Assembly (NCBI GenBank): GCA_902511025.1
Contig: CABXDP010000001.1
Location: forward strand, 1 to 64,000
Direction: 5' to 3'
Length of the DNA: 64,000 bases
From: an uncultured Gammaproteobacteria bacterium
GTDB lineage: Bacteria > Pseudomonadota > Gammaproteobacteria > PS1 > Pseudothioglobaceae
A model generated the notes under the pieces. It ran no database searches, had not been told where the DNA came from, and saw nothing but the letters and a program-made list of their open reading frames with translations. Made by a program: the position numbers and the translations under genes. Shown here piece after piece: positions 1 to 64,000 of this stretch (position 1 is the first letter of the stretch; each line of letters starts with the position of its first letter).

Positions 1-239
1 TTCCAGTAATATGAATGATGGCGCGCTAAAGAGTAATTAATTTCTTCTTTTAAATCCTCTTTCAATGCGTTGTAGTTGAGCGAACCTGCCCCACAAATAT
101 CTTCATAATAGTAAATTAATTGTTTTTTTGTCATTTGCTCTTGGGCAAATATAAACCATCGTATTCTGTCATACTTATGACGATTTTTGTCATAGTACTG
201 CTTGTCGAGGGATTCAAAAAACTCTTTATTTGAACTCAT
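1..239 (-). CDS. Hypothetical protein, N-terminal part (runs off the left edge of the window)
   Basis: Minus-strand reading from ATG at 239: MSSNKEFFESLDKQYYDKNRHKYDRIRWFIFAQEQMTKKQLIYYYEDICGAGSLNYNALKEDLKEEINYSLARHHSYYW..., open to window edge. Confidence 0.55.
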   Translation of the reverse strand, partial: MSSNKEFFESLDKQYYDKNRHKYDRIRWFIFAQEQMTKKQLIYYYEDICGAGSLNYNALKEDLKEEINYSLARHHSYYW

Positions 240-437
240 TAATAAATTATAGTTCAAATAGAAGTCCAAATCCTCTCTGATATGCTAGTGAGACTTTATT
301 AATCAAACTAATCCCATTTTGGGTCCCTCCCCTATGTCTAGGTAAATGTGTAAGCGAGGGTGCTATTAATGCTTGCATCTAATTTTATTATATTGCTATA
401 TTGAACTATAATTGAGACTCAAGAATCGTGTCAATTA

Positions 438-1271
438 ATGCCTAAACTTAACCTCTTTCTTAGCTCCAAAAACGCTGATATTAAGCCTTCTTTAGAGGAT
501 TTAAGGAAAGAGATTGGTCTTATTAGAAAAGAGCAAACAAAGGCACTTATGCTCCTCCTGTGCAATCTTTTAGCACACCCTAATCAATCTATTAGAGCCT
601 CTCGTAAAACGTCAAGCATGATTAATAAAAGAGCCAATCCTCAAGGTGTAGGTTCACGCTCCATAGTTAGCTCTATGGATGCTCTAAATACACATGGATA
701 CATCATTCTTGAAATGGGTGCTTATTTAGATAACAAACAAACCACCATCAGCGCAACAACTAAGCTCATTGATTGGTTTAAAGCCAATCATTGGCACGAG
801 GATGATATTGATATCTTTGATGGGCAGTATGTCAAGCTGCGGCTTAATGAAGATAAGAGAAGCTTTGTGGACTTCGAAGATACAGAATACTCCCTATGGC
901 TGAGTAAAGAGCTTGAGCAGTACTCCAGCCTTCTTAATAAGTCAGACATCCGCCTGATGGATAAACATGGCAATATCGAGAAAGAGTATAAAAACCATTG
1001 TATTTCAAGAACCTTTATCAAGCATAAGAGCCACCCTACTAATGGTGAGTTTCTATTTGGAGGACGAATGGCGCCGCCTTGGGTTAATCTCTCTAAAGAA
1101 CAAAGAAAAAGAATCCTCATCAATGGTGAAGCTACTATAGAAATAGATAGACCCGCGAGTCATGTTAATGCGATGTATGAAGTCATTACAGGACAGCCTT
1201 ATTCAGATGGCTATCCATACGACTTAAGCATCAATGGTAGCTTAGTCCCTAGGTATGCATTCAGCAGGTAG
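438..1271 (+). pseudogene. Mobile-element-type hypothetical protein, apparently truncated at its C-terminus
   Basis: ORF 277 aa; motif GEATIEIDRPASHVNAMYEVITGQPY resembles proteins carried by integrative elements; the ORF runs into the 3' end of a convergent integrase fragment. Confidence 0.45.
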
Positions 1272-1477
1272 CTTTCTGTAAGCTCATAAAATGAAAGCTT
1301 ATTCACTTTATTGCCGTAATACAAATGTATTTCCCTGCTCCCTTTTAGCTCACTAATGAAGGCTTTAGCTTCTGGTTTACTACTAAAGGTCTTGCTAATT
1401 GCAGGTAAGTTTTTATTACGGATTAATACTCTGTATGAATTGCCTTTCTTATTGCTTATCTTTTGTATAGTTGCCAT
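1211..1477 (-). pseudogene. Tyrosine recombinase (phage integrase) N-terminal fragment
   Basis: MATIQKISNKKGNSYRVLIRNKNLPAISKTFSSKPEAKAFISELKG... is a typical integrase arm-binding/SAM-like N-terminus; catalytic domain absent; lies just downstream of a tRNA 3' end. Confidence 0.7.
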
Positions 1478-1560
1478 ATGAAATCTCCATGTAATTGTAC
1501 GAAAAATGTACGAAATACATTATTTCATGGGGAGGCAATCTTTAGAAAGGTTGTTGGGAT

Positions 1561-1637
1561 TGGTGCGCTCGAGGTGATTCGAACACCCGACATTCGGCTT
1601 CGGAGGCCGACACTCTATCCAGCTGAGCTACGAGCGC
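1561..1637 (-). tRNA. tRNA-Arg (anticodon CCG), 3' CCA encoded
   Basis: Reverse complement GCGCTCGTAGCTCAGCTGGATAGAGTGTCGGCCTCCGAAGCCGAATGTCGGGTGTTCGAATCACCTCGAGCGCACCA folds as a cloverleaf; anticodon loop CTCCGAA. Confidence 0.96.
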
Positions 1638-1933
1638 AATGATTAGTTAATACGCCGCAGTTCATTATTACTAAAGGTTTTATACTTTTTGCTCATATAA
1701 TCTCACATTAAGTGTGAGTGTGATTATATGCAATATTTAATGGCTTTAGACCTAACTTTACTGCATTTGCGAAATGTGGCTTAGGTAAGCTTTTCACTAA
1801 TCGAAATGAAAGGCAAGCCATTATTCATGTACCCTGTAGAATCTTTATCAGCAACCCGGTGATACTTAATGAAATTAAATAAGTGATAATGTTATTAAGT
1901 ATTTATTGAGCATATTCTACGCATGTAAAGCGC

Positions 1934-2137
1934 TTAACCTGGATGGGCATTAAAAACTTTAGCTGATAGCAATGAGAGGAGAAAGCCTAAAACAGCATAT
2001 AATAAAAAACCAAAAAAAATTATTATTAGCGCAATACCGACTCTGCGAAACTTAGTGAGTTTAATTAGTAATAGTCCAAATACAGGTACTAATAAAAAAC
2101 CGATGGCAAATGGGATAGGAATAAGAAATTCTATCAT
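1934..2137 (-). CDS. Small membrane protein, hypothetical
   Basis: ORF 67 aa with two hydrophobic stretches. Confidence 0.4.
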   Translation of the reverse strand: MIEFLIPIPFAIGFLLVPVFGLLLIKLTKFRRVGIALIIIFFGFLLYAVLGFLLSLLSAKVFNAHPG

Positions 2138-2176
2138 TTGCTTAGAAAAACTCTCTTTTGTTTTAAATTTATGAGT

Positions 2177-2368
2177 TTACTCATTGCCATCACCAACGTA
2201 ATTAATGTTTATTTCCCCATCATAAACTTCATAATCAAGTTTATTGGGGTTACAACATACTTCACAATCATATATTTCAGAGTTATTGCCGTTAAAAGAT
2301 GTCCCAACTTCTAATGAAACTTCAAACTGTTCAAAACAAAAGAAACAGGTAATTATTTTATACGTCAT
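2177..2368 (-). CDS. CPXCG-type cysteine-rich small protein
   Basis: 63 aa with CFFC and CEVCC cysteine pairs plus VYDGEI tail, resembling the CPXCG cysteine-rich family. Confidence 0.55.
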   Translation of the reverse strand: MTYKIITCFFCFEQFEVSLEVGTSFNGNNSEIYDCEVCCNPNKLDYEVYDGEININYVGDGNE

Positions 2369-2444
2369 CGTTCAAAAGACTTAAATATACTATTAATGTC
2401 GTCAATAAATTTTTTTAAAGTCATTAAGAGTCTTTTAATAAAAG

Positions 2445-2732
2445 CTAAGACAAACATGTGTCTTCATTCTCACAGCTGAATACATAAATTTCGCCCTGAT
2501 TTTCTATTTGTATACTTTCAATATCACAAAAACTAGATGAGTGGTATTTTCTGAAATCCACATCCTGGCAATACTCTTCAATCACATCCTTCATATTACT
2601 GACAAAGTATTTATCTTTAAGGTCGTTGAGGTAGATAAACAGAACAACTAGAACAGGTAAAAGGAAGTATAGAGCCTTCTTCTGCTTGATCACAGATAGG
2701 TTGGTCTGCTCTTCTGTCCAATTGTTATTCAT
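2445..2732 (-). CDS. Hypothetical single-pass membrane protein
   Basis: ORF 95 aa, one N-terminal hydrophobic helix (KKALYFLLPVLVVLFIYL). Confidence 0.4.
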   Translation of the reverse strand: MNNNWTEEQTNLSVIKQKKALYFLLPVLVVLFIYLNDLKDKYFVSNMKDVIEEYCQDVDFRKYHSSSFCDIESIQIENQGEIYVFSCENEDTCLS

Positions 2733-2791
2733 TCATATTTTGTATTTTATTCATTAAATCTTAGCAACGACATGAAGTTTAGAGTTTATTG

Positions 2792-3574
2792 TTAGTCCGC
2801 TGTAAATCTAATTTTTACCTCATTATTGAACAAAGCCTCATTTGAGGGGAGAGGAATAGGTGATGATCTGAAGACGGCTCTCCTAATTGAGCTACCAAAG
2901 GACTGAGATATACTTTTAGACAGAGTTTGATTCTCAGTATTACCAGAACTGCAACCTAAAATTTTGACTGCCTCAACTGCACCATTATCTGCCTGATTAA
3001 TTAAAACATCACAAAACCAGCTTTTTTCAGCATCATCATAACGCCAAAAAGACCTAATTTTTTCTTTTACAGTTCTCAAATAAGATGATTTAAGAGCTTT
3101 TAGTTCAGGAGTCATCTCGATATCATCTATCTGAAGTACACTCAGACTACTCTCATTTTCAAGCGCTTCATTTCTTTTTGTTAAAGCCTCAATTCGAAGA
3201 GTTTTCTGCTCAGGACTTAGTCTAGACATTTGGCAAATGAAGTTGAGTAGGACTTCAAAACCAGTATTGGGCTGGTAGTACTCCCAGGCACCGTTGATCT
3301 CTCTTTCTACGCCTTCACCTTCCCCCATTGGAAAAGAGTATCTAGTTCGCTTGATTACTCTAAATCCCTTTAACTTACAGTCACCCTGGGCATAGGTTTT
3401 CTCACTGCCTTTACCCCAAGAGTCTAGATACCACCAATATATGTAGCCATCTTTTTCTATTAAAGTATCAAAATCAATAAATAAAGAGGCATTATTTCCT
3501 GGAAGAACTTTAGTCCAATCCGCATAGGAGTTAAAAGAGACCAAAACAGAAAGAAGTAGAATTATTTTTTTCAT
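2792..3574 (-). CDS. Secreted protein with surface-adhesin-E-like N-terminus and TolA/TonB-like C-terminal domain
   Basis: Signal peptide MKKIILLLSVLVSFNSYA; WTKVLPGNNASLFIDFDTLIEKDGYIYWWYL pattern; C-terminal IRSFWRYDD...CDVLINQADNGAVEAVKILGCSSG...SIRRAVFRSSPIPLPSN is TolA-C-like. Confidence 0.55.
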   Translation of the reverse strand: MKKIILLLSVLVSFNSYADWTKVLPGNNASLFIDFDTLIEKDGYIYWWYLDSWGKGSEKTYAQGDCKLKGFRVIKRTRYSFPMGEGEGVEREINGAWEYYQPNTGFEVLLNFICQMSRLSPEQKTLRIEALTKRNEALENESSLSVLQIDDIEMTPELKALKSSYLRTVKEKIRSFWRYDDAEKSWFCDVLINQADNGAVEAVKILGCSSGNTENQTLSKSISQSFGSSIRRAVFRSSPIPLPSNEALFNNEVKIRFTAD

Positions 3575-3575
3575 A

Positions 3576-4010
3576 TTATTTGCACCAACTCAATTTTTTG
3601 CCGCCCTTATATCTGTAAGCCAGATCATTTTCTAAAAGCTCTTTCTCAAGACTTACTCCATCAATAAACACTTTGGCGACAACCCTAAAGTATTTACCTC
3701 TTTGAATTTCATTAAGTTTTATTTCTTTTGCATTAAATAGCTTATCTCTAACAAAATCCCTAGCTAGAATTGCCACATCATTTTCATATTGACACTTCCC
3801 TTTAATTTCAGGGGTGTCAACTCCTTCAAGTCTTATGGCAATGTTTTTTCCAACAATAGGAGATAGAGAGTCAATATCAACTCTAAAAGTATCGCCATCA
3901 TAGACACTTATGACTTTGGATACTAATACTGATCCAAACTGATTTGCGGCCATAGAAGACTCAACACAAAGACAGAATGTTATTAAACAAATTTTTTTAA
4001 ATGACATCAT
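3576..4010 (-). CDS. Thermonuclease (SNase-like) family nuclease, exported
   Basis: Signal peptide; VYDGDTFRVDI...IRLEGVDTPEIKGKC motifs. Confidence 0.85.
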   Translation of the reverse strand: MMSFKKICLITFCLCVESSMAANQFGSVLVSKVISVYDGDTFRVDIDSLSPIVGKNIAIRLEGVDTPEIKGKCQYENDVAILARDFVRDKLFNAKEIKLNEIQRGKYFRVVAKVFIDGVSLEKELLENDLAYRYKGGKKLSWCK

Positions 4011-4164
4011 TTGGATTAGAATGGATTTATTTTTTCATTCGTGATTTTATCGAACTCTATAAAAGTTACAATGCTCTTCATAAAAACTCTATTATTTCTT
4101 CATAATTAATAAATAATATATTAGTACAATTTTGACTTTTATTAAATAACTTATCACTTTTAAG

Positions 4165-5538
4165 ATGACTAATTTAAATTTTATTTCTAAAACCTTATGT
4201 ATTGCCCTAAGTTCAGTTTTTTTGTTTTCTTCTCCTTCAATAGCTGATGATGACAATTACTCACCTCTCGATTCTCCCTCTTTCTTCGAGGGGCTTAATA
4301 CTTTTACTGCGGTTTTCTCTCAAATCAAACAAATGTATGTTGATGAGATAGATGATGAAACCCTATTTAATAATGCAATTAGGGGTCTAATTGAGGGTTT
4401 AGATCCTCATTCAAGCTATCTTGAGCCTGTTGCTCAATCAAAGGTAAGTGAGAGCACTATGGGCAAATTTGGAGGCCTTGGAATAGTTATTGGAACCAAA
4501 GGTGATTACATTGAAGTTGTTTCGCCTATTGATGATACGCCGGCTTACAGAGCGGGTCTCAAGGCGGGAGATATTATTCTACAAATTGGTGACCAAAATG
4601 TAAGCCAAATCAATCTTGAAGAAGGTGTGAAGTTAATGAGGGGCGCACCAGGTACAACAATTAAGTTGACTATAGGCAGGCCAGATATTGCCCCATTCGT
4701 TGTAGAGATTACCCGCGAAGTCATAACAGTCACTTCTGCAAAAGGACTTCTTCTCGAAGAGGGTATTGGATATCTAAGAGTTGCTCAATTCCAAAGACCT
4801 ACAGCCGAGGTTGTAGAAAAGATTATTGGAGATTTAGTAGAAAAGAATGAGGCAGATCTTGATTCACTAATTATTGATTTAAGAAACAATCCTGGTGGAT
4901 TATTAGATTCTTCAATCGATATTTCAAATCTATTTATTGATGAGCCGGGCATTGTTGTTTACACTGAAGGTAGAACGCCAAGCTCAAATATGTCGTTCCC
5001 AACCAAACCTGGTGATATATTGAATGGGGCACCTATTGTTGTGCTCATGAATGTTGGCTCTGCGTCAGCCTCTGAGATTGTAGCTGGGGCTCTCCAGGAT
5101 CATAAGCGTGCAATTATTATGGGAGAGGAGTCTTTTGGTAAAGGCTCTGTGCAGTCAATGATGGGTCTTCAAGATGGCTATGGTCTTAAATTAACCACAG
5201 CAAGATACTTTACGCCTTCTGGCAGGTCTATTCAGGCCAAAGGGATATCACCTGATATTGAACTTGATAATATATCTCTGAGAGGTGATGATGAAGAAGA
5301 AGAGTCGATAGATTTCAGTTCGCAGGAAAAAGATCTTAAAAACTCTTTATCTGCCCAGGACGAAGAAGAGACAACTTCAGAGGATCCAACTGAGCTGAGC
5401 CCAGAAGAAATCTTAAAGTCTCAGGATGAGATTACAGATGCACGTGATCAGGAGTTTGTTGATTTGTTGATGGAAGACTACTATGTCCATGAAGCTGTCA
5501 ATGTATTGAAAGCACTAAGGATTTATAAGAATAAATAA
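4165..5538 (+). CDS. ctpA: S41 family C-terminal processing peptidase
   Basis: Signal peptide, PDZ (GGLGIVIGTKGDYIEVVSPIDDTPAYRAGLKAGD), catalytic core NVGSASASEIVAGALQDHKRAIIMGEESFGKGSVQ. Confidence 0.93.
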   Translation: MTNLNFISKTLCIALSSVFLFSSPSIADDDNYSPLDSPSFFEGLNTFTAVFSQIKQMYVDEIDDETLFNNAIRGLIEGLDPHSSYLEPVAQSKVSESTMGKFGGLGIVIGTKGDYIEVVSPIDDTPAYRAGLKAGDIILQIGDQNVSQINLEEGVKLMRGAPGTTIKLTIGRPDIAPFVVEITREVITVTSAKGLLLEEGIGYLRVAQFQRPTAEVVEKIIGDLVEKNEADLDSLIIDLRNNPGGLLDSSIDISNLFIDEPGIVVYTEGRTPSSNMSFPTKPGDILNGAPIVVLMNVGSASASEIVAGALQDHKRAIIMGEESFGKGSVQSMMGLQDGYGLKLTTARYFTPSGRSIQAKGISPDIELDNISLRGDDEEEESIDFSSQEKDLKNSLSAQDEEETTSEDPTELSPEEILKSQDEITDARDQEFVDLLMEDYYVHEAVNVLKALRIYKNK

Positions 5539-5541
5539 TAT

Positions 5542-5576
5542 AAAAGCCCTCTATCTTAGACAGAGGGCTTTTTTTT
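5542..5576. terminator. Rho-independent terminator, probably bidirectional between ctpA and lepB
   Basis: AAAAGCCCTCTATCTTAGACAGAGGGCTTTTTTTT: stem plus T-run; A-run on the other side. Confidence 0.88.
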
Positions 5577-6489
5577 AATTGAAGCCACCTATTCTATTGA
5601 ATTGCATAGTGTTGTAATTCCAGTCCCAGTGCATCCAGATACCAATTGCTCGTCCAATTATGTACTCTTCTGGAACAAACCCCCAGAAACGAGAATCACT
5701 ACTGTGTGCGCGATTATCGCCCATAACAAAGTAATGCCCTTCTGGAATCGTTATTTCTGGTATACCTTTTGACTGGCCATTAGGATTTAAAAGCACCTCA
5801 TGAGGCTGTGAATCCATTAATTCCTGGACAAGCTTATAATTATTCATCGCTTTTCCAGAGTCTACTCCAAGGTAGGGACCAATATTTTTAAGTTCTAACA
5901 CTTCACCATTAACGATCAGTTGATCCTCGCTGTATGAAATCACATCTCCCGGTGTTGCAACAATACGTTTAATAAAGTCAACACCTGAATATCCAGGATT
6001 TTTTTCATAATTTGGGTACCTAAATACTATAACGTCACCTCTATTTGGTTTTGAGAATTCAACAAGTTTAGTGTTTGTAATTGGAAGTCTGAAGCCATAA
6101 TCAAACTTGTTTACCACTATAAAGTCACCTGTTAAGAGAGTTGGCATCATAGAGTTTGATGGGACACGAAACGGTTCAAAGATAAAACCCCTAAAAACGA
6201 ATACTAAAAGTAGAACTGGAAAAAGTTCAATCGACCATTGGACAAGCTTAGGCCTGTGATTGTATTTTTCAGATTTAGAGAACTTTAAAAAAATAAGAAA
6301 GTAAGCTATCCGTCCAAATTTAGATTTTTCTTGAACTGTATCTGAAACTGAGTCACTTGTTTCTTTTGACAGAAAAAGGTCAATTAAAACAATAGCAATG
6401 GCAAGAATCATTGCAATAAAGAGCCATGACAGAACATCCCAGGCAAAGAAAGGCTCTGCGTTTTTTAATACTGCTTCGTATATAGACAT
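5575..6489 (-). CDS. lepB: Signal peptidase I
   Basis: FRVPSNSMMPTLLTGDFIVVNKFDYG, RGDVIVFRYP, VKRIVATPGD-like and GDNRAHSSDSRFWGFVPEEYIIGRA motifs. Confidence 0.95.
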   Translation of the reverse strand: MSIYEAVLKNAEPFFAWDVLSWLFIAMILAIAIVLIDLFLSKETSDSVSDTVQEKSKFGRIAYFLIFLKFSKSEKYNHRPKLVQWSIELFPVLLLVFVFRGFIFEPFRVPSNSMMPTLLTGDFIVVNKFDYGFRLPITNTKLVEFSKPNRGDVIVFRYPNYEKNPGYSGVDFIKRIVATPGDVISYSEDQLIVNGEVLELKNIGPYLGVDSGKAMNNYKLVQELMDSQPHEVLLNPNGQSKGIPEITIPEGHYFVMGDNRAHSSDSRFWGFVPEEYIIGRAIGIWMHWDWNYNTMQFNRIGGFN

Positions 6490-6557
6490 AGGAATAGAGC
6501 TATTTTTTTAAAGGGCGTATTATAACAACCTAGTGCTTCTAGTGCTTGCCATAGTGA

Positions 6558-7862
6558 CTATCCTACTTGTTTAATGCTCATCCCAATTGAGTTTGCTAAC
6601 TTAACAAAGTTAGGAAAAGAAGTTTTAACGTTATCAACTCCCTCAACCTCTATGTCAAATTTTGATCTCACAGATGCAATTGCAAACGCCATAGAGATTC
6701 TATGATCGTAATGAGATTTGATAGAGGAGGCTTGCTTAGTGAACTCTCCGCCAAGAATACGAATTCCATCTTCCAAAACATGATTTTCTATTCCTAACGA
6801 GGTGAGTCCATCAGCCATGACTTGTATTCGGTCTGACTCTTTTACTCTAAGTTCTTTTGCACCTGTGAGGACTGTTTCACCTTCTGCACAGCAAGCAGCA
6901 ATGAACAAAACAGGAAATTCATCTATGGCAAGTGGAACAAGATTTTCAGGAATTTGAATCCCTTTGAGGTTTGATGAGGCAACCTTTATATCGGCAATCA
7001 ACTCTCCTGCCTGAAGCTTTTGATTAAATAGTTCAATATTTCCACCCATTAACTTTAGAATATCGATGACTCCAGTTCTAGTTGGGTTTATATTGACTGA
7101 ATTAAGAGTTATGCTAGAGTCTTTTGAAATACAGCCTGCAACCATAAAAAATGCTGCAGAAGAGATATCGCTCGGCACCTCAATATCACAACCCTGTAAT
7201 GAGCCACCGCCTAATAATGAAATTCTATTGTTTGATGATGTGACATCATAGCCAAAGCCTCTAAGCATTCTCTCTGTATGATCTCGCGATATTTCATTCT
7301 CGATAACTGTAGTTATACCTTCACCATATAGGCCAGCCAAAAGTAGGCAAGATTTAATTTGAGCAGAGGCGACTGGAAGAGTATATTCAATACCAGATAA
7401 CTTGCTTCCACCTTTAATTGTCAATGGTGGTCTTGAATCATCTCCAAATATGTCAGCTCCCATTTCTAGAAGCGGGTTAATGACTCTTCCCATAGGTCTT
7501 GTTGATAGTGACTCGTCACCGCATAGCTCTGAGTCAAAATTTTGAGCACTGAGCAGACCCGACATTAAGCGAATTGAAGTTCCTGAATTTCCCAAATTAA
7601 GAGGTTTTTTAGGTTCCTTTAAACCTCTCATACCTACACCATGTATGACGACATTTGATCCATTCCTTTCAATTTGAACCCCCATATCCCTAAAAGCATT
7701 CAAAGTCGCAAGGCTATCTCCACCTTCCAAAAACCCTGAAACCCTTGTCACACCCTCGGCAATAGAGCCTAGCATAATTGATCTATGAGATATTGACTTA
7801 TCTCCAGGCACCTTAATTGAGCCCTTTAATGGCCCAGAATTTGATGTTAAAAAGTTTGACAT
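6558..7862 (-). CDS. aroA: 3-phosphoshikimate 1-carboxyvinyltransferase (EPSP synthase)
   Basis: KVPGDKSISHRSIMLGSIAEG, LGNSGTSIRLMSGLL, KESDRIQVMADGL. Confidence 0.96.
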   Translation of the reverse strand: MSNFLTSNSGPLKGSIKVPGDKSISHRSIMLGSIAEGVTRVSGFLEGGDSLATLNAFRDMGVQIERNGSNVVIHGVGMRGLKEPKKPLNLGNSGTSIRLMSGLLSAQNFDSELCGDESLSTRPMGRVINPLLEMGADIFGDDSRPPLTIKGGSKLSGIEYTLPVASAQIKSCLLLAGLYGEGITTVIENEISRDHTERMLRGFGYDVTSSNNRISLLGGGSLQGCDIEVPSDISSAAFFMVAGCISKDSSITLNSVNINPTRTGVIDILKLMGGNIELFNQKLQAGELIADIKVASSNLKGIQIPENLVPLAIDEFPVLFIAACCAEGETVLTGAKELRVKESDRIQVMADGLTSLGIENHVLEDGIRILGGEFTKQASSIKSHYDHRISMAFAIASVRSKFDIEVEGVDNVKTSFPNFVKLANSIGMSIKQVG

Positions 7863-7869
7863 TAGAGAG

Positions 7870-8721
7870 CTATCCTAACCATGAATCCCGAGTTTTTTTT
7901 GCTGTTGTAAATAAGTTCTCTAGCTTTTTACTATTTTCATCTCCAATAGCTTCCAAAAGGTCATTGAGAGTCGATTGATAGCCTTTCAAGTGGCAAATGA
8001 TTTGATCTTTATTGTGAAGACAAATATCACGCCACATAATTGCATCTCCAGATGCAATTCTTGAAAAATCCTTGAATCCACCACCCGCGTATATCGAAGC
8101 TGTCGGATTTTGATTTACAAGATAGTTCACTAGAGAAAAGGCGAGCATATGAGGAAGATGTGATGTCATCCCAAGTAAATTATCATGAGACTCTGCGCTC
8201 ATAAAATCTACCTCTGCGCCGACACCTTTCCACAACTCCTCTATCACTTGAATAGATTCAGAAGAGTTATTTTCTTGAGGTGTTATGATGACTTTCTTGC
8301 CATCAAAAAGCATTGAATCACTCACTTCAAAGCCGCTTCTTTCTTTTCCAGCAATTGGATGAGCTGGAATAAAGCAGTTTGACTTAACTTTTAATACATT
8401 ATGAACAATATTAACTATATCTGTTTTAGTGCTTCCAACATCAGTGATAATGACATTATCATTTACAAGTGGCTCAATCTCTCCAAGTATGCTTTGAAAT
8501 GTTCCTACTGGAGTGGCAATGACGATAATTTCAGCGCCAACGATAGCCTCTTCAATGCTAGTTGAAAACTGATCTATTACATTTAATTTTTGAGCATCTT
8601 TAAGGCGAGCTTGGTCTCTTCCATAGCCAAAAACAACCTTTGCTAAATTTCTTTCTTTCAAGCTTCTTGCAAGAGACCCTCCAATTAGTCCAACACCAAT
8701 TATTGTTATCTTATTAATCAT
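7870..8721 (-). CDS. tyrA: Prephenate/arogenate dehydrogenase
   Basis: IIGVGLIGGSLARSL Rossmann motif; HPIAGKERSGFE; DVGSTKTDIV. Confidence 0.93.
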   Translation of the reverse strand: MINKITIIGVGLIGGSLARSLKERNLAKVVFGYGRDQARLKDAQKLNVIDQFSTSIEEAIVGAEIIVIATPVGTFQSILGEIEPLVNDNVIITDVGSTKTDIVNIVHNVLKVKSNCFIPAHPIAGKERSGFEVSDSMLFDGKKVIITPQENNSSESIQVIEELWKGVGAEVDFMSAESHDNLLGMTSHLPHMLAFSLVNYLVNQNPTASIYAGGGFKDFSRIASGDAIMWRDICLHNKDQIICHLKGYQSTLNDLLEAIGDENSKKLENLFTTAKKTRDSWLG

Positions 8722-9782
8722 AAAACTTTCTTAAGAGCTTCAAGTAAATGATCATTTTCATTTGGCGTACCAATAGAAATTCTGAGATAGTCTTTCATTT
8801 CAACTGGACGCACTATAACTCCTTCTTTCAGAAGACTATGATAAATACCCATGGCATCATCAAATTCAACTGCTATAAAGTTTGCAAATGAAGGAATATA
8901 GTTTAATCCGAATGCTTCAAATCCGCTCACTAGCTGATTATAGCCATCAGAATTCATTTTTACTGAGTCTTCAAGGTATTTATCATCACCAAGTGCAGCG
9001 ATTGCAGCCATTTGGGCTGTGTGATTGACATTAAATGGCTCCCGAACTCTGTTTATATAGTCTGCAATTAGAGTGCTACAAATCGAGTATCCAACGCGAA
9101 GACCTGCGAGACCATAGGCCTTTGAAAAGGTTCGAGAGATAATAAGATTTTCAAACTCATTTAACCAGCTAATAGCTTGATCATCTATATTCAAGTATTC
9201 AAAATAGGCTTGATCTAGAACAACCGGAATATTGCTAGGAACTTTTTTTAGGAAGCTATAGACATCTTCATCACTTAAAAGAGTGCCAGTTGGGTTGTTA
9301 GGATTAGCAACAAAAATAAGCTTTGTTTGATTAGATATTAGGCTCAGCATTGCGTCTAAATCATGGCCAAATTCATTTGCAGGAGAAACCACAGCAGTTG
9401 CCCCTAATGCCTGAGTCACTAGAGGGTAAACAACGAATGCATATTGAGAAAAAATGACCTCATCACTGTGCTCTGAAACAAACACCCTCGCTATGAGCTC
9501 CAAAAGCTCATTTGAGCCATTACCTAAAGAGACCATGCTTGATGAGACTCCATGTTTTTTGGCAATCGCTTCTTTAAGCTCAAAGCAGTTGCCATCAGGG
9601 TAGCGATTTAGATTAGACAAAGACTCATTGATGGCTTTCTGCACTTTTTGACTAACACCTAGTGGATTTTCATTGGAGGCCAATTTGGAAATTTTTGAAA
9701 GTCCAAGCTCTCTAGCAAGCTCTTCTATCGGCTTTCCTCCTTGATATGGACTCAAGCCAAGAATTGATTCACAAGCATTCAT
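8718..9782 (-). CDS. hisC: Histidinol-phosphate/aromatic aminotransferase
   Basis: SNENPLGVS, NPNNPTG, SRTFSKAYGLAGLRVGY PLP motifs. Confidence 0.93.
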   Translation of the reverse strand: MNACESILGLSPYQGGKPIEELARELGLSKISKLASNENPLGVSQKVQKAINESLSNLNRYPDGNCFELKEAIAKKHGVSSSMVSLGNGSNELLELIARVFVSEHSDEVIFSQYAFVVYPLVTQALGATAVVSPANEFGHDLDAMLSLISNQTKLIFVANPNNPTGTLLSDEDVYSFLKKVPSNIPVVLDQAYFEYLNIDDQAISWLNEFENLIISRTFSKAYGLAGLRVGYSICSTLIADYINRVREPFNVNHTAQMAAIAALGDDKYLEDSVKMNSDGYNQLVSGFEAFGLNYIPSFANFIAVEFDDAMGIYHSLLKEGVIVRPVEMKDYLRISIGTPNENDHLLEALKKVL

Positions 9783-10858
9783 AAAACAGCAACCGGGTAG
9801 GACCCAAGTATCTCCAGCTTAGAAACTCTAGATTCAATTTTTGTGATGGCATGTTTGACGTTATCTTCAACTTGATGCCCTTCTATATCAATGAAAAAGA
9901 GGTACTCCCATTTGACTCCTGGGATTGGATGCCTTGCCAATTGAAGCATATTAATCTTATTTTCTTTGAAGGGCTCTAATAAGTCGAAAAGTGCGCCTGC
10001 CTCATGTTTTGTAACAACCAGTAACGAGGTTTTGTCATTGCCACCTTTCGGTACTTCATCCTTACCAATGACTATAAATCGAGTCACGTTGCCTGCGTTA
10101 TCTTCAATATTTTTGGCAACCCTCTGAAGTCCATAAATATTTAAAGCTACCTTTGATGCAATAGCAGCTGCATTGGGCTCATCCTTAACCATTCTAGCCG
10201 CTAGCGCATTAGAGGCTACAGGTCTAAGCTCAGTATTGGGATAGTGATTTGCAAGCCACCTATGGCATTGATCCAGGGCTTGCTGGTGAGCATAGATTAC
10301 TTGAATCTCTTTTGATTGATCTTGCATCATCAAGTGATGCGCCACAGCAATCTCAACCTCACCACAAATATTTAAATCATGACTATAGAGCATATCAAGA
10401 GAAGTGCCAATGACACCATTAGAGGAGTTCTCTATTGGAACAACGCCATATTGGGCGTTATCCGTCTCAACCTGATGGAAAATCTCATCGATTGTCCCAC
10501 AATCAAGCGGAGAAACCCCATGACCAAAGTGCTTAAGAGCAGCTTCTTGAGTAAATGTACCCTCAGGACCTAGAAATGCAATTTTTAAAGGCTGCTCTAG
10601 AGCTAGACACGCCGACATGATCTCTCTAAAAATAAGAGCAATATCTTTATCTTTAAGGAGACTTTTGTTTCTTTTAATCACTTTACTGAGAACTTCAGCC
10701 TCTCTCTCAGGGCGGTAAAAGGCGGTTTGTGCATTAGACTCTTGCTTTACCAGAGCGACCTCTGCAGCAAGGTCTGCACGCTCAGAAATTAGAAGCTGAA
10801 TCTTTTGATCCAGTTCATCAATTTCTGACCTTAAATTTTGCAGTGACCTACTTTTCAT
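9779..10858 (-). CDS. pheA: Bifunctional chorismate mutase/prephenate dehydratase
   Basis: N-terminal CM (LRSEIDELDQKIQLLISERADLA); PDT FLGPEGTFTQEAA; ACT domain ESRVSKLEILGSYP. Confidence 0.95.
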   Translation of the reverse strand: MKSRSLQNLRSEIDELDQKIQLLISERADLAAEVALVKQESNAQTAFYRPEREAEVLSKVIKRNKSLLKDKDIALIFREIMSACLALEQPLKIAFLGPEGTFTQEAALKHFGHGVSPLDCGTIDEIFHQVETDNAQYGVVPIENSSNGVIGTSLDMLYSHDLNICGEVEIAVAHHLMMQDQSKEIQVIYAHQQALDQCHRWLANHYPNTELRPVASNALAARMVKDEPNAAAIASKVALNIYGLQRVAKNIEDNAGNVTRFIVIGKDEVPKGGNDKTSLLVVTKHEAGALFDLLEPFKENKINMLQLARHPIPGVKWEYLFFIDIEGHQVEDNVKHAITKIESRVSKLEILGSYPVAVL

Positions 10859-10993
10859 TAGTAAAGCTATTGTTTTATGTTTTGGGTGTATTTTACCTAA
10901 GACTTAATATACTTCAAACCATTGTTATTATTATGTTTGGGAGTGTAAAAGAAATTAAGATATTAACTATTGCGCAATTTATAAAAAAAGATA

Positions 10994-11088
10994 TAATCTG
11001 ATTAAATTTGATGACGGAAGTTGGTGCGATTCCAACGCTGCCCTCGCAACGGTGTTTCTTCTAGATGAGTCCGATACGTATCAGATTG
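10994..11088 (+). ncRNA. Cobalamin riboswitch (compact)
   Basis: GGAAGTTGGTGCGATTCCAACGCTGCCCTCGCAACGGTG...GAGTCCGATAC core; P1 closed by AATCTGA/TCAGATT; sits upstream of a BtuB-like gene. Confidence 0.85.
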
Positions 11089-11192
11089 TTTTACTTAATA
11101 CTACGATGGGTGGTGAGTTAAGGATTCATAATTGTTTGACTCTTTATCTCTCAATCCCTCTTTAAATTTTTTTTTATTTATAAGGGGTCATA

Positions 11193-13199
11193 ATGTTTAA
11201 TAAAAAGCTACTTCTTGCTGTCTCTTTTTCAGCGCTTGTGTTATCGCAGCCTTCAAACGCTGTAATCGGTCCAATCAAAATTACTTTAAATCCTACTGAG
11301 CTATCTTCAAATTATTTTAATGATGTCGATACGTATGCTCCTTTCTCATCAGAGGTTTATACTCAGAGTGATATTAAAAATTCTAAAGCTACAAATATTT
11401 ATGATTTTTTATCACAAAATACCTCGCTATCACTTGCTCCATCGTCTGGAAATAGATTTTCTAAAAAAATCTCCGCTCGTGGTTATGGTTTAACTATTGG
11501 GTCTCATAATCTTGTTGTTACGCTCAATGGAAGAAGATTAAATAACATTGACACTAGCGGCCCTGCAATAAGTGAAGTAAACATTAATGACATAGAAAGA
11601 GTCGAAATCACTAAAGGAAGTGGTTCAGTAATCTATGGAGATAGTGCCATGGCAGGAGCAGTTCATCTTTACACTAAAGAGAACTTTGAGACAAAAATTT
11701 CAACAACCCCAGGTAATTATGGTTTAGTTCAAACTTCAGCATCTGTTGGAATTAATGATGAAAAAATTAATGTAAATCTTTCGATGGAAAGTTTAAAGCA
11801 TGGTGGATATCATGTAGCTGGCCCTGATGGTAATAAAGATAAGGGTGAGCAAACCAAGTCAAGCGTGGGTGCAGCTTACACTACTGATAATGGAACGGTA
11901 ATATCGTTAGATATTTCTAGAGATAGTTCTGATACAAGATACCCAAGCTATCTGACTGACGCACAATTTGATGCTGACCCCTCTCAAAATGGAACTGGAA
12001 ATAACTACACCTTCCGTGAAGCTGAGTCTTCGACAACAAATTTAAAAATTAAGCGTAAGTGGGGAAATAATTTTGAATTTACAACCAATCGATCAGCAAT
12101 TGATAGAGAAAGTCAAAATACTTATTGGTATTCCTCTGGAACAGTTGATAAGTACAAATATGATTACAACAGTAATGATTATTTACTTACTTATACAAAT
12201 GGAAACATCAAGATAGATACTGGTGTCAATATATTTGACGGCAAAAGAACGGTCACTTCTACAACTGCAAGTTCAAGAAATACTACATCTAAAGAAAACC
12301 TAGGTATCTTCTCTCAGCTTCAATACTCAAGAGATAACTCTGTCTTTATAATTGGCGCTCGTAATGAAAAAGTTGATTATGAATACAATCCTGAGTCAGG
12401 TAGTAAACTCACTGGAGAATATGATTTAAATGCTTTTGAAATAGGTGTTAATAACAGTTTGAGTCCCAATACCTCCGTATTTGCGAACTACAATCATGCA
12501 TTTCAAGCACCTTTGATTGATAGATTCTTTATATCTGCATCATGGCCAGCAACTGGTCAAGTATTCAATGGCTTTGTGAAACCTTCTAAGAGTAAAAATA
12601 TAAATTTTGGTCTAAATCATCTAACAAACAATTCAAAAACAAAACTGGCGTTATATCGATCAAACGTCACAGACGAAATGTTCTTGTGTAAATCTAATGC
12701 GGCTTCTGACTGTGGACAATTTGGAGAGAATCTCAATCTTGATAAATCACATAAGCAAGGCTTAGAGCTTCAAAATAAATATGTTTTTAGTCCAAAATGG
12801 TCAACAGATTTGAATTATGCTTATACAATTGCAAAAATAGATTCTGATGATAAAGGTAATGGTGCACTGAATGGAAAAACTAATCCAATGACATCTAAGC
12901 ATAATATCTCAGCTTCAGTTATTTATAGCCTTAATGATAATGCGAACATGATGCTAACTCAGAAATATCGCAGTAAGGCTTTTGCTGAAGAGGATTATGC
13001 AAATATATTTACAAAAAAACAGTCTGAATACAACTCAACAAACTTCAACTTTTCTTATAGTCCAAATGAAGACTTAAAGTTTAATTTTGATATTGAGAAT
13101 TTATTTAAAAATAGTTACGGCACCCGTTTGAGAGATGACGTCATCTATCCTGGAAACTCTACTAGAAACATTAAAGCAGGGCTTACTTATAAGTTTTAA
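11193..13199 (+). CDS. btuB: TonB-dependent receptor, vitamin B12 (BtuB-like)
   Basis: Signal peptide; plug domain (ARGYG...VTLNGRRLNNID...NINDIERVEITKGSGSVIYGDSAMAGAVHLYTK); C-terminal aromatic residue (YKF); cobalamin riboswitch upstream. Confidence 0.85.
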   Translation: MFNKKLLLAVSFSALVLSQPSNAVIGPIKITLNPTELSSNYFNDVDTYAPFSSEVYTQSDIKNSKATNIYDFLSQNTSLSLAPSSGNRFSKKISARGYGLTIGSHNLVVTLNGRRLNNIDTSGPAISEVNINDIERVEITKGSGSVIYGDSAMAGAVHLYTKENFETKISTTPGNYGLVQTSASVGINDEKINVNLSMESLKHGGYHVAGPDGNKDKGEQTKSSVGAAYTTDNGTVISLDISRDSSDTRYPSYLTDAQFDADPSQNGTGNNYTFREAESSTTNLKIKRKWGNNFEFTTNRSAIDRESQNTYWYSSGTVDKYKYDYNSNDYLLTYTNGNIKIDTGVNIFDGKRTVTSTTASSRNTTSKENLGIFSQLQYSRDNSVFIIGARNEKVDYEYNPESGSKLTGEYDLNAFEIGVNNSLSPNTSVFANYNHAFQAPLIDRFFISASWPATGQVFNGFVKPSKSKNINFGLNHLTNNSKTKLALYRSNVTDEMFLCKSNAASDCGQFGENLNLDKSHKQGLELQNKYVFSPKWSTDLNYAYTIAKIDSDDKGNGALNGKTNPMTSKHNISASVIYSLNDNANMMLTQKYRSKAFAEEDYANIFTKKQSEYNSTNFNFSYSPNEDLKFNFDIENLFKNSYGTRLRDDVIYPGNSTRNIKAGLTYKF

Positions 13200-13221
13200 T
13201 GAAGTATGATGAGTTCATAAC

Positions 13222-13815
13222 ATGATTGAAAGTAATTATAAAAAGCGCATGCAGCGCAAAAAGGAATATATTGATTCTAGGATTGATCAAGCCAATATCG
13301 ATAAGGGAATCATTGTTCTTCTAACAGGCAATGGCAAAGGTAAATCATCCTCAGCAATGGGCATGATTTGCAGAGCCTTGGGCTATGATATGAATGTTGG
13401 TCTTGTTCGTTTCTTGAAAGGAGACCAGCAAACAGGAGAAGACTTGTTTTTGGAGAATCACCCAAATATTATTTCTGCTCATATGGAGAGTGGATTTACT
13501 TGGGATACTCAAGACAAGGAGCAGGACAAGATTAAAGCAACTGCAACCTGGCATGAAGCAAAGCAATTTCTATCTAACCCAAAGATAGCTGTTGTAGTTC
13601 TTGATGAAATTACTTACATGATTAACTATAAGTATCTCGATGAGAGTGATATTTTAGAAACCTTACAAAATAGACCAAAAGATCAGCATGTTGTAATTAC
13701 GGGAAGAGCGGCTAGCCAAGGCTTAATTGACGCTTCAGATACAGTTAGTGAGGTTGAAGATATAAAGCATGCTTTTAGAGCCAATATTAGAGCCCAAAAA
13801 GGCATTGATCTATAG
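13222..13815 (+). CDS. cobO: Cob(I)yrinic acid a,c-diamide adenosyltransferase
   Basis: GIIVLLTGNGKGKSSSAMGMICRALGYD P-loop; VVLDEITYMINYKYLD; VVITGRAAS. Confidence 0.93.
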   Translation: MIESNYKKRMQRKKEYIDSRIDQANIDKGIIVLLTGNGKGKSSSAMGMICRALGYDMNVGLVRFLKGDQQTGEDLFLENHPNIISAHMESGFTWDTQDKEQDKIKATATWHEAKQFLSNPKIAVVVLDEITYMINYKYLDESDILETLQNRPKDQHVVITGRAASQGLIDASDTVSEVEDIKHAFRANIRAQKGIDL

Positions 13816-13818
13816 TTA

Positions 13819-15180
13819 CTAGCTATTTTCAAGCAAATACTGAATCGCTTGATATAGGTACCCTACTGAGACAATTTTCAAGCCTTTAATGCTTTTCTTT
13901 GGGTGATTACCCTTGGGAATGATAGCTACTTCAAATCCCTGTTTTTGAGCTTCAGATAGCCTTTCTTGGGCGTTGTAGACAGGTCTTACTTCACCAGTTA
14001 AGCCAACCTCGCCAAACGCAATCCAATTATTTGGAATTACCTTGTCTCTTAGGCTTGAAACAATAGAAAGCATGACAACTAGGTCTGATGCAGTTTCACT
14101 GACCTTAATTCCACCAACCACATTAATAAAGACGTCTTGATCAAAGGTTGATATTCCAGAATGCTTATGAAGAATGGCTAACTGAAGAGCCAGTCTGTTT
14201 TGATCAAGGCCAACGCTAACTCGCTTTGGAGTAACATTGGACTGGTCAACTAATGCTTGAATTTCAATTAAAAGAGGCCTTGTAGCCTCCCTAGTGACCA
14301 TCACCATAGACCCTGAGGATGGGTTTTCTTGATTTGATAAAAAAATAGATGAAGGATTGCTTACTTGCTTAAGACCCTTCTCACCCATTGCAAAAACGCT
14401 TATTTCGTTTACTGCTCCAAAGCGATTTTTTACCGCCCTAATAATACGATAACGGCCTCCTGCATCACCCTCAAAATAAAGAACTGCATCAACCATATGC
14501 TCAAGTATTCTTGGTCCCGCAAGCGCTCCACCCTTAGTTACATGGCCAATCATCAAGAGAATCGTGTTCGTTTGTTTAGCATATTGAGTGAGCTGAGCAG
14601 CACAGTCTCTAACCTGAGTTACTGAACCGGGAGCTGACGTTGAAAGGTCAGTCACCATGGTTTGAATTGAGTCAATGACAATGACTTTGGGCTGAACATC
14701 CTTCGACAGTTTAAGAATTTTCTCTAAGTGTGTTTCACCAATAAAAAGAACATCCTCCTTAATTCCAATTCTAACTGACCTTTCACTCACTTGCTCTGCA
14801 GACTCTTCTCCGCTCACATACAGAGTGGTGTTTGCTTGATTAAGAGCTGATAAGGCTTGAAGAATCAGAGTCGACTTACCAATACCAGGATCACCACCAA
14901 TAAGGACAACAGATCCATCAACTAGGCCCCCTCCAAGAGTTCGATCGAGCTCCGTGAGTCCAGTTGAAAGTCGGTCTTTGTTTTGAGATTTGATTTCTGA
15001 CAAGTGCTGAACTTTAGATGCTGGAAGATCTTTAAGACTCTCAGGCTTTGAAGCTGTTACCTGGGATATGACAACCTCTTCCAGAGTATTCCATGCCTTA
15101 CAATCTAAACACTGGCCGGCCCATTGATGTTGGGAAGCTCCGCATTCTCGGCACACAAACTCAACTTTTGTCTTTGCCAT
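13819..15180 (-). CDS. radA: DNA repair protein RadA
   Basis: Zn finger CRECGASQHQWAGQCLDCKAWNT; GGDPGIGKSTL; KNRFG motif; C-terminal Lon-like domain. Confidence 0.96.
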   Translation of the reverse strand: MAKTKVEFVCRECGASQHQWAGQCLDCKAWNTLEEVVISQVTASKPESLKDLPASKVQHLSEIKSQNKDRLSTGLTELDRTLGGGLVDGSVVLIGGDPGIGKSTLILQALSALNQANTTLYVSGEESAEQVSERSVRIGIKEDVLFIGETHLEKILKLSKDVQPKVIVIDSIQTMVTDLSTSAPGSVTQVRDCAAQLTQYAKQTNTILLMIGHVTKGGALAGPRILEHMVDAVLYFEGDAGGRYRIIRAVKNRFGAVNEISVFAMGEKGLKQVSNPSSIFLSNQENPSSGSMVMVTREATRPLLIEIQALVDQSNVTPKRVSVGLDQNRLALQLAILHKHSGISTFDQDVFINVVGGIKVSETASDLVVMLSIVSSLRDKVIPNNWIAFGEVGLTGEVRPVYNAQERLSEAQKQGFEVAIIPKGNHPKKSIKGLKIVSVGYLYQAIQYLLENS

Positions 15181-15184
15181 AAGC

Positions 15185-15637
15185 TTACTTGTTCATTAAT
15201 TTGTCAATTTCGCTTTTGAATGCCTCAATATCTTGGAATTGCCTATAAACCGAAGCAAAACGAATGTATGCAACCTCATCGAGCGCTCTAAGCTCTTCCA
15301 TTACCCACTCACCCAAGGTTGACGAAGGAACCTCTCTGTCATTCTGGGCCATCAGCCTTCTCTGAATCTTTTGAATGGCAGTTTCTATTTTTGAGATTTC
15401 AACAGGTCTTTTTTCAAGAGCTTTCAAGAGCCCTGATCTAAGTTTGTCCTCACTAAAGGTTTGTCTTGAATCATCGCTCTTAATAAGTCTTGGGAGATTC
15501 AAATCAACGGTTTCTCTTGTTGAGTGCCTCTCACCACAGGCTATGCACTCTCTTCTTCTTCGAACCTGAGATCCATCATCTAGCAACCTAGTATCTAAAA
15601 CCTTGGTGTCATCAGATTGACAAAAAGGACAGCGCAT
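15185..15637 (-). CDS. nrdR: Transcriptional repressor NrdR
   Basis: MRCPFCQSDDTKVLDTR...VRRRRECIACGERHSTRE; ATP-cone. Confidence 0.97.
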   Translation of the reverse strand: MRCPFCQSDDTKVLDTRLLDDGSQVRRRRECIACGERHSTRETVDLNLPRLIKSDDSRQTFSEDKLRSGLLKALEKRPVEISKIETAIQKIQRRLMAQNDREVPSSTLGEWVMEELRALDEVAYIRFASVYRQFQDIEAFKSEIDKLMNK

Positions 15638-15642
15638 TTAGA

Positions 15643-16896
15643 TTATTTATAGACTGGAAATCTTGAACAAAGTTCTTCGACTTTAGCTCGAACTTCATTA
15701 ACAACGTCTGGATTCTCAATGTCATCACAAATGTCACAAATCCAGTGAGTAATATCTTTGCACTCACTTTCACCAAAACCTCGAGTCGTCGCTGCAGGTG
15801 TACCAATTCTAATACCGCTTGTTACAAATGGAGACTGAGGATCATTAGGTACAGAGTTCTTATTAACTGTTATGTGCGCTGACCCTAATATTGCATCAAC
15901 GGCTTTTCCAGTGAGACCCTGCTCAATAAAGCTAACAAGAAATACGTGGTTATCCGTACCACCTGAGACAACATCGTATCCCCTTTCCATAAAAACACTA
16001 GCCATCGCTCTTGCATTTTTAACCACCTGCTTTTGGTACGACTTAAAGTCATCGCTCATAGCCTCTTTAAAAGCAACCGCTTTAGCTGCAATAATGTGCA
16101 TCAAAGGGCCTCCCTGAATACCAGGAAAAATGGCAGAATTCAATTTTTTTTCAATTTTCTCATTCGCCCTTGCAACAATCAATCCACCTCTTGGCCCCCT
16201 GAGAGTCTTATGGGTGGTCGTCGTACATACATCAGCAATATGAATGGGTGATGGATAATCTCCAGTAGCAACAAGGCCTGCTACATGAGCCATGTCAACA
16301 AGAAGATAGGCTTCAACCATATCAGCAATATCTCTAAAGCGTTGCCAGTCAATGATTCTAGAATAAGCAGAGAATCCAGCAATCACCATCTTAGGTTTAT
16401 GCTCTAGGGCTAACCTCTCAACTTCATCATAATCAATTTCACCCGTATCCTCATCAAGACCATACTGAAAAGCCTTGTAATGTTTTCCTGAAAAGGATGG
16501 ACCTGCGCCATGCGTCAAGTGACCTCCATGAGCCAGACTCATACCTAAAATAGTGTCTCCAGGAACTAATAGTGCTTGAAATACAGCTGCGTTAGCAGTT
16601 GAACCTGAGTGAGGCTGAACATTAGCATAGGCAGCACCAAAAAGCTCTTTTGCACGGCTTATTGCAAGATCTTCAGCAACATCAACGTGTTCACAGCCCC
16701 CATAGTATCTCTTTGACGGATACCCTTCTGCGTATTTATTAGTTAACTGCGATCCTTGTAAAGCCATGACTGCAGGTGAAGTATAGTTTTCTGATGCAAT
16801 TAATTCAATATGCGCTTCTTGTCTTGCTTCTTCTGCCGCAACAACATTTGCTATGTCAGAATCAACGTCGTTTAGTGTAAGATTTTTATTAAACAT
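15643..16896 (-). CDS. glyA: Serine hydroxymethyltransferase
   Basis: [44 protein letters not shown]. Confidence 0.97.
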
Positions 16897-17164
16897 GGAG
16901 GCTTCCTAGAAAAGATAAAAAATGGTATTTCAACGTAAATATTTTTTAACAAGAATATACCTTAATGACACTCTCATTCTAAATGATTTTGGTTGATAAT
17001 TCTATGATTTTATTTAATTCTTTTTAATTAATAAAAATCACCTTTCAATCGCATCATTGATAAGAAGAAATTAAAAAATATTATCTATCATTTAAGAAGA
17101 TTTATAAGAATAAAATAAAACATTTCAAGTGGTAAAATTTAATTTTTAAACCCATAATTATTTA

Positions 17165-18451
17165 ATGAAAGTAGTTGTTCTTGGTGCTGGAATTATCGGC
17201 ACAACATCCGCTTATTTTTTAGCAAAACAGGGCCATGAAGTCACTGTTATTGACCGGCAGGATAGTGTTTCAATGGAAACTAGTCACGCCAATGCAGGCT
17301 GTCTGTCTTACGGATTTACATCGCCTTGGGCTTCTCCAGGACTACCATTTAGTGTTCTCAAGTGGGTCTTAACTGGGCGCTCTCCACTCATCATTAATCC
17401 AAACATGAGTGTTGAGACCATAAAGTTTATATATCGCATCTATAAAAACTGTAATTCACGTAGTTATGAAATCAATAAAAGTCGAATGCTAAGGGTGGCC
17501 AATTACTCTCAGAAAGCACTCTTAGAAATTGAGACAGATTTTGATCTTTATTATGAACAAAAGAAACAAGGCTCTCTTCAACTTTTTTGGGATTCAAAAG
17601 AGATCGAAAAAGTGCAAAAAGATATTGCAATTTTAGATAAATTTAATATTAATTCAAAGATTCTAAGTGCTGAAGAATGCGTCAAGATTGAGCCTGGACT
17701 CCAATACGTTAAAAATAAACTCGCTGGCGGAATCCAATTTATGGATGACTTTACTGGTAATTGCTACTTGTTTTCAACTGAGGTCTATAAAAAATGTGTT
17801 GAAATGGGGGTTAATTTTGAGTTCAATACTGAAATTAAATCCTTACAAATCAGTAATGATAGAATCGCTTCAGTTTCAACGGATAGAGGTGAAATTAAAG
17901 CAGATTGTTATTCAGTATCACTCGGAAGCTACTCAACTAAAATCCTCTCAAAGATTGGCATTGAGATTCCTATATATCCTGTTAAAGGTTATTCAATTAC
18001 GCTGCCCGTCTTATCTAATGAGGATGCTCCTCAGTCTACAATTATGGATGAAAAAAACAAGATTGCCATAACTAGGCTAGGAGACAGAATTAGAGTCGCT
18101 GGTATGGCTCACCTAACTGATTTTGATAAAAACCTGAGAGCTAAATCATTAGATTCGTTGATGAACGGTCTGGACCTATTATTTCCCAAAAGTTATGAGT
18201 CTTCTAAAGAGACGAATTTTTGGACAGGTTTTCGACCTAGCACTCCTGATGGGACTCCCATTATTGGCCCTACTCACTTCAATAACTTGTTTCTTAACAC
18301 GGGTCATGGAACGCTTGGATGGACAATGTCCGCTGGTTCTGGCAAACTGTTAGCTAACCTTGTCTCAGGAATTGATCCTGAAATCTCTACAGAAGGGATT
18401 GACATGAGTCGATACAGATTTTCAAACAAGATGATAAAAAATTATGGCTAG
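17165..18451 (+). CDS. dadA: D-amino acid dehydrogenase (DadA-like FAD oxidoreductase)
   Basis: VVVLGAGIIGTTSAYFLAKQGHEVTVIDRQ; FWTGFRPSTPDGTPIIGPT; GHGTLGWTMSAGSGKLLA. Confidence 0.88.
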   Translation: MKVVVLGAGIIGTTSAYFLAKQGHEVTVIDRQDSVSMETSHANAGCLSYGFTSPWASPGLPFSVLKWVLTGRSPLIINPNMSVETIKFIYRIYKNCNSRSYEINKSRMLRVANYSQKALLEIETDFDLYYEQKKQGSLQLFWDSKEIEKVQKDIAILDKFNINSKILSAEECVKIEPGLQYVKNKLAGGIQFMDDFTGNCYLFSTEVYKKCVEMGVNFEFNTEIKSLQISNDRIASVSTDRGEIKADCYSVSLGSYSTKILSKIGIEIPIYPVKGYSITLPVLSNEDAPQSTIMDEKNKIAITRLGDRIRVAGMAHLTDFDKNLRAKSLDSLMNGLDLLFPKSYESSKETNFWTGFRPSTPDGTPIIGPTHFNNLFLNTGHGTLGWTMSAGSGKLLANLVSGIDPEISTEGIDMSRYRFSNKMIKNYG

Positions 18452-19523
18452 GAATTGTGTTGCATCAATTAATCTAAATGCAATCAAAAAAAACTACCTT
18501 TACGCTAAGTCTCTCGCTCCTAAATCAAATGCCATAGCCATTATTAAAGGTAACGCCTATGGTCATGGTGCAATCAAAGTTGCTAGCCATCTTGAAACAT
18601 CTGCTGATTGTTTTGGAGTGGCATGCATCGAGGAGGCATTAGATTTAACAAATGCTGGCATTTTGAAAGCGCCCATCCTACTTTTAGAGGGTGTTTTTGA
18701 AAAATCTGAGCTGAGCTTGGTTGACAGAAATAGCTTCTGGATGGTAGTTTGCAATACCGCACAGATTGAATGGATTCTGAAAAGTAAGCCAATTAATAAA
18801 TATGATATTTTTGTAAAGATCGATACAGGAATGGGACGATTAGGCTTTCAAGAAGTGGACTCGATTAAAGTCATCAGCGCCTTAGAAAAATCAAATAACG
18901 TTAGAAAAATAACATTAATGACTCACTTCTCAAGTGCGGATAATCAAGAAAGTGATTCAACAAAGACTCAAATCAATAAGTTTAATCAAATTATTGAAAC
19001 AAAACAAAACGATCAATCACTTTCAAATTCTGCTGCCATAATGGCGTTTACTGAGACCCACCGTGAATTCACTCGACCTGGGATTATGCTCTATGGATCA
19101 TCTCCATTTTCGTTTGATGAACAGCCTAATGAATTGATTCCAGCAATGACTCTTGAAACTTCACTGATCTCACTAAAAAAATTTAAATCAGGAGATACAA
19201 TTGGTTATGGTGAGAGGTATGTTTGTAAGAAGGATACTTTGATTGGTGTTGCTGCAATTGGTTATGCTGATGGATACCCAAGAAGTGCTAAAGATGGTAC
19301 CCCTGTCTTCATTAATGGAGGTATTGCAAGGCTTGCTGGAAGAGTTTCTATGGACATGATAACTATTGACCTTACAGGCATTAATAGTCCACAAATTGGA
19401 GATCGCGTAGAGCTTTTTGGTTCGAATGTTTCAATCGACGAAGTCGCTCAATATTGCGATACAATCTCCTATGAAATTTTTTCTCAAATAACGAGTCGTG
19501 TTTATAAAACTTATGTGCCATAG
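18444..19523 (+). CDS. alr: Alanine racemase
   Basis: IIKGNAYGHGAIKVASHL PLP-lysine motif; KIDTGMGRLGF; GRVSMDMITIDLT. Confidence 0.92.
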   Translation: MARNCVASINLNAIKKNYLYAKSLAPKSNAIAIIKGNAYGHGAIKVASHLETSADCFGVACIEEALDLTNAGILKAPILLLEGVFEKSELSLVDRNSFWMVVCNTAQIEWILKSKPINKYDIFVKIDTGMGRLGFQEVDSIKVISALEKSNNVRKITLMTHFSSADNQESDSTKTQINKFNQIIETKQNDQSLSNSAAIMAFTETHREFTRPGIMLYGSSPFSFDEQPNELIPAMTLETSLISLKKFKSGDTIGYGERYVCKKDTLIGVAAIGYADGYPRSAKDGTPVFINGGIARLAGRVSMDMITIDLTGINSPQIGDRVELFGSNVSIDEVAQYCDTISYEIFSQITSRVYKTYVP

Positions 19524-19573
19524 TTTTTCAAATACTAATATAATTCAAGTCATATTCATCAAACCAATTAGAT

Positions 19574-20389
19574 ATGTTGTCTCAAAATCAAATTTCCTCT
19601 TTCAATAGAGATGGCTATCTCGTTGTAGAAGATTTTCTAGATAAAGAGCAAAGGGAGCTTATCATTAATCGTGCTCAGGATATGATTGAAGACTTTGACC
19701 CCACTTCATCAAGCTCTATCTTTACAACCAATGAGCAGGAAAGAGCAAGCGACGAGTATTTTTTAAAGTCTGGAAATCAGATTAGATTTTTCTTTGAAGA
19801 AAAAGCGATAGATAGCAAAGGAAACTTTACAGTCCCAAAACAGCAATCGATCAACAAAATTGGTCATGCTCAGCACGCTCTAGATCCCACCTACAAGAAG
19901 GTCATCAATTCACTTGATATTCCTTCAATGGGTAAGCAATTAGGAATTGAAAAGCCTAGACAGCTTCAATCTATGCATATTTTCAAGCAACCAAACATAG
20001 GCGGTGAGGTTGGGCTTCATCAAGACTCAACCTTTCTTTATACGACGCCGATGAGCTGTATTGGCTTTTGGATGGCGCTCGAGGACGCTACTATTGAAAA
20101 TGGTTGTCTTCAAGCTATGACCGGAGGACACAAATTACCTCTGAAAAAGCGCTTTAAATTGGCCCAGTCAGGAGGTACAGAGTTTGAAGTTCTAGATGAA
20201 AGTCCTTGGCCAAATCATCAACTTGACCTTCTAGAAGTTAAGGCAGGTACTCTTGTAATTCTTCATGGGCAGTTGCCTCATTATAGCGCAGAGAATACTT
20301 CAAATAAATCCAGGCAAGCTTACAGCATTCATCTGGTCGATTCAAATTGCCATTACGCCGAAGATAATTGGCTACAATCTGAAATATAA
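19574..20389 (+). CDS. Phytanoyl-CoA dioxygenase (PhyH) family Fe(II)/2OG oxygenase
   Basis: RDGYLVVEDFLDKEQ; LHQDSTFLYT (HxD) and HGQLPHYSAEN (distal His) motifs. Confidence 0.85.
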   Translation: MLSQNQISSFNRDGYLVVEDFLDKEQRELIINRAQDMIEDFDPTSSSSIFTTNEQERASDEYFLKSGNQIRFFFEEKAIDSKGNFTVPKQQSINKIGHAQHALDPTYKKVINSLDIPSMGKQLGIEKPRQLQSMHIFKQPNIGGEVGLHQDSTFLYTTPMSCIGFWMALEDATIENGCLQAMTGGHKLPLKKRFKLAQSGGTEFEVLDESPWPNHQLDLLEVKAGTLVILHGQLPHYSAENTSNKSRQAYSIHLVDSNCHYAEDNWLQSEI

Positions 20390-20412
20390 CTGTATTAATT
20401 CAATGCTTAAAT

Positions 20413-20766
20413 ATGAAAGATAGACAAGTTATAGATATTCACAACATAGAGTTTAAACCTTTTGATCGGTATGGCTCAACTGTTCCAAAAATGAGTTGGC
20501 ATATCATAAGCTATAACCAAACTAGTGGCCAAGGGAGTTACGTACTTAAAATGGAGCCAGGCGCTCAAACTGTCCCGCATATGCATATGGGTTTTGAAGA
20601 ATTTTTAATGATTGAAGGTGAGTTGATTGATTCGGATGGAACTGTCTTTAAAAGTGGTGAATTTGTTTCCTTTGAGCCTGGAAGCAAGCACTCTTCATAT
20701 TCTAAAAATGGGGCATTGATTGTGGTCTTTCAAAGAGGGCTCAATGAGGCCACTGATGAAGACTAA
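20413..20766 (+). CDS. Cupin-domain protein (ChrR-like)
   Basis: GAQTVPHMHMGFEEFLMIEGELIDSDGTVFKSGEFVSFEPGSKHSSYS. Confidence 0.85.
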   Translation: MKDRQVIDIHNIEFKPFDRYGSTVPKMSWHIISYNQTSGQGSYVLKMEPGAQTVPHMHMGFEEFLMIEGELIDSDGTVFKSGEFVSFEPGSKHSSYSKNGALIVVFQRGLNEATDED

Positions 20767-20785
20767 TTAATACGGGAGCTAAATA

Positions 20786-21400
20786 ATGCCAGCAGAAATA
20801 AGAAAAACTCTTTTACATGTTGAAACAACAATGGTTGAGGGTAACAAAAAAGCTCAAAAACCACTGATTCTAATTGCAGCAGTGGCTGTTATTAAAAATC
20901 CATGGGTTGACCTGAATAGCCCAAATAAATTTGTTGATGACCTCAAGCCAGGTATTTTAGATGTTGCGCCCGGCCTTGGAGAAATGCTTACATCTATGAT
21001 CATTAATGAGTCCGGATCCGGTGAGAATGTTGAGGGGTATGGAAAGTCAGCCGTGGTTGGCCTAAAAGGGGAAATTGAGCACGCTTCAGGAATCATTCAT
21101 ACGCTTCGATTTGGTAATTATTATCGAGAAGCAGTTGGTGCTAAATCTTATCTTTCCTTTTGTAATACTCGCTCTGGTGCAAATGCCCCTATTATGATTC
21201 CATTGATGGATAAGAATGATGCTGGACGACGATCTCATTACTTGACCATTCAGCTTTCAATTCCAGATGCACCAAATGATGATGAAATTGTAGTTGCTCT
21301 TGGGGCTTCCATTGGAGGCAGGCCTCATCATAGGATTGGTGATCGATACCAAGATCTCAAAGACTTAGGTCACGATCTAGATAACCCAGCTAGCGTCTAG
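20786..21400 (+). CDS. AA_synth (amino acid synthesis) family protein
   Basis: MPAEIRKTLLHVETTMVEGNKKAQKPLILIAAVAVIKNPW...GYGKSAVVGLKGEIEHASGIIHT characteristic of the AA_synth family. Confidence 0.8.
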   Translation: MPAEIRKTLLHVETTMVEGNKKAQKPLILIAAVAVIKNPWVDLNSPNKFVDDLKPGILDVAPGLGEMLTSMIINESGSGENVEGYGKSAVVGLKGEIEHASGIIHTLRFGNYYREAVGAKSYLSFCNTRSGANAPIMIPLMDKNDAGRRSHYLTIQLSIPDAPNDDEIVVALGASIGGRPHHRIGDRYQDLKDLGHDLDNPASV

Positions 21401-21404
21401 GTTG

Positions 21405-22658
21405 TCAACTCTCAGTATCGAGTTGAGATTCTAGAGCCTCTTCAGCGATTACCTCCATTCCAATAACACTTGGCCTTTGTGTCATGACCTGGAAGTTGGC
21501 TTGATCGGACTCATCCACATCGTCAGTGATGAACATCATTGAGAAAACGATAGCTGCGATCAATAGGTGGACAAAAATGAGATAAATGAGGAATCCCGAG
21601 CTATCGAATAAGTCAATGAAGTAACTCATCGAGAGAGGCCCTAATGATGCAAATACACTGTAAACCAATACAATGGTCCCGCTGGCACTGACCATTTGAC
21701 TGGGCCTTAAACGGTCGTTCGTTTGAGCAACTCCGAGTGAATACAAAGGCAACGTGCTGGCTCCAATGAGACCATTCAAAATTAAAAAAACAGTTTTTGA
21801 AAATTCAAATAATGAAAGTAAAACACAGATCACTGTAACCAAAGCACAACAAAGAAGGATTACTTTTCGACGATCTATCTTGTCTGAGAGCCATCCAAGG
21901 GGCCACTGAGAGGCAGCTCCAAAACCAATGAATAGAGTCATAAATAGAGCAGTCTCAGAAACGCTAAGCCCCGACTTAATTGCATAAATCGTTCCAACTC
22001 CAAAGAAACCAGCTGAGGCAAGTCCTGAGACTCCTATTGTAACTATACCTGAAGGAGATGCCTTCCATAATTCACTGATTCCAAGAGACTCCTGTATTTC
22101 CGTATCTGGAGCTTTAATTTCGGTCAAAAGGATTGGAATTAATGACACTGAGAGCAAAATAGAGGCTAGAAGAAATAACTGGAAGCCAGAGGGATCATCA
22201 ATTGCAAACAATCCCTGGCCAAGCGCAAGGCCACCCCAAACTACACCCATATGGATAGAGAAGATTTGACCCCTATTTTCGTTGGAAGATATCGAGTTCA
22301 GCCAACCTTCTACAATAATCATTATTCCCGCAATACAAAACCCCGATAAAAAACGAGAAACAAACCATACCGGGGGCTCGATAAACAATATCTGCAAAAG
22401 GATTGCTGTTGATGCAATTGATGCGTAAGCTGCATAAGTTCGAATTTGTCCAGTTTTTCTTATCTGTCTTGGCGAAATCATGGAGCTTATAAAAGCGCCT
22501 ACAAAATAGCCCGACATAACCAAACCCGTTGTCAAAACTGAAAAACCCTCATAGTCTGCTCTCCAGCTACTCAGGGTTCCTTGAAGGCCGTTACCTAGTC
22601 CAATAAAAAGAATGCCTAAAAATAGAGGCCAAATTGTCCGCATCACAACTGTTAACAT
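21405..22658 (-). CDS. MFS transporter (YcaD-like)
   Basis: 12-TM pattern; GLGNGLQGTLSSWRADYEGFS; GWLSDKIDRRKVIL. Confidence 0.8.
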   Translation of the reverse strand: MLTVVMRTIWPLFLGILFIGLGNGLQGTLSSWRADYEGFSVLTTGLVMSGYFVGAFISSMISPRQIRKTGQIRTYAAYASIASTAILLQILFIEPPVWFVSRFLSGFCIAGIMIIVEGWLNSISSNENRGQIFSIHMGVVWGGLALGQGLFAIDDPSGFQLFLLASILLSVSLIPILLTEIKAPDTEIQESLGISELWKASPSGIVTIGVSGLASAGFFGVGTIYAIKSGLSVSETALFMTLFIGFGAASQWPLGWLSDKIDRRKVILLCCALVTVICVLLSLFEFSKTVFLILNGLIGASTLPLYSLGVAQTNDRLRPSQMVSASGTIVLVYSVFASLGPLSMSYFIDLFDSSGFLIYLIFVHLLIAAIVFSMMFITDDVDESDQANFQVMTQRPSVIGMEVIAEEALESQLDTES

Positions 22659-22747
22659 ATTCTATTACTCAGAGATAGGTTTAAAAAAACACGCGAATTA
22701 TAGAGCAATTTATTATTCTAATTTAATAATATGCAAAAAAGTTTTTA

Positions 22748-23044
22748 ATGATTGATATTCCTAAGAAAATTTGGACTGTATACCTGCTTAAATGCAGTGA
22801 CAAATCGTTGTACTGCGGGATCACAAACAACTTAGATAATCGATTGAAACAACACAGAGGGGAATTACCGGGCGGAGCAAAGTATACTCGCTCTAGAGCG
22901 CCATTTAAATTGGTATATCAAGAAAAACGTAATTCAAGGAGCGAGGCACTAAAAAGAGAGTTGGTGATTAAAAAAATGTCGAGAAACGCTAAGCTTGAAC
23001 TAATTAGAAATAGAATTAGTTCTGAAGTTGATTTAAGTCATTAA
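22748..23044 (+). CDS. GIY-YIG family nuclease
   Basis: WTVYLLKCSDKSLYCGITNNLDNRLKQH...GGAKYTRSRAPFKLVY. Confidence 0.93.
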   Translation: MIDIPKKIWTVYLLKCSDKSLYCGITNNLDNRLKQHRGELPGGAKYTRSRAPFKLVYQEKRNSRSEALKRELVIKKMSRNAKLELIRNRISSEVDLSH

Positions 23045-23540
23045 GTACCATTTGAGAGTGTGTGCTGGGCTTGACTGAAAGATATATTTTGGCAATTTTG
23101 CCTTCAGGATCAATAATAAAAGTGTTTCTCTTGGAGGACTTAAAGCTGATGAAGTTGTTAAGTGAATCATACGCCTTGGATACGCTACCACCCTGGTCTG
23201 AGAGCAGTGAAAATTGCAAATTATTCTTTTCAGCAAAACGTTTGTGAGATTCGACGCTATCTAGGCTAACTCCAAAAACAGTAGATCTGCTTGCGATAAT
23301 TCTCTCTACCGCGTCACGAAAGTCACAGGCCTGAGTGGTACATCCAGGGGTATCGTCTTTAGGGTAGAAATACAAAATTACCCAACTGCCCTTGTAATCA
23401 CTTAAGTCATGAGAGATATTGTTCTGGTCACTAAGAATAAAATTTGGCGCCTGACTACCAACGCTTAAAGAGGCGAAACTACCCAAGGAAATGGACACAA
23501 AAAGGAGTGAAACAAATGATTGCTTTAAATTTCTTAACAT
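23016..23540 (-). CDS. Peroxiredoxin (Bcp/PrxQ-like) with N-terminal signal peptide
   Basis: GSWVILYFYPKDDTPGCTTQACDFRDA; hydrophobic N-terminal leader. Confidence 0.9.
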   Translation of the reverse strand: MLRNLKQSFVSLLFVSISLGSFASLSVGSQAPNFILSDQNNISHDLSDYKGSWVILYFYPKDDTPGCTTQACDFRDAVERIIASRSTVFGVSLDSVESHKRFAEKNNLQFSLLSDQGGSVSKAYDSLNNFISFKSSKRNTFIIDPEGKIAKIYLSVKPSTHSQMVLNDLNQLQN

Positions 23541-23566
23541 GTGTAAAAAAATCTTATACTAACTGA

Positions 23567-23731
23567 TTAGGGTTTTGTAAAGGAAATTAAGTCTGAATAG
23601 TCTTTATTGCTGCCTTTGGCACTTAGATACCAATTCATAGCCTTCACAAGTTGCTTTTCATCAATATTGTTTCTTCTGCAATATGATATGGTTGATTTTT
23701 TTAGCGTATTTTTTGTCATTGTTTTTTTCAT
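23567..23731 (-). CDS. Small ORF, 54 aa, hypothetical
   Basis: Manual reading: MKKTMTKNTLKKSTISYCRRNNIDEKQLVKAMNWYLSAKGSNKDYSDLISFTKP*; below the ORF-track length cutoff. Confidence 0.4.
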   Translation of the reverse strand: MKKTMTKNTLKKSTISYCRRNNIDEKQLVKAMNWYLSAKGSNKDYSDLISFTKP

Positions 23732-23753
23732 TTTTTAATTGTTAAGTTGCTTT

Positions 23754-23840
23754 GGTTGGCCGGTAGGAGTAACCTGCCAACCAGAGCGGGTACCTCAAGA
23801 GCCAAACGGAGAGAGAATGGCATAGGTATTCGAGGTTCTT
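23754..23840. ncRNA. Candidate structured RNA or structured UTR
   Basis: Stem-loop GGTTGGC(CGGT)AGG-AGTAA-CCT-GCCAACC followed by nested pairings ACCTC...GAGGT and GCCA...TGGC. Confidence 0.3.
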
Positions 23841-23864
23841 AAAAATTACACTTAAATAATCTAA

Positions 23865-24004
23865 ATATTGTTTTAGGTATTAGAGACTCACAAAATGGTT
23901 ATGTATAATCTAAGCTAAGCATAGAGAACAATAACGCTCTGTTTAATTAGTAACCTAAAGGGGTAGTAGTTACCAAATAAGTCTCTAATACACTAAAACA
24001 ATAT
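23865..24004. repeat. 140-bp element bounded by near-perfect ~24-bp inverted repeats (MITE-like or long hairpin)
   Basis: Left arm ATATTGTTTTAG-GTATTAGAGACT (23865-23888); right arm reverse complement ATATTGTTTTAGTGTATTAGAGACT (23980-24004); differ by one inserted base. Confidence 0.6.
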
Positions 24005-24058
24005 GCACATGATAAGCTGCCATTTGTGCCGTCAAATGTTTTCTATATGGAGTTTTGA

Positions 24059-24075
24059 TGAAGACTTAATGAAGA
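24059..24075 (+). promoter_or_regulatory. Candidate OmpR-family response-regulator binding site
   Basis: Direct repeat TGAAGActtaaTGAAGA with 11-bp periodicity, 63 bp upstream of the response-regulator start. Confidence 0.35.
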
Positions 24076-24137
24076 TTCTTTCTTTTATAAAGTTTTGATT
24101 TACAATGCAATTTTTATTTCTATATTAAAATCTCATT

Positions 24138-24806
24138 ATGCAAACAATTCTGATAGTAGAAGATGATAAAACCATAGCTGAAAGTATCTGCTTTATTCTC
24201 GAAAAAGACTCTTTCAACTGCAAATGGTTTGACAATGGATCCGATGCGATAGAGTTTCATAAAGACAATGAAGTTGATCTTATTTTATTAGATGTTGGGC
24301 TCCCTGACATGAGTGGCTTTGATTTACTCAGAAAAGTTAGAGAAAAATCAAATATTCCAGTGATTATTATCTCTGCAAGAGACGATGAGTCAGATCAAGT
24401 TCTTGGACTAGAGGGTCTGGGTGCGAATGCATATGTCACAAAGCCTTTGAGCCCAAGGCTTGTGGTTGCCCATGTTCGAGCTCAGCTCAGAATGGTTAAG
24501 CCCGAAGTCAAAAGTGGTGACTCAAAATTCAGTATAAATCACGCCATGCAGCGAGTGGTATTTTTAAATCAGGAGCTAACTTTAACCCCTGCAGAATACA
24601 AGATACTTTCACATCTAGTTAAGAATCCAAACAGAGTCCATTCAAGAGAGTATTTAATGAGTATTATTTGGGACAGGCCTCATGGCTCCGATATCAAGAC
24701 CATAAACACTCACATTAAATCAATACGTAAACGCCTTCATGAGTTGGATGAAGATAACGAATATATCGAGACTCATCGAGGGATAGGATACAGCCTTATT
24801 GAATGA
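24138..24806 (+). CDS. OmpR/CreB-like response regulator
   Basis: ILIVEDDKTIAESI...LILLDVGLPDMSGFDLLRKVRE...YVTKPLSPR; C-terminal winged helix. Confidence 0.9.
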   Translation: MQTILIVEDDKTIAESICFILEKDSFNCKWFDNGSDAIEFHKDNEVDLILLDVGLPDMSGFDLLRKVREKSNIPVIIISARDDESDQVLGLEGLGANAYVTKPLSPRLVVAHVRAQLRMVKPEVKSGDSKFSINHAMQRVVFLNQELTLTPAEYKILSHLVKNPNRVHSREYLMSIIWDRPHGSDIKTINTHIKSIRKRLHELDEDNEYIETHRGIGYSLIE

Positions 24807-26263
24807 AGCGCTTAAGGCTCAATATTGGTACTAAGTTATTTCTGCTTTACTTTATTGTCAGTTCAAGTCTTTTATGGGTCTTTGCCCAAAGAACAACCTT
24901 TGAGTCTGCAAAATCAGTAATGGTTGAGGTCTCTAGCCTTATGAGTAGAGTTGCCTCTCAGAATAACCATGATGGTGAGATTGATTTAGAAACCTTCGAA
25001 AGCCTTATTGTGAACTATCTTCGTTCACAAAGGAATACCATTGATAAAAACAGTCTACAAAAACTAGAAAATCTAGCAATCTATGTAACTGATAGGGACG
25101 GGCTTCTGGTACTTGACTCAAGAGGACTTACCTTGGGCACAGATATGCGCGACGTTAATGAAGTGGAGTCTGCCCTTAGTGGAGTGACAGACACAACCAA
25201 CATAATTGTTGAGGAGACACGAGGCACTAGAAAAGCAAGAGGCGCCGCGATTGAGTACTTCCTTAAATCAAGATATCTTAATGCTTCTAACCCAATTTAT
25301 GGTGACAATGGTGAAATTTTAGGAGCAGTAGTGGTTGTTGCCCCTCTTATCGATTTAATGGGGGAGAGTTATCTTTTAAGGTTCATCTTTTATATTTTTG
25401 TTATCGCTTTATTATTTGGATTCCTTGGGAGTTATCGAATATCAAGAAACATAAACAGAGTCCAGAAATATACCTCAAATCTCTTTAGTGGCGAGGATGT
25501 ATTGATGCCTGACCTTAATAACCAGTTCAATAAGCTAGCCAGAACCATAAGAGATGCACGTGCAGACGTTGAGCTGAAGGACGATGTAGAGCAGTACATT
25601 GACACCCTTGCACACGAGCTAAGAACACCCATAACAGGAATTCAACTTACAGCAGAAAACCTTTTAACTCCGATGTCAGATCCTCAAAGAAAGCGCTTTG
25701 TTGAGAATATTCTTGAATCCAACAAGCATATGGACCTATTGGTTAATAGGCTTTTAGAGCTATCAAGGATTGAGCGCCGTGAAGCTCTTAAAAATGTAGA
25801 ATCTTTAAACATTAGAGAGATTATTCAAACTGTTTTGAAAGCACCAAGCAGAGAAAAAACGATTAGCGACAAAGATTTAAGGATAGACCTTCAGATTAAT
25901 TCAGGTGCATCTCTAAATGCTGAAAAAATTTTATTGGAACAGGCTATTGGAAACATTATTAATAATGCTCTAGACTTTAGTCCCTCATCTGGAAGAATCA
26001 CAATCAAAGCATCTCAAACCAATGCAGCTATTTCAATCATCGTTTTAGATGATGGACCAGGCATTCCTCCCCAGGTTATCAACAAATTATTTACAAGATT
26101 CTTCTCAGTTTCTAGGCCTGATACTGGTGTCAGGGGAAATGGTCTTGGTTTAAGGTTCGTTCGTAAGATAATGAAACTTCATGGCGGCGAAGTAAGTCTT
26201 CAAAATCGCTTTATACAGCAAGGTGCGGAGGCCAAACTAAGGTTTCCAATAAATATAAAATAA
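24803..26263 (+). CDS. CreC-like sensor histidine kinase
   Basis: N-terminal TM, YVTDRDGLLVLDSRG sensor, HELRTPITGIQLTAENL, N-box NIINNALDFSP, DDGPGIPP, GNGLGLRFVRKIMKLHGG. Confidence 0.9.
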   Translation: MKRLRLNIGTKLFLLYFIVSSSLLWVFAQRTTFESAKSVMVEVSSLMSRVASQNNHDGEIDLETFESLIVNYLRSQRNTIDKNSLQKLENLAIYVTDRDGLLVLDSRGLTLGTDMRDVNEVESALSGVTDTTNIIVEETRGTRKARGAAIEYFLKSRYLNASNPIYGDNGEILGAVVVVAPLIDLMGESYLLRFIFYIFVIALLFGFLGSYRISRNINRVQKYTSNLFSGEDVLMPDLNNQFNKLARTIRDARADVELKDDVEQYIDTLAHELRTPITGIQLTAENLLTPMSDPQRKRFVENILESNKHMDLLVNRLLELSRIERREALKNVESLNIREIIQTVLKAPSREKTISDKDLRIDLQINSGASLNAEKILLEQAIGNIINNALDFSPSSGRITIKASQTNAAISIIVLDDGPGIPPQVINKLFTRFFSVSRPDTGVRGNGLGLRFVRKIMKLHGGEVSLQNRFIQQGAEAKLRFPINIK

Positions 26264-26387
26264 CCAATAATAATCAAACCATTAGGACACGAACAATTTG
26301 CACTCAAAAATAGTATTTTCTAGTTATAGACAAAAGTTTTTAATATGGTATTATTCGCGGGTTTTGTAATGAATTTTATAATCTAAT

Positions 26388-27149
26388 ATGAAAATAATCA
26401 TCCCAGTTAAAAGAGTTCTTGACCCATACACTCAAGCAAGAGTAAACAAACAAACTCAACAAGTTGACCTGAGCAATGCCAAAATGGCGATGAATCCATT
26501 TTGTGAAATTGCAGTTGAGGAGGCTTTAACTCTTAAAGAGAGTGGCTCAGCTTCAGAAACAATTGCTGTCAGTATTGGAACGGATAAAACAGTCGACACC
26601 CTAAGAACTGCCTTGGCCATGGGTGTTGATCGAGCTATTTTTATTAAGACTGACTCGGAGCTAGATCTTCAGCCACTTCATGTTGCTAAGATCCTGGCTA
26701 ACATCATTAAGCGTGAAGAAGCAGAGCTCGTCATAATGGGTAAGCAAGCTGTTGACAATGATAACAACCAAACAGGTCAAATGTTATCGGGTCTTATTGA
26801 CTTTTCGCTTGGTACGTTTATTTCAAAATTTGACCTAAATTCTGATGCAAGTAGTGTTGAAGTTTCTCGTGAAATTGACTCAGGCATTGAAACGAGAAAA
26901 CTTAACCTTCCTGCCATCGTTACTGTTGATCTTAGACTCAATGAACCAAGGTATGCTTCCCTTCCAAATATCATGAAAGCTAGATCTAAGCCCCTTGAGA
27001 CTATTGAGTTATCAAGTCTTGGAATAGACACAGCACCGCGCATCAAAGTTGTTAGTGTTGAGGAGTCTGGGACTAAAGACAGAGCGTCAAAGCAGATTAG
27101 TTCTGCTGAAGAGTTATTTACAGAATTAAATCAAATGGGAGTTATTTAA
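26388..27149 (+). CDS. etfB: Electron transfer flavoprotein beta subunit
   Basis: MKIIIPVKRVLDPYTQARV...MNPFCEIAVEEALTLKE; LRLNEPRYASLPNIMKA. Confidence 0.95.
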   Translation: MKIIIPVKRVLDPYTQARVNKQTQQVDLSNAKMAMNPFCEIAVEEALTLKESGSASETIAVSIGTDKTVDTLRTALAMGVDRAIFIKTDSELDLQPLHVAKILANIIKREEAELVIMGKQAVDNDNNQTGQMLSGLIDFSLGTFISKFDLNSDASSVEVSREIDSGIETRKLNLPAIVTVDLRLNEPRYASLPNIMKARSKPLETIELSSLGIDTAPRIKVVSVEESGTKDRASKQISSAEELFTELNQMGVI

Positions 27150-28075
27150 TGTCAGCACTCATATTAATCGAGCTTAATGGCTCAGAAGTAAGCGCAAATA
27201 GCAGAGCTGCAATTACAGCGGCTACTCAATTATCAGACACTATAGATGCATTAGTTCTCACGAATAATGCATCGAATGGCACGTCCGTTTCAGCACTTGC
27301 AGGAATCAATACTGTAAAGATAATTGTCGATGATTCTTTAGAAAATGCCAACGTTGAAGTGGCTAGCAAACTCATTGCTGATGCCATGTCGGGTTATGGC
27401 TATTTAATCTCAGGCTCATCAACATTTAGTAAGAATATTTTGCCGCGCGTAGGCGCCCTTCTAGATGTTCAACCTATCTCAGATGTTTGTGAAATTAAGT
27501 CGAATAACACTTTTGTTCGTCCTCTTTATGCTGGAAACGTTATGGCAACGGTTGAATCCTCTGATGAAACCATTGTTATGACCGTCAGAGCAACTGCCTT
27601 TGAACATTCTGGAGATGGTGGTTCAGCTTCTATAGAAACGATTACGTCTTCAATGCCAGAGTCTAATTCAGAGTTTATCTCACTTCAAGAGTCTGAGTCT
27701 GAACGCCCAGAACTGACTACTGCAGAGCGAATAGTCTCTGGTGGAAGGGGTCTTGGCTCAAAAGAAAACTTTACTCTGATCGAGCAATTAGCTGACAAGC
27801 TAGATGCAGCAATTGGCGCTTCAAGAGCAGCAGTGGATGCCGGATTTATTTCGAACGACTACCAGGTTGGTCAAACGGGCAAAGTGGTTGCTCCTAAACT
27901 GTACCTAGCAGTTGGTATTTCAGGAGCCATTCAGCATCTTGCTGGCATGAAAGACTCTCAAGTAATCGTGGTAATCAATAACGATCCAGATGCTCCAATG
28001 TCTAGAATGGCTGATTTAGTTTGGCAAGTTGATTTATTTGATGCTCTTAATGAGCTGAATGCTTATCAGGTATAA
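27149..28075 (+). CDS. etfA: Electron transfer flavoprotein alpha subunit
   Basis: IVSGGRGLGSKENF...LADKLDAAIGASRAAVDAGF...VGQTGKVVAPKLYLAVGISGAIQHLAGMKDSQ. Confidence 0.96.
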   Translation: MSALILIELNGSEVSANSRAAITAATQLSDTIDALVLTNNASNGTSVSALAGINTVKIIVDDSLENANVEVASKLIADAMSGYGYLISGSSTFSKNILPRVGALLDVQPISDVCEIKSNNTFVRPLYAGNVMATVESSDETIVMTVRATAFEHSGDGGSASIETITSSMPESNSEFISLQESESERPELTTAERIVSGGRGLGSKENFTLIEQLADKLDAAIGASRAAVDAGFISNDYQVGQTGKVVAPKLYLAVGISGAIQHLAGMKDSQVIVVINNDPDAPMSRMADLVWQVDLFDALNELNAYQV

Positions 28076-28086
28076 AATAGTAGTTA

Positions 28087-29706
28087 ATGGAAAGAGAATC
28101 AATTGAATATGATGTAGTAATTGTTGGAGGCGGTCCTTCGGGTCTTGCTTCTGCTTGCAAACTCAAACAACTCAATCCAAACCTTTCGGTATGTCTTCTC
28201 GAAAAAGGCTCTGAGATTGGCTCTCATATTCTCTCAGGCGCAGTCTTTGAACCTAAAACACTGTTTGATCTTTTTCCTGATGATGCTAAGGATTGCCCTA
28301 CTCTTAATACACCAGTTGCAAAAGATGATCTTTTCTGGCTGATAGGAGATAGTAAAAGCATTAAAGTTCCTTCATGGCTCATGCCTAAAAGCCTTCACAA
28401 CAAAGGAAACTATATTATTTCTTTGGGGGAGCTTTGCCAATGGATTTCAGAGAAAGCAATGGAGTTAGGCGTTGATATCTTTCCAGGATTTCCTGCACAA
28501 AGCTACTTAAAAGATGAAAGTGGCCGAGTTATTGGAATATCCACTGGCGACATGGGAATTGATAAAGAAGGTAATCAAAAAGTCACCTATACGCCTGGTA
28601 TGGATATTCTAGCTAAGCAGACCATTTTTGCAGAAGGTGCAAGAGGTCATCTTGGAAAACAATTAATCAAAGAATTTAACCTTGATGAAAGGAAAACGCC
28701 GCAACATTTTGCTATTGGCTTTAAAGAAATTTGGGAAATTGAGAATGGTAATCACAGCCCTGGAGATGTAGTTCATACGATGGGCTGGCCTCTTAATGAG
28801 GGCACAACTGGTGGAGGCTTTCTTTACCATTTTGACAATAAAAGAGTTGCAGTGGGTTTGATTGTAGACCTGAACTATACGAATACAAGTCATAGCCCGT
28901 TCCAAGAATTTCAACAATTCAAAAAGCATCCAAAAATTAAACAGTTTTTAGATTCAGGGAAACGTGTTTCGTATGGTGCAAGAGCTATTACTAAGGGGGG
29001 CATCAATTCCCTCGTTAAGATGGATTTTAATGGTGGAATGATCATTGGTTGCGATGCTGGAACGCTCAACCCTAGTAAGATAAAAGGGAGTCATTGCGCC
29101 CTGCAGTCTGGAATTCTTGCTGCAGAATATATTCACAAGATTCTTAATGAAGAAATCTGTGATTTTGATGACTTATTTAAAGGTAGTTCTCTTTATCAAG
29201 AATTATACAAGTCAAGAAACTTTAGCGCTGCAATGCATAAGTTTGGTTTTTATTTGGGCGCGGCATACAATTTCATAGAGTCTAACATCTTTAGAAATTC
29301 GCTGCCTTTTACGATCAAGGATGAGCAGAGAGATTGTGACTCTTTGAATCTTAATAATCCTCTTTATGCGAAAGAGTACCCTGCCCCTGACAATGTTCTC
29401 AGTTTTGATATAACCTCATCTTTGTTCCTGTCTGGAACAAACCATGAGGAGGATCAACCTGTTCACCTTAAGTTGACTGACCCAACAATCCCTCTTACAA
29501 GAAATAAAGAACTCTTTGATGAGCCTGCCCAGAGGTATTGCCCTGCCGGTGTTTATGAAATAATTGACAAAGAAGGTGAAGATTATTTTCAAATCAACGC
29601 CCAAAATTGTCTTCACTGTAAGACCTGTGATATTAAGGATCCGTCGCAAAATATTAACTGGACACCGCCAGAAGGTGGAGGTGGACCCAACTATATTGGA
29701 ATGTAA
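28087..29706 (+). CDS. Electron transfer flavoprotein-ubiquinone oxidoreductase
   Basis: VVIVGGGPSGLASACKL; C-terminal [4Fe-4S] ligands CPAGVYE...INAQNCLHCKTCDIKDPSQNINWTPPEGGGGPNY. Confidence 0.96.
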   Translation: MERESIEYDVVIVGGGPSGLASACKLKQLNPNLSVCLLEKGSEIGSHILSGAVFEPKTLFDLFPDDAKDCPTLNTPVAKDDLFWLIGDSKSIKVPSWLMPKSLHNKGNYIISLGELCQWISEKAMELGVDIFPGFPAQSYLKDESGRVIGISTGDMGIDKEGNQKVTYTPGMDILAKQTIFAEGARGHLGKQLIKEFNLDERKTPQHFAIGFKEIWEIENGNHSPGDVVHTMGWPLNEGTTGGGFLYHFDNKRVAVGLIVDLNYTNTSHSPFQEFQQFKKHPKIKQFLDSGKRVSYGARAITKGGINSLVKMDFNGGMIIGCDAGTLNPSKIKGSHCALQSGILAAEYIHKILNEEICDFDDLFKGSSLYQELYKSRNFSAAMHKFGFYLGAAYNFIESNIFRNSLPFTIKDEQRDCDSLNLNNPLYAKEYPAPDNVLSFDITSSLFLSGTNHEEDQPVHLKLTDPTIPLTRNKELFDEPAQRYCPAGVYEIIDKEGEDYFQINAQNCLHCKTCDIKDPSQNINWTPPEGGGGPNYIGM

Positions 29707-29708
29707 GC

Positions 29709-30674
29709 CTATCTAACTTGATTCGCTGTCACAACAACCGTATCAACAATCTCATCTACGCTGCAACCTCTTGACAAGTCATTCACCGGCTTAGATAGCC
29801 CTTGAAGAATCGGCCCAACTGCTTTGGCGCCAGAGAAGCGCTGTACAAGCTTGTATCCAATGTTGCCCGCGTCAAGGTTAGGAAAGACAAAGACATTAGC
29901 TGGCGCGTAAAAAGAAGAGTCAGGATCTTTAATCTTTAAAACTTCTGAATCAAGCGCAGCATCAAGCTGAACATTTCCGATAATTTGAGCATTTGGAAGC
30001 TTAGAGCGGACCATTTCAGTTGCCTGCCTTACTTTGTCTACTTCGCTATGTTTTGCGCTTTGATTAGTCGAAAAAGAGAGCATTGCAAGCTTAGGCTCTT
30101 CATTTGAAAATGATTGAGCCGTCTCATAGGCACTAAAAGCAATCTCAGCAAGTTCGTCAGAGTTTGGTGAGATATTCATAGCACAATCTGTAAAAATTAA
30201 GTTTTCACCATACCTGTTGTGATCTTCATCAAACACCATTAAAAATAAACTCGAAACCAGACTGCTGTTCTCAGAGACTCCAATAATTCTAAGCGCGCTA
30301 CTCAAAACTTCCTGGCTTGGCGTAATGGCGCCTGTAACAACGCCATCCACCTCAGATCTGTGCAGTGCAATCATAGCGCATATGCTTGGACTTGAAAGCA
30401 TTTCTAATGCAGCCTCAAAGGAGACGCCCTTGTGTTTTCTGAGATCAAATAATGTTTGAGCATATTCGAGCCTCAAATCTTCGTTTTTAAGGTTTATTGA
30501 ATCAACACCGAGAGAAGATGCTACATCTTCATCAAAAAGGACGATTTGAGCCAATTTTTGATCTGCAATAGTGTGAGCCGCCTCTATCACTCTAGAGTCA
30601 CTTGATTCAGGTAATAAAATACGTGGATATTTGGTCTGAGCCCTTCTGTTTAAATCATCAAATAACGGCATCAT
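29709..30674 (-). CDS. pta: Phosphate acetyltransferase
   Basis: Single-domain PTA: RILLPESSDSRVIEAA; SLFLMVFDE; VFPNLDAGNIGYKLVQRFSGAKAVGPILQGLSKPVNDLSRGC. Confidence 0.93.
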   Translation of the reverse strand: MMPLFDDLNRRAQTKYPRILLPESSDSRVIEAAHTIADQKLAQIVLFDEDVASSLGVDSINLKNEDLRLEYAQTLFDLRKHKGVSFEAALEMLSSPSICAMIALHRSEVDGVVTGAITPSQEVLSSALRIIGVSENSSLVSSLFLMVFDEDHNRYGENLIFTDCAMNISPNSDELAEIAFSAYETAQSFSNEEPKLAMLSFSTNQSAKHSEVDKVRQATEMVRSKLPNAQIIGNVQLDAALDSEVLKIKDPDSSFYAPANVFVFPNLDAGNIGYKLVQRFSGAKAVGPILQGLSKPVNDLSRGCSVDEIVDTVVVTANQVR

Positions 30675-30853
30675 ATATTCCCAATAAAGTTAAATATAGT
30701 TTACATGATTTTTTTTAATTCAATTTGAACTGTCTACTTTATTCTTCAAAATCTATGATTACTTGAAGACTTATAAGATTAGTCCAAATAAATAATTTTT
30801 TAACACATATATATGAGTATACTTTTATAAATAAAAAATCATAAATTTAGTTA

Positions 30854-31801
30854 ATGGCCCAAAAGCTTTACCAAACTGTTATAGATCATATAAACGATAG
30901 AATTTCCAGTGAAGACTTTAAGATTGGTGATTTCATCCCTTCTGAATCTCAACTTTCAAAGCATCTAAATGTTAGCGTTGGAACTATTAGAAAGGCAATT
31001 GATAAGCTAGAAAATAATAATATTCTTCATCGATATCATGGAAAAGGCACTTGTGTAAAATCAAATTTATTGACTATGAAAAATGACTTTAGAGCTGAAA
31101 GATTAGATTTGGCCGCTGCATTCAGATTTGCAGCAAGGCTTAATATGCATGAGGCAGTTGCTAATCACTTCAGTTTGGCAGTTAATAAGAGTGGGTCAAA
31201 GTTTCTGTTAAATCCAATAGGTAAGCATTTCAGTGAAATCTCAGCAAGCGACTTGATTCTCATTGATGCTAACAATAAAGATACAATGAATCATCAAGAT
31301 GCCCCTGACCCTACTGCATGGGCAATTCATAGTGCTTTACACCGAAACAATCCTCAGGCTCGCTGCATCCTTCATGCTCACCCTCAATATGCAACAATTC
31401 TGTCATCCCTTGATGACAAAGAAATGAAGCCGATTGATCAAAACACAATGCGTTTTTATGACAGAGTTTCAATTGATAGAGACTATAGTGGAATGGGTCT
31501 AGGTAAGGAAGCTGAAAGGTTGAGCACCCTTCTGGGTGACAATCCAGTTCTCATGATGGGAAATCATGGTGTTTTGACTGCTGCTAGAACAGTCGCGAGC
31601 GCCTTTGATGAATTATATTACTTTGAGAGATCATGCCAAACACTCATTGGAGCATACCAAACAGGAAAAAAAATTCATGTTGTAAGCGATAAAGTAGCTA
31701 AAAAGACCGCTCAGCAGTGGATAGATTATGACGCTTCTGATTTGCATTTTGCAGCTCTAAAACGTATTTTAGACAAAGAAGAACCTGACTATAAAAACTA
31801 A
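30854..31801 (+). CDS. GntR-type winged-helix N-terminus fused to a class II aldolase/adducin domain
   Basis: Residues ~1-70 GntR HTH (FIPSESQLSKHLNVSVGTIRKAIDKLENNNILHRYHGKGTCV); remainder class II aldolase (RLDLAAAFRFAARLNMHEAVANHFSLAV, CILHAHPQYATI, MMGNHGVLTA), one uninterrupted frame. Confidence 0.85.
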   Translation: MAQKLYQTVIDHINDRISSEDFKIGDFIPSESQLSKHLNVSVGTIRKAIDKLENNNILHRYHGKGTCVKSNLLTMKNDFRAERLDLAAAFRFAARLNMHEAVANHFSLAVNKSGSKFLLNPIGKHFSEISASDLILIDANNKDTMNHQDAPDPTAWAIHSALHRNNPQARCILHAHPQYATILSSLDDKEMKPIDQNTMRFYDRVSIDRDYSGMGLGKEAERLSTLLGDNPVLMMGNHGVLTAARTVASAFDELYYFERSCQTLIGAYQTGKKIHVVSDKVAKKTAQQWIDYDASDLHFAALKRILDKEEPDYKN

Positions 31802-31815
31802 TAATAGGAGAGATC

Positions 31816-33051
31816 ATGCCAAAACTTGACGTTGATTATGTAAGAGAACAGTTTCCAGCTTTTAGAGACCCGCTAAGCTCTAAATGGTCGTTCTTTGAAA
31901 ATGCAGGTGGTAGCTATGTCCCATCCAATGTAATTGAGCGCTTAAATCATTTTATGACATCGACTAAGGTTCAGCCTTACGCAGAGTTCGACACCTCAGC
32001 TATAGCTGGAGATAACATGGATAAGGCGACTAATTTTTTTGCTGAGATGATTAACGCTGATAATGATGAAATCATAATTGGTGGCTCTACAACTATGAAT
32101 ATGTATGTGTTATCTAACGCAATGAGAAGTCTTTTAAGTCCTGGCGACGAAGTGATTGTCACTAATCAGGACCATGAAGCAAATGTAGGTGCTTGGAGAA
32201 GGCTTGCTGATCATGGCATGGTAGTTAAGGAGTGGCAAATCAATAAAGATACTGCTGAACTTGAAATAGATGACTTAAAGGCACTCCTATCTAAAAAAAC
32301 AAAAATTGTTGCGGTGACTCACTGCTCAAATATTGTTGGATCTATCAATGACCTAAAATCAATTGCTGAGCTTGTCCATCAATACGATGCATTCATTGTC
32401 GGTGATGGCGTCTCCTATGCTCCTCACGGATTCCCGGATGTGAAAGATCTAGACGTTGATTTCTATGCCTTTAGCCTTTACAAAACATACGGACCACACT
32501 TAGGTCTTCTTTATGGAAAGAAAGAGATACTGGATACACTTCCAAACCAAAACCATGAGTTTTTAGAGGGAGATGTGCCCTACACTCTAAATCCAGGTGG
32601 GCCGAATCATGAGGAACTCTCATGCCTTGTTGGAGTTTATGAATACTTTATGAATCTCTTTGAGCATCACTATCCGGGTGAAAACCCATCTATAAGAGAG
32701 AAAATTCATAAGGTAAATGAGTTAATTGCAGAGCATGAAAAGGATATTGCAAATCCGCTCCTTGATTACTTAACTAATAGAAGCGACATAAAACTCATCG
32801 GTAAAAATACAATCACTGATAAAGATAGAGCTCCAACAATTGCTTTTACAATGAATAACAAGTCATCCAAAGAGCTAAGCAGTGAGCTTGTAAAGCATGG
32901 AATTGCAACAAGGAATGATAATTTCTATGCCTGGAGATGTTTAATGGCTTTAGGTATAGATGTGGATGATGGCGTAGTTAGAACCAGCATGGTCCATTAC
33001 AATTCTCTTGAAGATGTTGAAAATTTAATTAATGCTTTACAAAAGATTTAG
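31816..33051 (+). CDS. Class V aminotransferase (cysteine desulfurase-like fold)
   Basis: FFENAGGSYVPSNV; VTNQDHEANVGAWRRLA; VGDGVSYAPHGFPDV; YAFSLYKTYGPHLGLLYG. Confidence 0.85.
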   Translation: MPKLDVDYVREQFPAFRDPLSSKWSFFENAGGSYVPSNVIERLNHFMTSTKVQPYAEFDTSAIAGDNMDKATNFFAEMINADNDEIIIGGSTTMNMYVLSNAMRSLLSPGDEVIVTNQDHEANVGAWRRLADHGMVVKEWQINKDTAELEIDDLKALLSKKTKIVAVTHCSNIVGSINDLKSIAELVHQYDAFIVGDGVSYAPHGFPDVKDLDVDFYAFSLYKTYGPHLGLLYGKKEILDTLPNQNHEFLEGDVPYTLNPGGPNHEELSCLVGVYEYFMNLFEHHYPGENPSIREKIHKVNELIAEHEKDIANPLLDYLTNRSDIKLIGKNTITDKDRAPTIAFTMNNKSSKELSSELVKHGIATRNDNFYAWRCLMALGIDVDDGVVRTSMVHYNSLEDVENLINALQKI

Positions 33052-33064
33052 AATTAAAAGCCCT

Positions 33065-33862
33065 TTATTTGATATTGCTAATCAATTCATCAATTACACT
33101 ATCATCAATTGAAACTGAATACTCTTTGTTGGCAAAGAAATTGCTTTCAACATCTAAGATATATTCTTTATAAGCCTTCACTCTCTCATGATGCAATCTT
33201 TCATACTCTTTCGAGAAGTCTCTATACTTTTTAGCGTGCCGAGGAATGAAATCTTTATTTTCACCCAGAATATCTGAAGAAAACAAATATTGTGCGTCAC
33301 ATTCTGCGCCTGAACCTAATGAGATAGTAAACAAAGATGTTCTTTTAGTAATCTCTGCAGCTAGTCTGTCAGGAATGACCTCTAACTCAATAGCAAAGGC
33401 ACCTGCAGACTCATAGCTCTTAGCTCTTTTCCAGACGGCTTTTGCCTCACCTAAAGATTTTCCAACAGCCCTATAGCCTCCAGTTAAAGTAATTTTTGGA
33501 GGGATGAGTCCTGCATGAGCAATGACTGGAACCCCTTCTCTAGCAAGTACTTCAACGACTTTTGGGCTCATAGAGCAATAAATTGACTGGGCACCGTGGT
33601 TCATAGCTTGCATAGCGCTTCTCAAAGCTTCATCTGCATTAGTATGATCACCCCACTGTAATCCAAACTGAAAATGAACCCCTTCTAATAATCTTGGAAA
33701 GTGCGACTTAGATTCTGAATACCCAGTACCAATCATTTCTATGCCAGCCTCTTTAGCTGCAATTGCTTGATCTAACGTATCCACTTGAACAAATTTAATT
33801 GTTCTTTTACCTTTGAGATTTTTTAAATCAAAAACGGTCAATCCTAGATCACTCATCATCAA
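33065..33862 (-). CDS. PanB-like (ketopantoate hydroxymethyltransferase/PEP mutase superfamily) protein
   Basis: VPVIAHAGLIPPKITLTGGYRAVGKS...AKSYESAGAFAIELEVIPDRLAAEITKRTSLFTISLGSGAECDAQYLFSSDILG parallels PanB. Confidence 0.75.
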   Translation of the reverse strand: MMMSDLGLTVFDLKNLKGKRTIKFVQVDTLDQAIAAKEAGIEMIGTGYSESKSHFPRLLEGVHFQFGLQWGDHTNADEALRSAMQAMNHGAQSIYCSMSPKVVEVLAREGVPVIAHAGLIPPKITLTGGYRAVGKSLGEAKAVWKRAKSYESAGAFAIELEVIPDRLAAEITKRTSLFTISLGSGAECDAQYLFSSDILGENKDFIPRHAKKYRDFSKEYERLHHERVKAYKEYILDVESNFFANKEYSVSIDDSVIDELISNIK

Positions 33863-34692
33863 ATCCTTTGATACAGTGTAGGAAACATTTTTCCTGATAA
33901 ATCGTCACCATTTTGATAACCATTTGACTCCATTATTGCCCTTTCAGCTTGAGCCCAATCTCCTCGATACTCAATTCTAGAGCCCTCTTTGGCCATTCTG
34001 AGCGTGTATCTATGAATAGTATTCTTTGGTACAGACTGACTTAAGCTTCCGTGCAGAGTTCTAATATCAAAAAAGACACAATCACCTATATCTAAGTCCC
34101 ACTGAAGGAATTCATAATCATCCTTATTATTAAGAATATCAGGGGTAATATCATAGCTTTTTCCATTCACTACCCCAGCCCTCCCATCGTCTGGATGTCC
34201 TTCTTGGAATCGAGTACGAATATAGAGCTTATCCCAGAGATGTGAACCCTTAATCCAAGAAATTGCTTCTTCTTTGAGGACTGGCTCCAAAGGAAGCCAT
34301 AAAACACACATTGAGCCATCAAAATCAAAGTATGAAATATCATGATGGAATGGCGCTCCAGATTTAGAACCCGCCTCTCTAAGAAACCAGTTGTCCATAA
34401 CTAGGTTGACTTGACTTGCATCCATCAGTTCGGAGGCAATTTGAGCCGTTGGTGAATTATGAACGAAATCTGTAAATTCATCAAAAAGATCCCACGTCCA
34501 AAAATCTTCGAAGTAACCAGGCAAGTCATCATCTTTAGTGTGCCTTACAAAACGCGGGCTAGGATTTAGTATGTCTTTAGAAATGCCCTCTCTAAGACAT
34601 TCAATCCAAGCTTTATCAAACTTCCCTTTAATTAAAACTGCACCATCTTTTCTATACTGATTAATTTGATCAGTATTAAGCAATTTACTCAT
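33859..34692 (-). CDS. Phytanoyl-CoA dioxygenase (PhyH) family oxygenase
   Basis: YRKDGAVLIKGKFD; APFHHDISYFDFDG (HxD) and IRTLHGSLSQS; RYTLRMAKEG. Confidence 0.85.
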   Translation of the reverse strand: MSKLLNTDQINQYRKDGAVLIKGKFDKAWIECLREGISKDILNPSPRFVRHTKDDDLPGYFEDFWTWDLFDEFTDFVHNSPTAQIASELMDASQVNLVMDNWFLREAGSKSGAPFHHDISYFDFDGSMCVLWLPLEPVLKEEAISWIKGSHLWDKLYIRTRFQEGHPDDGRAGVVNGKSYDITPDILNNKDDYEFLQWDLDIGDCVFFDIRTLHGSLSQSVPKNTIHRYTLRMAKEGSRIEYRGDWAQAERAIMESNGYQNGDDLSGKMFPTLYQRI

Positions 34693-34706
34693 ACAACTTC
34701 TCTAGC

Positions 34707-34898
34707 TTATATAGCGCAGCTCATGTCGTTACCACAACACATTGGCGATTTAATTTTGCCATGGCCATTTGGACATTTTGAGATTTGGACTGAACTTCCA
34801 TCGTTTAGCTTTAGAGAGTCGTCTGTAAGTGGCTCATCACACTTAGCACAGGTCGCATTTACAGCCATTCCACAGTTATTACATTCATAAGTTGCCAT
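34707..34898 (-). CDS. Small zinc-ribbon protein
   Basis: MATYECNNCGMAVNATCAKCDEPLTDDSLKLNDGSSVQISKCPNGHGKIKSPMCCGNDMSC: paired CxxC motifs. Confidence 0.7.
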   Translation of the reverse strand: MATYECNNCGMAVNATCAKCDEPLTDDSLKLNDGSSVQISKCPNGHGKIKSPMCCGNDMSCAI

Positions 34899-35023
34899 AG
34901 CATTCTCCTTAGTAAGTTATCAATATCTTAACAGATTGAAACTCATTTTTATCGATTATATTCATCAAATGACCATCAATATTTCATCACTATGACAAAC
35001 TTAAGGTATATCATTTGTAAGTA

Positions 35024-35431
35024 ATGAAAAACTTTCTTTTAATTTTATTTCTTTCGCTTGGTCTTTTAAATTTTTCATATGCTGGCGGGGATGACAGGGA
35101 CCAACAACTCCCACTCAACTCACTCAATTCAGAGGAAGAAATCAATGAAGAAGGGGTTCCACGTTTTTTAAAGGAAGATGATGAAGTCATTCAAGACAAA
35201 GAGGTTCAGCAAGGACAAAAAGAAATAGAAGAGCTCATCCAAAATAAGTTAGTTAATCAAGAAACACCCACAAAAACTGAAGAATTTATAGAGTCAGATG
35301 TTGACTCAAGCTCTAAGGTTCAAAAACTCATTAATCGTTATATCAAGTCGGATCAAGGAATCCTAGTCATGCTTTTTCTCTTAGTGGTGTCGCTGATATT
35401 AATATTTAATTTCTTTATGCGAGAAAAGTAG
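35024..35431 (+). CDS. Hypothetical exported protein with C-terminal TM
   Basis: Signal peptide-like N-terminus, acidic middle, hydrophobic C-terminus. Confidence 0.5.
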   Translation: MKNFLLILFLSLGLLNFSYAGGDDRDQQLPLNSLNSEEEINEEGVPRFLKEDDEVIQDKEVQQGQKEIEELIQNKLVNQETPTKTEEFIESDVDSSSKVQKLINRYIKSDQGILVMLFLLVVSLILIFNFFMREK

Positions 35432-36352
35432 CTAATCCTCTTTTGAATAGTGAAGTGCAATCTTGGACGCTAAATCTGCGTTGTTTTGAATAAGTTTAAT
35501 ATTGGCATCCAAACTCTTGCCCTGAGTTATTTCGTTCACTTTAGACAATAAGTAAGGCGTGATTTCCTTGCCAGTGATATTTTCATGATCAGCATCAATA
35601 ATTGCCTGGTAAATTGCCTCATTCATAATGCCAGTATCTAACTCAAAGGCAACAGGAATTGGATTTGTAACAAGGACACCACCATCAATAGATAAATTCC
35701 ATTTGGTTTTTAGTATCTCAGAAATCTCTTGAGCTGAATCAATCTTATAGTCGACATCAAAACCAGACTCAGAGGAATAAAAGGCTGGAAGTTCAGAGGT
35801 TTTGTAGCCAATCACAGGAACACCCTTAGTCTCAAGGTACTCCAAGGTCAGACCTAAATCTAAAATTGCCTTAGCTCCTGCGCACACAACGCAGACATTA
35901 GTATTCGCAAGCTCCTCAAGGTCAGCAGAAATATCGAGGGTATTTTCTCCACCCCTATGCACTCCACCAATACCGCCAGTAGCAAATATCGCTATGTTGG
36001 CAAGGCTTGCTATGATCATTGTCGAGGCAACCGTAGTTGAGCCTGATAGTTTCTGAGCGACAGTGATGGGCAGGTCTCTTCTGGAGACTTTTTTAACGTC
36101 TTCGTTGGTCGCTAAAAACTCAATTTCTTCAGTTGTTAGTCCAACCTTTAATCGCCCATTAATTATAGCTATAGTTGCTGGTACGGCGCTATTTGAACGA
36201 ACAGTCTCCTCAACCATGAGGGCAGTTTCAACGTTTTTAGGATACGGCATTCCATGAGAGATAATGGTCGACTCTAGGGCAACAATGGGCTCCTTATTTT
36301 TTAATGCATTCTCTACTTCAGGATGAATATCTAAGTAGTTACTAAAATTCAT
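35432..36352 (-). CDS. psuG: Pseudouridine-5'-phosphate glycosidase
   Basis: PIVALESTIISHGMPYPKNVETA; GGIGGVHRG; VVCAGAKAILDLGLTLEYLETKGVPVIGY. Confidence 0.95.
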   Translation of the reverse strand: MNFSNYLDIHPEVENALKNKEPIVALESTIISHGMPYPKNVETALMVEETVRSNSAVPATIAIINGRLKVGLTTEEIEFLATNEDVKKVSRRDLPITVAQKLSGSTTVASTMIIASLANIAIFATGGIGGVHRGGENTLDISADLEELANTNVCVVCAGAKAILDLGLTLEYLETKGVPVIGYKTSELPAFYSSESGFDVDYKIDSAQEISEILKTKWNLSIDGGVLVTNPIPVAFELDTGIMNEAIYQAIIDADHENITGKEITPYLLSKVNEITQGKSLDANIKLIQNNADLASKIALHYSKED

Positions 36353-37290
36353 GATCCCTCTTCCTTTAATAATAATTGAACTCGCTCTTCTGACAAATCA
36401 TCACTAATAGTGTTGGCACTCCTAAGGGCAATCACAGCCGCTGCAGAAGCAAATTCAGCTGTCTCTTTAATGCTATTGAGATTAAGAAAACCATAGACAA
36501 CTCCAGCAGTAAAAGCATCTCCAGCTCCGTTTGCGCTAATCATGTTAGCGTCTTCATGAAGGTGTAGACCAAAATCTTTACCATCATAATAAAAAACCCC
36601 TTCTTCTCCTAGCGTAATAAAAATTTGCTTACAGCCCATGTCAAAAATTTTTTGAGCCGCCTCGAGCATACTATCTTTGTCTGTAATCTTTACGCCAGAG
36701 ATCAGTTCAGTCTCTAGCCTATTTGGTTTGACCGTATGAAACCGACCAATGAGTTTAATAATCTTAGAGGTTTTAGCAAATGAAACAGGGTCCAAGAATA
36801 GAGGAATATAGCTATATTCATCGGTCAAATGTTCAATGACTGGTATAGGAATATTTGTATCTACTACGATTGCACTACTTTGAGCTATGGCTTGGTCCCA
36901 GTTATGAATGTCTTGGATTGTCATTTCATCAATAATGCGCATATCTGATATAGACACAAGCATATCGTTGTTATCATCCAACACTGATAAATATTGACTA
37001 GTTGGGAGATGGCTATCTTTTTTTATGAGCGAAGTGTCGACACCTGATTCTTTAGATTTATTGACGACAAAGTCTCCTAATGCGTCATTCCCTACATAAG
37101 AGAGTATCTTTGAATGAATGTTAAGTTTTGCTATATTCTCAGCAATATTTCTACCAACACCTCCTGCCGACATTGTTATCTCTCCAGGGTTTGAATCATT
37201 GAAAACGAGTGGATTTTCAGTGGAACCTTGCAGGTCTATATTCAAGCCACCGATAACTGAAACGAAAGGCTGAGCTGTTTTATTTTGCAT
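36349..37290 (-). CDS. psuK: PfkB-family pseudouridine kinase
   Basis: GGVGRNIAENIAKL; ITLGEEGVFYYDG; SANGAGDAFTAGVVYGFL; overlaps psuG start. Confidence 0.9.
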   Translation of the reverse strand: MQNKTAQPFVSVIGGLNIDLQGSTENPLVFNDSNPGEITMSAGGVGRNIAENIAKLNIHSKILSYVGNDALGDFVVNKSKESGVDTSLIKKDSHLPTSQYLSVLDDNNDMLVSISDMRIIDEMTIQDIHNWDQAIAQSSAIVVDTNIPIPVIEHLTDEYSYIPLFLDPVSFAKTSKIIKLIGRFHTVKPNRLETELISGVKITDKDSMLEAAQKIFDMGCKQIFITLGEEGVFYYDGKDFGLHLHEDANMISANGAGDAFTAGVVYGFLNLNSIKETAEFASAAAVIALRSANTISDDLSEERVQLLLKEEGS

Positions 37291-37409
37291 GGAGCATAAA
37301 AGTTGAAATTTGATTATATTATCTCATTATTTGAGTACACAAAATACCACAAAAAAATAATATAAATTACTTGATAGAATAGAAATGAATTCACTAAAAT
37401 TAGGTTCCA

Positions 37410-38900
37410 ATGAATAACGTATTTGTCGCACTTGGAAACCAACTTTTTGAGCCTCAGCTTTTAATAAAGTTAGGTTGTAAACATGTATTTATGTCAGAAG
37501 ATTTTGAGCTATGCCGCTATGAAAAGCATCATAAACTCAAGCTCTATCTTTTTCTGACAGCAATGAGAGAGTATCGAGATGAACTTGAGGATGCAGGCCT
37601 ATCAGTTCAATACTCCCAGCTTGAAGATAGAACTGAGAATGAGACATTCTTAGAGCATCTTGTTGACTTTGCAACGAAGAACAATATCCAGCAACTTAAT
37701 TTCTTTGAAATTGAAGACAAACCCTTTGAAAAAATTCTATTAGAGGGCCTTACTAACTCCAACATTAAATCAATTATTCATTCATCCCCAAATTTCTTAT
37801 TTTCAAGGGAAGAATTTCAACTACTTAATAAAGATAAAAAAGTTTTCAGAATGGCAAATTTCTATCAGCAAGGTAGAAAGAAGTTTGATATCTTGATTGA
37901 TGAAAATCAAAAACCAATTGGTGGGAAGTGGTCATTTGATCAAGAAAATCGAAAAAAAATACCCTTAAAAACGCCTATTCCTGTGATGCCAAATTTTGAA
38001 CTTTCTAAGTATCACGAAAGCATCTCTAGTCTCATTAATGAGCACTTTAGTGACCACCCTGGTTACCTTAATAATCCTTGGTTTCCTGTCAACCGGCAAG
38101 ATGCAGAACACCAATTTACTGACTTTATTAAAAATAGGATGACTAATTTTGGCATCTATGAGGATGCAATGCTTGAGGGTCAAAACTTCTTATTTCACAG
38201 CTGTATCAGCTCCTCCATGAATATTGGTCTCTTGTCTCCACAAAAGGTCATTCAAACACTTCTAGATTGTGCAAAAGAGTTTGAAATTCCAATGAACTCT
38301 CTGGAGGGCTTTATAAGGCAAGTATTAGGATGGAGAGAATTTATTAGAGGAATCTATCAAGTCAAAGGCGATGACCAAATGAAACGTAATTACTGGCAAC
38401 ATACTGGCAAGCTGACAGAGAGCTGGTATGAGGCTTCGACTGGAATAGTACCATTAGATGACTCCATTAAAACAGCCCTTGAAGACGGCTACAATCATCA
38501 TATACCTAGGCTTATGGTCATTAGTAATCTAATGAACCTTTGCGAGATTAACCCAAAAGAAATTTATCGATGGTTTATGGAGATGTATATCGACTCATCA
38601 GAATGGGTCATGGTGCCAAATGTGTTTGGTATGGCGACATACTCAGATGGAGGCTTGATGTCGACAAAGCCCTACACTTGTGGATCTAACTATTTCTTAA
38701 AAATGAGTAACTATAAGAAAGGCGAGTGGTGCGATGTTGTAGACGGTCTTTATTGGCGCTTTATTGAAAAGAATAGAAGTTTTTATCAATCCAATCCTCG
38801 GCTTTCCTTGCAAGCAACATTTCTAGATAGACTCTCCCCTGAGCGAAAAGAGAGGATTTTTAGTAAAGCTGAAAACTTCATTCATGAACACACCGCTTAA
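37410..38900 (+). CDS. Cryptochrome/photolyase family protein (FeS-BCP/PhrB-like, DPRP family)
   Basis: FVALGNQLFEPQLL...VFMSEDFELCRYEKHHKLKL; FIRQVLGWREFIRGIYQ; MSTKPYTCGSNYFLKMSNYKKGEWCDVVDGLYWRFIEKN. Confidence 0.88.
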   Translation: MNNVFVALGNQLFEPQLLIKLGCKHVFMSEDFELCRYEKHHKLKLYLFLTAMREYRDELEDAGLSVQYSQLEDRTENETFLEHLVDFATKNNIQQLNFFEIEDKPFEKILLEGLTNSNIKSIIHSSPNFLFSREEFQLLNKDKKVFRMANFYQQGRKKFDILIDENQKPIGGKWSFDQENRKKIPLKTPIPVMPNFELSKYHESISSLINEHFSDHPGYLNNPWFPVNRQDAEHQFTDFIKNRMTNFGIYEDAMLEGQNFLFHSCISSSMNIGLLSPQKVIQTLLDCAKEFEIPMNSLEGFIRQVLGWREFIRGIYQVKGDDQMKRNYWQHTGKLTESWYEASTGIVPLDDSIKTALEDGYNHHIPRLMVISNLMNLCEINPKEIYRWFMEMYIDSSEWVMVPNVFGMATYSDGGLMSTKPYTCGSNYFLKMSNYKKGEWCDVVDGLYWRFIEKNRSFYQSNPRLSLQATFLDRLSPERKERIFSKAENFIHEHTA

Positions 38901-38904
38901 ATAA

Positions 38905-38937
38905 AAAGGGCTAACGTTAGCCAGCCCTTTATCCTTT
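38905..38937. terminator. Rho-independent terminator between photolyase and 5'-nucleotidase
   Basis: AAAGGGCT-AACGTTAGCC-AGCCCTTT with flanking T/A-rich tails. Confidence 0.65.
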
Positions 38938-38948
38938 TAAGATTCTAG

Positions 38949-40589
38949 CTAGTTCTGCATGATGCGACCATCAGTATAACCAGAATACCCAGGATTTGCA
39001 CCAATATAGTCAGCAACAACTTCAGCTAAGTCTGGACCAAAGTCATAGATATCAGAAGCTGATCTGAAAACTTTATAACCGTCGCCACCGCCGCGAATAA
39101 AGTTATTAGAAACCATGCCATAGGTTTTATTTAAATCAAGTGGAACCCAAGTCCCATCTTCATCAATATCTATGGAGGTTACTCTTCCACCATTAGCTGG
39201 CTGAGACGCATCAAAGGTAAATCTCATTCCAGAAACTTGTGGGAATCTGCCAGCTACATCTTCGACTTCACTGACACCATTCTCAATGGCAGTTAAAAGC
39301 TGTTTTCCAGTTACCTTGAAAGTAGATAGTGTGTTCTGGAAAGGAAGAATTGTCATAACTTCTCCTAGCGTCACATCGCCTGCATCAAGGGATGCCCTTA
39401 TCCCTCCAGAGTTTGCTAGAGCAATCGTGTAGCCTTTGTCAATCACCGCACCTCTCATTGCATCAGCAATCATATTTCCCATGTCACATTCTTGAACGCG
39501 GCACACTGACCTATCTCCATTAAGTGATGCAGAAACATTACCAACCTGTGTCTCTTTTAGCTTATTAATTGGCTTTTCTAAAATATCTAAGCGAGTAACG
39601 ATTTGTGGGTCTTCAGCTACTGAAGAGTCAATCAAGATAGGCTCACCTTCAGCCGAAATGACATTGCCTGCCTCATCAAAGATTATATTAAGCTCTCCAA
39701 GATACTTTCCATAGGCATAAGCCTGAATAATCTGGACATCATTAACAACTGTGGGGTAAGGACCAACTGCCCTCTTATTGGTATTTGACAGCAACGCGTT
39801 ATCATGACCGCCTACAATGACATCAACTCCATAAGTATTGGCAGCAATCTCTTTGTCTATCGCGTAAGATGAGTGTGATAGAAGAATAATTTTATTAACC
39901 CCTTTTGCCTTTAAAACACGAACTTCAGACTGAACTGCATTGATTGCATCGGTAAAAATGATGTTATCTCCAGGACTTGATAGATCTTTGACATCTTCAG
40001 TCACTACCCCAATAAGTCCAATTTTTTCACCACCCTTCTCAACTATTGTCGACTTTTGAAGAATATCTCTTAATGCTGGCTCTAAACTTATGTGAGCATT
40101 AGCCATAAGTACCGGAAAATCTACAGCCTCCATAAAGTCTCTCAAGGTCTCTGGGCCATCATCAAACTCATGGTTACCAACAGCCATGCCATCATACTCA
40201 AGCGCATTCATCATGCCTGCTGCAACTTTACCTTTATAAAGATTATAAAAAAGCGTTCCTTGGAACTGATCACCACCATCTAGTAGTATCGTATTTTCAT
40301 GTCTTACTCGTGCTTCTTTAATAGCTGAAATTAATCTTGCTGTTCCTCCAAAACACTTACCCTCAGCATTACTATCTGCAGAGCAGTTATTGTCGTACTT
40401 GCTGATAGGTCTAAATCTAGCATGAAAGTCGTTTGTGTGCAGAATGGTGAGCTTAAAACCTTCATGTCCATCAGCCATGACTGGCTGAGAAAACATACCA
40501 AATGTTAAAAAACAACTAAGCCCAATTAGAATTGGCATTGCTTTATTCTTCTTCAATCTTAGTGATTGAAATGTATCAAATAGCCTCAT
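38949..40589 (-). CDS. Bifunctional metallophosphatase/5'-nucleotidase (UshA-like)
   Basis: LTILHTNDFHARF; LLDGGDQFQGTLFYNLYKG; AVGNHEFDDGPETL; ANSGGIRASLDAGDVTLGEVMTILPFQN. Confidence 0.93.
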   Translation of the reverse strand: MRLFDTFQSLRLKKNKAMPILIGLSCFLTFGMFSQPVMADGHEGFKLTILHTNDFHARFRPISKYDNNCSADSNAEGKCFGGTARLISAIKEARVRHENTILLDGGDQFQGTLFYNLYKGKVAAGMMNALEYDGMAVGNHEFDDGPETLRDFMEAVDFPVLMANAHISLEPALRDILQKSTIVEKGGEKIGLIGVVTEDVKDLSSPGDNIIFTDAINAVQSEVRVLKAKGVNKIILLSHSSYAIDKEIAANTYGVDVIVGGHDNALLSNTNKRAVGPYPTVVNDVQIIQAYAYGKYLGELNIIFDEAGNVISAEGEPILIDSSVAEDPQIVTRLDILEKPINKLKETQVGNVSASLNGDRSVCRVQECDMGNMIADAMRGAVIDKGYTIALANSGGIRASLDAGDVTLGEVMTILPFQNTLSTFKVTGKQLLTAIENGVSEVEDVAGRFPQVSGMRFTFDASQPANGGRVTSIDIDEDGTWVPLDLNKTYGMVSNNFIRGGGDGYKVFRSASDIYDFGPDLAEVVADYIGANPGYSGYTDGRIMQN

Positions 40590-40701
40590 AACACATCTCC
40601 CTTTAATAGAATAGTTAGAAAATATATTGATTAATCAATAATTTGCATTTTTATTGTAGACCTTTACAAACTAAAGTGGAGGCTTCTTTTAAAAAAATTA
40701 T

Positions 40702-43700
40702 TTAAGTAAATCTGGCTTTTAATCTGGAAAGCCAGTTAGAGATATCAAGATTAATTGAGTAAAGGCAAGGAAGTAGTATTAAAGTTACAAAAGTACCAAA
40801 CAATAAACCATAACCCAAAGCCATAACCATCGGCTGAAGAAAGGCATCTTTACCACCGAAACCATAGATAAGTGGGAGAACTCCTGCAAGTGTTGTAAGG
40901 GTTGTTAAGATAACTGCCCTTAAACGATCTTTTGCACCCCTGGCAATCCATTCTTTGGAAACAAAACTCTCTCCAACTTCTTTTTTGATGTGATTCAAAT
41001 GACTAATCATAACCAGAGAATCGTTAACCACAACACCAACCAGCGCCAAAACCCCCAGTAAAACGAAAAAGCTAAATGTCTCAGAGTGAAAGAAAAAGGC
41101 CCAAACAACGCCAATCATAGCAAAGGGGATGCTAAGGATAACTAGCAACGGCTGTGAGTACGAATTAAACAATAGGGATATAAGCATATATATACCAAAT
41201 ACAGCAAAACCAAGCGCTAAAGAAAAGTCACTCAAGGCCTCTTTTGCTTCCAAGGAGCTGCCTCCTTCTATGGCGCGAACTTCAGGAAAATTGTTAATCA
41301 AATCAAGATCTTCAAGAGCCCTTTGCGAAACAGATTGAGCAGTAGTTATAGAGTCCTCAACCGCTGCACTTACTTTAACAACTCGCTCTCCATTTAAGTG
41401 CTTGTAGTTTGGGTCGCCTGGCGTCTCGATAACACTGGCAAATTGAGACATGGGAATCATTCTCCCTTGACTATTTCTGATCGAGGTTTTCGTAATATAG
41501 TCATCAGAATAGTTACTATCACCAAGATACATTTTCACATTTAGGCTAGTGTTATCAAAATCTACATCAGAAACATCCATGCCAGAATAAATTGTCCTCA
41601 AATGACTATAAACCTGCTGATATTGAATTCCTAGTCTTGCCATTGATTCGTAATCTAACAAAACCTCGATACGATTTTTACTTAAATCATCATCACGATC
41701 AATGTCGCTGACGCCGTTATAACTGTTCAGAATTTTTTCAAGTTGATCAACAGCCGCTTGTCGCTGACCATCATTACTTCCAATCAAACTGAGCTCAATG
41801 TCAAGTGCTCCTCTAGGACCACCCCTGTTTGTCCTAAAATTAATCCTTGAAACGCCTTCAATAGCTTTAGTTTCTGCTTTAAGAATTTCTATAATTTCTT
41901 TGGCAGAGATTTCACGATCATTAGCTGGAATCAAGGTGATTGCAATAGAAGCGCGATTAGATCCTCTTGATCCAATTGTGCTAGTAAAAAAGTCCAGGTT
42001 TTCACCCACCTTATCTATAATAATTTCATCAATTTTAATGATGGACTGTTCTGTAGTTTCAACTGGAGTTCCAAGAGGAGCTTGGACTCTTATATTTATG
42101 GAATTTGTCCCGCTCGATGGCCACTGAATATAACTAATCTCTTTTGTTCCAACATAGGCACTAAATGCAAGCAGCCCAATAAACAAACTCAAGACGATAA
42201 ATCGCCACCTCAAGATTACCAATAATACTTTTTCAAACCATCTCTCAACAGGCTTAAACCATGTTTTTTGTTTTTTAGCCCTACTCCCAGACATGTGCGC
42301 AGGCAAAGCAATACTTACCTCAAGTAATGAGAAAGCTAAGGCGCAGATAACAGTAATTGGCAATATATATATAAATTTACCGGTCGTACCACTGACTAAT
42401 AGAACCGTTGATATGGCCAGAACTGTCGTTAAAATAGTGGTAATAACTGGCATGATGACCCTTTTGAGGCCATCAACGATATTTTGATAAACGTCACCGC
42501 CCTTCTCTTTGTAGTGATGAATACTCTCAGCTATGATGATGCTGTCATCTACAACTAGACCTAAGACCAAAACCATTCCAATCGTTGAAATTAAATTAAT
42601 AGTTTCACCTGCAAAACCAAGAAAAGCAACGGTACCCAAAAGGGTAACTGGGATACTGATGGCAACCCAAAACGCAGTCTTTAAAGATAAAAATAAGCCC
42701 AAAACAACCATAATGAGAGCTAGTCCCACTAAGGCGTTATTCATGACAATACTTAATCGATTGGAGACTGACTTTGATCTATCATCGGTAACTATTAAAT
42801 TAAGGTCAGAGGGATACGTTTCTTTTAGTGTGTTTAAAGTCTCTCTTACTTTTTCAACCGTTCTAATAACGTCGGCTTTTTCTGTTTTTGTAACCTTTAG
42901 AATATAACCCTTAGTTCCATTAATACGAGTAATTGTATTTAAACCAATCTCACCTTCATCGATTGTTGCAATGTCTTTTAAAAGAATTGTAGGCCCATCA
43001 AAGCTAGACTTAACAACAACATTCTCCAAAGACTCCATCGTTTCATATTCAGAGATAATAACTATATTTTTTTGGTTTCTCCCTTGATTATTGTCACCAA
43101 TGGCAGAACGAATATTTTGATCCGCGATAACACTTCTGACCTGATCAAAAGAGAGCTGATACTGCAAAAGCTTTTCTGGATTAATTCTGATCTGCACTTC
43201 TCTGTCTGAATCTCCACTCACATTAACACTTGAAACGCCATCAATCAACGATAGGTTTTTCTCAATATTATTTGCTATGGCTTTGGCAGTCTCGATATTT
43301 ATATTGTCACCCCCTATGACTATCGTGAGAATTGGCCACTCCGTGCTGGTTCTGTCAATCACTCGTGGATCGTTAGCATCTTCAGGTAAGTCTTCAATCT
43401 CATTGACCGCCTCAGAAATACTGTCCTTCACTGATTGAATGTCATCCACATCTTCCTCAATTTCAATATTGATTCTAGATGACCCTTCAGAGGAGGTAGA
43501 GGTTAACTCCTTGATTCCGTAGATTCCCTTTATTTTGTTCTCAATAACATTCGTAATATTCTTCTCAACATCTCTAGGTGATGCACTCGGATAAGAAGTG
43601 TTTATTGAAAGTCGATCAAATTCAATAACTGGGTATGTATCACGCTGTATTTTTTGAAGCGTCATAAAGCCCAATATCACAACAGACAATGTAAAAAGGA

Positions 43701-43746
43701 GTGCTAGTTTTTTTTGTTTTGCAAAAAATAAAAGGAAAGTATTCAT
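40702..43746 (-). CDS. RND efflux permease (AcrB/HAE1-like)
   Basis: 1014 aa; LVLGLVVDDSIIIAESIHHY; duplicated TM bundles; LVGVVVNDSLVMISHLN. Confidence 0.92.
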   Translation of the reverse strand: MNTFLLFFAKQKKLALLFTLSVVILGFMTLQKIQRDTYPVIEFDRLSINTSYPSASPRDVEKNITNVIENKIKGIYGIKELTSTSSEGSSRINIEIEEDVDDIQSVKDSISEAVNEIEDLPEDANDPRVIDRTSTEWPILTIVIGGDNINIETAKAIANNIEKNLSLIDGVSSVNVSGDSDREVQIRINPEKLLQYQLSFDQVRSVIADQNIRSAIGDNNQGRNQKNIVIISEYETMESLENVVVKSSFDGPTILLKDIATIDEGEIGLNTITRINGTKGYILKVTKTEKADVIRTVEKVRETLNTLKETYPSDLNLIVTDDRSKSVSNRLSIVMNNALVGLALIMVVLGLFLSLKTAFWVAISIPVTLLGTVAFLGFAGETINLISTIGMVLVLGLVVDDSIIIAESIHHYKEKGGDVYQNIVDGLKRVIMPVITTILTTVLAISTVLLVSGTTGKFIYILPITVICALAFSLLEVSIALPAHMSGSRAKKQKTWFKPVERWFEKVLLVILRWRFIVLSLFIGLLAFSAYVGTKEISYIQWPSSGTNSINIRVQAPLGTPVETTEQSIIKIDEIIIDKVGENLDFFTSTIGSRGSNRASIAITLIPANDREISAKEIIEILKAETKAIEGVSRINFRTNRGGPRGALDIELSLIGSNDGQRQAAVDQLEKILNSYNGVSDIDRDDDLSKNRIEVLLDYESMARLGIQYQQVYSHLRTIYSGMDVSDVDFDNTSLNVKMYLGDSNYSDDYITKTSIRNSQGRMIPMSQFASVIETPGDPNYKHLNGERVVKVSAAVEDSITTAQSVSQRALEDLDLINNFPEVRAIEGGSSLEAKEALSDFSLALGFAVFGIYMLISLLFNSYSQPLLVILSIPFAMIGVVWAFFFHSETFSFFVLLGVLALVGVVVNDSLVMISHLNHIKKEVGESFVSKEWIARGAKDRLRAVILTTLTTLAGVLPLIYGFGGKDAFLQPMVMALGYGLLFGTFVTLILLPCLYSINLDISNWLSRLKARFT

Positions 43747-43944
43747 AAGCTTAGTATTTTAAAACGCATTTCGTTCAGTTTGTTCATTGATAAACCTACT
43801 TTAATTCACAATTAATCACTAGTGGTCTTAGGATTAAAAAATACTATGTTATTCTCAAACACTTACTGGAAAATGAAGAAAGAGTGAATGTTTAATATAT
43901 TCAAAGTGGTTATAGTTAATAAAGCATTAACTGAATGTTATTTT

Positions 43945-44718
43945 TTATAATTGATTCAATAAAAATTCTCTAACTTGCCTTCCCACTATTTCAGGGGCCT
44001 CAATCAATATTGAATGTTTCAACTTCTCTAAAATACAGAGCTCAGAATGACGCAAACTGTCTGCAATTAACTTATTGAGTCTTGGATTACAGCCACCATC
44101 ATTTTCCCCAGTAAGAACAAGACAGGGCTGCTTAATTTGATTCAGCCATGGAGACATTTCGGTTTCTGCATAGATACGAAAAACCTCTAGGAAGACTTCT
44201 GAATCTGTATCAAGGACCTGCTTTAATCGAAACTCTACAGAGTCATAGTTTTCATTGATAAATTTGTCTGTAAACCATCGATCAGTCAAAGTGCTTAATA
44301 TTGGCTCGATGCCTTTCTGGTTCATACTCTCAACGATAGCAATCACTTTACTTTGGTCTTCTTTTGTTCTAAATGCGGCAGTACTGAGCAGTGAAATTGA
44401 AAGAACATGATTAGGATAAGACTTTGCATACCTTGGACCAATCATTCCGCCTAATGAGTGGCCAACAAGATGAATTTTTCGAAGATTGAGAGTCAGTCTA
44501 ATAGCCTCTAAGTCCTCTACTAAGACATCTAAACTGTATGGTAACTCACCTTTAGAAGAGTCTCCGTGACCTCTTAAATCATAACTTATGCAGGTAAAGT
44601 TGTTTTCTAGATGAGGGATAACATGATCCCAGGCAGATTTACGAGCTCCAATGCCGTGAATGAAGATGATTGCCGGCCCTGAACCCGAAATACTATAGCT
44701 TGAATCAATGCTGGCCAT
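43945..44718 (-). CDS. Alpha/beta-fold hydrolase
   Basis: IIFIHGIGARKSAWDHVIP; LVGHSLGGMIG nucleophile elbow; LKHSILIEAPEIV. Confidence 0.88.
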   Translation of the reverse strand: MASIDSSYSISGSGPAIIFIHGIGARKSAWDHVIPHLENNFTCISYDLRGHGDSSKGELPYSLDVLVEDLEAIRLTLNLRKIHLVGHSLGGMIGPRYAKSYPNHVLSISLLSTAAFRTKEDQSKVIAIVESMNQKGIEPILSTLTDRWFTDKFINENYDSVEFRLKQVLDTDSEVFLEVFRIYAETEMSPWLNQIKQPCLVLTGENDGGCNPRLNKLIADSLRHSELCILEKLKHSILIEAPEIVGRQVREFLLNQL

Positions 44719-44721
44719 AAT

Positions 44722-45738
44722 CTATGAAAAATGAGGAATCACTTTATCAGAAAACTCTTCAATTGAAGCCATTGTATCTTCATGACTCGCACCAAAATTC
44801 ATATTCAAAATCAATCGATCAATGCCGATTTCTTCATAGGGCGAGAGCTTATCAATCATCTCCTCAACCGAGCAAATCAATAAACTCTCATTCAATTCCT
44901 CCATGCTTTGCTTTCTAGGCAATATATCAATCATTCCATGGTTTACCTTACCGGGGCCAGTAAAGACATTATCAAAACGTGAATAGTATTCATAAGCCGT
45001 CTCAAGTTTCTCTCTCTTGTCTTGCTCATTTTTTACAACAAATGCAACTCTTGATAAAGATAAACTTAAGTCATCGCCCTTTTGACCTAGATCTCTCTTG
45101 CCTCTATTAAATCCGTCAACTTGATTCAACATTAACTGGTGGTCACCCGAAAGTGGCGTTGTCATAATATGAAAGCCTCTCTTAGTGCACTCATAGATTC
45201 CCTCTGGATCTAAGACAGCCATCATAATTGGAGGACCATTTTTAGTCATTGGTCTTGGCATCACCGTTAATTTGTCAAAATTATAGTATTTTCCGCTCCA
45301 AGACACTTCTTCTCTTGAAAGGAGAGCCGTTAAGACATCAAGGGACTCGTTAAACTTTTCTCTACTTTCATCTAGAGGGGAGTCTAATCGAGCCATTTCG
45401 TATGCAAAAGCGCCCCTACCAACTCCCAAGAATAGTCGATCATTAGTAAATATTTGAGAAGCAATAACTTCTCCAGCGTAAACCCTCATATCATGAAGAG
45501 GCAAAACAACAACAGCTGTAATAATATTAATGTTTTGGGTCGCCTCAGCAATCTTCACTGCAAACTGGAGGGGCGCAGGCATCATCAAAATATTGATTAA
45601 ATGATGCTCTGTTAAAGCAACGCTATCGTAGCCACCTTGGTCACATAGAACAGCCTGCTCAAACATATCGCCATATAGACGATTTCCAGTGTATTCTTTA
45701 GTCCTTAAGTAGGAGGATAATTGCTGGCAAAACTTCAT
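44722..45738 (-). CDS. LLM-class (luciferase-like) flavin-dependent monooxygenase
   Basis: YGDMFEQAVLCDQGGYDSVALTEHHL; DRLFLGVGRGAFAYEM; SLDVLTALLSREEVSWSGKYYNF. Confidence 0.88.
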   Translation of the reverse strand: MKFCQQLSSYLRTKEYTGNRLYGDMFEQAVLCDQGGYDSVALTEHHLINILMMPAPLQFAVKIAEATQNINIITAVVVLPLHDMRVYAGEVIASQIFTNDRLFLGVGRGAFAYEMARLDSPLDESREKFNESLDVLTALLSREEVSWSGKYYNFDKLTVMPRPMTKNGPPIMMAVLDPEGIYECTKRGFHIMTTPLSGDHQLMLNQVDGFNRGKRDLGQKGDDLSLSLSRVAFVVKNEQDKREKLETAYEYYSRFDNVFTGPGKVNHGMIDILPRKQSMEELNESLLICSVEEMIDKLSPYEEIGIDRLILNMNFGASHEDTMASIEEFSDKVIPHFS

Positions 45739-45833
45739 AAATTAGTTATTAGAGGCTAAAGATTCTTAGTGACAACTTTATCATAAAGCATAACTTTATT
45801 TTTTAAAATTTCAAACTCAAATATAATGCAATT

Positions 45834-46019
45834 GTGAATAAAATCTTACCGTCTATATTTGCCATCATTCTTTTGGCTACTGGCCTAATCTATAAAGATA
45901 TTTATTTGATTCTTAAGCTTGCTCTTTATTTTGGTTTTTGGTACTCAATCATATGGTTAACGAAGTTTTTATCTCGAGACTTTACAGATGGAAGAAAGAA
46001 TGATTTTTTTGGAGAATAA
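45834..46019 (+). CDS. Small membrane protein, hypothetical
   Basis: 61 aa GTG-start ORF, hydrophobic, immediately upstream of the nucleoside phosphorylase. Confidence 0.4.
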   Translation: MNKILPSIFAIILLATGLIYKDIYLILKLALYFGFWYSIIWLTKFLSRDFTDGRKNDFFGE

Positions 46020-46024
46020 CGGTT

Positions 46025-46951
46025 TTGCTGAATAAAAAATCAGAAATTGTAATTGTTAATGACAAACTCTATCACCTCGGCATTAAAAAATCTGATCTTG
46101 CTGAAAATATCTTTATTGTTGGTGATCCTGCTAGGGCCATTCGAGTGTCTCTAGAGTTTGACCAGATTGATTGTGAAATTTCAAATCGTGAGTACTTAAC
46201 TTTTACTGGGAGTTATCAAGGTATGCCCGTTTCAGTTATTGGTACAGGTATAGGAACAGATAACGTTGAAATTGCCCTAGTGGAGGCCTATATTGCTCAT
46301 GAATTTGATTTAGAGAGCGGAGAAAGGCAGAATAACTGTAAACCATTAACCATTATTCGTCTTGGCACTTCTGGAGGCATTCAGTCAGATGTCACACCAG
46401 GATCAATTGCGATCTCTTCATATGCACTTGGTCTTGATAGTACTGGAATTTATTACGAACAGCCTGCTGAAGATCAGGTTGTAAAAAAAATAGAAGTAGA
46501 ATCATCAAAAATTCTAAATAGTGCGATTTCTGAAAAATCTCGGTTTAAAGGAAAAATAACACCATATGCTTCTAAAGCTTCAAGCAAGGTGACAAAAGCA
46601 CTCATCAACCAAGCTAAGCTTCAGGGCGTCGAATTTGCAACTGGAATTACTGTGTCTTCTCCAGGCTTTTATGGCCCTTCGTCTCGATATATCGAAGGAT
46701 TAAACAATACGCTAGAAGATATTAAAGGTAGTCTCTCAACGCTTAATATTGATGGCTTAAAAGTTCATAATATGGAGATGGAGTCTAGCCTTCTTTTTCA
46801 TTTATGCTCTCAGCTTGACTATCATGCTGGAACGATCTGTACAATTATCAGCGGACCTGACGATAGTGACTCAATTATTGATTATGAAGCTGCAATAGGC
46901 AGCACAATCAAAATAGGATTGAACGCCCTTAAGGAGCTTAATGGTGCTTAA
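46025..46951 (+). CDS. udp: Nucleoside (uridine-type) phosphorylase
   Basis: NIFIVGDPARAIRVSLEFD; GTGIGTDNVEIALVEAYI; IRLGTSGGIQSDVTPGSIAIS; NMEMESSLLFHL; TTG start. Confidence 0.87.
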   Translation: MLNKKSEIVIVNDKLYHLGIKKSDLAENIFIVGDPARAIRVSLEFDQIDCEISNREYLTFTGSYQGMPVSVIGTGIGTDNVEIALVEAYIAHEFDLESGERQNNCKPLTIIRLGTSGGIQSDVTPGSIAISSYALGLDSTGIYYEQPAEDQVVKKIEVESSKILNSAISEKSRFKGKITPYASKASSKVTKALINQAKLQGVEFATGITVSSPGFYGPSSRYIEGLNNTLEDIKGSLSTLNIDGLKVHNMEMESSLLFHLCSQLDYHAGTICTIISGPDDSDSIIDYEAAIGSTIKIGLNALKELNGA

Positions 46952-47363
46952 TAAATCAATTCGAAAGCAGATACTATTAATCGCTTTATTATTCTTTGGA
47001 AGCTCAATATGTGCTGACGAAGCAAATAAAATGTCAATCATCGATGACCAGACTAATCACATCATGGTTGAGAGTTTTAATTTTGAGCGTTTAGACTCTG
47101 AAGACGCTACAACAATAAAAATTGAAACCAATAAAATAACTAAAGTGAGCTGCTCTATCTTTGATAAAAATAATAGACCCGTTACTACTCTAGAGGGGGA
47201 GATTAAGCCGCCATTAACCGAGATTAAAGCGTTCTCTAAAAACGTAATGGTCACCTCTGTCAGGTGTCTTGAGATAGAAGAAGATATTAATCAGCAAGGA
47301 GATGAGCTAATGGAGATGTACTTCAAAATGCCAACATTCCTATTAGATAATATTCAAGATTAA
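46941..47363 (+). CDS. Hypothetical exported protein
   Basis: 140 aa ORF with signal-peptide-like N-terminus, overlapping the phosphorylase 3' end. Confidence 0.5.
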   Translation: MVLNKSIRKQILLIALLFFGSSICADEANKMSIIDDQTNHIMVESFNFERLDSEDATTIKIETNKITKVSCSIFDKNNRPVTTLEGEIKPPLTEIKAFSKNVMVTSVRCLEIEEDINQQGDELMEMYFKMPTFLLDNIQD

Positions 47364-47419
47364 ACCCTTAAAGAAATAACCGCAGGAAATAACCTTCACT
47401 GCGGTCTAAGATTTAAATT

Positions 47420-47527
47420 CTATTTCTGATTTTCAATGTTCTTGAATTCTTTTACAGTTAAAACTGCACCAATAATAGCAAGAACAAAACAGAATAGCCC
47501 GGTAAGAAATATTAATGAATCATCCAT
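47420..47527 (-). CDS. Tiny membrane protein, 35 aa
   Basis: Manual reading: MDDSLIFLTGLFCFVLAIIGAVLTVKEFKNIENQK*. Confidence 0.4.
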   Translation of the reverse strand: MDDSLIFLTGLFCFVLAIIGAVLTVKEFKNIENQK

Positions 47528-47529
47528 AA

Positions 47530-47706
47530 TCAGTCCTTCCTAGCTATTATCTTGAAGTAAATAGCAAATGTTAAAATTGACGGTATCCAAGTAGAGGTAA
47601 ACAAAGCTTCTTGCCTTGTATCAACCCCTTGAAACCACAGATATGCTGTGGTTACAAATGCAACACCAACAGAAACCAAAATACATATATCTGACGTTTT
47701 AATCAT
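47530..47706 (-). CDS. Small membrane protein, 58 aa
   Basis: Manual reading: MIKTSDICILVSVGVAFVTTAYLWFQGVDTRQEALFTSTWIPSILTFAIYFKIIARKD*. Confidence 0.45.
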   Translation of the reverse strand: MIKTSDICILVSVGVAFVTTAYLWFQGVDTRQEALFTSTWIPSILTFAIYFKIIARKD

Positions 47707-47727
47707 AATTACATCCTTGTTAAAAAA

Positions 47728-47916
47728 TTAGTCTTCATTCCAAAAAGCCCAAGAAGCAATCAGTAAAAAGAGCACCGCAAAGGATGCATGCGCCCTTATA
47801 CTTGTTTCCTGAGGTAACACTATTAAAAATGGAACAATATTAGCCATACCTAATAAAAGCCAAACTACACCCAACGATGCTAATGAAAGCGCTAATACCC
47901 CTAATTTTTTTCTCAT
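47728..47916 (-). CDS. Small membrane protein, 62 aa
   Basis: ORF with two TM segments; heads a run of three tiny membrane ORFs. Confidence 0.5.
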   Translation of the reverse strand: MRKKLGVLALSLASLGVVWLLLGMANIVPFLIVLPQETSIRAHASFAVLFLLIASWAFWNED

Positions 47917-48065
47917 ATCCAGTTAGTAGTTCAACTTCAGAAGTTAGTTTAGAGAACACAAGTAAACGATAAATGTGGAATTCATGAATATTGAGTGTAG
48001 ATTAAAGCAATGAATTTATCAATATGAAATAATTAGCCAATCAACTTTAGATAACCGCTCTAATA

Positions 48066-48281
48066 ATGAATGTAATTTCTCCAAAAAAACTCATCAATAG
48101 TAAGTGGACTAAACTGAATCCATTAAATTCAGAAAGGCACTTTATTGTAACCAAGGTTGAGTTTAACGAAAATCTAACTATCACTCATTGTTTGATTGAG
48201 GCTGTGGTCACTAAAAGAGTTGAAGAGATAGAATGGAGCGAACTGAAGGATGATAATGCTTGGAAGCATGGCTGGAAATAA
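48066..48281 (+). CDS. TIGR02450-type small Trp-rich protein
   Basis: PKKLINSKWTKLNPLNSERHFIVTKVEF...IEAVVTKRVEEIEWSELKDDNAWKHGW. Confidence 0.7.
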   Translation: MNVISPKKLINSKWTKLNPLNSERHFIVTKVEFNENLTITHCLIEAVVTKRVEEIEWSELKDDNAWKHGWK

Positions 48282-48327
48282 AAATGAAGGGCACTTTCAT
48301 ACCTAAAATAAATTATATAATGCCTTT

Positions 48328-48714
48328 ATGAGCAAAAAAAATGGACTAAATACTGAGCTATTAGAGAACGGAATGACTCTTCAAACGAACTATTTAAATG
48401 GTTTGAAAAGTGGCTCTGAAACCTATTATTACTCTAATGGTCAAAAGGCATCTGAAGGTTTCTATAAAGACAATAAATTAGAAGGCTCCCTAATTTACTG
48501 GTATGACAACGGGCAAAAAGCATCTGAAGGCCATTACATCAATGACAAACCTGAAGGTATCCAAACGGCCTGGGATGAAAATGGACAAATTGAATCAGAG
48601 CAAGAGTACAAAAATGGTGAACTCAACGGTAAATCTATTTTTTATGAAAATGGCATCAAAACTTCAGAGTTTGAATTAAAAAATGGCGATGTTGTCAGAG
48701 AGCTAAATGGATAA
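48328..48714 (+). CDS. MORN/YwqK-like repeat protein
   Basis: Repeated YYSNGQKASEGFYKDNKLEG / WYDNGQKASEGHYINDKPEG / WDENGQIESEQEYKNGELNG units. Confidence 0.8.
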   Translation: MSKKNGLNTELLENGMTLQTNYLNGLKSGSETYYYSNGQKASEGFYKDNKLEGSLIYWYDNGQKASEGHYINDKPEGIQTAWDENGQIESEQEYKNGELNGKSIFYENGIKTSEFELKNGDVVRELNG

Positions 48715-48874
48715 CAGAGTTGTTGATTGCTATGCTGAACTTAAACGTCTCAGAGACTTACAGTATGAATCCGACTTTATTGATGATCACAAGCAGTCTG
48801 GCTTGTATAGAGAAAAAGCTGAACATATACAAAGTTTAATCAATCAAGGTGTTGAGTACATACCCAACTTTTAA
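48707..48874 (+). CDS. Small ORF, 55 aa, hypothetical
   Basis: Manual reading: MDNRVVDCYAELKRLRDLQYESDFIDDHKQSGLYREKAEHIQSLINQGVEYIPNF*; overlaps the preceding ORF end. Confidence 0.45.
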   Translation: MDNRVVDCYAELKRLRDLQYESDFIDDHKQSGLYREKAEHIQSLINQGVEYIPNF

Positions 48875-48877
48875 AAA

Positions 48878-49321
48878 ATGATGACTGAACACACTCAATA
48901 CTACTTTGGATATGGGTCAAACCTCTCAAAGGAACAGATGGCAATTCGCTGCCCGGAATCCAAGTATTTTGCATCAGGAATGCTGTCAGGCTACTCATGG
49001 CTCATCAATACAAGAGGATATGCAAGCATCAAGCCCTCTGAAAATGATTTTGTCCTTGGAGAAGTATTTACTTTGAGTCAGCAAGATGTTGACTATTTGG
49101 ATATCTATGAAAGCGTTGAAGAAGGCATGTACTTAAAGTCTAATTTGAGTGTTGAAACCTCAAAAGGCAGTATTGATTGCCTGGTTTATATTGCCTCTGA
49201 TAGCACTCCAGGTATTCCTCAAGAAGAGTACATTGAAAGAATCAACCTGGGGATAAAGAGTGCAAATTTGCCGGATGACTACGTTCAAAAAGCAATTAGG
49301 CCCTTTATTCCAGAGAGCTAG
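48878..49321 (+). CDS. Gamma-glutamylcyclotransferase-like (AIG2 fold) protein
   Basis: YYFGYGSNLSKEQMAIRCP; VFTLSQQDVDYLDIYES. Confidence 0.85.
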   Translation: MMTEHTQYYFGYGSNLSKEQMAIRCPESKYFASGMLSGYSWLINTRGYASIKPSENDFVLGEVFTLSQQDVDYLDIYESVEEGMYLKSNLSVETSKGSIDCLVYIASDSTPGIPQEEYIERINLGIKSANLPDDYVQKAIRPFIPES

Positions 49322-49920
49322 AGAACCACTTTTAATTCTTCATTCATATAGCAGTCAACAACGAGATGGTAGCGATCTAAACTGCTGTTATTGCTGACCG
49401 AGTGAGGCTTAGTGACATCCAAATAATAGAAGTGTCCTACTTTTAGGTTAAGTTTTTCTCCATTCTCATCTTCATCGTTTTTATACATTGTGAACACAAC
49501 TTCACTATTGGTTCGGATCGGAACATGAATTCTGACTATCTTTTTGTTTTCGATGTCTGGATCAATGTTGTCATTGTGTTTACGTAATGACTTACCTGCT
49601 GCAAGCTTCATGAGACGTATTCTCTCAAACTTGCATGGCAATCTAGCTATTATTTCCCTTATCGGCTCCATGATGGGTTTATTCAGTATTGATGTCCATT
49701 GAAGTTTTTTATCAATTTTTTTGTCATTTCTAGCGAAGCCTGGTTTGTATATATCTGATGGATTAACCCCATAGCCATGAACGGATAAAGCTGTCCATAT
49801 ATTATTATTCTTGTAGGGAGCAATTTGTGTTAAAAGTTGAAATTTTGCATGATCGAGATAATCTGATACATCAGATAAATCTTGCATATAAGGCTCTATT
49901 TTTATCTCATAATTATTCAT
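49318..49920 (-). CDS. Aspartyl/asparaginyl beta-hydroxylase-type dioxygenase
   Basis: RLMKLAAGKSLRKHNDNID...KIVRIHVPIRTNSEVVFTMY...FYYLDVTKPHSVSNNSSLDRYHLVVDC. Confidence 0.8.
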   Translation of the reverse strand: MNNYEIKIEPYMQDLSDVSDYLDHAKFQLLTQIAPYKNNNIWTALSVHGYGVNPSDIYKPGFARNDKKIDKKLQWTSILNKPIMEPIREIIARLPCKFERIRLMKLAAGKSLRKHNDNIDPDIENKKIVRIHVPIRTNSEVVFTMYKNDEDENGEKLNLKVGHFYYLDVTKPHSVSNNSSLDRYHLVVDCYMNEELKVVL

Positions 49921-50251
49921 AATAAAAAAAAATTTAAATGATTGATAGAGTCTTAAAGTTAATGATTTTTAGTAAGAACAGTTCATCTATATGATATACA
50001 ATTGATGCTGAGAAAATTATATCTTCTTATAGGTAGGTCACTAGCCCTATTAAAACTAAAATACCTCAAGAAATCTGTGACAATGATGATGAATTAAAGA
50101 CTATCTATCACAGCAGAGATACAGTTTGTATTTGGGTTCTTAAATCGCGAGAGGATCGTAATCGTTTTGTGGATGAAACTGCTGGAACTTTAAGATGAAA
50201 GAGAAAAAAAACTTTAAATCTTTTTATTAATAATTTACAAAGGAATGTAAT

Positions 50252-51028
50252 ATGAGTTGGTGGTCAACGGTTATTGGTGGTGCGGTAGGCTTCATGATTG
50301 GGGGTCCATTAGGGGCAATGCTTGGTGTAGCGTTTGCAGGTAATTTCTCAAAACGAAGAGCGCAATCTGGCTTTAATAATAATTTTGGCCCTGGAAACCA
50401 ACAGCGAGTCCAGGCGGCTTTCTTTAGTGGTGTCTTTTCAGTCATGGGTTATATCTCTAAAGCTGATGGAAAAGTTTCAAAATCTGAAATTATTATGGCG
50501 CAACAGGTCATGGAGCATATGCAGTTATCAGAGGATATGATTAAAGTGGCTAAGGATCTTTTTAATCAAGGGAAACAAGAAGATTTTAATCTAGATGAGG
50601 TGCTTGAGCAGTTTCGAGTTGAAACGCATAGAAGGTCTCATCTAATTCGTATGTTTCTAGAAATTCAAATCCAAGCGGCATATGCTGATGGCGTCTTTGA
50701 TCAGAGTGAGCATAGCGCACTTAAAAATATCGCTCAGAAGCTTCGATTTCCTCTCAACGAGTTAGAAAATCTGATTCAGCAATTTTCAGCTGCCAAAAGT
50801 GGAAGTAAGCAAACCTCTATTGAGGATGCCTATAAGACCCTAGGCATAGATGAGTCTCTTACTGACAAAGAGGTTAAACGCGCCTATAGGCGACTTCTTG
50901 CGCAGCACCACCCAGATAAACTTGTTGCCAAGGGGCTTCCTGAAGAGATGCAAAAACTAGCCAATGAAAAAACCCAAGAAATTATTAGTGCTTACGAGAC
51001 AATCAAAAAGCATAGAGGTATGCGTTAA
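50252..51028 (+). CDS. djlA: DjlA-like TerB/J-domain co-chaperone
   Basis: Glycine-rich N-terminal TM, TerB-like domain (MGYISKADGKVSKSEI), C-terminal J domain YKTLGIDESLTDKEVKRAYRRLLAQHHPDKLVAKG. Confidence 0.92.
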   Translation: MSWWSTVIGGAVGFMIGGPLGAMLGVAFAGNFSKRRAQSGFNNNFGPGNQQRVQAAFFSGVFSVMGYISKADGKVSKSEIIMAQQVMEHMQLSEDMIKVAKDLFNQGKQEDFNLDEVLEQFRVETHRRSHLIRMFLEIQIQAAYADGVFDQSEHSALKNIAQKLRFPLNELENLIQQFSAAKSGSKQTSIEDAYKTLGIDESLTDKEVKRAYRRLLAQHHPDKLVAKGLPEEMQKLANEKTQEIISAYETIKKHRGMR

Positions 51029-51053
51029 GAATTTAGCTTATACTGTTTGCGAT

Positions 51054-51335
51054 TTATCCCCAATAGTCCTTTGATATAGTATCAATAACCTCTTGGCTTT
51101 CTAGCTCAACACCAGCATTAGCTCTCTTTTGAGTGATGTCTGTTCGCTGTGTTAGAACTTCAAATTTGGATGGATCTTTCACTTCAGTAACGTCATAGAC
51201 TTTGGTTTCATCATCATTCGTTCCAGCCCAAAGTATTTTAATTCCCAGCTCATTCAAGTCTGGTTCAATATCCTTGTACATTGCAAGCCAATTATCAAAA
51301 CCTTTAGTAATTTTAAAAGTTGATAAAAACTTCAT
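51054..51335 (-). CDS. DUF3764-like small protein
   Basis: MKFLSTFKITKGFDNWLAMYKDIEPDLNELGIKILWAGTNDDETKVYDVTEVKDPSKFEVL. Confidence 0.6.
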   Translation of the reverse strand: MKFLSTFKITKGFDNWLAMYKDIEPDLNELGIKILWAGTNDDETKVYDVTEVKDPSKFEVLTQRTDITQKRANAGVELESQEVIDTISKDYWG

Positions 51336-51418
51336 AGATTGCTCCTTTTTTGAATTATGAATACTTATTTTAATTCAAGTTTCAATAGAGCTCAAGAATG
51401 AATTAATACTCAACAGAA

Positions 51419-51748
51419 TCAATTTTTCTGGCTCATATAATCCCAATATTGCTCTAAATCTTTTTCAAAAGAAATGACATTGTCACCCTTTCTAAAGAGC
51501 CTTTTCTCTTTCTTTTTAGTGTTCCATTTGAGATCTTGATTGAGATTATTGTATGCCCTTACTAGTTCTTGTTTGGTTGAATTCTCAATACTATCAACCC
51601 AATCGTCTTTCTGAATATTTACCTCAACCCAACCATTCATAATGCAAACCTCACGCCAAATTTCATAGGATAAATCGTCCTCATTTTTTTCAGCAATACG
51701 ATTAATAAATTCTTGAAGTAATGGAGACTCATTAAGATAATAACTCAT
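51419..51748 (-). CDS. Hypothetical protein
   Basis: 109 aa ORF directly downstream of an AlpA-like gene. Confidence 0.45.
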   Translation of the reverse strand: MSYYLNESPLLQEFINRIAEKNEDDLSYEIWREVCIMNGWVEVNIQKDDWVDSIENSTKQELVRAYNNLNQDLKWNTKKKEKRLFRKGDNVISFEKDLEQYWDYMSQKN

Positions 51749-51766
51749 TGATATTCAATCAAAAAT

Positions 51767-52000
51767 TTATGATAACAAGTCGTCAAAAAATTTACCTATT
51801 TCAGTAAATATTCCATTGTCCTTGTGGATCTCTTCTTTCTCTTTCTTGAGCCATTCGTCTATATCACTCTCAAACCATCTATTTGCTCTCCCGTATTTTT
51901 TGGGAGCAGGAAAGTCACCTTTTTTGATCATCTGATATAGCTTAGTCCTTTTAAAGCCAACAATTTCAATGACTTGTTTTTCGGTGAGTAACTTATCCAT
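51767..52000 (-). CDS. AlpA-family HTH regulator
   Basis: LLTEKQVIEIVGFKRTKLYQMIKKGDFPAPKKYGRANRWFESDIDEWL. Confidence 0.85.
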   Translation of the reverse strand: MDKLLTEKQVIEIVGFKRTKLYQMIKKGDFPAPKKYGRANRWFESDIDEWLKKEKEEIHKDNGIFTEIGKFFDDLLS

Positions 52001-52026
52001 CCCTAAATTATATTCAAACTGAGAAA

Positions 52027-53031
52027 TTAAATGAGGTCAGTTGATACTGCAAGAATAGCAATAGCTAGCAAGGCTAGAGTTTGCATAACTAGAAGCGCAA
52101 TAGATCTGCCGCCTAACTCCATCATTGACTTGAGTGATGTCGTAACGCCCAAACCTGCAATAGCAAAAACCAGAGACCATTGAGAGACGTTAGCTAGAAA
52201 CTGAGATAGTATGATTGGTATATATCCGCTACTATTAATAACTAAGCAGACTGCAAAAGCGAGAGCAAACCAAGGGAATGCTTTTGAACTAATCGATTTA
52301 GATTCTCCTCTATTGAGAATAACTGCAATTATGATGACGATAAATGGTAGCATAGAAATCCTTAGCAGCTTGATAAAGGTCGCTATATCCCCAGCCTCGT
52401 TTGACACCGCATAACCCGCACCAACAACCTGAGCAACATCATGAATTGTTGAACCAATGAGGATACCAATTTCAGCGTCACTGAACTCTGCTACCGAGAA
52501 AAGAATGGGGTACGCAATCATGGCAATAGTCGAGAGTGCTGTGACGCAGACAACGATAAACAATGTATCGCGATGCCTCTCCTTCCAGTTAGGTAGGACT
52601 GAGGCAACAGCAAGGGTAGCAGCAGCACCGCAGATAGAAACGGCGCAAGCGGTCAATAGGCTAAACAGATACCTTCTTCCCATAAGTTTGGCAATCAGAA
52701 TACTGGCTCCTATAGACAGAATGACTAAAATTGGAACAAATAACAAGGTGTTCATACCTAGTCCAGAAATTTGCTCGATGGTAACCCTAAAACCTAATAA
52801 TGCGACCCCAAAGCGCAAAATTTTCTTACTGGAAAACTCAATTCCTGGGGCGCAGCGCTCATCAGCTGAAAGAAAATTAAAAGCAATTCCAATTAGTAAG
52901 GCAAACAGCATGACTGGCGCTTTGTAATGAAGACTCAAAAAACCTGCAGCGGCAGCAATAGTGCCAACCACAATGAGGCCAGGAGAAAGGACAGAAAGTC
53001 GATTCTGTAAGTTAAGAAAAAGTGAATTCAT
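52027..53031 (-). CDS. YeiH-family membrane transporter (putative sulfate exporter family)
   Basis: LRFGVALLGFRVTIEQISGLG; SICGAAATLAVASVLP; GSTIHDVAQVVGAGYAVS. Confidence 0.88.
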   Translation of the reverse strand: MNSLFLNLQNRLSVLSPGLIVVGTIAAAAGFLSLHYKAPVMLFALLIGIAFNFLSADERCAPGIEFSSKKILRFGVALLGFRVTIEQISGLGMNTLLFVPILVILSIGASILIAKLMGRRYLFSLLTACAVSICGAAATLAVASVLPNWKERHRDTLFIVVCVTALSTIAMIAYPILFSVAEFSDAEIGILIGSTIHDVAQVVGAGYAVSNEAGDIATFIKLLRISMLPFIVIIIAVILNRGESKSISSKAFPWFALAFAVCLVINSSGYIPIILSQFLANVSQWSLVFAIAGLGVTTSLKSMMELGGRSIALLVMQTLALLAIAILAVSTDLI

Positions 53032-53110
53032 AAATAATGGTATTTTACTTTATGTGAAAAATATAAATCGTAGTATCATGATAGTTTTAATAATAAAAAA
53101 GGAGTCAGTT

Positions 53111-53368
53111 ATGAATGTATGCGTAGTATCTACTTTTGAAGGGACTACTGAGGACTATTTGGACATGTTTAATTCAACCAAAGAGAGTGCTCAAGGCTTT
53201 ATGGTTGATTATGAATTAGGAGTGATTAGAGAGGGAAAGGTGATGCTAATGATGAACATTACGGATATGAATAAAATGCAGGAAGTAATGGGCTCTGAGG
53301 AAATGAAAGCCTGGGACGAGAAATTTAATTGTGTAGATGAAATCTATGCTCTTGATAAAATGAACTAA
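53111..53368 (+). CDS. Small DUF3764-like protein
   Basis: Start chosen at ATG 53111 behind AAAGGAG; MNVCVVSTFEGTTEDYLDMFNSTKESAQGFMVDYELGVIREGKVMLMMNITDMNKMQEVM. Confidence 0.6.
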   Translation: MNVCVVSTFEGTTEDYLDMFNSTKESAQGFMVDYELGVIREGKVMLMMNITDMNKMQEVMGSEEMKAWDEKFNCVDEIYALDKMN

Positions 53369-53475
53369 TGAAAGTCCAGCACAAGCACCTCATCGTCAGG
53401 GCTAAGGTTAATCAGCCTCCAACTGATCAGAATTGCTGGCTGACAGATCTCGTCTCAAAAAAGGAAATAAATTAG
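53368..53475 (+). pseudogene. Short fragment resembling the N-terminus of an S-adenosylmethionine decarboxylase-like protein
   Basis: Manual reading: MKVQHKHLIVRAKVNQPPTDQNCWLTDLVSKKEIN*, then stop. Confidence 0.35.
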
Positions 53476-53479
53476 TTTC

Positions 53480-55111
53480 CTAGGAATTAAAAGCAAATTT
53501 TGCCTTTATAGGGCTTAATTGATCCCTTCCTAAGATCATGTCCGCTGCTCGAGAGGCTATCATTTGAGTTGGTGCATTTAAGTTTCCAGAAATAATTTGT
53601 GGCATGACTGACGCGTCAACGACGCGAAGTCTTTCAATTCCTCGCACTTTCATTTGGTCATCAACGACCGCCATCTCTCCATTACCCATAGCACAGGAAC
53701 AACTAGGGTGATAATCCGTCTCTGCAGCAGATTTAATAAATTCGATAATTTGTGCATCAGACTGCACTTTCGGCCCCGGTATTAGTTCAATCCCCCTAAA
53801 TTCATCAAAAGCTGGCTGTAAAATGAGTTCTCGAGCTTTTTTGATTCCATTTAGCATTTCAGATAAATCCTCTGGATGTTGCAAGTAATTGAAAGTCATT
53901 AATGGCTTATCGAGCGGATTTGCTGACTTCAAAGTGACTTGCCCCTTACTTCGAGGTCGAAGCTGATCAACGTGAATTGCGAAAGCTTGAAGCAAAGATA
54001 TTTTATTAGCATTGTATTCAAATCCTACGGGACCAAAGTGGTACTGAATATCCGGATATATGGCATTTGAACTACTTCTTATGAGTCCACCTGCCTCCCA
54101 TATATTTGATGACGCAATCCCCTTTCGAGTAAAGACCCATCTGATGCCAGTTGCTAATTTACGATGAGGCTGGTTCACCTTGTGAATAGGAAAACTTTTT
54201 TTGCATGCGTACTGAAGTATGATGCAAGAATGGTCTTGTAGGTTTTGGCCAACCCCTGGAAGATCAAGGTGAACGTCTATTCCATGCTCTTTTAGATGCT
54301 TTGAAGGACCGATACCCGAGAGCATAAGTAGGTGCGGCGAGTTAATGGCACCGCCCGATAGGATTACTTCTTTATTAGTCTCTACTGAGTGAATCTTACC
54401 TTTGTGCTGAAAGGTCACTCCGCTAACTGAATGACCCTCAATATCAATTTTCAAGACCTGCGCTCTTGTGAGCAGCGTTATGTTTCCTCGAGCAAGAGCA
54501 GGTTTAAGGTGAGCTGTTGCAGCACTACACCGTCGCCCATTTTTTCTTGTTGCATCAAGCCTTGCTATGCCTTCTGGCTTGTAACCATTAAGATCTTCTG
54601 AATAACCCTGTCCAGACTGAGGTCCAGCCTCTTCAAAGGCATCAAATAAGGGATTGTCGAAAGAACCTTTTGAGACGCCAAGGTTGCCGCTCCCACCGCG
54701 CCAGAGATTTTCACCGCGATCTGATGATTCACCCGACTTAAAATAAGGCAAGCACTGATTATAAGACCAGTCCTTTAATCCAAATTCAGATTGCCATCGA
54801 TCGTAGTCTAATGGATGGCCCCTCATATAAACCATTGAGTTAATCGACGATGAGCCTCCAACCACTTTACCTCGGGGTATAGGTATGTTTCGATTAAAAA
54901 GCTCTGGCTCGTCCTGACTGAAATAGTTCCAGTTAATCTTTGGATTTCTGTAGGCTTTATAGACGCCAGCAGGAATATGGATCATCAAATTGTAATCCAT
55001 TGGACCTGCTTCTAATATCAAGATTTTATTATTAGAATCTTCGCCAAGCTTGTTAGCAAGAACACACCCTGCTGAACCTGCCCCAACGATTACATAATCA
55101 TAATTATTCAT
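53480..55111 (-). CDS. GMC-family FAD oxidoreductase (choline/alcohol dehydrogenase-like)
   Basis: DYVIVGAGSAGCVLANKLGED; GKVVGGSSSINSMVYMRGHPLDYD; GAINSPHLLMLSGIGP; SGNLNAPTQMIASRAADMI. Confidence 0.93.
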   Translation of the reverse strand: MNNYDYVIVGAGSAGCVLANKLGEDSNNKILILEAGPMDYNLMIHIPAGVYKAYRNPKINWNYFSQDEPELFNRNIPIPRGKVVGGSSSINSMVYMRGHPLDYDRWQSEFGLKDWSYNQCLPYFKSGESSDRGENLWRGGSGNLGVSKGSFDNPLFDAFEEAGPQSGQGYSEDLNGYKPEGIARLDATRKNGRRCSAATAHLKPALARGNITLLTRAQVLKIDIEGHSVSGVTFQHKGKIHSVETNKEVILSGGAINSPHLLMLSGIGPSKHLKEHGIDVHLDLPGVGQNLQDHSCIILQYACKKSFPIHKVNQPHRKLATGIRWVFTRKGIASSNIWEAGGLIRSSSNAIYPDIQYHFGPVGFEYNANKISLLQAFAIHVDQLRPRSKGQVTLKSANPLDKPLMTFNYLQHPEDLSEMLNGIKKARELILQPAFDEFRGIELIPGPKVQSDAQIIEFIKSAAETDYHPSCSCAMGNGEMAVVDDQMKVRGIERLRVVDASVMPQIISGNLNAPTQMIASRAADMILGRDQLSPIKAKFAFNS

Positions 55112-55206
55112 ATAGACTTTCGTTTACAAAACGTAATTTAGTAGCTTAATTATTATATGAAAAATTAATCAAAAATTGTAAATCTTGAAAGGAGGTTTAT
55201 CTAAAT

Positions 55207-55470
55207 TTAACCCATTGCTTGAAGTTTATAAGGCGTTCTGACTACGCCCATCTCTTCGGCCATTTTTTTAGCTGCGTCCGAGTTAAACATTGCCATCATA
55301 CCCGTCGGGTCAAACACGTCCACGACAACAATAGCGGTATGGTCATCCACTTTACCGACTTTAGCATCTCTTGAGAATTGTAATCTTTGATCCTCTAAAG
55401 CATCAAAGCCCTTCTTCCATTCATCGAACGTTCCATTACTGATTTCAATCATAACCATTGTATTCATCAT
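55207..55470 (-). CDS. Small DUF3764-like protein
   Basis: MVMIEISNGTFDEWKKGFDALEDQRLQFSRDAKVGKVDDHTAIVVVDVFDPTGMMAMFNS. Confidence 0.6.
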   Translation of the reverse strand: MMNTMVMIEISNGTFDEWKKGFDALEDQRLQFSRDAKVGKVDDHTAIVVVDVFDPTGMMAMFNSDAAKKMAEEMGVVRTPYKLQAMG

Positions 55471-55578
55471 CTTCTCCTATTATTAGTATTAGAGTTTTTA
55501 GTACTTTGAAAACTCAGTATATACCTAGACTCTAATTTAGGTCAAGCTGACATCAGTTTTATCATTGAAATGGTTGTT

Positions 55579-56151
55579 TTAGTTTTCTTCGACTCTTCTC
55601 ATAGTAAATACACCCAAGATAACCAAAACTAAGCTATTCAGCATCCATAAAGGTGCCACAATACTGTCTCCACTGTTTGATAACTGCTCAGGACTCAAGA
55701 TAGCAAGATAAGCAAACATCACAAAGGAGACAAGTGATAATAAACCCGATAGCCAAGTAGGGAAAAGATTGGTACATAAATATCCTAATCCAGTGAAGAA
55801 TATTCCAAGATACATAATTGACCAGCCTGTCCAGGCAATGGCCTCACCAATGAAACCAGACTCAGCACTGATCTCGGCGCTATTGATGGCATCTGAAACA
55901 AGCCCCATACTTAGACCAATAACTATCATTAGCAACCCGGCGTCAATGTATGTCTGAACTTTTATCAAAGCATTTTTTTCAACATTTCTTGTCGCCATGA
56001 AAGCTATTGGGATACTAATCAATGCATAAGCTGCAATTTTTTCAGTATGCGCCTTACTTAAGAGGCCAGTTTCACCAAGCAGCATATATACAACTAGTGA
56101 ACCCAGACCAGCGATTATAAATAGAATTCCGTTTACTTTTTTATCTGACAT
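55579..56151 (-). CDS. Hypothetical multi-pass membrane protein
   Basis: 190 aa ORF with about 6 hydrophobic segments. Confidence 0.6.
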   Translation of the reverse strand: MSDKKVNGILFIIAGLGSLVVYMLLGETGLLSKAHTEKIAAYALISIPIAFMATRNVEKNALIKVQTYIDAGLLMIVIGLSMGLVSDAINSAEISAESGFIGEAIAWTGWSIMYLGIFFTGLGYLCTNLFPTWLSGLLSLVSFVMFAYLAILSPEQLSNSGDSIVAPLWMLNSLVLVILGVFTMRRVEEN

Positions 56152-56190
56152 GACTTACCCCTTATTGTGTGATTATTAAAGCTGATTTCT

Positions 56191-56529
56191 TTATTCAAAA
56201 ACCTTTCCTAAACACTTGACAATGCCTTGTGTTACCTCATCATTCTGAAGTAAGGTTGCAATTGCTTTTCTCTCAGCCTCTTCTTCTGAAATATTATCAG
56301 TCTCTAGTAGCTCAAGACCCAACCTAAGAATATCTTCAATGCTCAGTACTTTAGAGATGACGTTTGTCGTGCAACCGCAGTATTCATAAAGTTCGCCAGT
56401 TGTTAGCCAGTCCTCATCATCAGAAGCGCATCCATAAAATATCTCATCTAAAAGCTCTCTACTCTCAATTTCAGCCTTTGCATTGAATGAAATTAAAAGA
56501 GTGAAAATTATTAATGCAATCTTTTTCAT
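56191..56529 (-). CDS. Hypothetical exported protein
   Basis: 112 aa, signal peptide MKKIALIIFTLLISFNAKA, several Cys residues. Confidence 0.55.
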   Translation of the reverse strand: MKKIALIIFTLLISFNAKAEIESRELLDEIFYGCASDDEDWLTTGELYEYCGCTTNVISKVLSIEDILRLGLELLETDNISEEEAERKAIATLLQNDEVTQGIVKCLGKVFE

Positions 56530-56619
56530 AGTTTTTTATTGTACAGATTTATTTAATCGACATCTCTAAACACCCTCCACTTAGGAAAGGTCTTTCAAAG
56601 AGTAATAACGAATTAACTC

Positions 56620-58407
56620 CTAAAGAGTTTTTTTATTCGCTTGTATTTCCCAAAGTCTTGCATACTGGCCATTGAGATCAAGCAAATCTTGATGTTTCCC
56701 TTGCTCTGCAACACTGCCATTATCAAGTACAATAATTTGATCGGCATCGACAATGGTAGAGAGGCGATGAGCAATCACCATGGTTGAGTGCTTATGAGCC
56801 AAACTCACTAAGGCCTTTTGGACCATTTTCTCAGAATACGAATCAAGCGCTGAAGTGGCCTCATCAAAGATTAAGATCTGAGGATTTTTTAATAAAACTC
56901 TTGCAATCGCGAGTCGCTGTTTTTCTCCACCAGAGAGCTTTAAGCCTCTCTCACCAACCAATGTTTCATAGCCTTGCGGCAAAGAGTCAATAAAACTATC
57001 TATAAAGCTGAGCTCAGCTGCCCTCTTCACTTCTGTCTCAGTGGCACCTGAGCGCCCATAAGCAATGTTGTAGTAGATGCTCTCATTAAACATCACTGGG
57101 TCTTGAGGTACTACCCCTATTGCGCTTCGAACTGAGTCTTGGGTGAATAATTTAATGTCTTGCTGGTCAATACTTATCTGACCGCTAGAAATATCATAGA
57201 AACGAAACAGCAGCTTAGCAAGCGTCGACTTACCCGCACCAGATGGTCCCACAATCGCTATTTTTTGCCCCGGCTTAAGAGTAAAGTTAATATTTTTAAG
57301 AACTGCCTCCTTGCCAGGATAAGCAAAAGTAACGTTATCAAATTTAACCTCGCCTTGTGTAATTATAAGATCTGAGGCATTTTCAACATCAGTCACCTTA
57401 GAGGAGCGCTCCAAGAGGTCAAACATATTGTTCATATCGATGAAGTTATGTTTTATTTGGCGATAAATGATTCCCAAACCACCGAGCGGTAAAAACAGCT
57501 GTAGAAGGAGCGCCTGAATCATTATGAGGTCGCCCAAGCTAAGACTTTTATTAACAACGCCTTGTGCTGCCATAATTAAAATAATAGTGACACCAATTGC
57601 AATCACAGCGCCCTGAACAAAGTTAAGCGCAGTCATTGAAGTAAAGCTTTTAGTAGCAAGATTTTCCCAGCGCTGCATCGTGTCACCGTAACGATCAACC
57701 TCAAACTTTTCTTGATTGAAGTACTTGACGGTCTCGTAATTAATCAAGCTGTCCACCGCATTGGTATTGGCCTCGGACTGCATGTCATTCATCTGGTAGC
57801 GATACTTCATCCTCCATGTAGTAATGGCAAAGGTTAAAGCCGCATAAAAGAACACCGTCAATAGAGATACGCCGGCAAAAAGAAGGTTGTAGTTCAGCCA
57901 CAAAATACCAATCACTAAACAAATCTCAAATACGGTTGGCAGAATATTGAAAACAAAAATAGAGAGAAGCGTAGATACGCTCTGGGTTCCTCGATCAATA
58001 TCACGAGTAATACCCCCGATACGACGATCCAAATGAAAGGATAAGTCCAAGGTATGTAAATGTTTAAAGACGCCAAGCGCGATCAAATTCATTGCATGGT
58101 AACGCACCTTAGCAAAGATGGCATCGCGTAGCTCGTTAAAGAGAGAACTTGCGAGCCTTAAAAGGCCATAAGCCAGCAGCATACCCAGCGGCAATATCAG
58201 AACTAAATTAGTCTGATCAAGGCTATCCACAATCTCTTTTAGCGCAAGAGGAACAGCAACATTTGCTAATTTTGCTAGCATTAAAAAACTAACCGCCCAA
58301 ATAACGCGTGCACGCATTTTTATTAAGTAAGGCAAGAGCTTCTTTAAAACCTTAATGTCTCTGGTTTTAAAGTCGTAAGCTATAGTTTGATTGCTCTTTG
58401 ATTTCAT
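56620..58407 (-). CDS. ABC exporter, ATM1/HMT1-like (fused TM-NBD)
   Basis: TM domain + IVGPSGAGKSTLAKLLFRFYD, LSGGEKQRLAIARVLLKNPQILIFDEATSALD. Confidence 0.93.
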   Translation of the reverse strand: MKSKSNQTIAYDFKTRDIKVLKKLLPYLIKMRARVIWAVSFLMLAKLANVAVPLALKEIVDSLDQTNLVLILPLGMLLAYGLLRLASSLFNELRDAIFAKVRYHAMNLIALGVFKHLHTLDLSFHLDRRIGGITRDIDRGTQSVSTLLSIFVFNILPTVFEICLVIGILWLNYNLLFAGVSLLTVFFYAALTFAITTWRMKYRYQMNDMQSEANTNAVDSLINYETVKYFNQEKFEVDRYGDTMQRWENLATKSFTSMTALNFVQGAVIAIGVTIILIMAAQGVVNKSLSLGDLIMIQALLLQLFLPLGGLGIIYRQIKHNFIDMNNMFDLLERSSKVTDVENASDLIITQGEVKFDNVTFAYPGKEAVLKNINFTLKPGQKIAIVGPSGAGKSTLAKLLFRFYDISSGQISIDQQDIKLFTQDSVRSAIGVVPQDPVMFNESIYYNIAYGRSGATETEVKRAAELSFIDSFIDSLPQGYETLVGERGLKLSGGEKQRLAIARVLLKNPQILIFDEATSALDSYSEKMVQKALVSLAHKHSTMVIAHRLSTIVDADQIIVLDNGSVAEQGKHQDLLDLNGQYARLWEIQANKKTL

Positions 58408-58515
58408 TAAGTTATGTTGGAGATTAATGAAGCTTTATTGAAAGTTGACAAAATTATAAAGTGGTGCCCTCTTCAACATAAACAATATTTGGAATAGTGA
58501 ATTACTATTATGCTT

Positions 58516-59079
58516 TTAAAACGAGAGACCTTTATCATAAGCCTGTTTAATGTAACTCAGACATTCTGCTTTGGTTATTTTATTTGTCTCTTTTAAAAAC
58601 ATAATCTCTGAATTCTCAATACCGCAGTAATCTAATATTCCTATATTTAAAGAAGTATTTATAGCAGCTTCATAATCTCTCTTAATTAGTTGTTCTTTAG
58701 TAGCTCCAGCAACAGCAATCATTAGACCTTTTTTTACGTTATGCCCATTAGAGCCATACATTAATCCATAATTCCAAACCCTATCAATCCAACCTTTTAA
58801 CATAGCTGGCAAAGACCACCACCAAAGAGGAAAGACCATAACAACTGCATCATTATTATTGAGACGCTCAAATTCTGACTGTACTTCTAGAGAGTAGTTT
58901 TCAAGGCTCCCATCATTTGGCTCATCTTCAACTCTTAAGACAGGATCAAAATTTTCTTTGTAAAGATCTAATAATTTGACTTGATGCCCTACTTTAGAAG
59001 CTCCCTCAGAAAATGCTTCAGCTATTTGAGATGTCAAGGAATCGGAACGAGGATGGCATAACACGACAAGTATTTTCAT
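58516..59079 (-). CDS. NAD(P)H oxidoreductase, flavodoxin-like fold
   Basis: KILVVLCHPRSDSLTSQIAEAF; VMVFPLWWWSLPAMLKGWIDRVW. Confidence 0.9.
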   Translation of the reverse strand: MKILVVLCHPRSDSLTSQIAEAFSEGASKVGHQVKLLDLYKENFDPVLRVEDEPNDGSLENYSLEVQSEFERLNNNDAVVMVFPLWWWSLPAMLKGWIDRVWNYGLMYGSNGHNVKKGLMIAVAGATKEQLIKRDYEAAINTSLNIGILDYCGIENSEIMFLKETNKITKAECLSYIKQAYDKGLSF

Positions 59080-59204
59080 TAGTAATTTATGGATTTATAT
59101 ATATTATTTAAGATTATAACTAAAAGACCCTCCCTCACACATCAAACGAAATTTGAATTCTTTTTGAGCTATAATTTACCCTTTTTTACATCTCTCCTTA
59201 TCTA

Positions 59205-60734
59205 ATGAAAAAAGTAATATCTTTTGTATTGTTTCTATTTTCAATTCAAGGGTTTGCTTCATCATGCCCTGATGGCAGTGAGCCAATCAAGAGTGTTTCT
59301 GATGATGGAACTTATTATGTTTTTAACTGTGATGGAAATAATGAACAAGCATCTTCGTCAAGTACCGATTCATCTTCTGGTAATTCAACTAATAGTAATT
59401 CAAACATAAAAGCATTAGCTGGTATTGAAATTGAAAATGACCCCAATATTGACTTTTTTAAACCACCACAAAAGCCTTATCCAATAGGTAAATTATACTG
59501 GTTTGGCATGATGTGGCAGATGGCAGATTTTAACAAGGATGGTTACAGTGATGTACTGTATATAGGTACTATGAATCCAAATAATGTTGAAATGACTGGT
59601 GAGGATACTGGTGGAATTTGTGGTGGTGAAGTTTGTAAAGGAAATAAACCACTACCATCACTATATTTGGGCGATGCAAAACAAAATTTGACTTATGCGC
59701 CTGAACTCCTTTTTGATAACCGCGATGATAGCGGAATGTCGTCTGGAAGGCAGCTTCTTGTTGCAGATTATAATAATGATAGCATTCTTGATTTTTATGT
59801 TGCTGACCACGGAGTTGGCACACACAATGGCGTTCGAGATAGCTATTTTTTAAGCCAGCCTAACGGCACCTGGGTTGAATCCTCAGAAACACATCTAAGC
59901 CACTCCAATTTTGTAGTATTTGACCACGGCGGGGCTACGGGTGATATTGACAATGATGGTGATATGGATGTTGTTATCACTGAATTGGCTCAGATGAAAC
60001 GTGGAACTGCCTTTTGGTGCTTGATCAATGATGGAGCAGGTTATCTTAAGAAGCGTGCATGTGGTGGAACTGGAGCTTCTGGATTGGAGCTTGCCGACCT
60101 AGATAATGATGGTGATTTGGATGCACTTGTGGGTGCTTCAGAATTTGATAATTACAATAGAAATTTTACTGGTATTGTTTGGAATGATGGCAATGGTAAT
60201 TTTCCTAAATACAACACCACATCCTTACCTCAACATAAGAAGAGATGGGGACATATACCTGAAGCTTCAGCAGCCGATTTAGATGCTGATGGCGACCTTG
60301 ATATTGTGTACAGCAGAGTAGGATATTTATATGTTGGAACAGCAATACAAATCATAGAAAATTTAGGTAACAAGAAGTTTAAAGACCACGGAATAATTCC
60401 TTTAGTTGAAGCGCCAGCTGACTACACACCAACTCACGAAGGGAATGAATGGAATGATTTTATTCAAATGATTAAATTTAGAGATCTTGATAAAGATGGG
60501 GATATCGACTTATATTTATCAAGTTCCCAGTCACAAAAAACTAATGGTATGGTTTTGCTAAATCAGAGTGATTTTGCTTTTGAGTTATTACTCCCCAACG
60601 TTGCTCAAAAATATGTGTCAATTGACTTCAATACACCTATCCTTCTCAGTGAAGAACAAAAAGCAGAAGAGCAAGCAATAGAAGACGAAATTGCAGCATT
60701 TGAGGCAGAACTGGCAATGGAACTTGGTGAATAA
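59205..60734 (+). CDS. Exported FG-GAP/VCBS-repeat protein
   Basis: Signal peptide; Ser/Asn-rich linker; repeated D-x-D-x-DGD motifs (DFNKDGYSDV, DIDNDGDMDV, DLDNDGDLDA, DLDADGDLDI, DLDKDGDIDL). Confidence 0.85.
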   Translation: MKKVISFVLFLFSIQGFASSCPDGSEPIKSVSDDGTYYVFNCDGNNEQASSSSTDSSSGNSTNSNSNIKALAGIEIENDPNIDFFKPPQKPYPIGKLYWFGMMWQMADFNKDGYSDVLYIGTMNPNNVEMTGEDTGGICGGEVCKGNKPLPSLYLGDAKQNLTYAPELLFDNRDDSGMSSGRQLLVADYNNDSILDFYVADHGVGTHNGVRDSYFLSQPNGTWVESSETHLSHSNFVVFDHGGATGDIDNDGDMDVVITELAQMKRGTAFWCLINDGAGYLKKRACGGTGASGLELADLDNDGDLDALVGASEFDNYNRNFTGIVWNDGNGNFPKYNTTSLPQHKKRWGHIPEASAADLDADGDLDIVYSRVGYLYVGTAIQIIENLGNKKFKDHGIIPLVEAPADYTPTHEGNEWNDFIQMIKFRDLDKDGDIDLYLSSSQSQKTNGMVLLNQSDFAFELLLPNVAQKYVSIDFNTPILLSEEQKAEEQAIEDEIAAFEAELAMELGE

Positions 60735-60797
60735 TTATCCTGATTCTCCCATCAAACTGAGCTTGGACTTTAGTACAAGTTAATATACAATCTTAGG

Positions 60798-61427
60798 ATG
60801 ACTGAGAAAAAGGGTTTAAAAGATGCGTATTCATTGAAGACCCCTGAGGATTCTGTAAATTTATATAAGACTTGGGCTTCTACCTATGATGATGATTTTG
60901 CCAAGCAAAATGACTATCGCTCTCCAATAGAAATCGCTAAATTTTTTGCTCAATACTCTAATGATGAAGATACACCTATTCTCGATGTTGGCGCAGGAAC
61001 AGGACTCATTGGAGAGTGCTTAAATCTGAATTCAAAAGAAATAGATGCGATTGATATTTCTCCTGAAATGCTCAATATTGCAAGAACTAAAAATTGTTAT
61101 TCAGAAATAATTGAGGCAGACCTAACAAAAAGGTTATTGATCAATGATAATCATTATGGGGCCATTGTCAGTGCAGGGACTTTTACCCATGGACATGTTG
61201 GACCCAATGTATTAGATGAGCTCTTAAGGGTTGCAAGTCCCGGTGCTCTTTTTGTTTTTACGGTTCACTTTAAGTTATTTAATAAAGCTGGTTTTGACAA
61301 GAAACTTCTAGAAATTAAAAAAAATATTACTCAGCCAACTTTCCATGAAGTTGATGTTTATGGAAGCAATCCAGATAAAGAACACGGAAGTGATCAAGTC
61401 ATCATCACAGTATTTAGAAAAAAATAA
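60798..61427 (+). CDS. Class I SAM-dependent methyltransferase
   Basis: TPILDVGAGTGLIGECLNL...IDAIDISPEMLNIAR. Confidence 0.88.
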   Translation: MTEKKGLKDAYSLKTPEDSVNLYKTWASTYDDDFAKQNDYRSPIEIAKFFAQYSNDEDTPILDVGAGTGLIGECLNLNSKEIDAIDISPEMLNIARTKNCYSEIIEADLTKRLLINDNHYGAIVSAGTFTHGHVGPNVLDELLRVASPGALFVFTVHFKLFNKAGFDKKLLEIKKNITQPTFHEVDVYGSNPDKEHGSDQVIITVFRKK

Positions 61428-61432
61428 CTGCT

Positions 61433-61520
61433 TGGTGGAGGGAATGGGATTCGAACCCATGAAACCGTGAGGTTTACACGCTTTCCAAGCGTGCGCGATC
61501 GACCACTCTGCCATCCCTCC
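61433..61520 (-). tRNA. tRNA-Ser (anticodon GGA), 3' CCA encoded
   Basis: Reverse complement GGAGGGATGGCAGAGTGGTCGATCGCGCACGCTTGGAAAGCGTG...GGTTCGAATCCCATTCCCTCCACCA, long variable arm. Confidence 0.96.
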
Positions 61521-61532
61521 TAAACTGAATTT

Positions 61533-63173
61533 TTAACCCTTTGAGGACTCTATCATTGATTCTATCTGTTCATCCTCTATGCGCGTCATGAGCGGCTTAA
61601 ATTTATTAATTTGGTGCCCTAACAATGGACTCTTAATGTCATTCCAGTTCAGGGAGTCAACATTCAAAAATGCTTCTGATTTCTCTGCCATCTCAGGGAG
61701 TACTGGCTTTAAGTAAGTCATCAGAACTCTGAAGAGGTTTATTGCTAGTGAGGTAATCTCGTGAACCTCCTGCATCTTGCCTTCTTCTTTTGCGAGCTGC
61801 CAGGGCTTCTTCTCATCAATGTACTGGTTGGCTTTGTCCGCATGCTTCATAATCGAGCGCATCGCCTGACCAAAGTTTCTGTCCTCATAGTGCCCTGCTA
61901 TATCACTGCTAGCAGCTACAAACTCATCATAGAGTCCTTGTTCACAGCATACTTTAGAGAGTTCTTTGTCAAACTTCTTGACAACGAATGAGGCGCTCCT
62001 CGAGGCAATATTAACCACCTTGCCAACAAGATCCGAGTTAACACGCTGCTTAAAGTCTTCAAGATTAAGATCAATATCGTCAATCTTAGAGGAAAGCTTG
62101 TAGGCATAGTAATATCGAAGGCACTCAGGATTAAGCGTTTCAAGATAAGTTCTGGCTTGTATGAAAGTTCCACGCGACTTACTCATCTTTTGCCCATTAA
62201 CGGACAAGAATCCGTGAGCAAAAATTGCGTTCGGCATTCTAAAGTTTGACCCAATGAGCGTAGCCGGCCAGAACAATGCATGGAAGTAGACAATGTCCTT
62301 ACCAATGAAGTGATAGAGTTCTGTATCAGAGCCCTTCTCAAAAAAATCATCAAACTCAAGGTTAGAGTTATCGCAGAGCTTTTTAAAGCTTGCCATATAG
62401 CCTATCGGAGCGTCTAACCATACATAGAAGTACTTGTCCTGTGTTCCCGGTATCTTAAAGCCAAAATATGGCTTATCTCTTGATATATCCCACTGCTGAA
62501 GCCCTTGATCAAACCATTCGGCCAATTTATTACTAACCTCATCTTGAAGGTGTCCTGCGTTAGTCCAGTCTTTGAGTTGTTGCTCAAATTGAGGCAGATC
62601 AAAGAAGTAGTGTTCAGAATCCTTCTCAACAGGCACAGCCCCAGAGACAACTGACTTTGCATTTTTAAGCTCAGTCGTTGAGTAGGTTGCACCGCACACT
62701 TCACAATTGTCTCCGTACTGATCGTCCGCACCACATTTAGGGCACTCACCTTTAATGAAGCGATCTGGCAAAAACATCTCTTTTTCAGGGTCAAATGCCT
62801 GGGATATAACCCGTGTCTTGATGAAGCCAGACTCTTTTAAACGTGAATAGATTAACTCAGAGAAATAACGATTCTCATCTGAGTGCGTTGAATGGAACTG
62901 ACTAAACTCAATATTAAAGTCTTTAAAGTCAGCCTGATGCCGCTTACTCACCTCAGCGATGAGCTCTTCAGGGTCAATACCCATCTCATTAGCTTTGAGC
63001 ATGATAGGAGTCCCGTGCGCATCATCAGCGCAGACGTAATGGCATTCATTACCTTGCATCTTTTGAAAACGAACCCATATATCAGTCTGAATATACTCCA
63101 GAAGATGGCCAAGGTGGATTTCACCATTGGCATAGGGAAGCGCTGAAGTAACAAGAATTCTGCGTTTAGTCAT
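61533..63173 (-). CDS. metG: Methionyl-tRNA synthetase, without the C-terminal tRNA-binding/dimerisation domain
   Basis: [29 protein letters not shown]; Zn knuckle [27 protein letters not shown]. Confidence 0.96.
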
Positions 63174-63263
63174 AATTAGTCTTCAATAATCCTAATATAA
63201 ATAAGGATTTGTGGGATAGTTGTACGATAAAATATCGCTATTTTACCGACCGAGGTCACCAAA

Positions 63264-64000
63264 TTGTCAAGTATAACCGAAGATAAAATTCAAACAATTC
63301 TAAGTGGCATCATTGATGAGAACACAGGTAAAGACCTTGTCTCTTCAGAAAATGTTAAGAATGTTTCAATTGATGATGAGATAGTAAATGTTGAACTGCT
63401 ACTTAAATATCCTGCAGCCAACTTCCATGAAGATCTTAAAGGTACCGTTGAAGAAGCGCTCTCTAAAGAAGGTGTCAACTATTCTAATATTTCTATTAAT
63501 TCAAAGATTCCATCATACGAAACCCAAGGCGTAGAAGCACTGCCTGGAGTTAAGAATATTATCGCTGTTGCCTCAGGAAAAGGCGGCGTTGGCAAGTCAA
63601 CTACCGCGGTCAATTTAGCGCTTGCATTACAGTCTGAAGGCGCTAACGTAGCGATACTGGATGCAGACATTTATGGACCCTCTCAGCCTCGTATGTTAGG
63701 TGCAAAAGACCTTAGGCCCCAAGAGTCTGAAGGCGGTAATATGAAGCCAGTTATGGCGCATGGCTTACAGTCTATGTCGATCGGTTTTTTGGTTGATGAA
63801 GCCTCACCTATGGTTTGGCGAGGCCCTATGGTCACTCAAGCTCTTGAGCAGCTTCTTAAGAACACAGAGTGGGACGATGTCGACTACATGATCATTGATA
63901 TGCCGCCGGGAACGGGTGACACTCAATTAACACTCTCTCAAAAGATTCCGGTCAGCGGAGCAGTCATTGTCACAACGCCTCAAGATATTGCTCTGATTGA
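63264..64000 (+). CDS. Mrp/ApbC-type P-loop ATPase (Fe-S carrier), truncated by window edge
   Basis: Manual TTG-start reading: SSITEDKIQTILSGIIDENTGKDLV...IIAVASGKGGVGKSTTAVNLALALQ...DADIYGPSQPRMLG...IDMPPGTGDTQLTLSQ. Confidence 0.92.
   Translation, partial: MSSITEDKIQTILSGIIDENTGKDLVSSENVKNVSIDDEIVNVELLLKYPAANFHEDLKGTVEEALSKEGVNYSNISINSKIPSYETQGVEALPGVKNIIAVASGKGGVGKSTTAVNLALALQSEGANVAILDADIYGPSQPRMLGAKDLRPQESEGGNMKPVMAHGLQSMSIGFLVDEASPMVWRGPMVTQALEQLLKNTEWDDVDYMIIDMPPGTGDTQLTLSQKIPVSGAVIVTTPQDIALI

Follow-up and report, generated by a model that had tools for sequence, protein, structure and literature searches.

A GntR winged helix joined in frame to a class II aldolase-fold enzyme in Ca. 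Thioglobus-type bacteria: a candidate autoregulating enzyme

In a 64,000-nucleotide stretch of DNA from an uncultured gammaproteobacterium (hereafter the window), one gene appears to encode both a GntR-type DNA-binding domain (HTH) and a class II aldolase-type enzyme, which raises the questions of whether the fusion is real, how it arose and whether its product works as an enzyme, a regulator or both. A preliminary description of this DNA had claimed that the two domains lie in one continuous open reading frame (ORF), and we find this to be the case: the ORF at 30854-31801 (+) runs uninterrupted from ATG to TAA over 315 codons, scores above the Pfam cut-offs for GntR (PF00392, residues 5-68, 56.3 bits against 27) and for Aldolase_II (PF00596, residues 85-264, 144 bits against 22.2), and has five orthologues. 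In NCBIfam, residues 75-314 match NF005689/PRK07490 with 362 bits, above the equivalog cut-off of 260. Aldolase_II is the sole Pfam domain after the HTH, and UTRA, FCD and aminotransferase-type effector domains are absent; the UTRA profile PF07702, which gives 85.4 bits in the regulator of sister species described below, finds no match in the fusion. The gene is composed as follows.

30854-31801, + strand: fusion gene, 315 aa, GntR winged helix plus class II aldolase-fold enzyme domain (ORF, profile matches, five full-length orthologues).
30866-31057, + strand: DNA-binding winged helix of the GntR type (residues 5-68), an orthologue of the HTH found in the separate GntR-UTRA regulator of sister species (Pfam, HTH comparison, model).
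31058-31075, + strand: linker of residues 69-74; at least part of it stems from what is untranslated leader DNA before the stand-alone enzyme gene (alignment to the DNA between gntR and the enzyme gene in sister species).
31076-31801, + strand: class II aldolase-fold enzyme domain, residues 75-315, PRK07490 family, from the ancestral start ATG at 31076 (NCBIfam, orthologues, alignment, model, fold search).

In an AlphaFold model of the fusion (mean pLDDT 88.5, pTM 0.75), both domains are folded. The predicted structure has a complete winged HTH (helices at 5-18, 31-38 and 42-54, strands at 58-61 and 65-68), a short linker with lower confidence near residues 71-80, and a class II aldolase fold after it.

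Full-length orthologues of the fusion, free of stop codons, are present in five other genomes of the same genus (Ca. Thioglobus-type) at 77-99% identity: G003 (99%), G014 (90%), G004 (83%), G016 (78%) and G012 (77%), which together with the window genome, G000, make up the fused set of six. Three of them (G003, G014 and G004) were also recovered in a scan of 85,462 species, as AG-390-E17, AH-558-E04 and AG-319-D09, annotated as uncultured gammaproteobacteria or Ca. Thioglobus sp. Since the fusion is intact in six genomes, a frameshift, which the preliminary description had named as an outcome that would refute its claim, or an assembly error as its source is excluded. Searches for the fusion outside the genus found none among 369 gammaproteobacterial genomes, and the 66 loci returned by the 85,462-species scan, which relies on short peptide words, held no other HTH-enzyme match. 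Four long aldolase ORFs (L103, L132, L134 and L143) were considered as further fusions and set aside, as by eye their N-termini are not GntR-like; the additional residues there seem to reflect start codons called too far upstream. In the literature searched we found no characterised family with a GntR-class II aldolase architecture, and no GntR regulator of sulfoacetate. The rarity of the fusion is thus bounded by the 369-genome survey and the 85,462-species scan, within which it occurs in one genus.

The HAHP and GNHG motifs of the enzyme domain, also part of the earlier claim, are both present. In the alignment, the metal-ligand histidines (the HxH of LHAHP and the histidine of NHG) are kept in the fusions and in stand-alone relatives. 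The column of the PTAW motif, which we take to be the position of the catalytic glutamate E73 of fuculose aldolase (FucA), a protein outside our alignment, holds alanine in the fusions and in nearly all relatives. The best Foldseek matches are 3ocr, from the aldolase II superfamily, the non-haem iron enzymes TqaM and NovR, a pyruvic oxime dioxygenase and a decarboxylase. The aldolase label of this domain is therefore uncertain: 'aldolase' is a family name that leaves the reaction unfixed, given the alanine at the presumed catalytic position and a set of related folds that includes iron oxygenases. From its fold neighbours NovR, TqaM and pyruvic oxime dioxygenase, the chemistry may be oxidative. 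The neighbourhoods of distant PRK07490 members vary (BKACE, TauD, GMC oxidoreductase, ABC transporter) and gave no clue to the substrate.

The two halves of the gene have separate counterparts in sister species, where a GntR-UTRA regulator of about 240 aa is followed by a stand-alone gene for the enzyme. In six genomes (G025, G006, G002, G023, G024 and G009) the gene order at the equivalent place in the chromosome is ETF-QO, pta (-), a gene of 967-969 aa (-), TctC (-), TctB (-) and TctA (-), with the GntR-UTRA regulator, the stand-alone enzyme and a class V aminotransferase divergent from TctA; TctB was seen in G025 and is probable in the other five. The 967-aa protein combines SauS (NF047625, acylating sulfoacetaldehyde dehydrogenase, 683 bits against a cut-off of 600) with an AMP-binding CoA ligase. 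This natural SauS-SauT fusion, a single protein of 967-973 aa, lies at 3309-6212 (-) of L042, where its domains were checked, with orthologues in L043-L046, L048 and L059-L061, and TctABC genes are adjacent. Clusters of sauST with a tripartite (TTT) transporter have been assigned to the uptake and breakdown of sulfoacetate (PMC12625764). Because the TctABC-SauST neighbourhood matches these published clusters, the sister-species GntR-UTRA protein is predicted to be the regulator of a sulfoacetate operon, tctABC-sauST.

The fused species have lost both the sau-tct operon and UTRA, and pta adjoins the fusion; the immediate surroundings in the window are these.

29709-30674, - strand: pta, phosphate acetyltransferase, divergent neighbour of the fusion; its orthologue in G018 bears the same GntR HTH (profile matches, neighbourhood).
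30696-30704, - strand: element ATAGTTTAC, which reads GTAAACTAT on the - strand, conserved ahead of the divergent pta (intergenic comparison).
31816-33051, + strand: class V aminotransferase (TIGR01976-like), 14 nt downstream of the fusion (profile matches, neighbourhood).

The ATAGTTTAC element precedes pta both with and without the sulfoacetate operon. The fusion and the aminotransferase gene probably form one transcription unit. Farther downstream, the window holds overlapping PanB-like and PhyH-like genes at 33065-34692; the match of the former to ketopantoate hydroxymethyltransferase is confined to its C-terminal two thirds, and the parts of G004, G016 and G012 that were read do not show this gene at the corresponding place. 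A gene for xsc was found in the fused genomes G014, G012, G004 and G016, and G028 has the pta-enzyme layout with no HTH.

The HTH of the fusion is 66-73% identical to those of the GntR-UTRA regulators, and its orthology to them is backed by the junction and by synteny. Fusion residues 1-68 match the regulator HTHs and the match to the stand-alone enzyme begins at codon 75, ATG 31076, which corresponds to the start codon of that enzyme. Between these points the linker codons resemble the old enzyme leader (GTAAACTTAAACTTAAAAACTATG in fused G012 versus GTTAAACTTATCAACTATG in unfused G002). The joining of HTH codon 68 to the former leader ahead of the enzyme start would explain this arrangement, and a simple in-frame deletion would suffice to produce it. 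The preliminary description had also suggested that an internal ATG at about 31075 could yield a separate aldolase, making one locus the source of two products. An in-frame ATG does exist at 31076, and as the ancestral enzyme start it is still present in four of the six fusions; however, G004 has GTC and G016 has ATT at codon 75, and a Shine-Dalgarno-like sequence is lacking before it, so that a second product made beside the fusion is highly improbable.

The history of the junction can be read from the distribution of its parts. The six fused HTHs form one clade, at a support (89/92) that is not decisive, whereas trees of the aldolase and of ETF-QO reject a clade of the fused species (p-AU 2e-6 and 5e-57); two other intended species markers were unusable, one of 668 aa being rarely present and one of 595 aa multicopy. 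Between G000 and G014, third-position divergence is 0.14 in the HTH versus 0.39-0.46 in ETF-QO, pta and the aminotransferase gene. The HTH clade disfavours an independent fusion in each species, and its disagreement with the aldolase and ETF-QO trees points to allele exchange between species. The presence and absence of the sulfoacetate operon and UTRA are also mixed over the species tree (window 29675-31075 compared with L042 3233-10175), which suggests two alternative alleles exchanged by recombination. Our best reading is that there was one fusion event, whose 5' part spread between species by recombination, other species keeping the split operon allele; a single origin of the fused HTH is favoured on these comparisons.

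Is the fused HTH still in use? Its dN/dS among the fusions is 0.07-0.34, indicating purifying selection, and that of the enzyme domain is 0.02-0.06 where dS is unsaturated. At 33 of 69 HTH positions the residue is invariant in 17 sequences, including SE.QLS, VS.GT.RK and HGKGT. Both halves behave unlike relics. It could be argued that the HTH is a harmless N-terminal extension left by the deletion, the enzyme alone being functional, and the HTH does change a little faster than the enzyme domain (pN/pS up to 0.36 versus 0.02-0.19); yet in every pair its dN/dS lies well under 1, its recognition helix and wing hardly vary, and two promoters keep the operators described below, which makes a vestigial HTH improbable. 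The converse proposal, that the enzyme domain is now a non-catalytic sensor and the protein a regulator only, has a precedent in enzyme domains that became sensors, as proposed for BzdR (PMC3602430). Against it, the HxH and NHG histidines and the domain as a whole are as conserved as in the stand-alone enzymes, dN/dS is very low, and the fused genomes have no other copy of the enzyme, nor a second copy of the HTH, at orthologue-level identity; we regard this proposal as quite improbable.

If the HTH binds DNA, a candidate target lies upstream of the fusion.

30803-30818, no strand assigned: operator-like palindrome ACACATATATATGAGT (consensus ACTCATATATATGAGT) upstream of the fusion (intergenic comparison, genome and genus scans).
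30818-30823, + strand: TATACT, a -10-like hexamer overlapping the end of the operator and conserved with it (intergenic comparison).

The palindrome in the window differs from the consensus by a single mismatch in the left arm, and a consensus scan called no sigma-70 promoter at the operator and TATACT. The consensus ACTCATATATATGAGT precedes the fusion in all six species, with exact spacing in five, and in those regulator species that were read it lies before gntR and/or tctA. In the alignment of fused intergenic regions, in which 54 of 196 columns are invariant, the palindrome forms the longest block without variation, at 17 nt, followed by one of 9 nt. In G003 (L036), the palindrome about 40 nt upstream of the fusion has a TA run 2 bp longer (CATATATATATG), an extension possibly due to slippage that would alter the spacing of the half-sites.

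The 847-kb window genome has two CATATATATG sites in all, and a genus-wide scan for ACTCATNNNNATGAGT gave 0-2 sites per genome versus 0 for a reversed control, mostly at the promoters of the fusion, gntR/tctA and HTH-pta and at sat, the gene that we take, from its sequence motifs, to encode ATP sulfurylase. The palindrome, with ATAT, GTAT or ACAT at its centre, lies before sat in 20 of the 22 genomes with a readable sat start (L226-L247); in G000 it is at C4:13754-13769, outside the window. The site is palindromic in the five fused genomes with sat (G000, G003, G014, G004 and G012) and in G018, and in these genomes the fusion is the only close copy of the HTH, other GntR HTHs being at most 48% identical. 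In G028 (99% complete), where there is no close HTH copy, we found no site at sat or before the enzyme gene. The sat site is present in G026 (93% complete), which lacks a close copy of the HTH, and is decayed in G010, whose regulator gene lies at a contig edge; therefore, site and HTH are not perfectly linked. Four further genomes with the sat site and without the HTH are 53-70% complete. Another GntR paralogue could read the site, and the association between HTH and sat site across genomes is suggestive, short of statistical proof. Sites at a gene of 391 aa and inside ilvB share TCATATATATGA and were not counted because they lack the ACTCAT...ATGAGT arms. Beside the 391-aa gene, TCATATATATGA is conserved in many genomes, but has other flanks (L160 5963, L161 6176, L163 5387, L172 4316, L173 5092, L179 2445) and is perhaps the site of a different regulator.

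The same HTH has been joined to another enzyme in G018, where an HTH of 70% identity, with the palindrome upstream, is in frame with a phosphate acetyltransferase (L056 9409-10626, +, 405 aa; GntR 58.3 bits, PTA_PTB 345 bits). The G018 HTH groups with the regulators of G021, G027 and G008, matching the placement of G018 in the ETF-QO tree, so that the HTH-Pta fusion, known from this single genome, is independent of that in the window. Its origin would need a reversal of the HTH relative to pta. It is tempting to hypothesize that one HTH repeatedly swapped its sensor for a neighbouring enzyme, in the six species and, with Pta, in G018, keeping its operators, and that flux through the enzyme sets expression of its own operon and of sat; we hold this broader scheme as tentative, and somewhat doubtful.

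Taken together, the proposal of the preliminary description that the protein is either an autoregulating enzyme or a regulator built on an enzyme fold is supported by an operator kept at its own promoter and at sat, purifying selection on the HTH and a known split ancestor. We think it fairly probable that the fusion is a functional DNA-binding, autoregulating enzyme of the trigger-enzyme type. As far as sequence comparison goes, the split ancestor, the junction, the recognition helix and palindrome kept at two promoters, and purifying selection on both halves are documented. According to this proposal, an ancestral GntR-UTRA repressor would have controlled sat and its own gene as well as the divergent sulfoacetate operon (tctABC-sauST). 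Deletion in one lineage would have removed operon and UTRA, and the HTH would have become fused in frame with the next gene, that of the class II aldolase-fold enzyme. The fusion would still bind ACTCATATATATGAGT; at its own promoter, binding would overlap the -10-like box and repress, and the fusion would also act on sat in trans. HutC-type regulators normally need UTRA for the correct dimer geometry, which counts against binding by the fusion; oligomerisation of the enzyme domain may take the place of UTRA dimerisation and pair two HTHs. In the most speculative step, occupancy of the enzyme domain by substrate or product would tune DNA binding, making the enzyme the sensor; this true-sensing version carries roughly half of the confidence that we place in the autoregulating enzyme. 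It is also conceivable that the autoregulation is plain and negative, repression following concentration, with the enzyme domain supplying oligomerisation and catalysis and sensing nothing: operator and HTH have outlasted the sensor domain, and the sequence carries no sign of allosteric coupling. However, the sat site is kept too, where a fixed, unsensed repressor is less obviously useful, and an HTH fused to two different enzymes could favour a metabolic link, so that we rate autoregulation of this kind as rather unlikely.

Comparison with known systems places the predicted autoregulating enzyme among several partial parallels. BzdR combines an XRE-type HTH with a shikimate-kinase-like domain that lacks kinase activity, and an origin by HTH-enzyme fusion has been proposed for it (PMC3602430). 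Like BzdR, the fusion pairs a DNA-binding domain with an enzyme fold as a putative effector domain; it differs in its HTH and enzyme families and in that its unfused ancestor and operators survive in sister species, and, in contrast to the inactive domain of BzdR, its enzyme domain is probably active, given its catalytic histidines and the purifying selection on it. With MocR/PdxR proteins it shares a GntR winged helix followed by an enzyme fold, and the NCBIfam matches to such regulators cover the HTH only. The MocR family is old and widespread, and its enzyme-type domain resembles a PLP aminotransferase; the fusion, in contrast, has a class II aldolase-fold domain and was confined to one genus in the searches made. 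As in HutC-type GntR-UTRA regulators, there is an HTH, a palindromic AT-rich operator and an autoregulatory site, and the direct ancestor has this very architecture with a divergent catabolic operon, but the fusion has an enzyme in place of UTRA and, lacking UTRA, is not a full member of the type. Residues 75-315 are a full member of PRK07490/NF005689, above the curated cut-off, whose relatives outside the genus are stand-alone. PutA, BirA and NadR are trigger enzymes whose switches are known experimentally; they too carry catalytic and DNA-binding domains on one polypeptide, with gene control being a prediction in our case, but their domains are unrelated and the switch of the fusion is a proposal from sequence.

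How regulators acquire sensors, and how enzymes turn into regulators, is usually inferred from ancient families. Here, one genus retains both unfused parents, the junction, the operators, a natural control that lost the HTH (G028) and a second HTH-enzyme fusion. The replacement of a dedicated sensor by an enzyme that senses is testable with native proteins of close relatives. The operator at sat also offers a candidate link between organosulfonate use and expression of ATP sulfurylase in abundant marine bacteria. If the broader scheme of repeated sensor swaps is true, these bacteria would hold freshly made enzyme-sensors beside their unfused ancestors.
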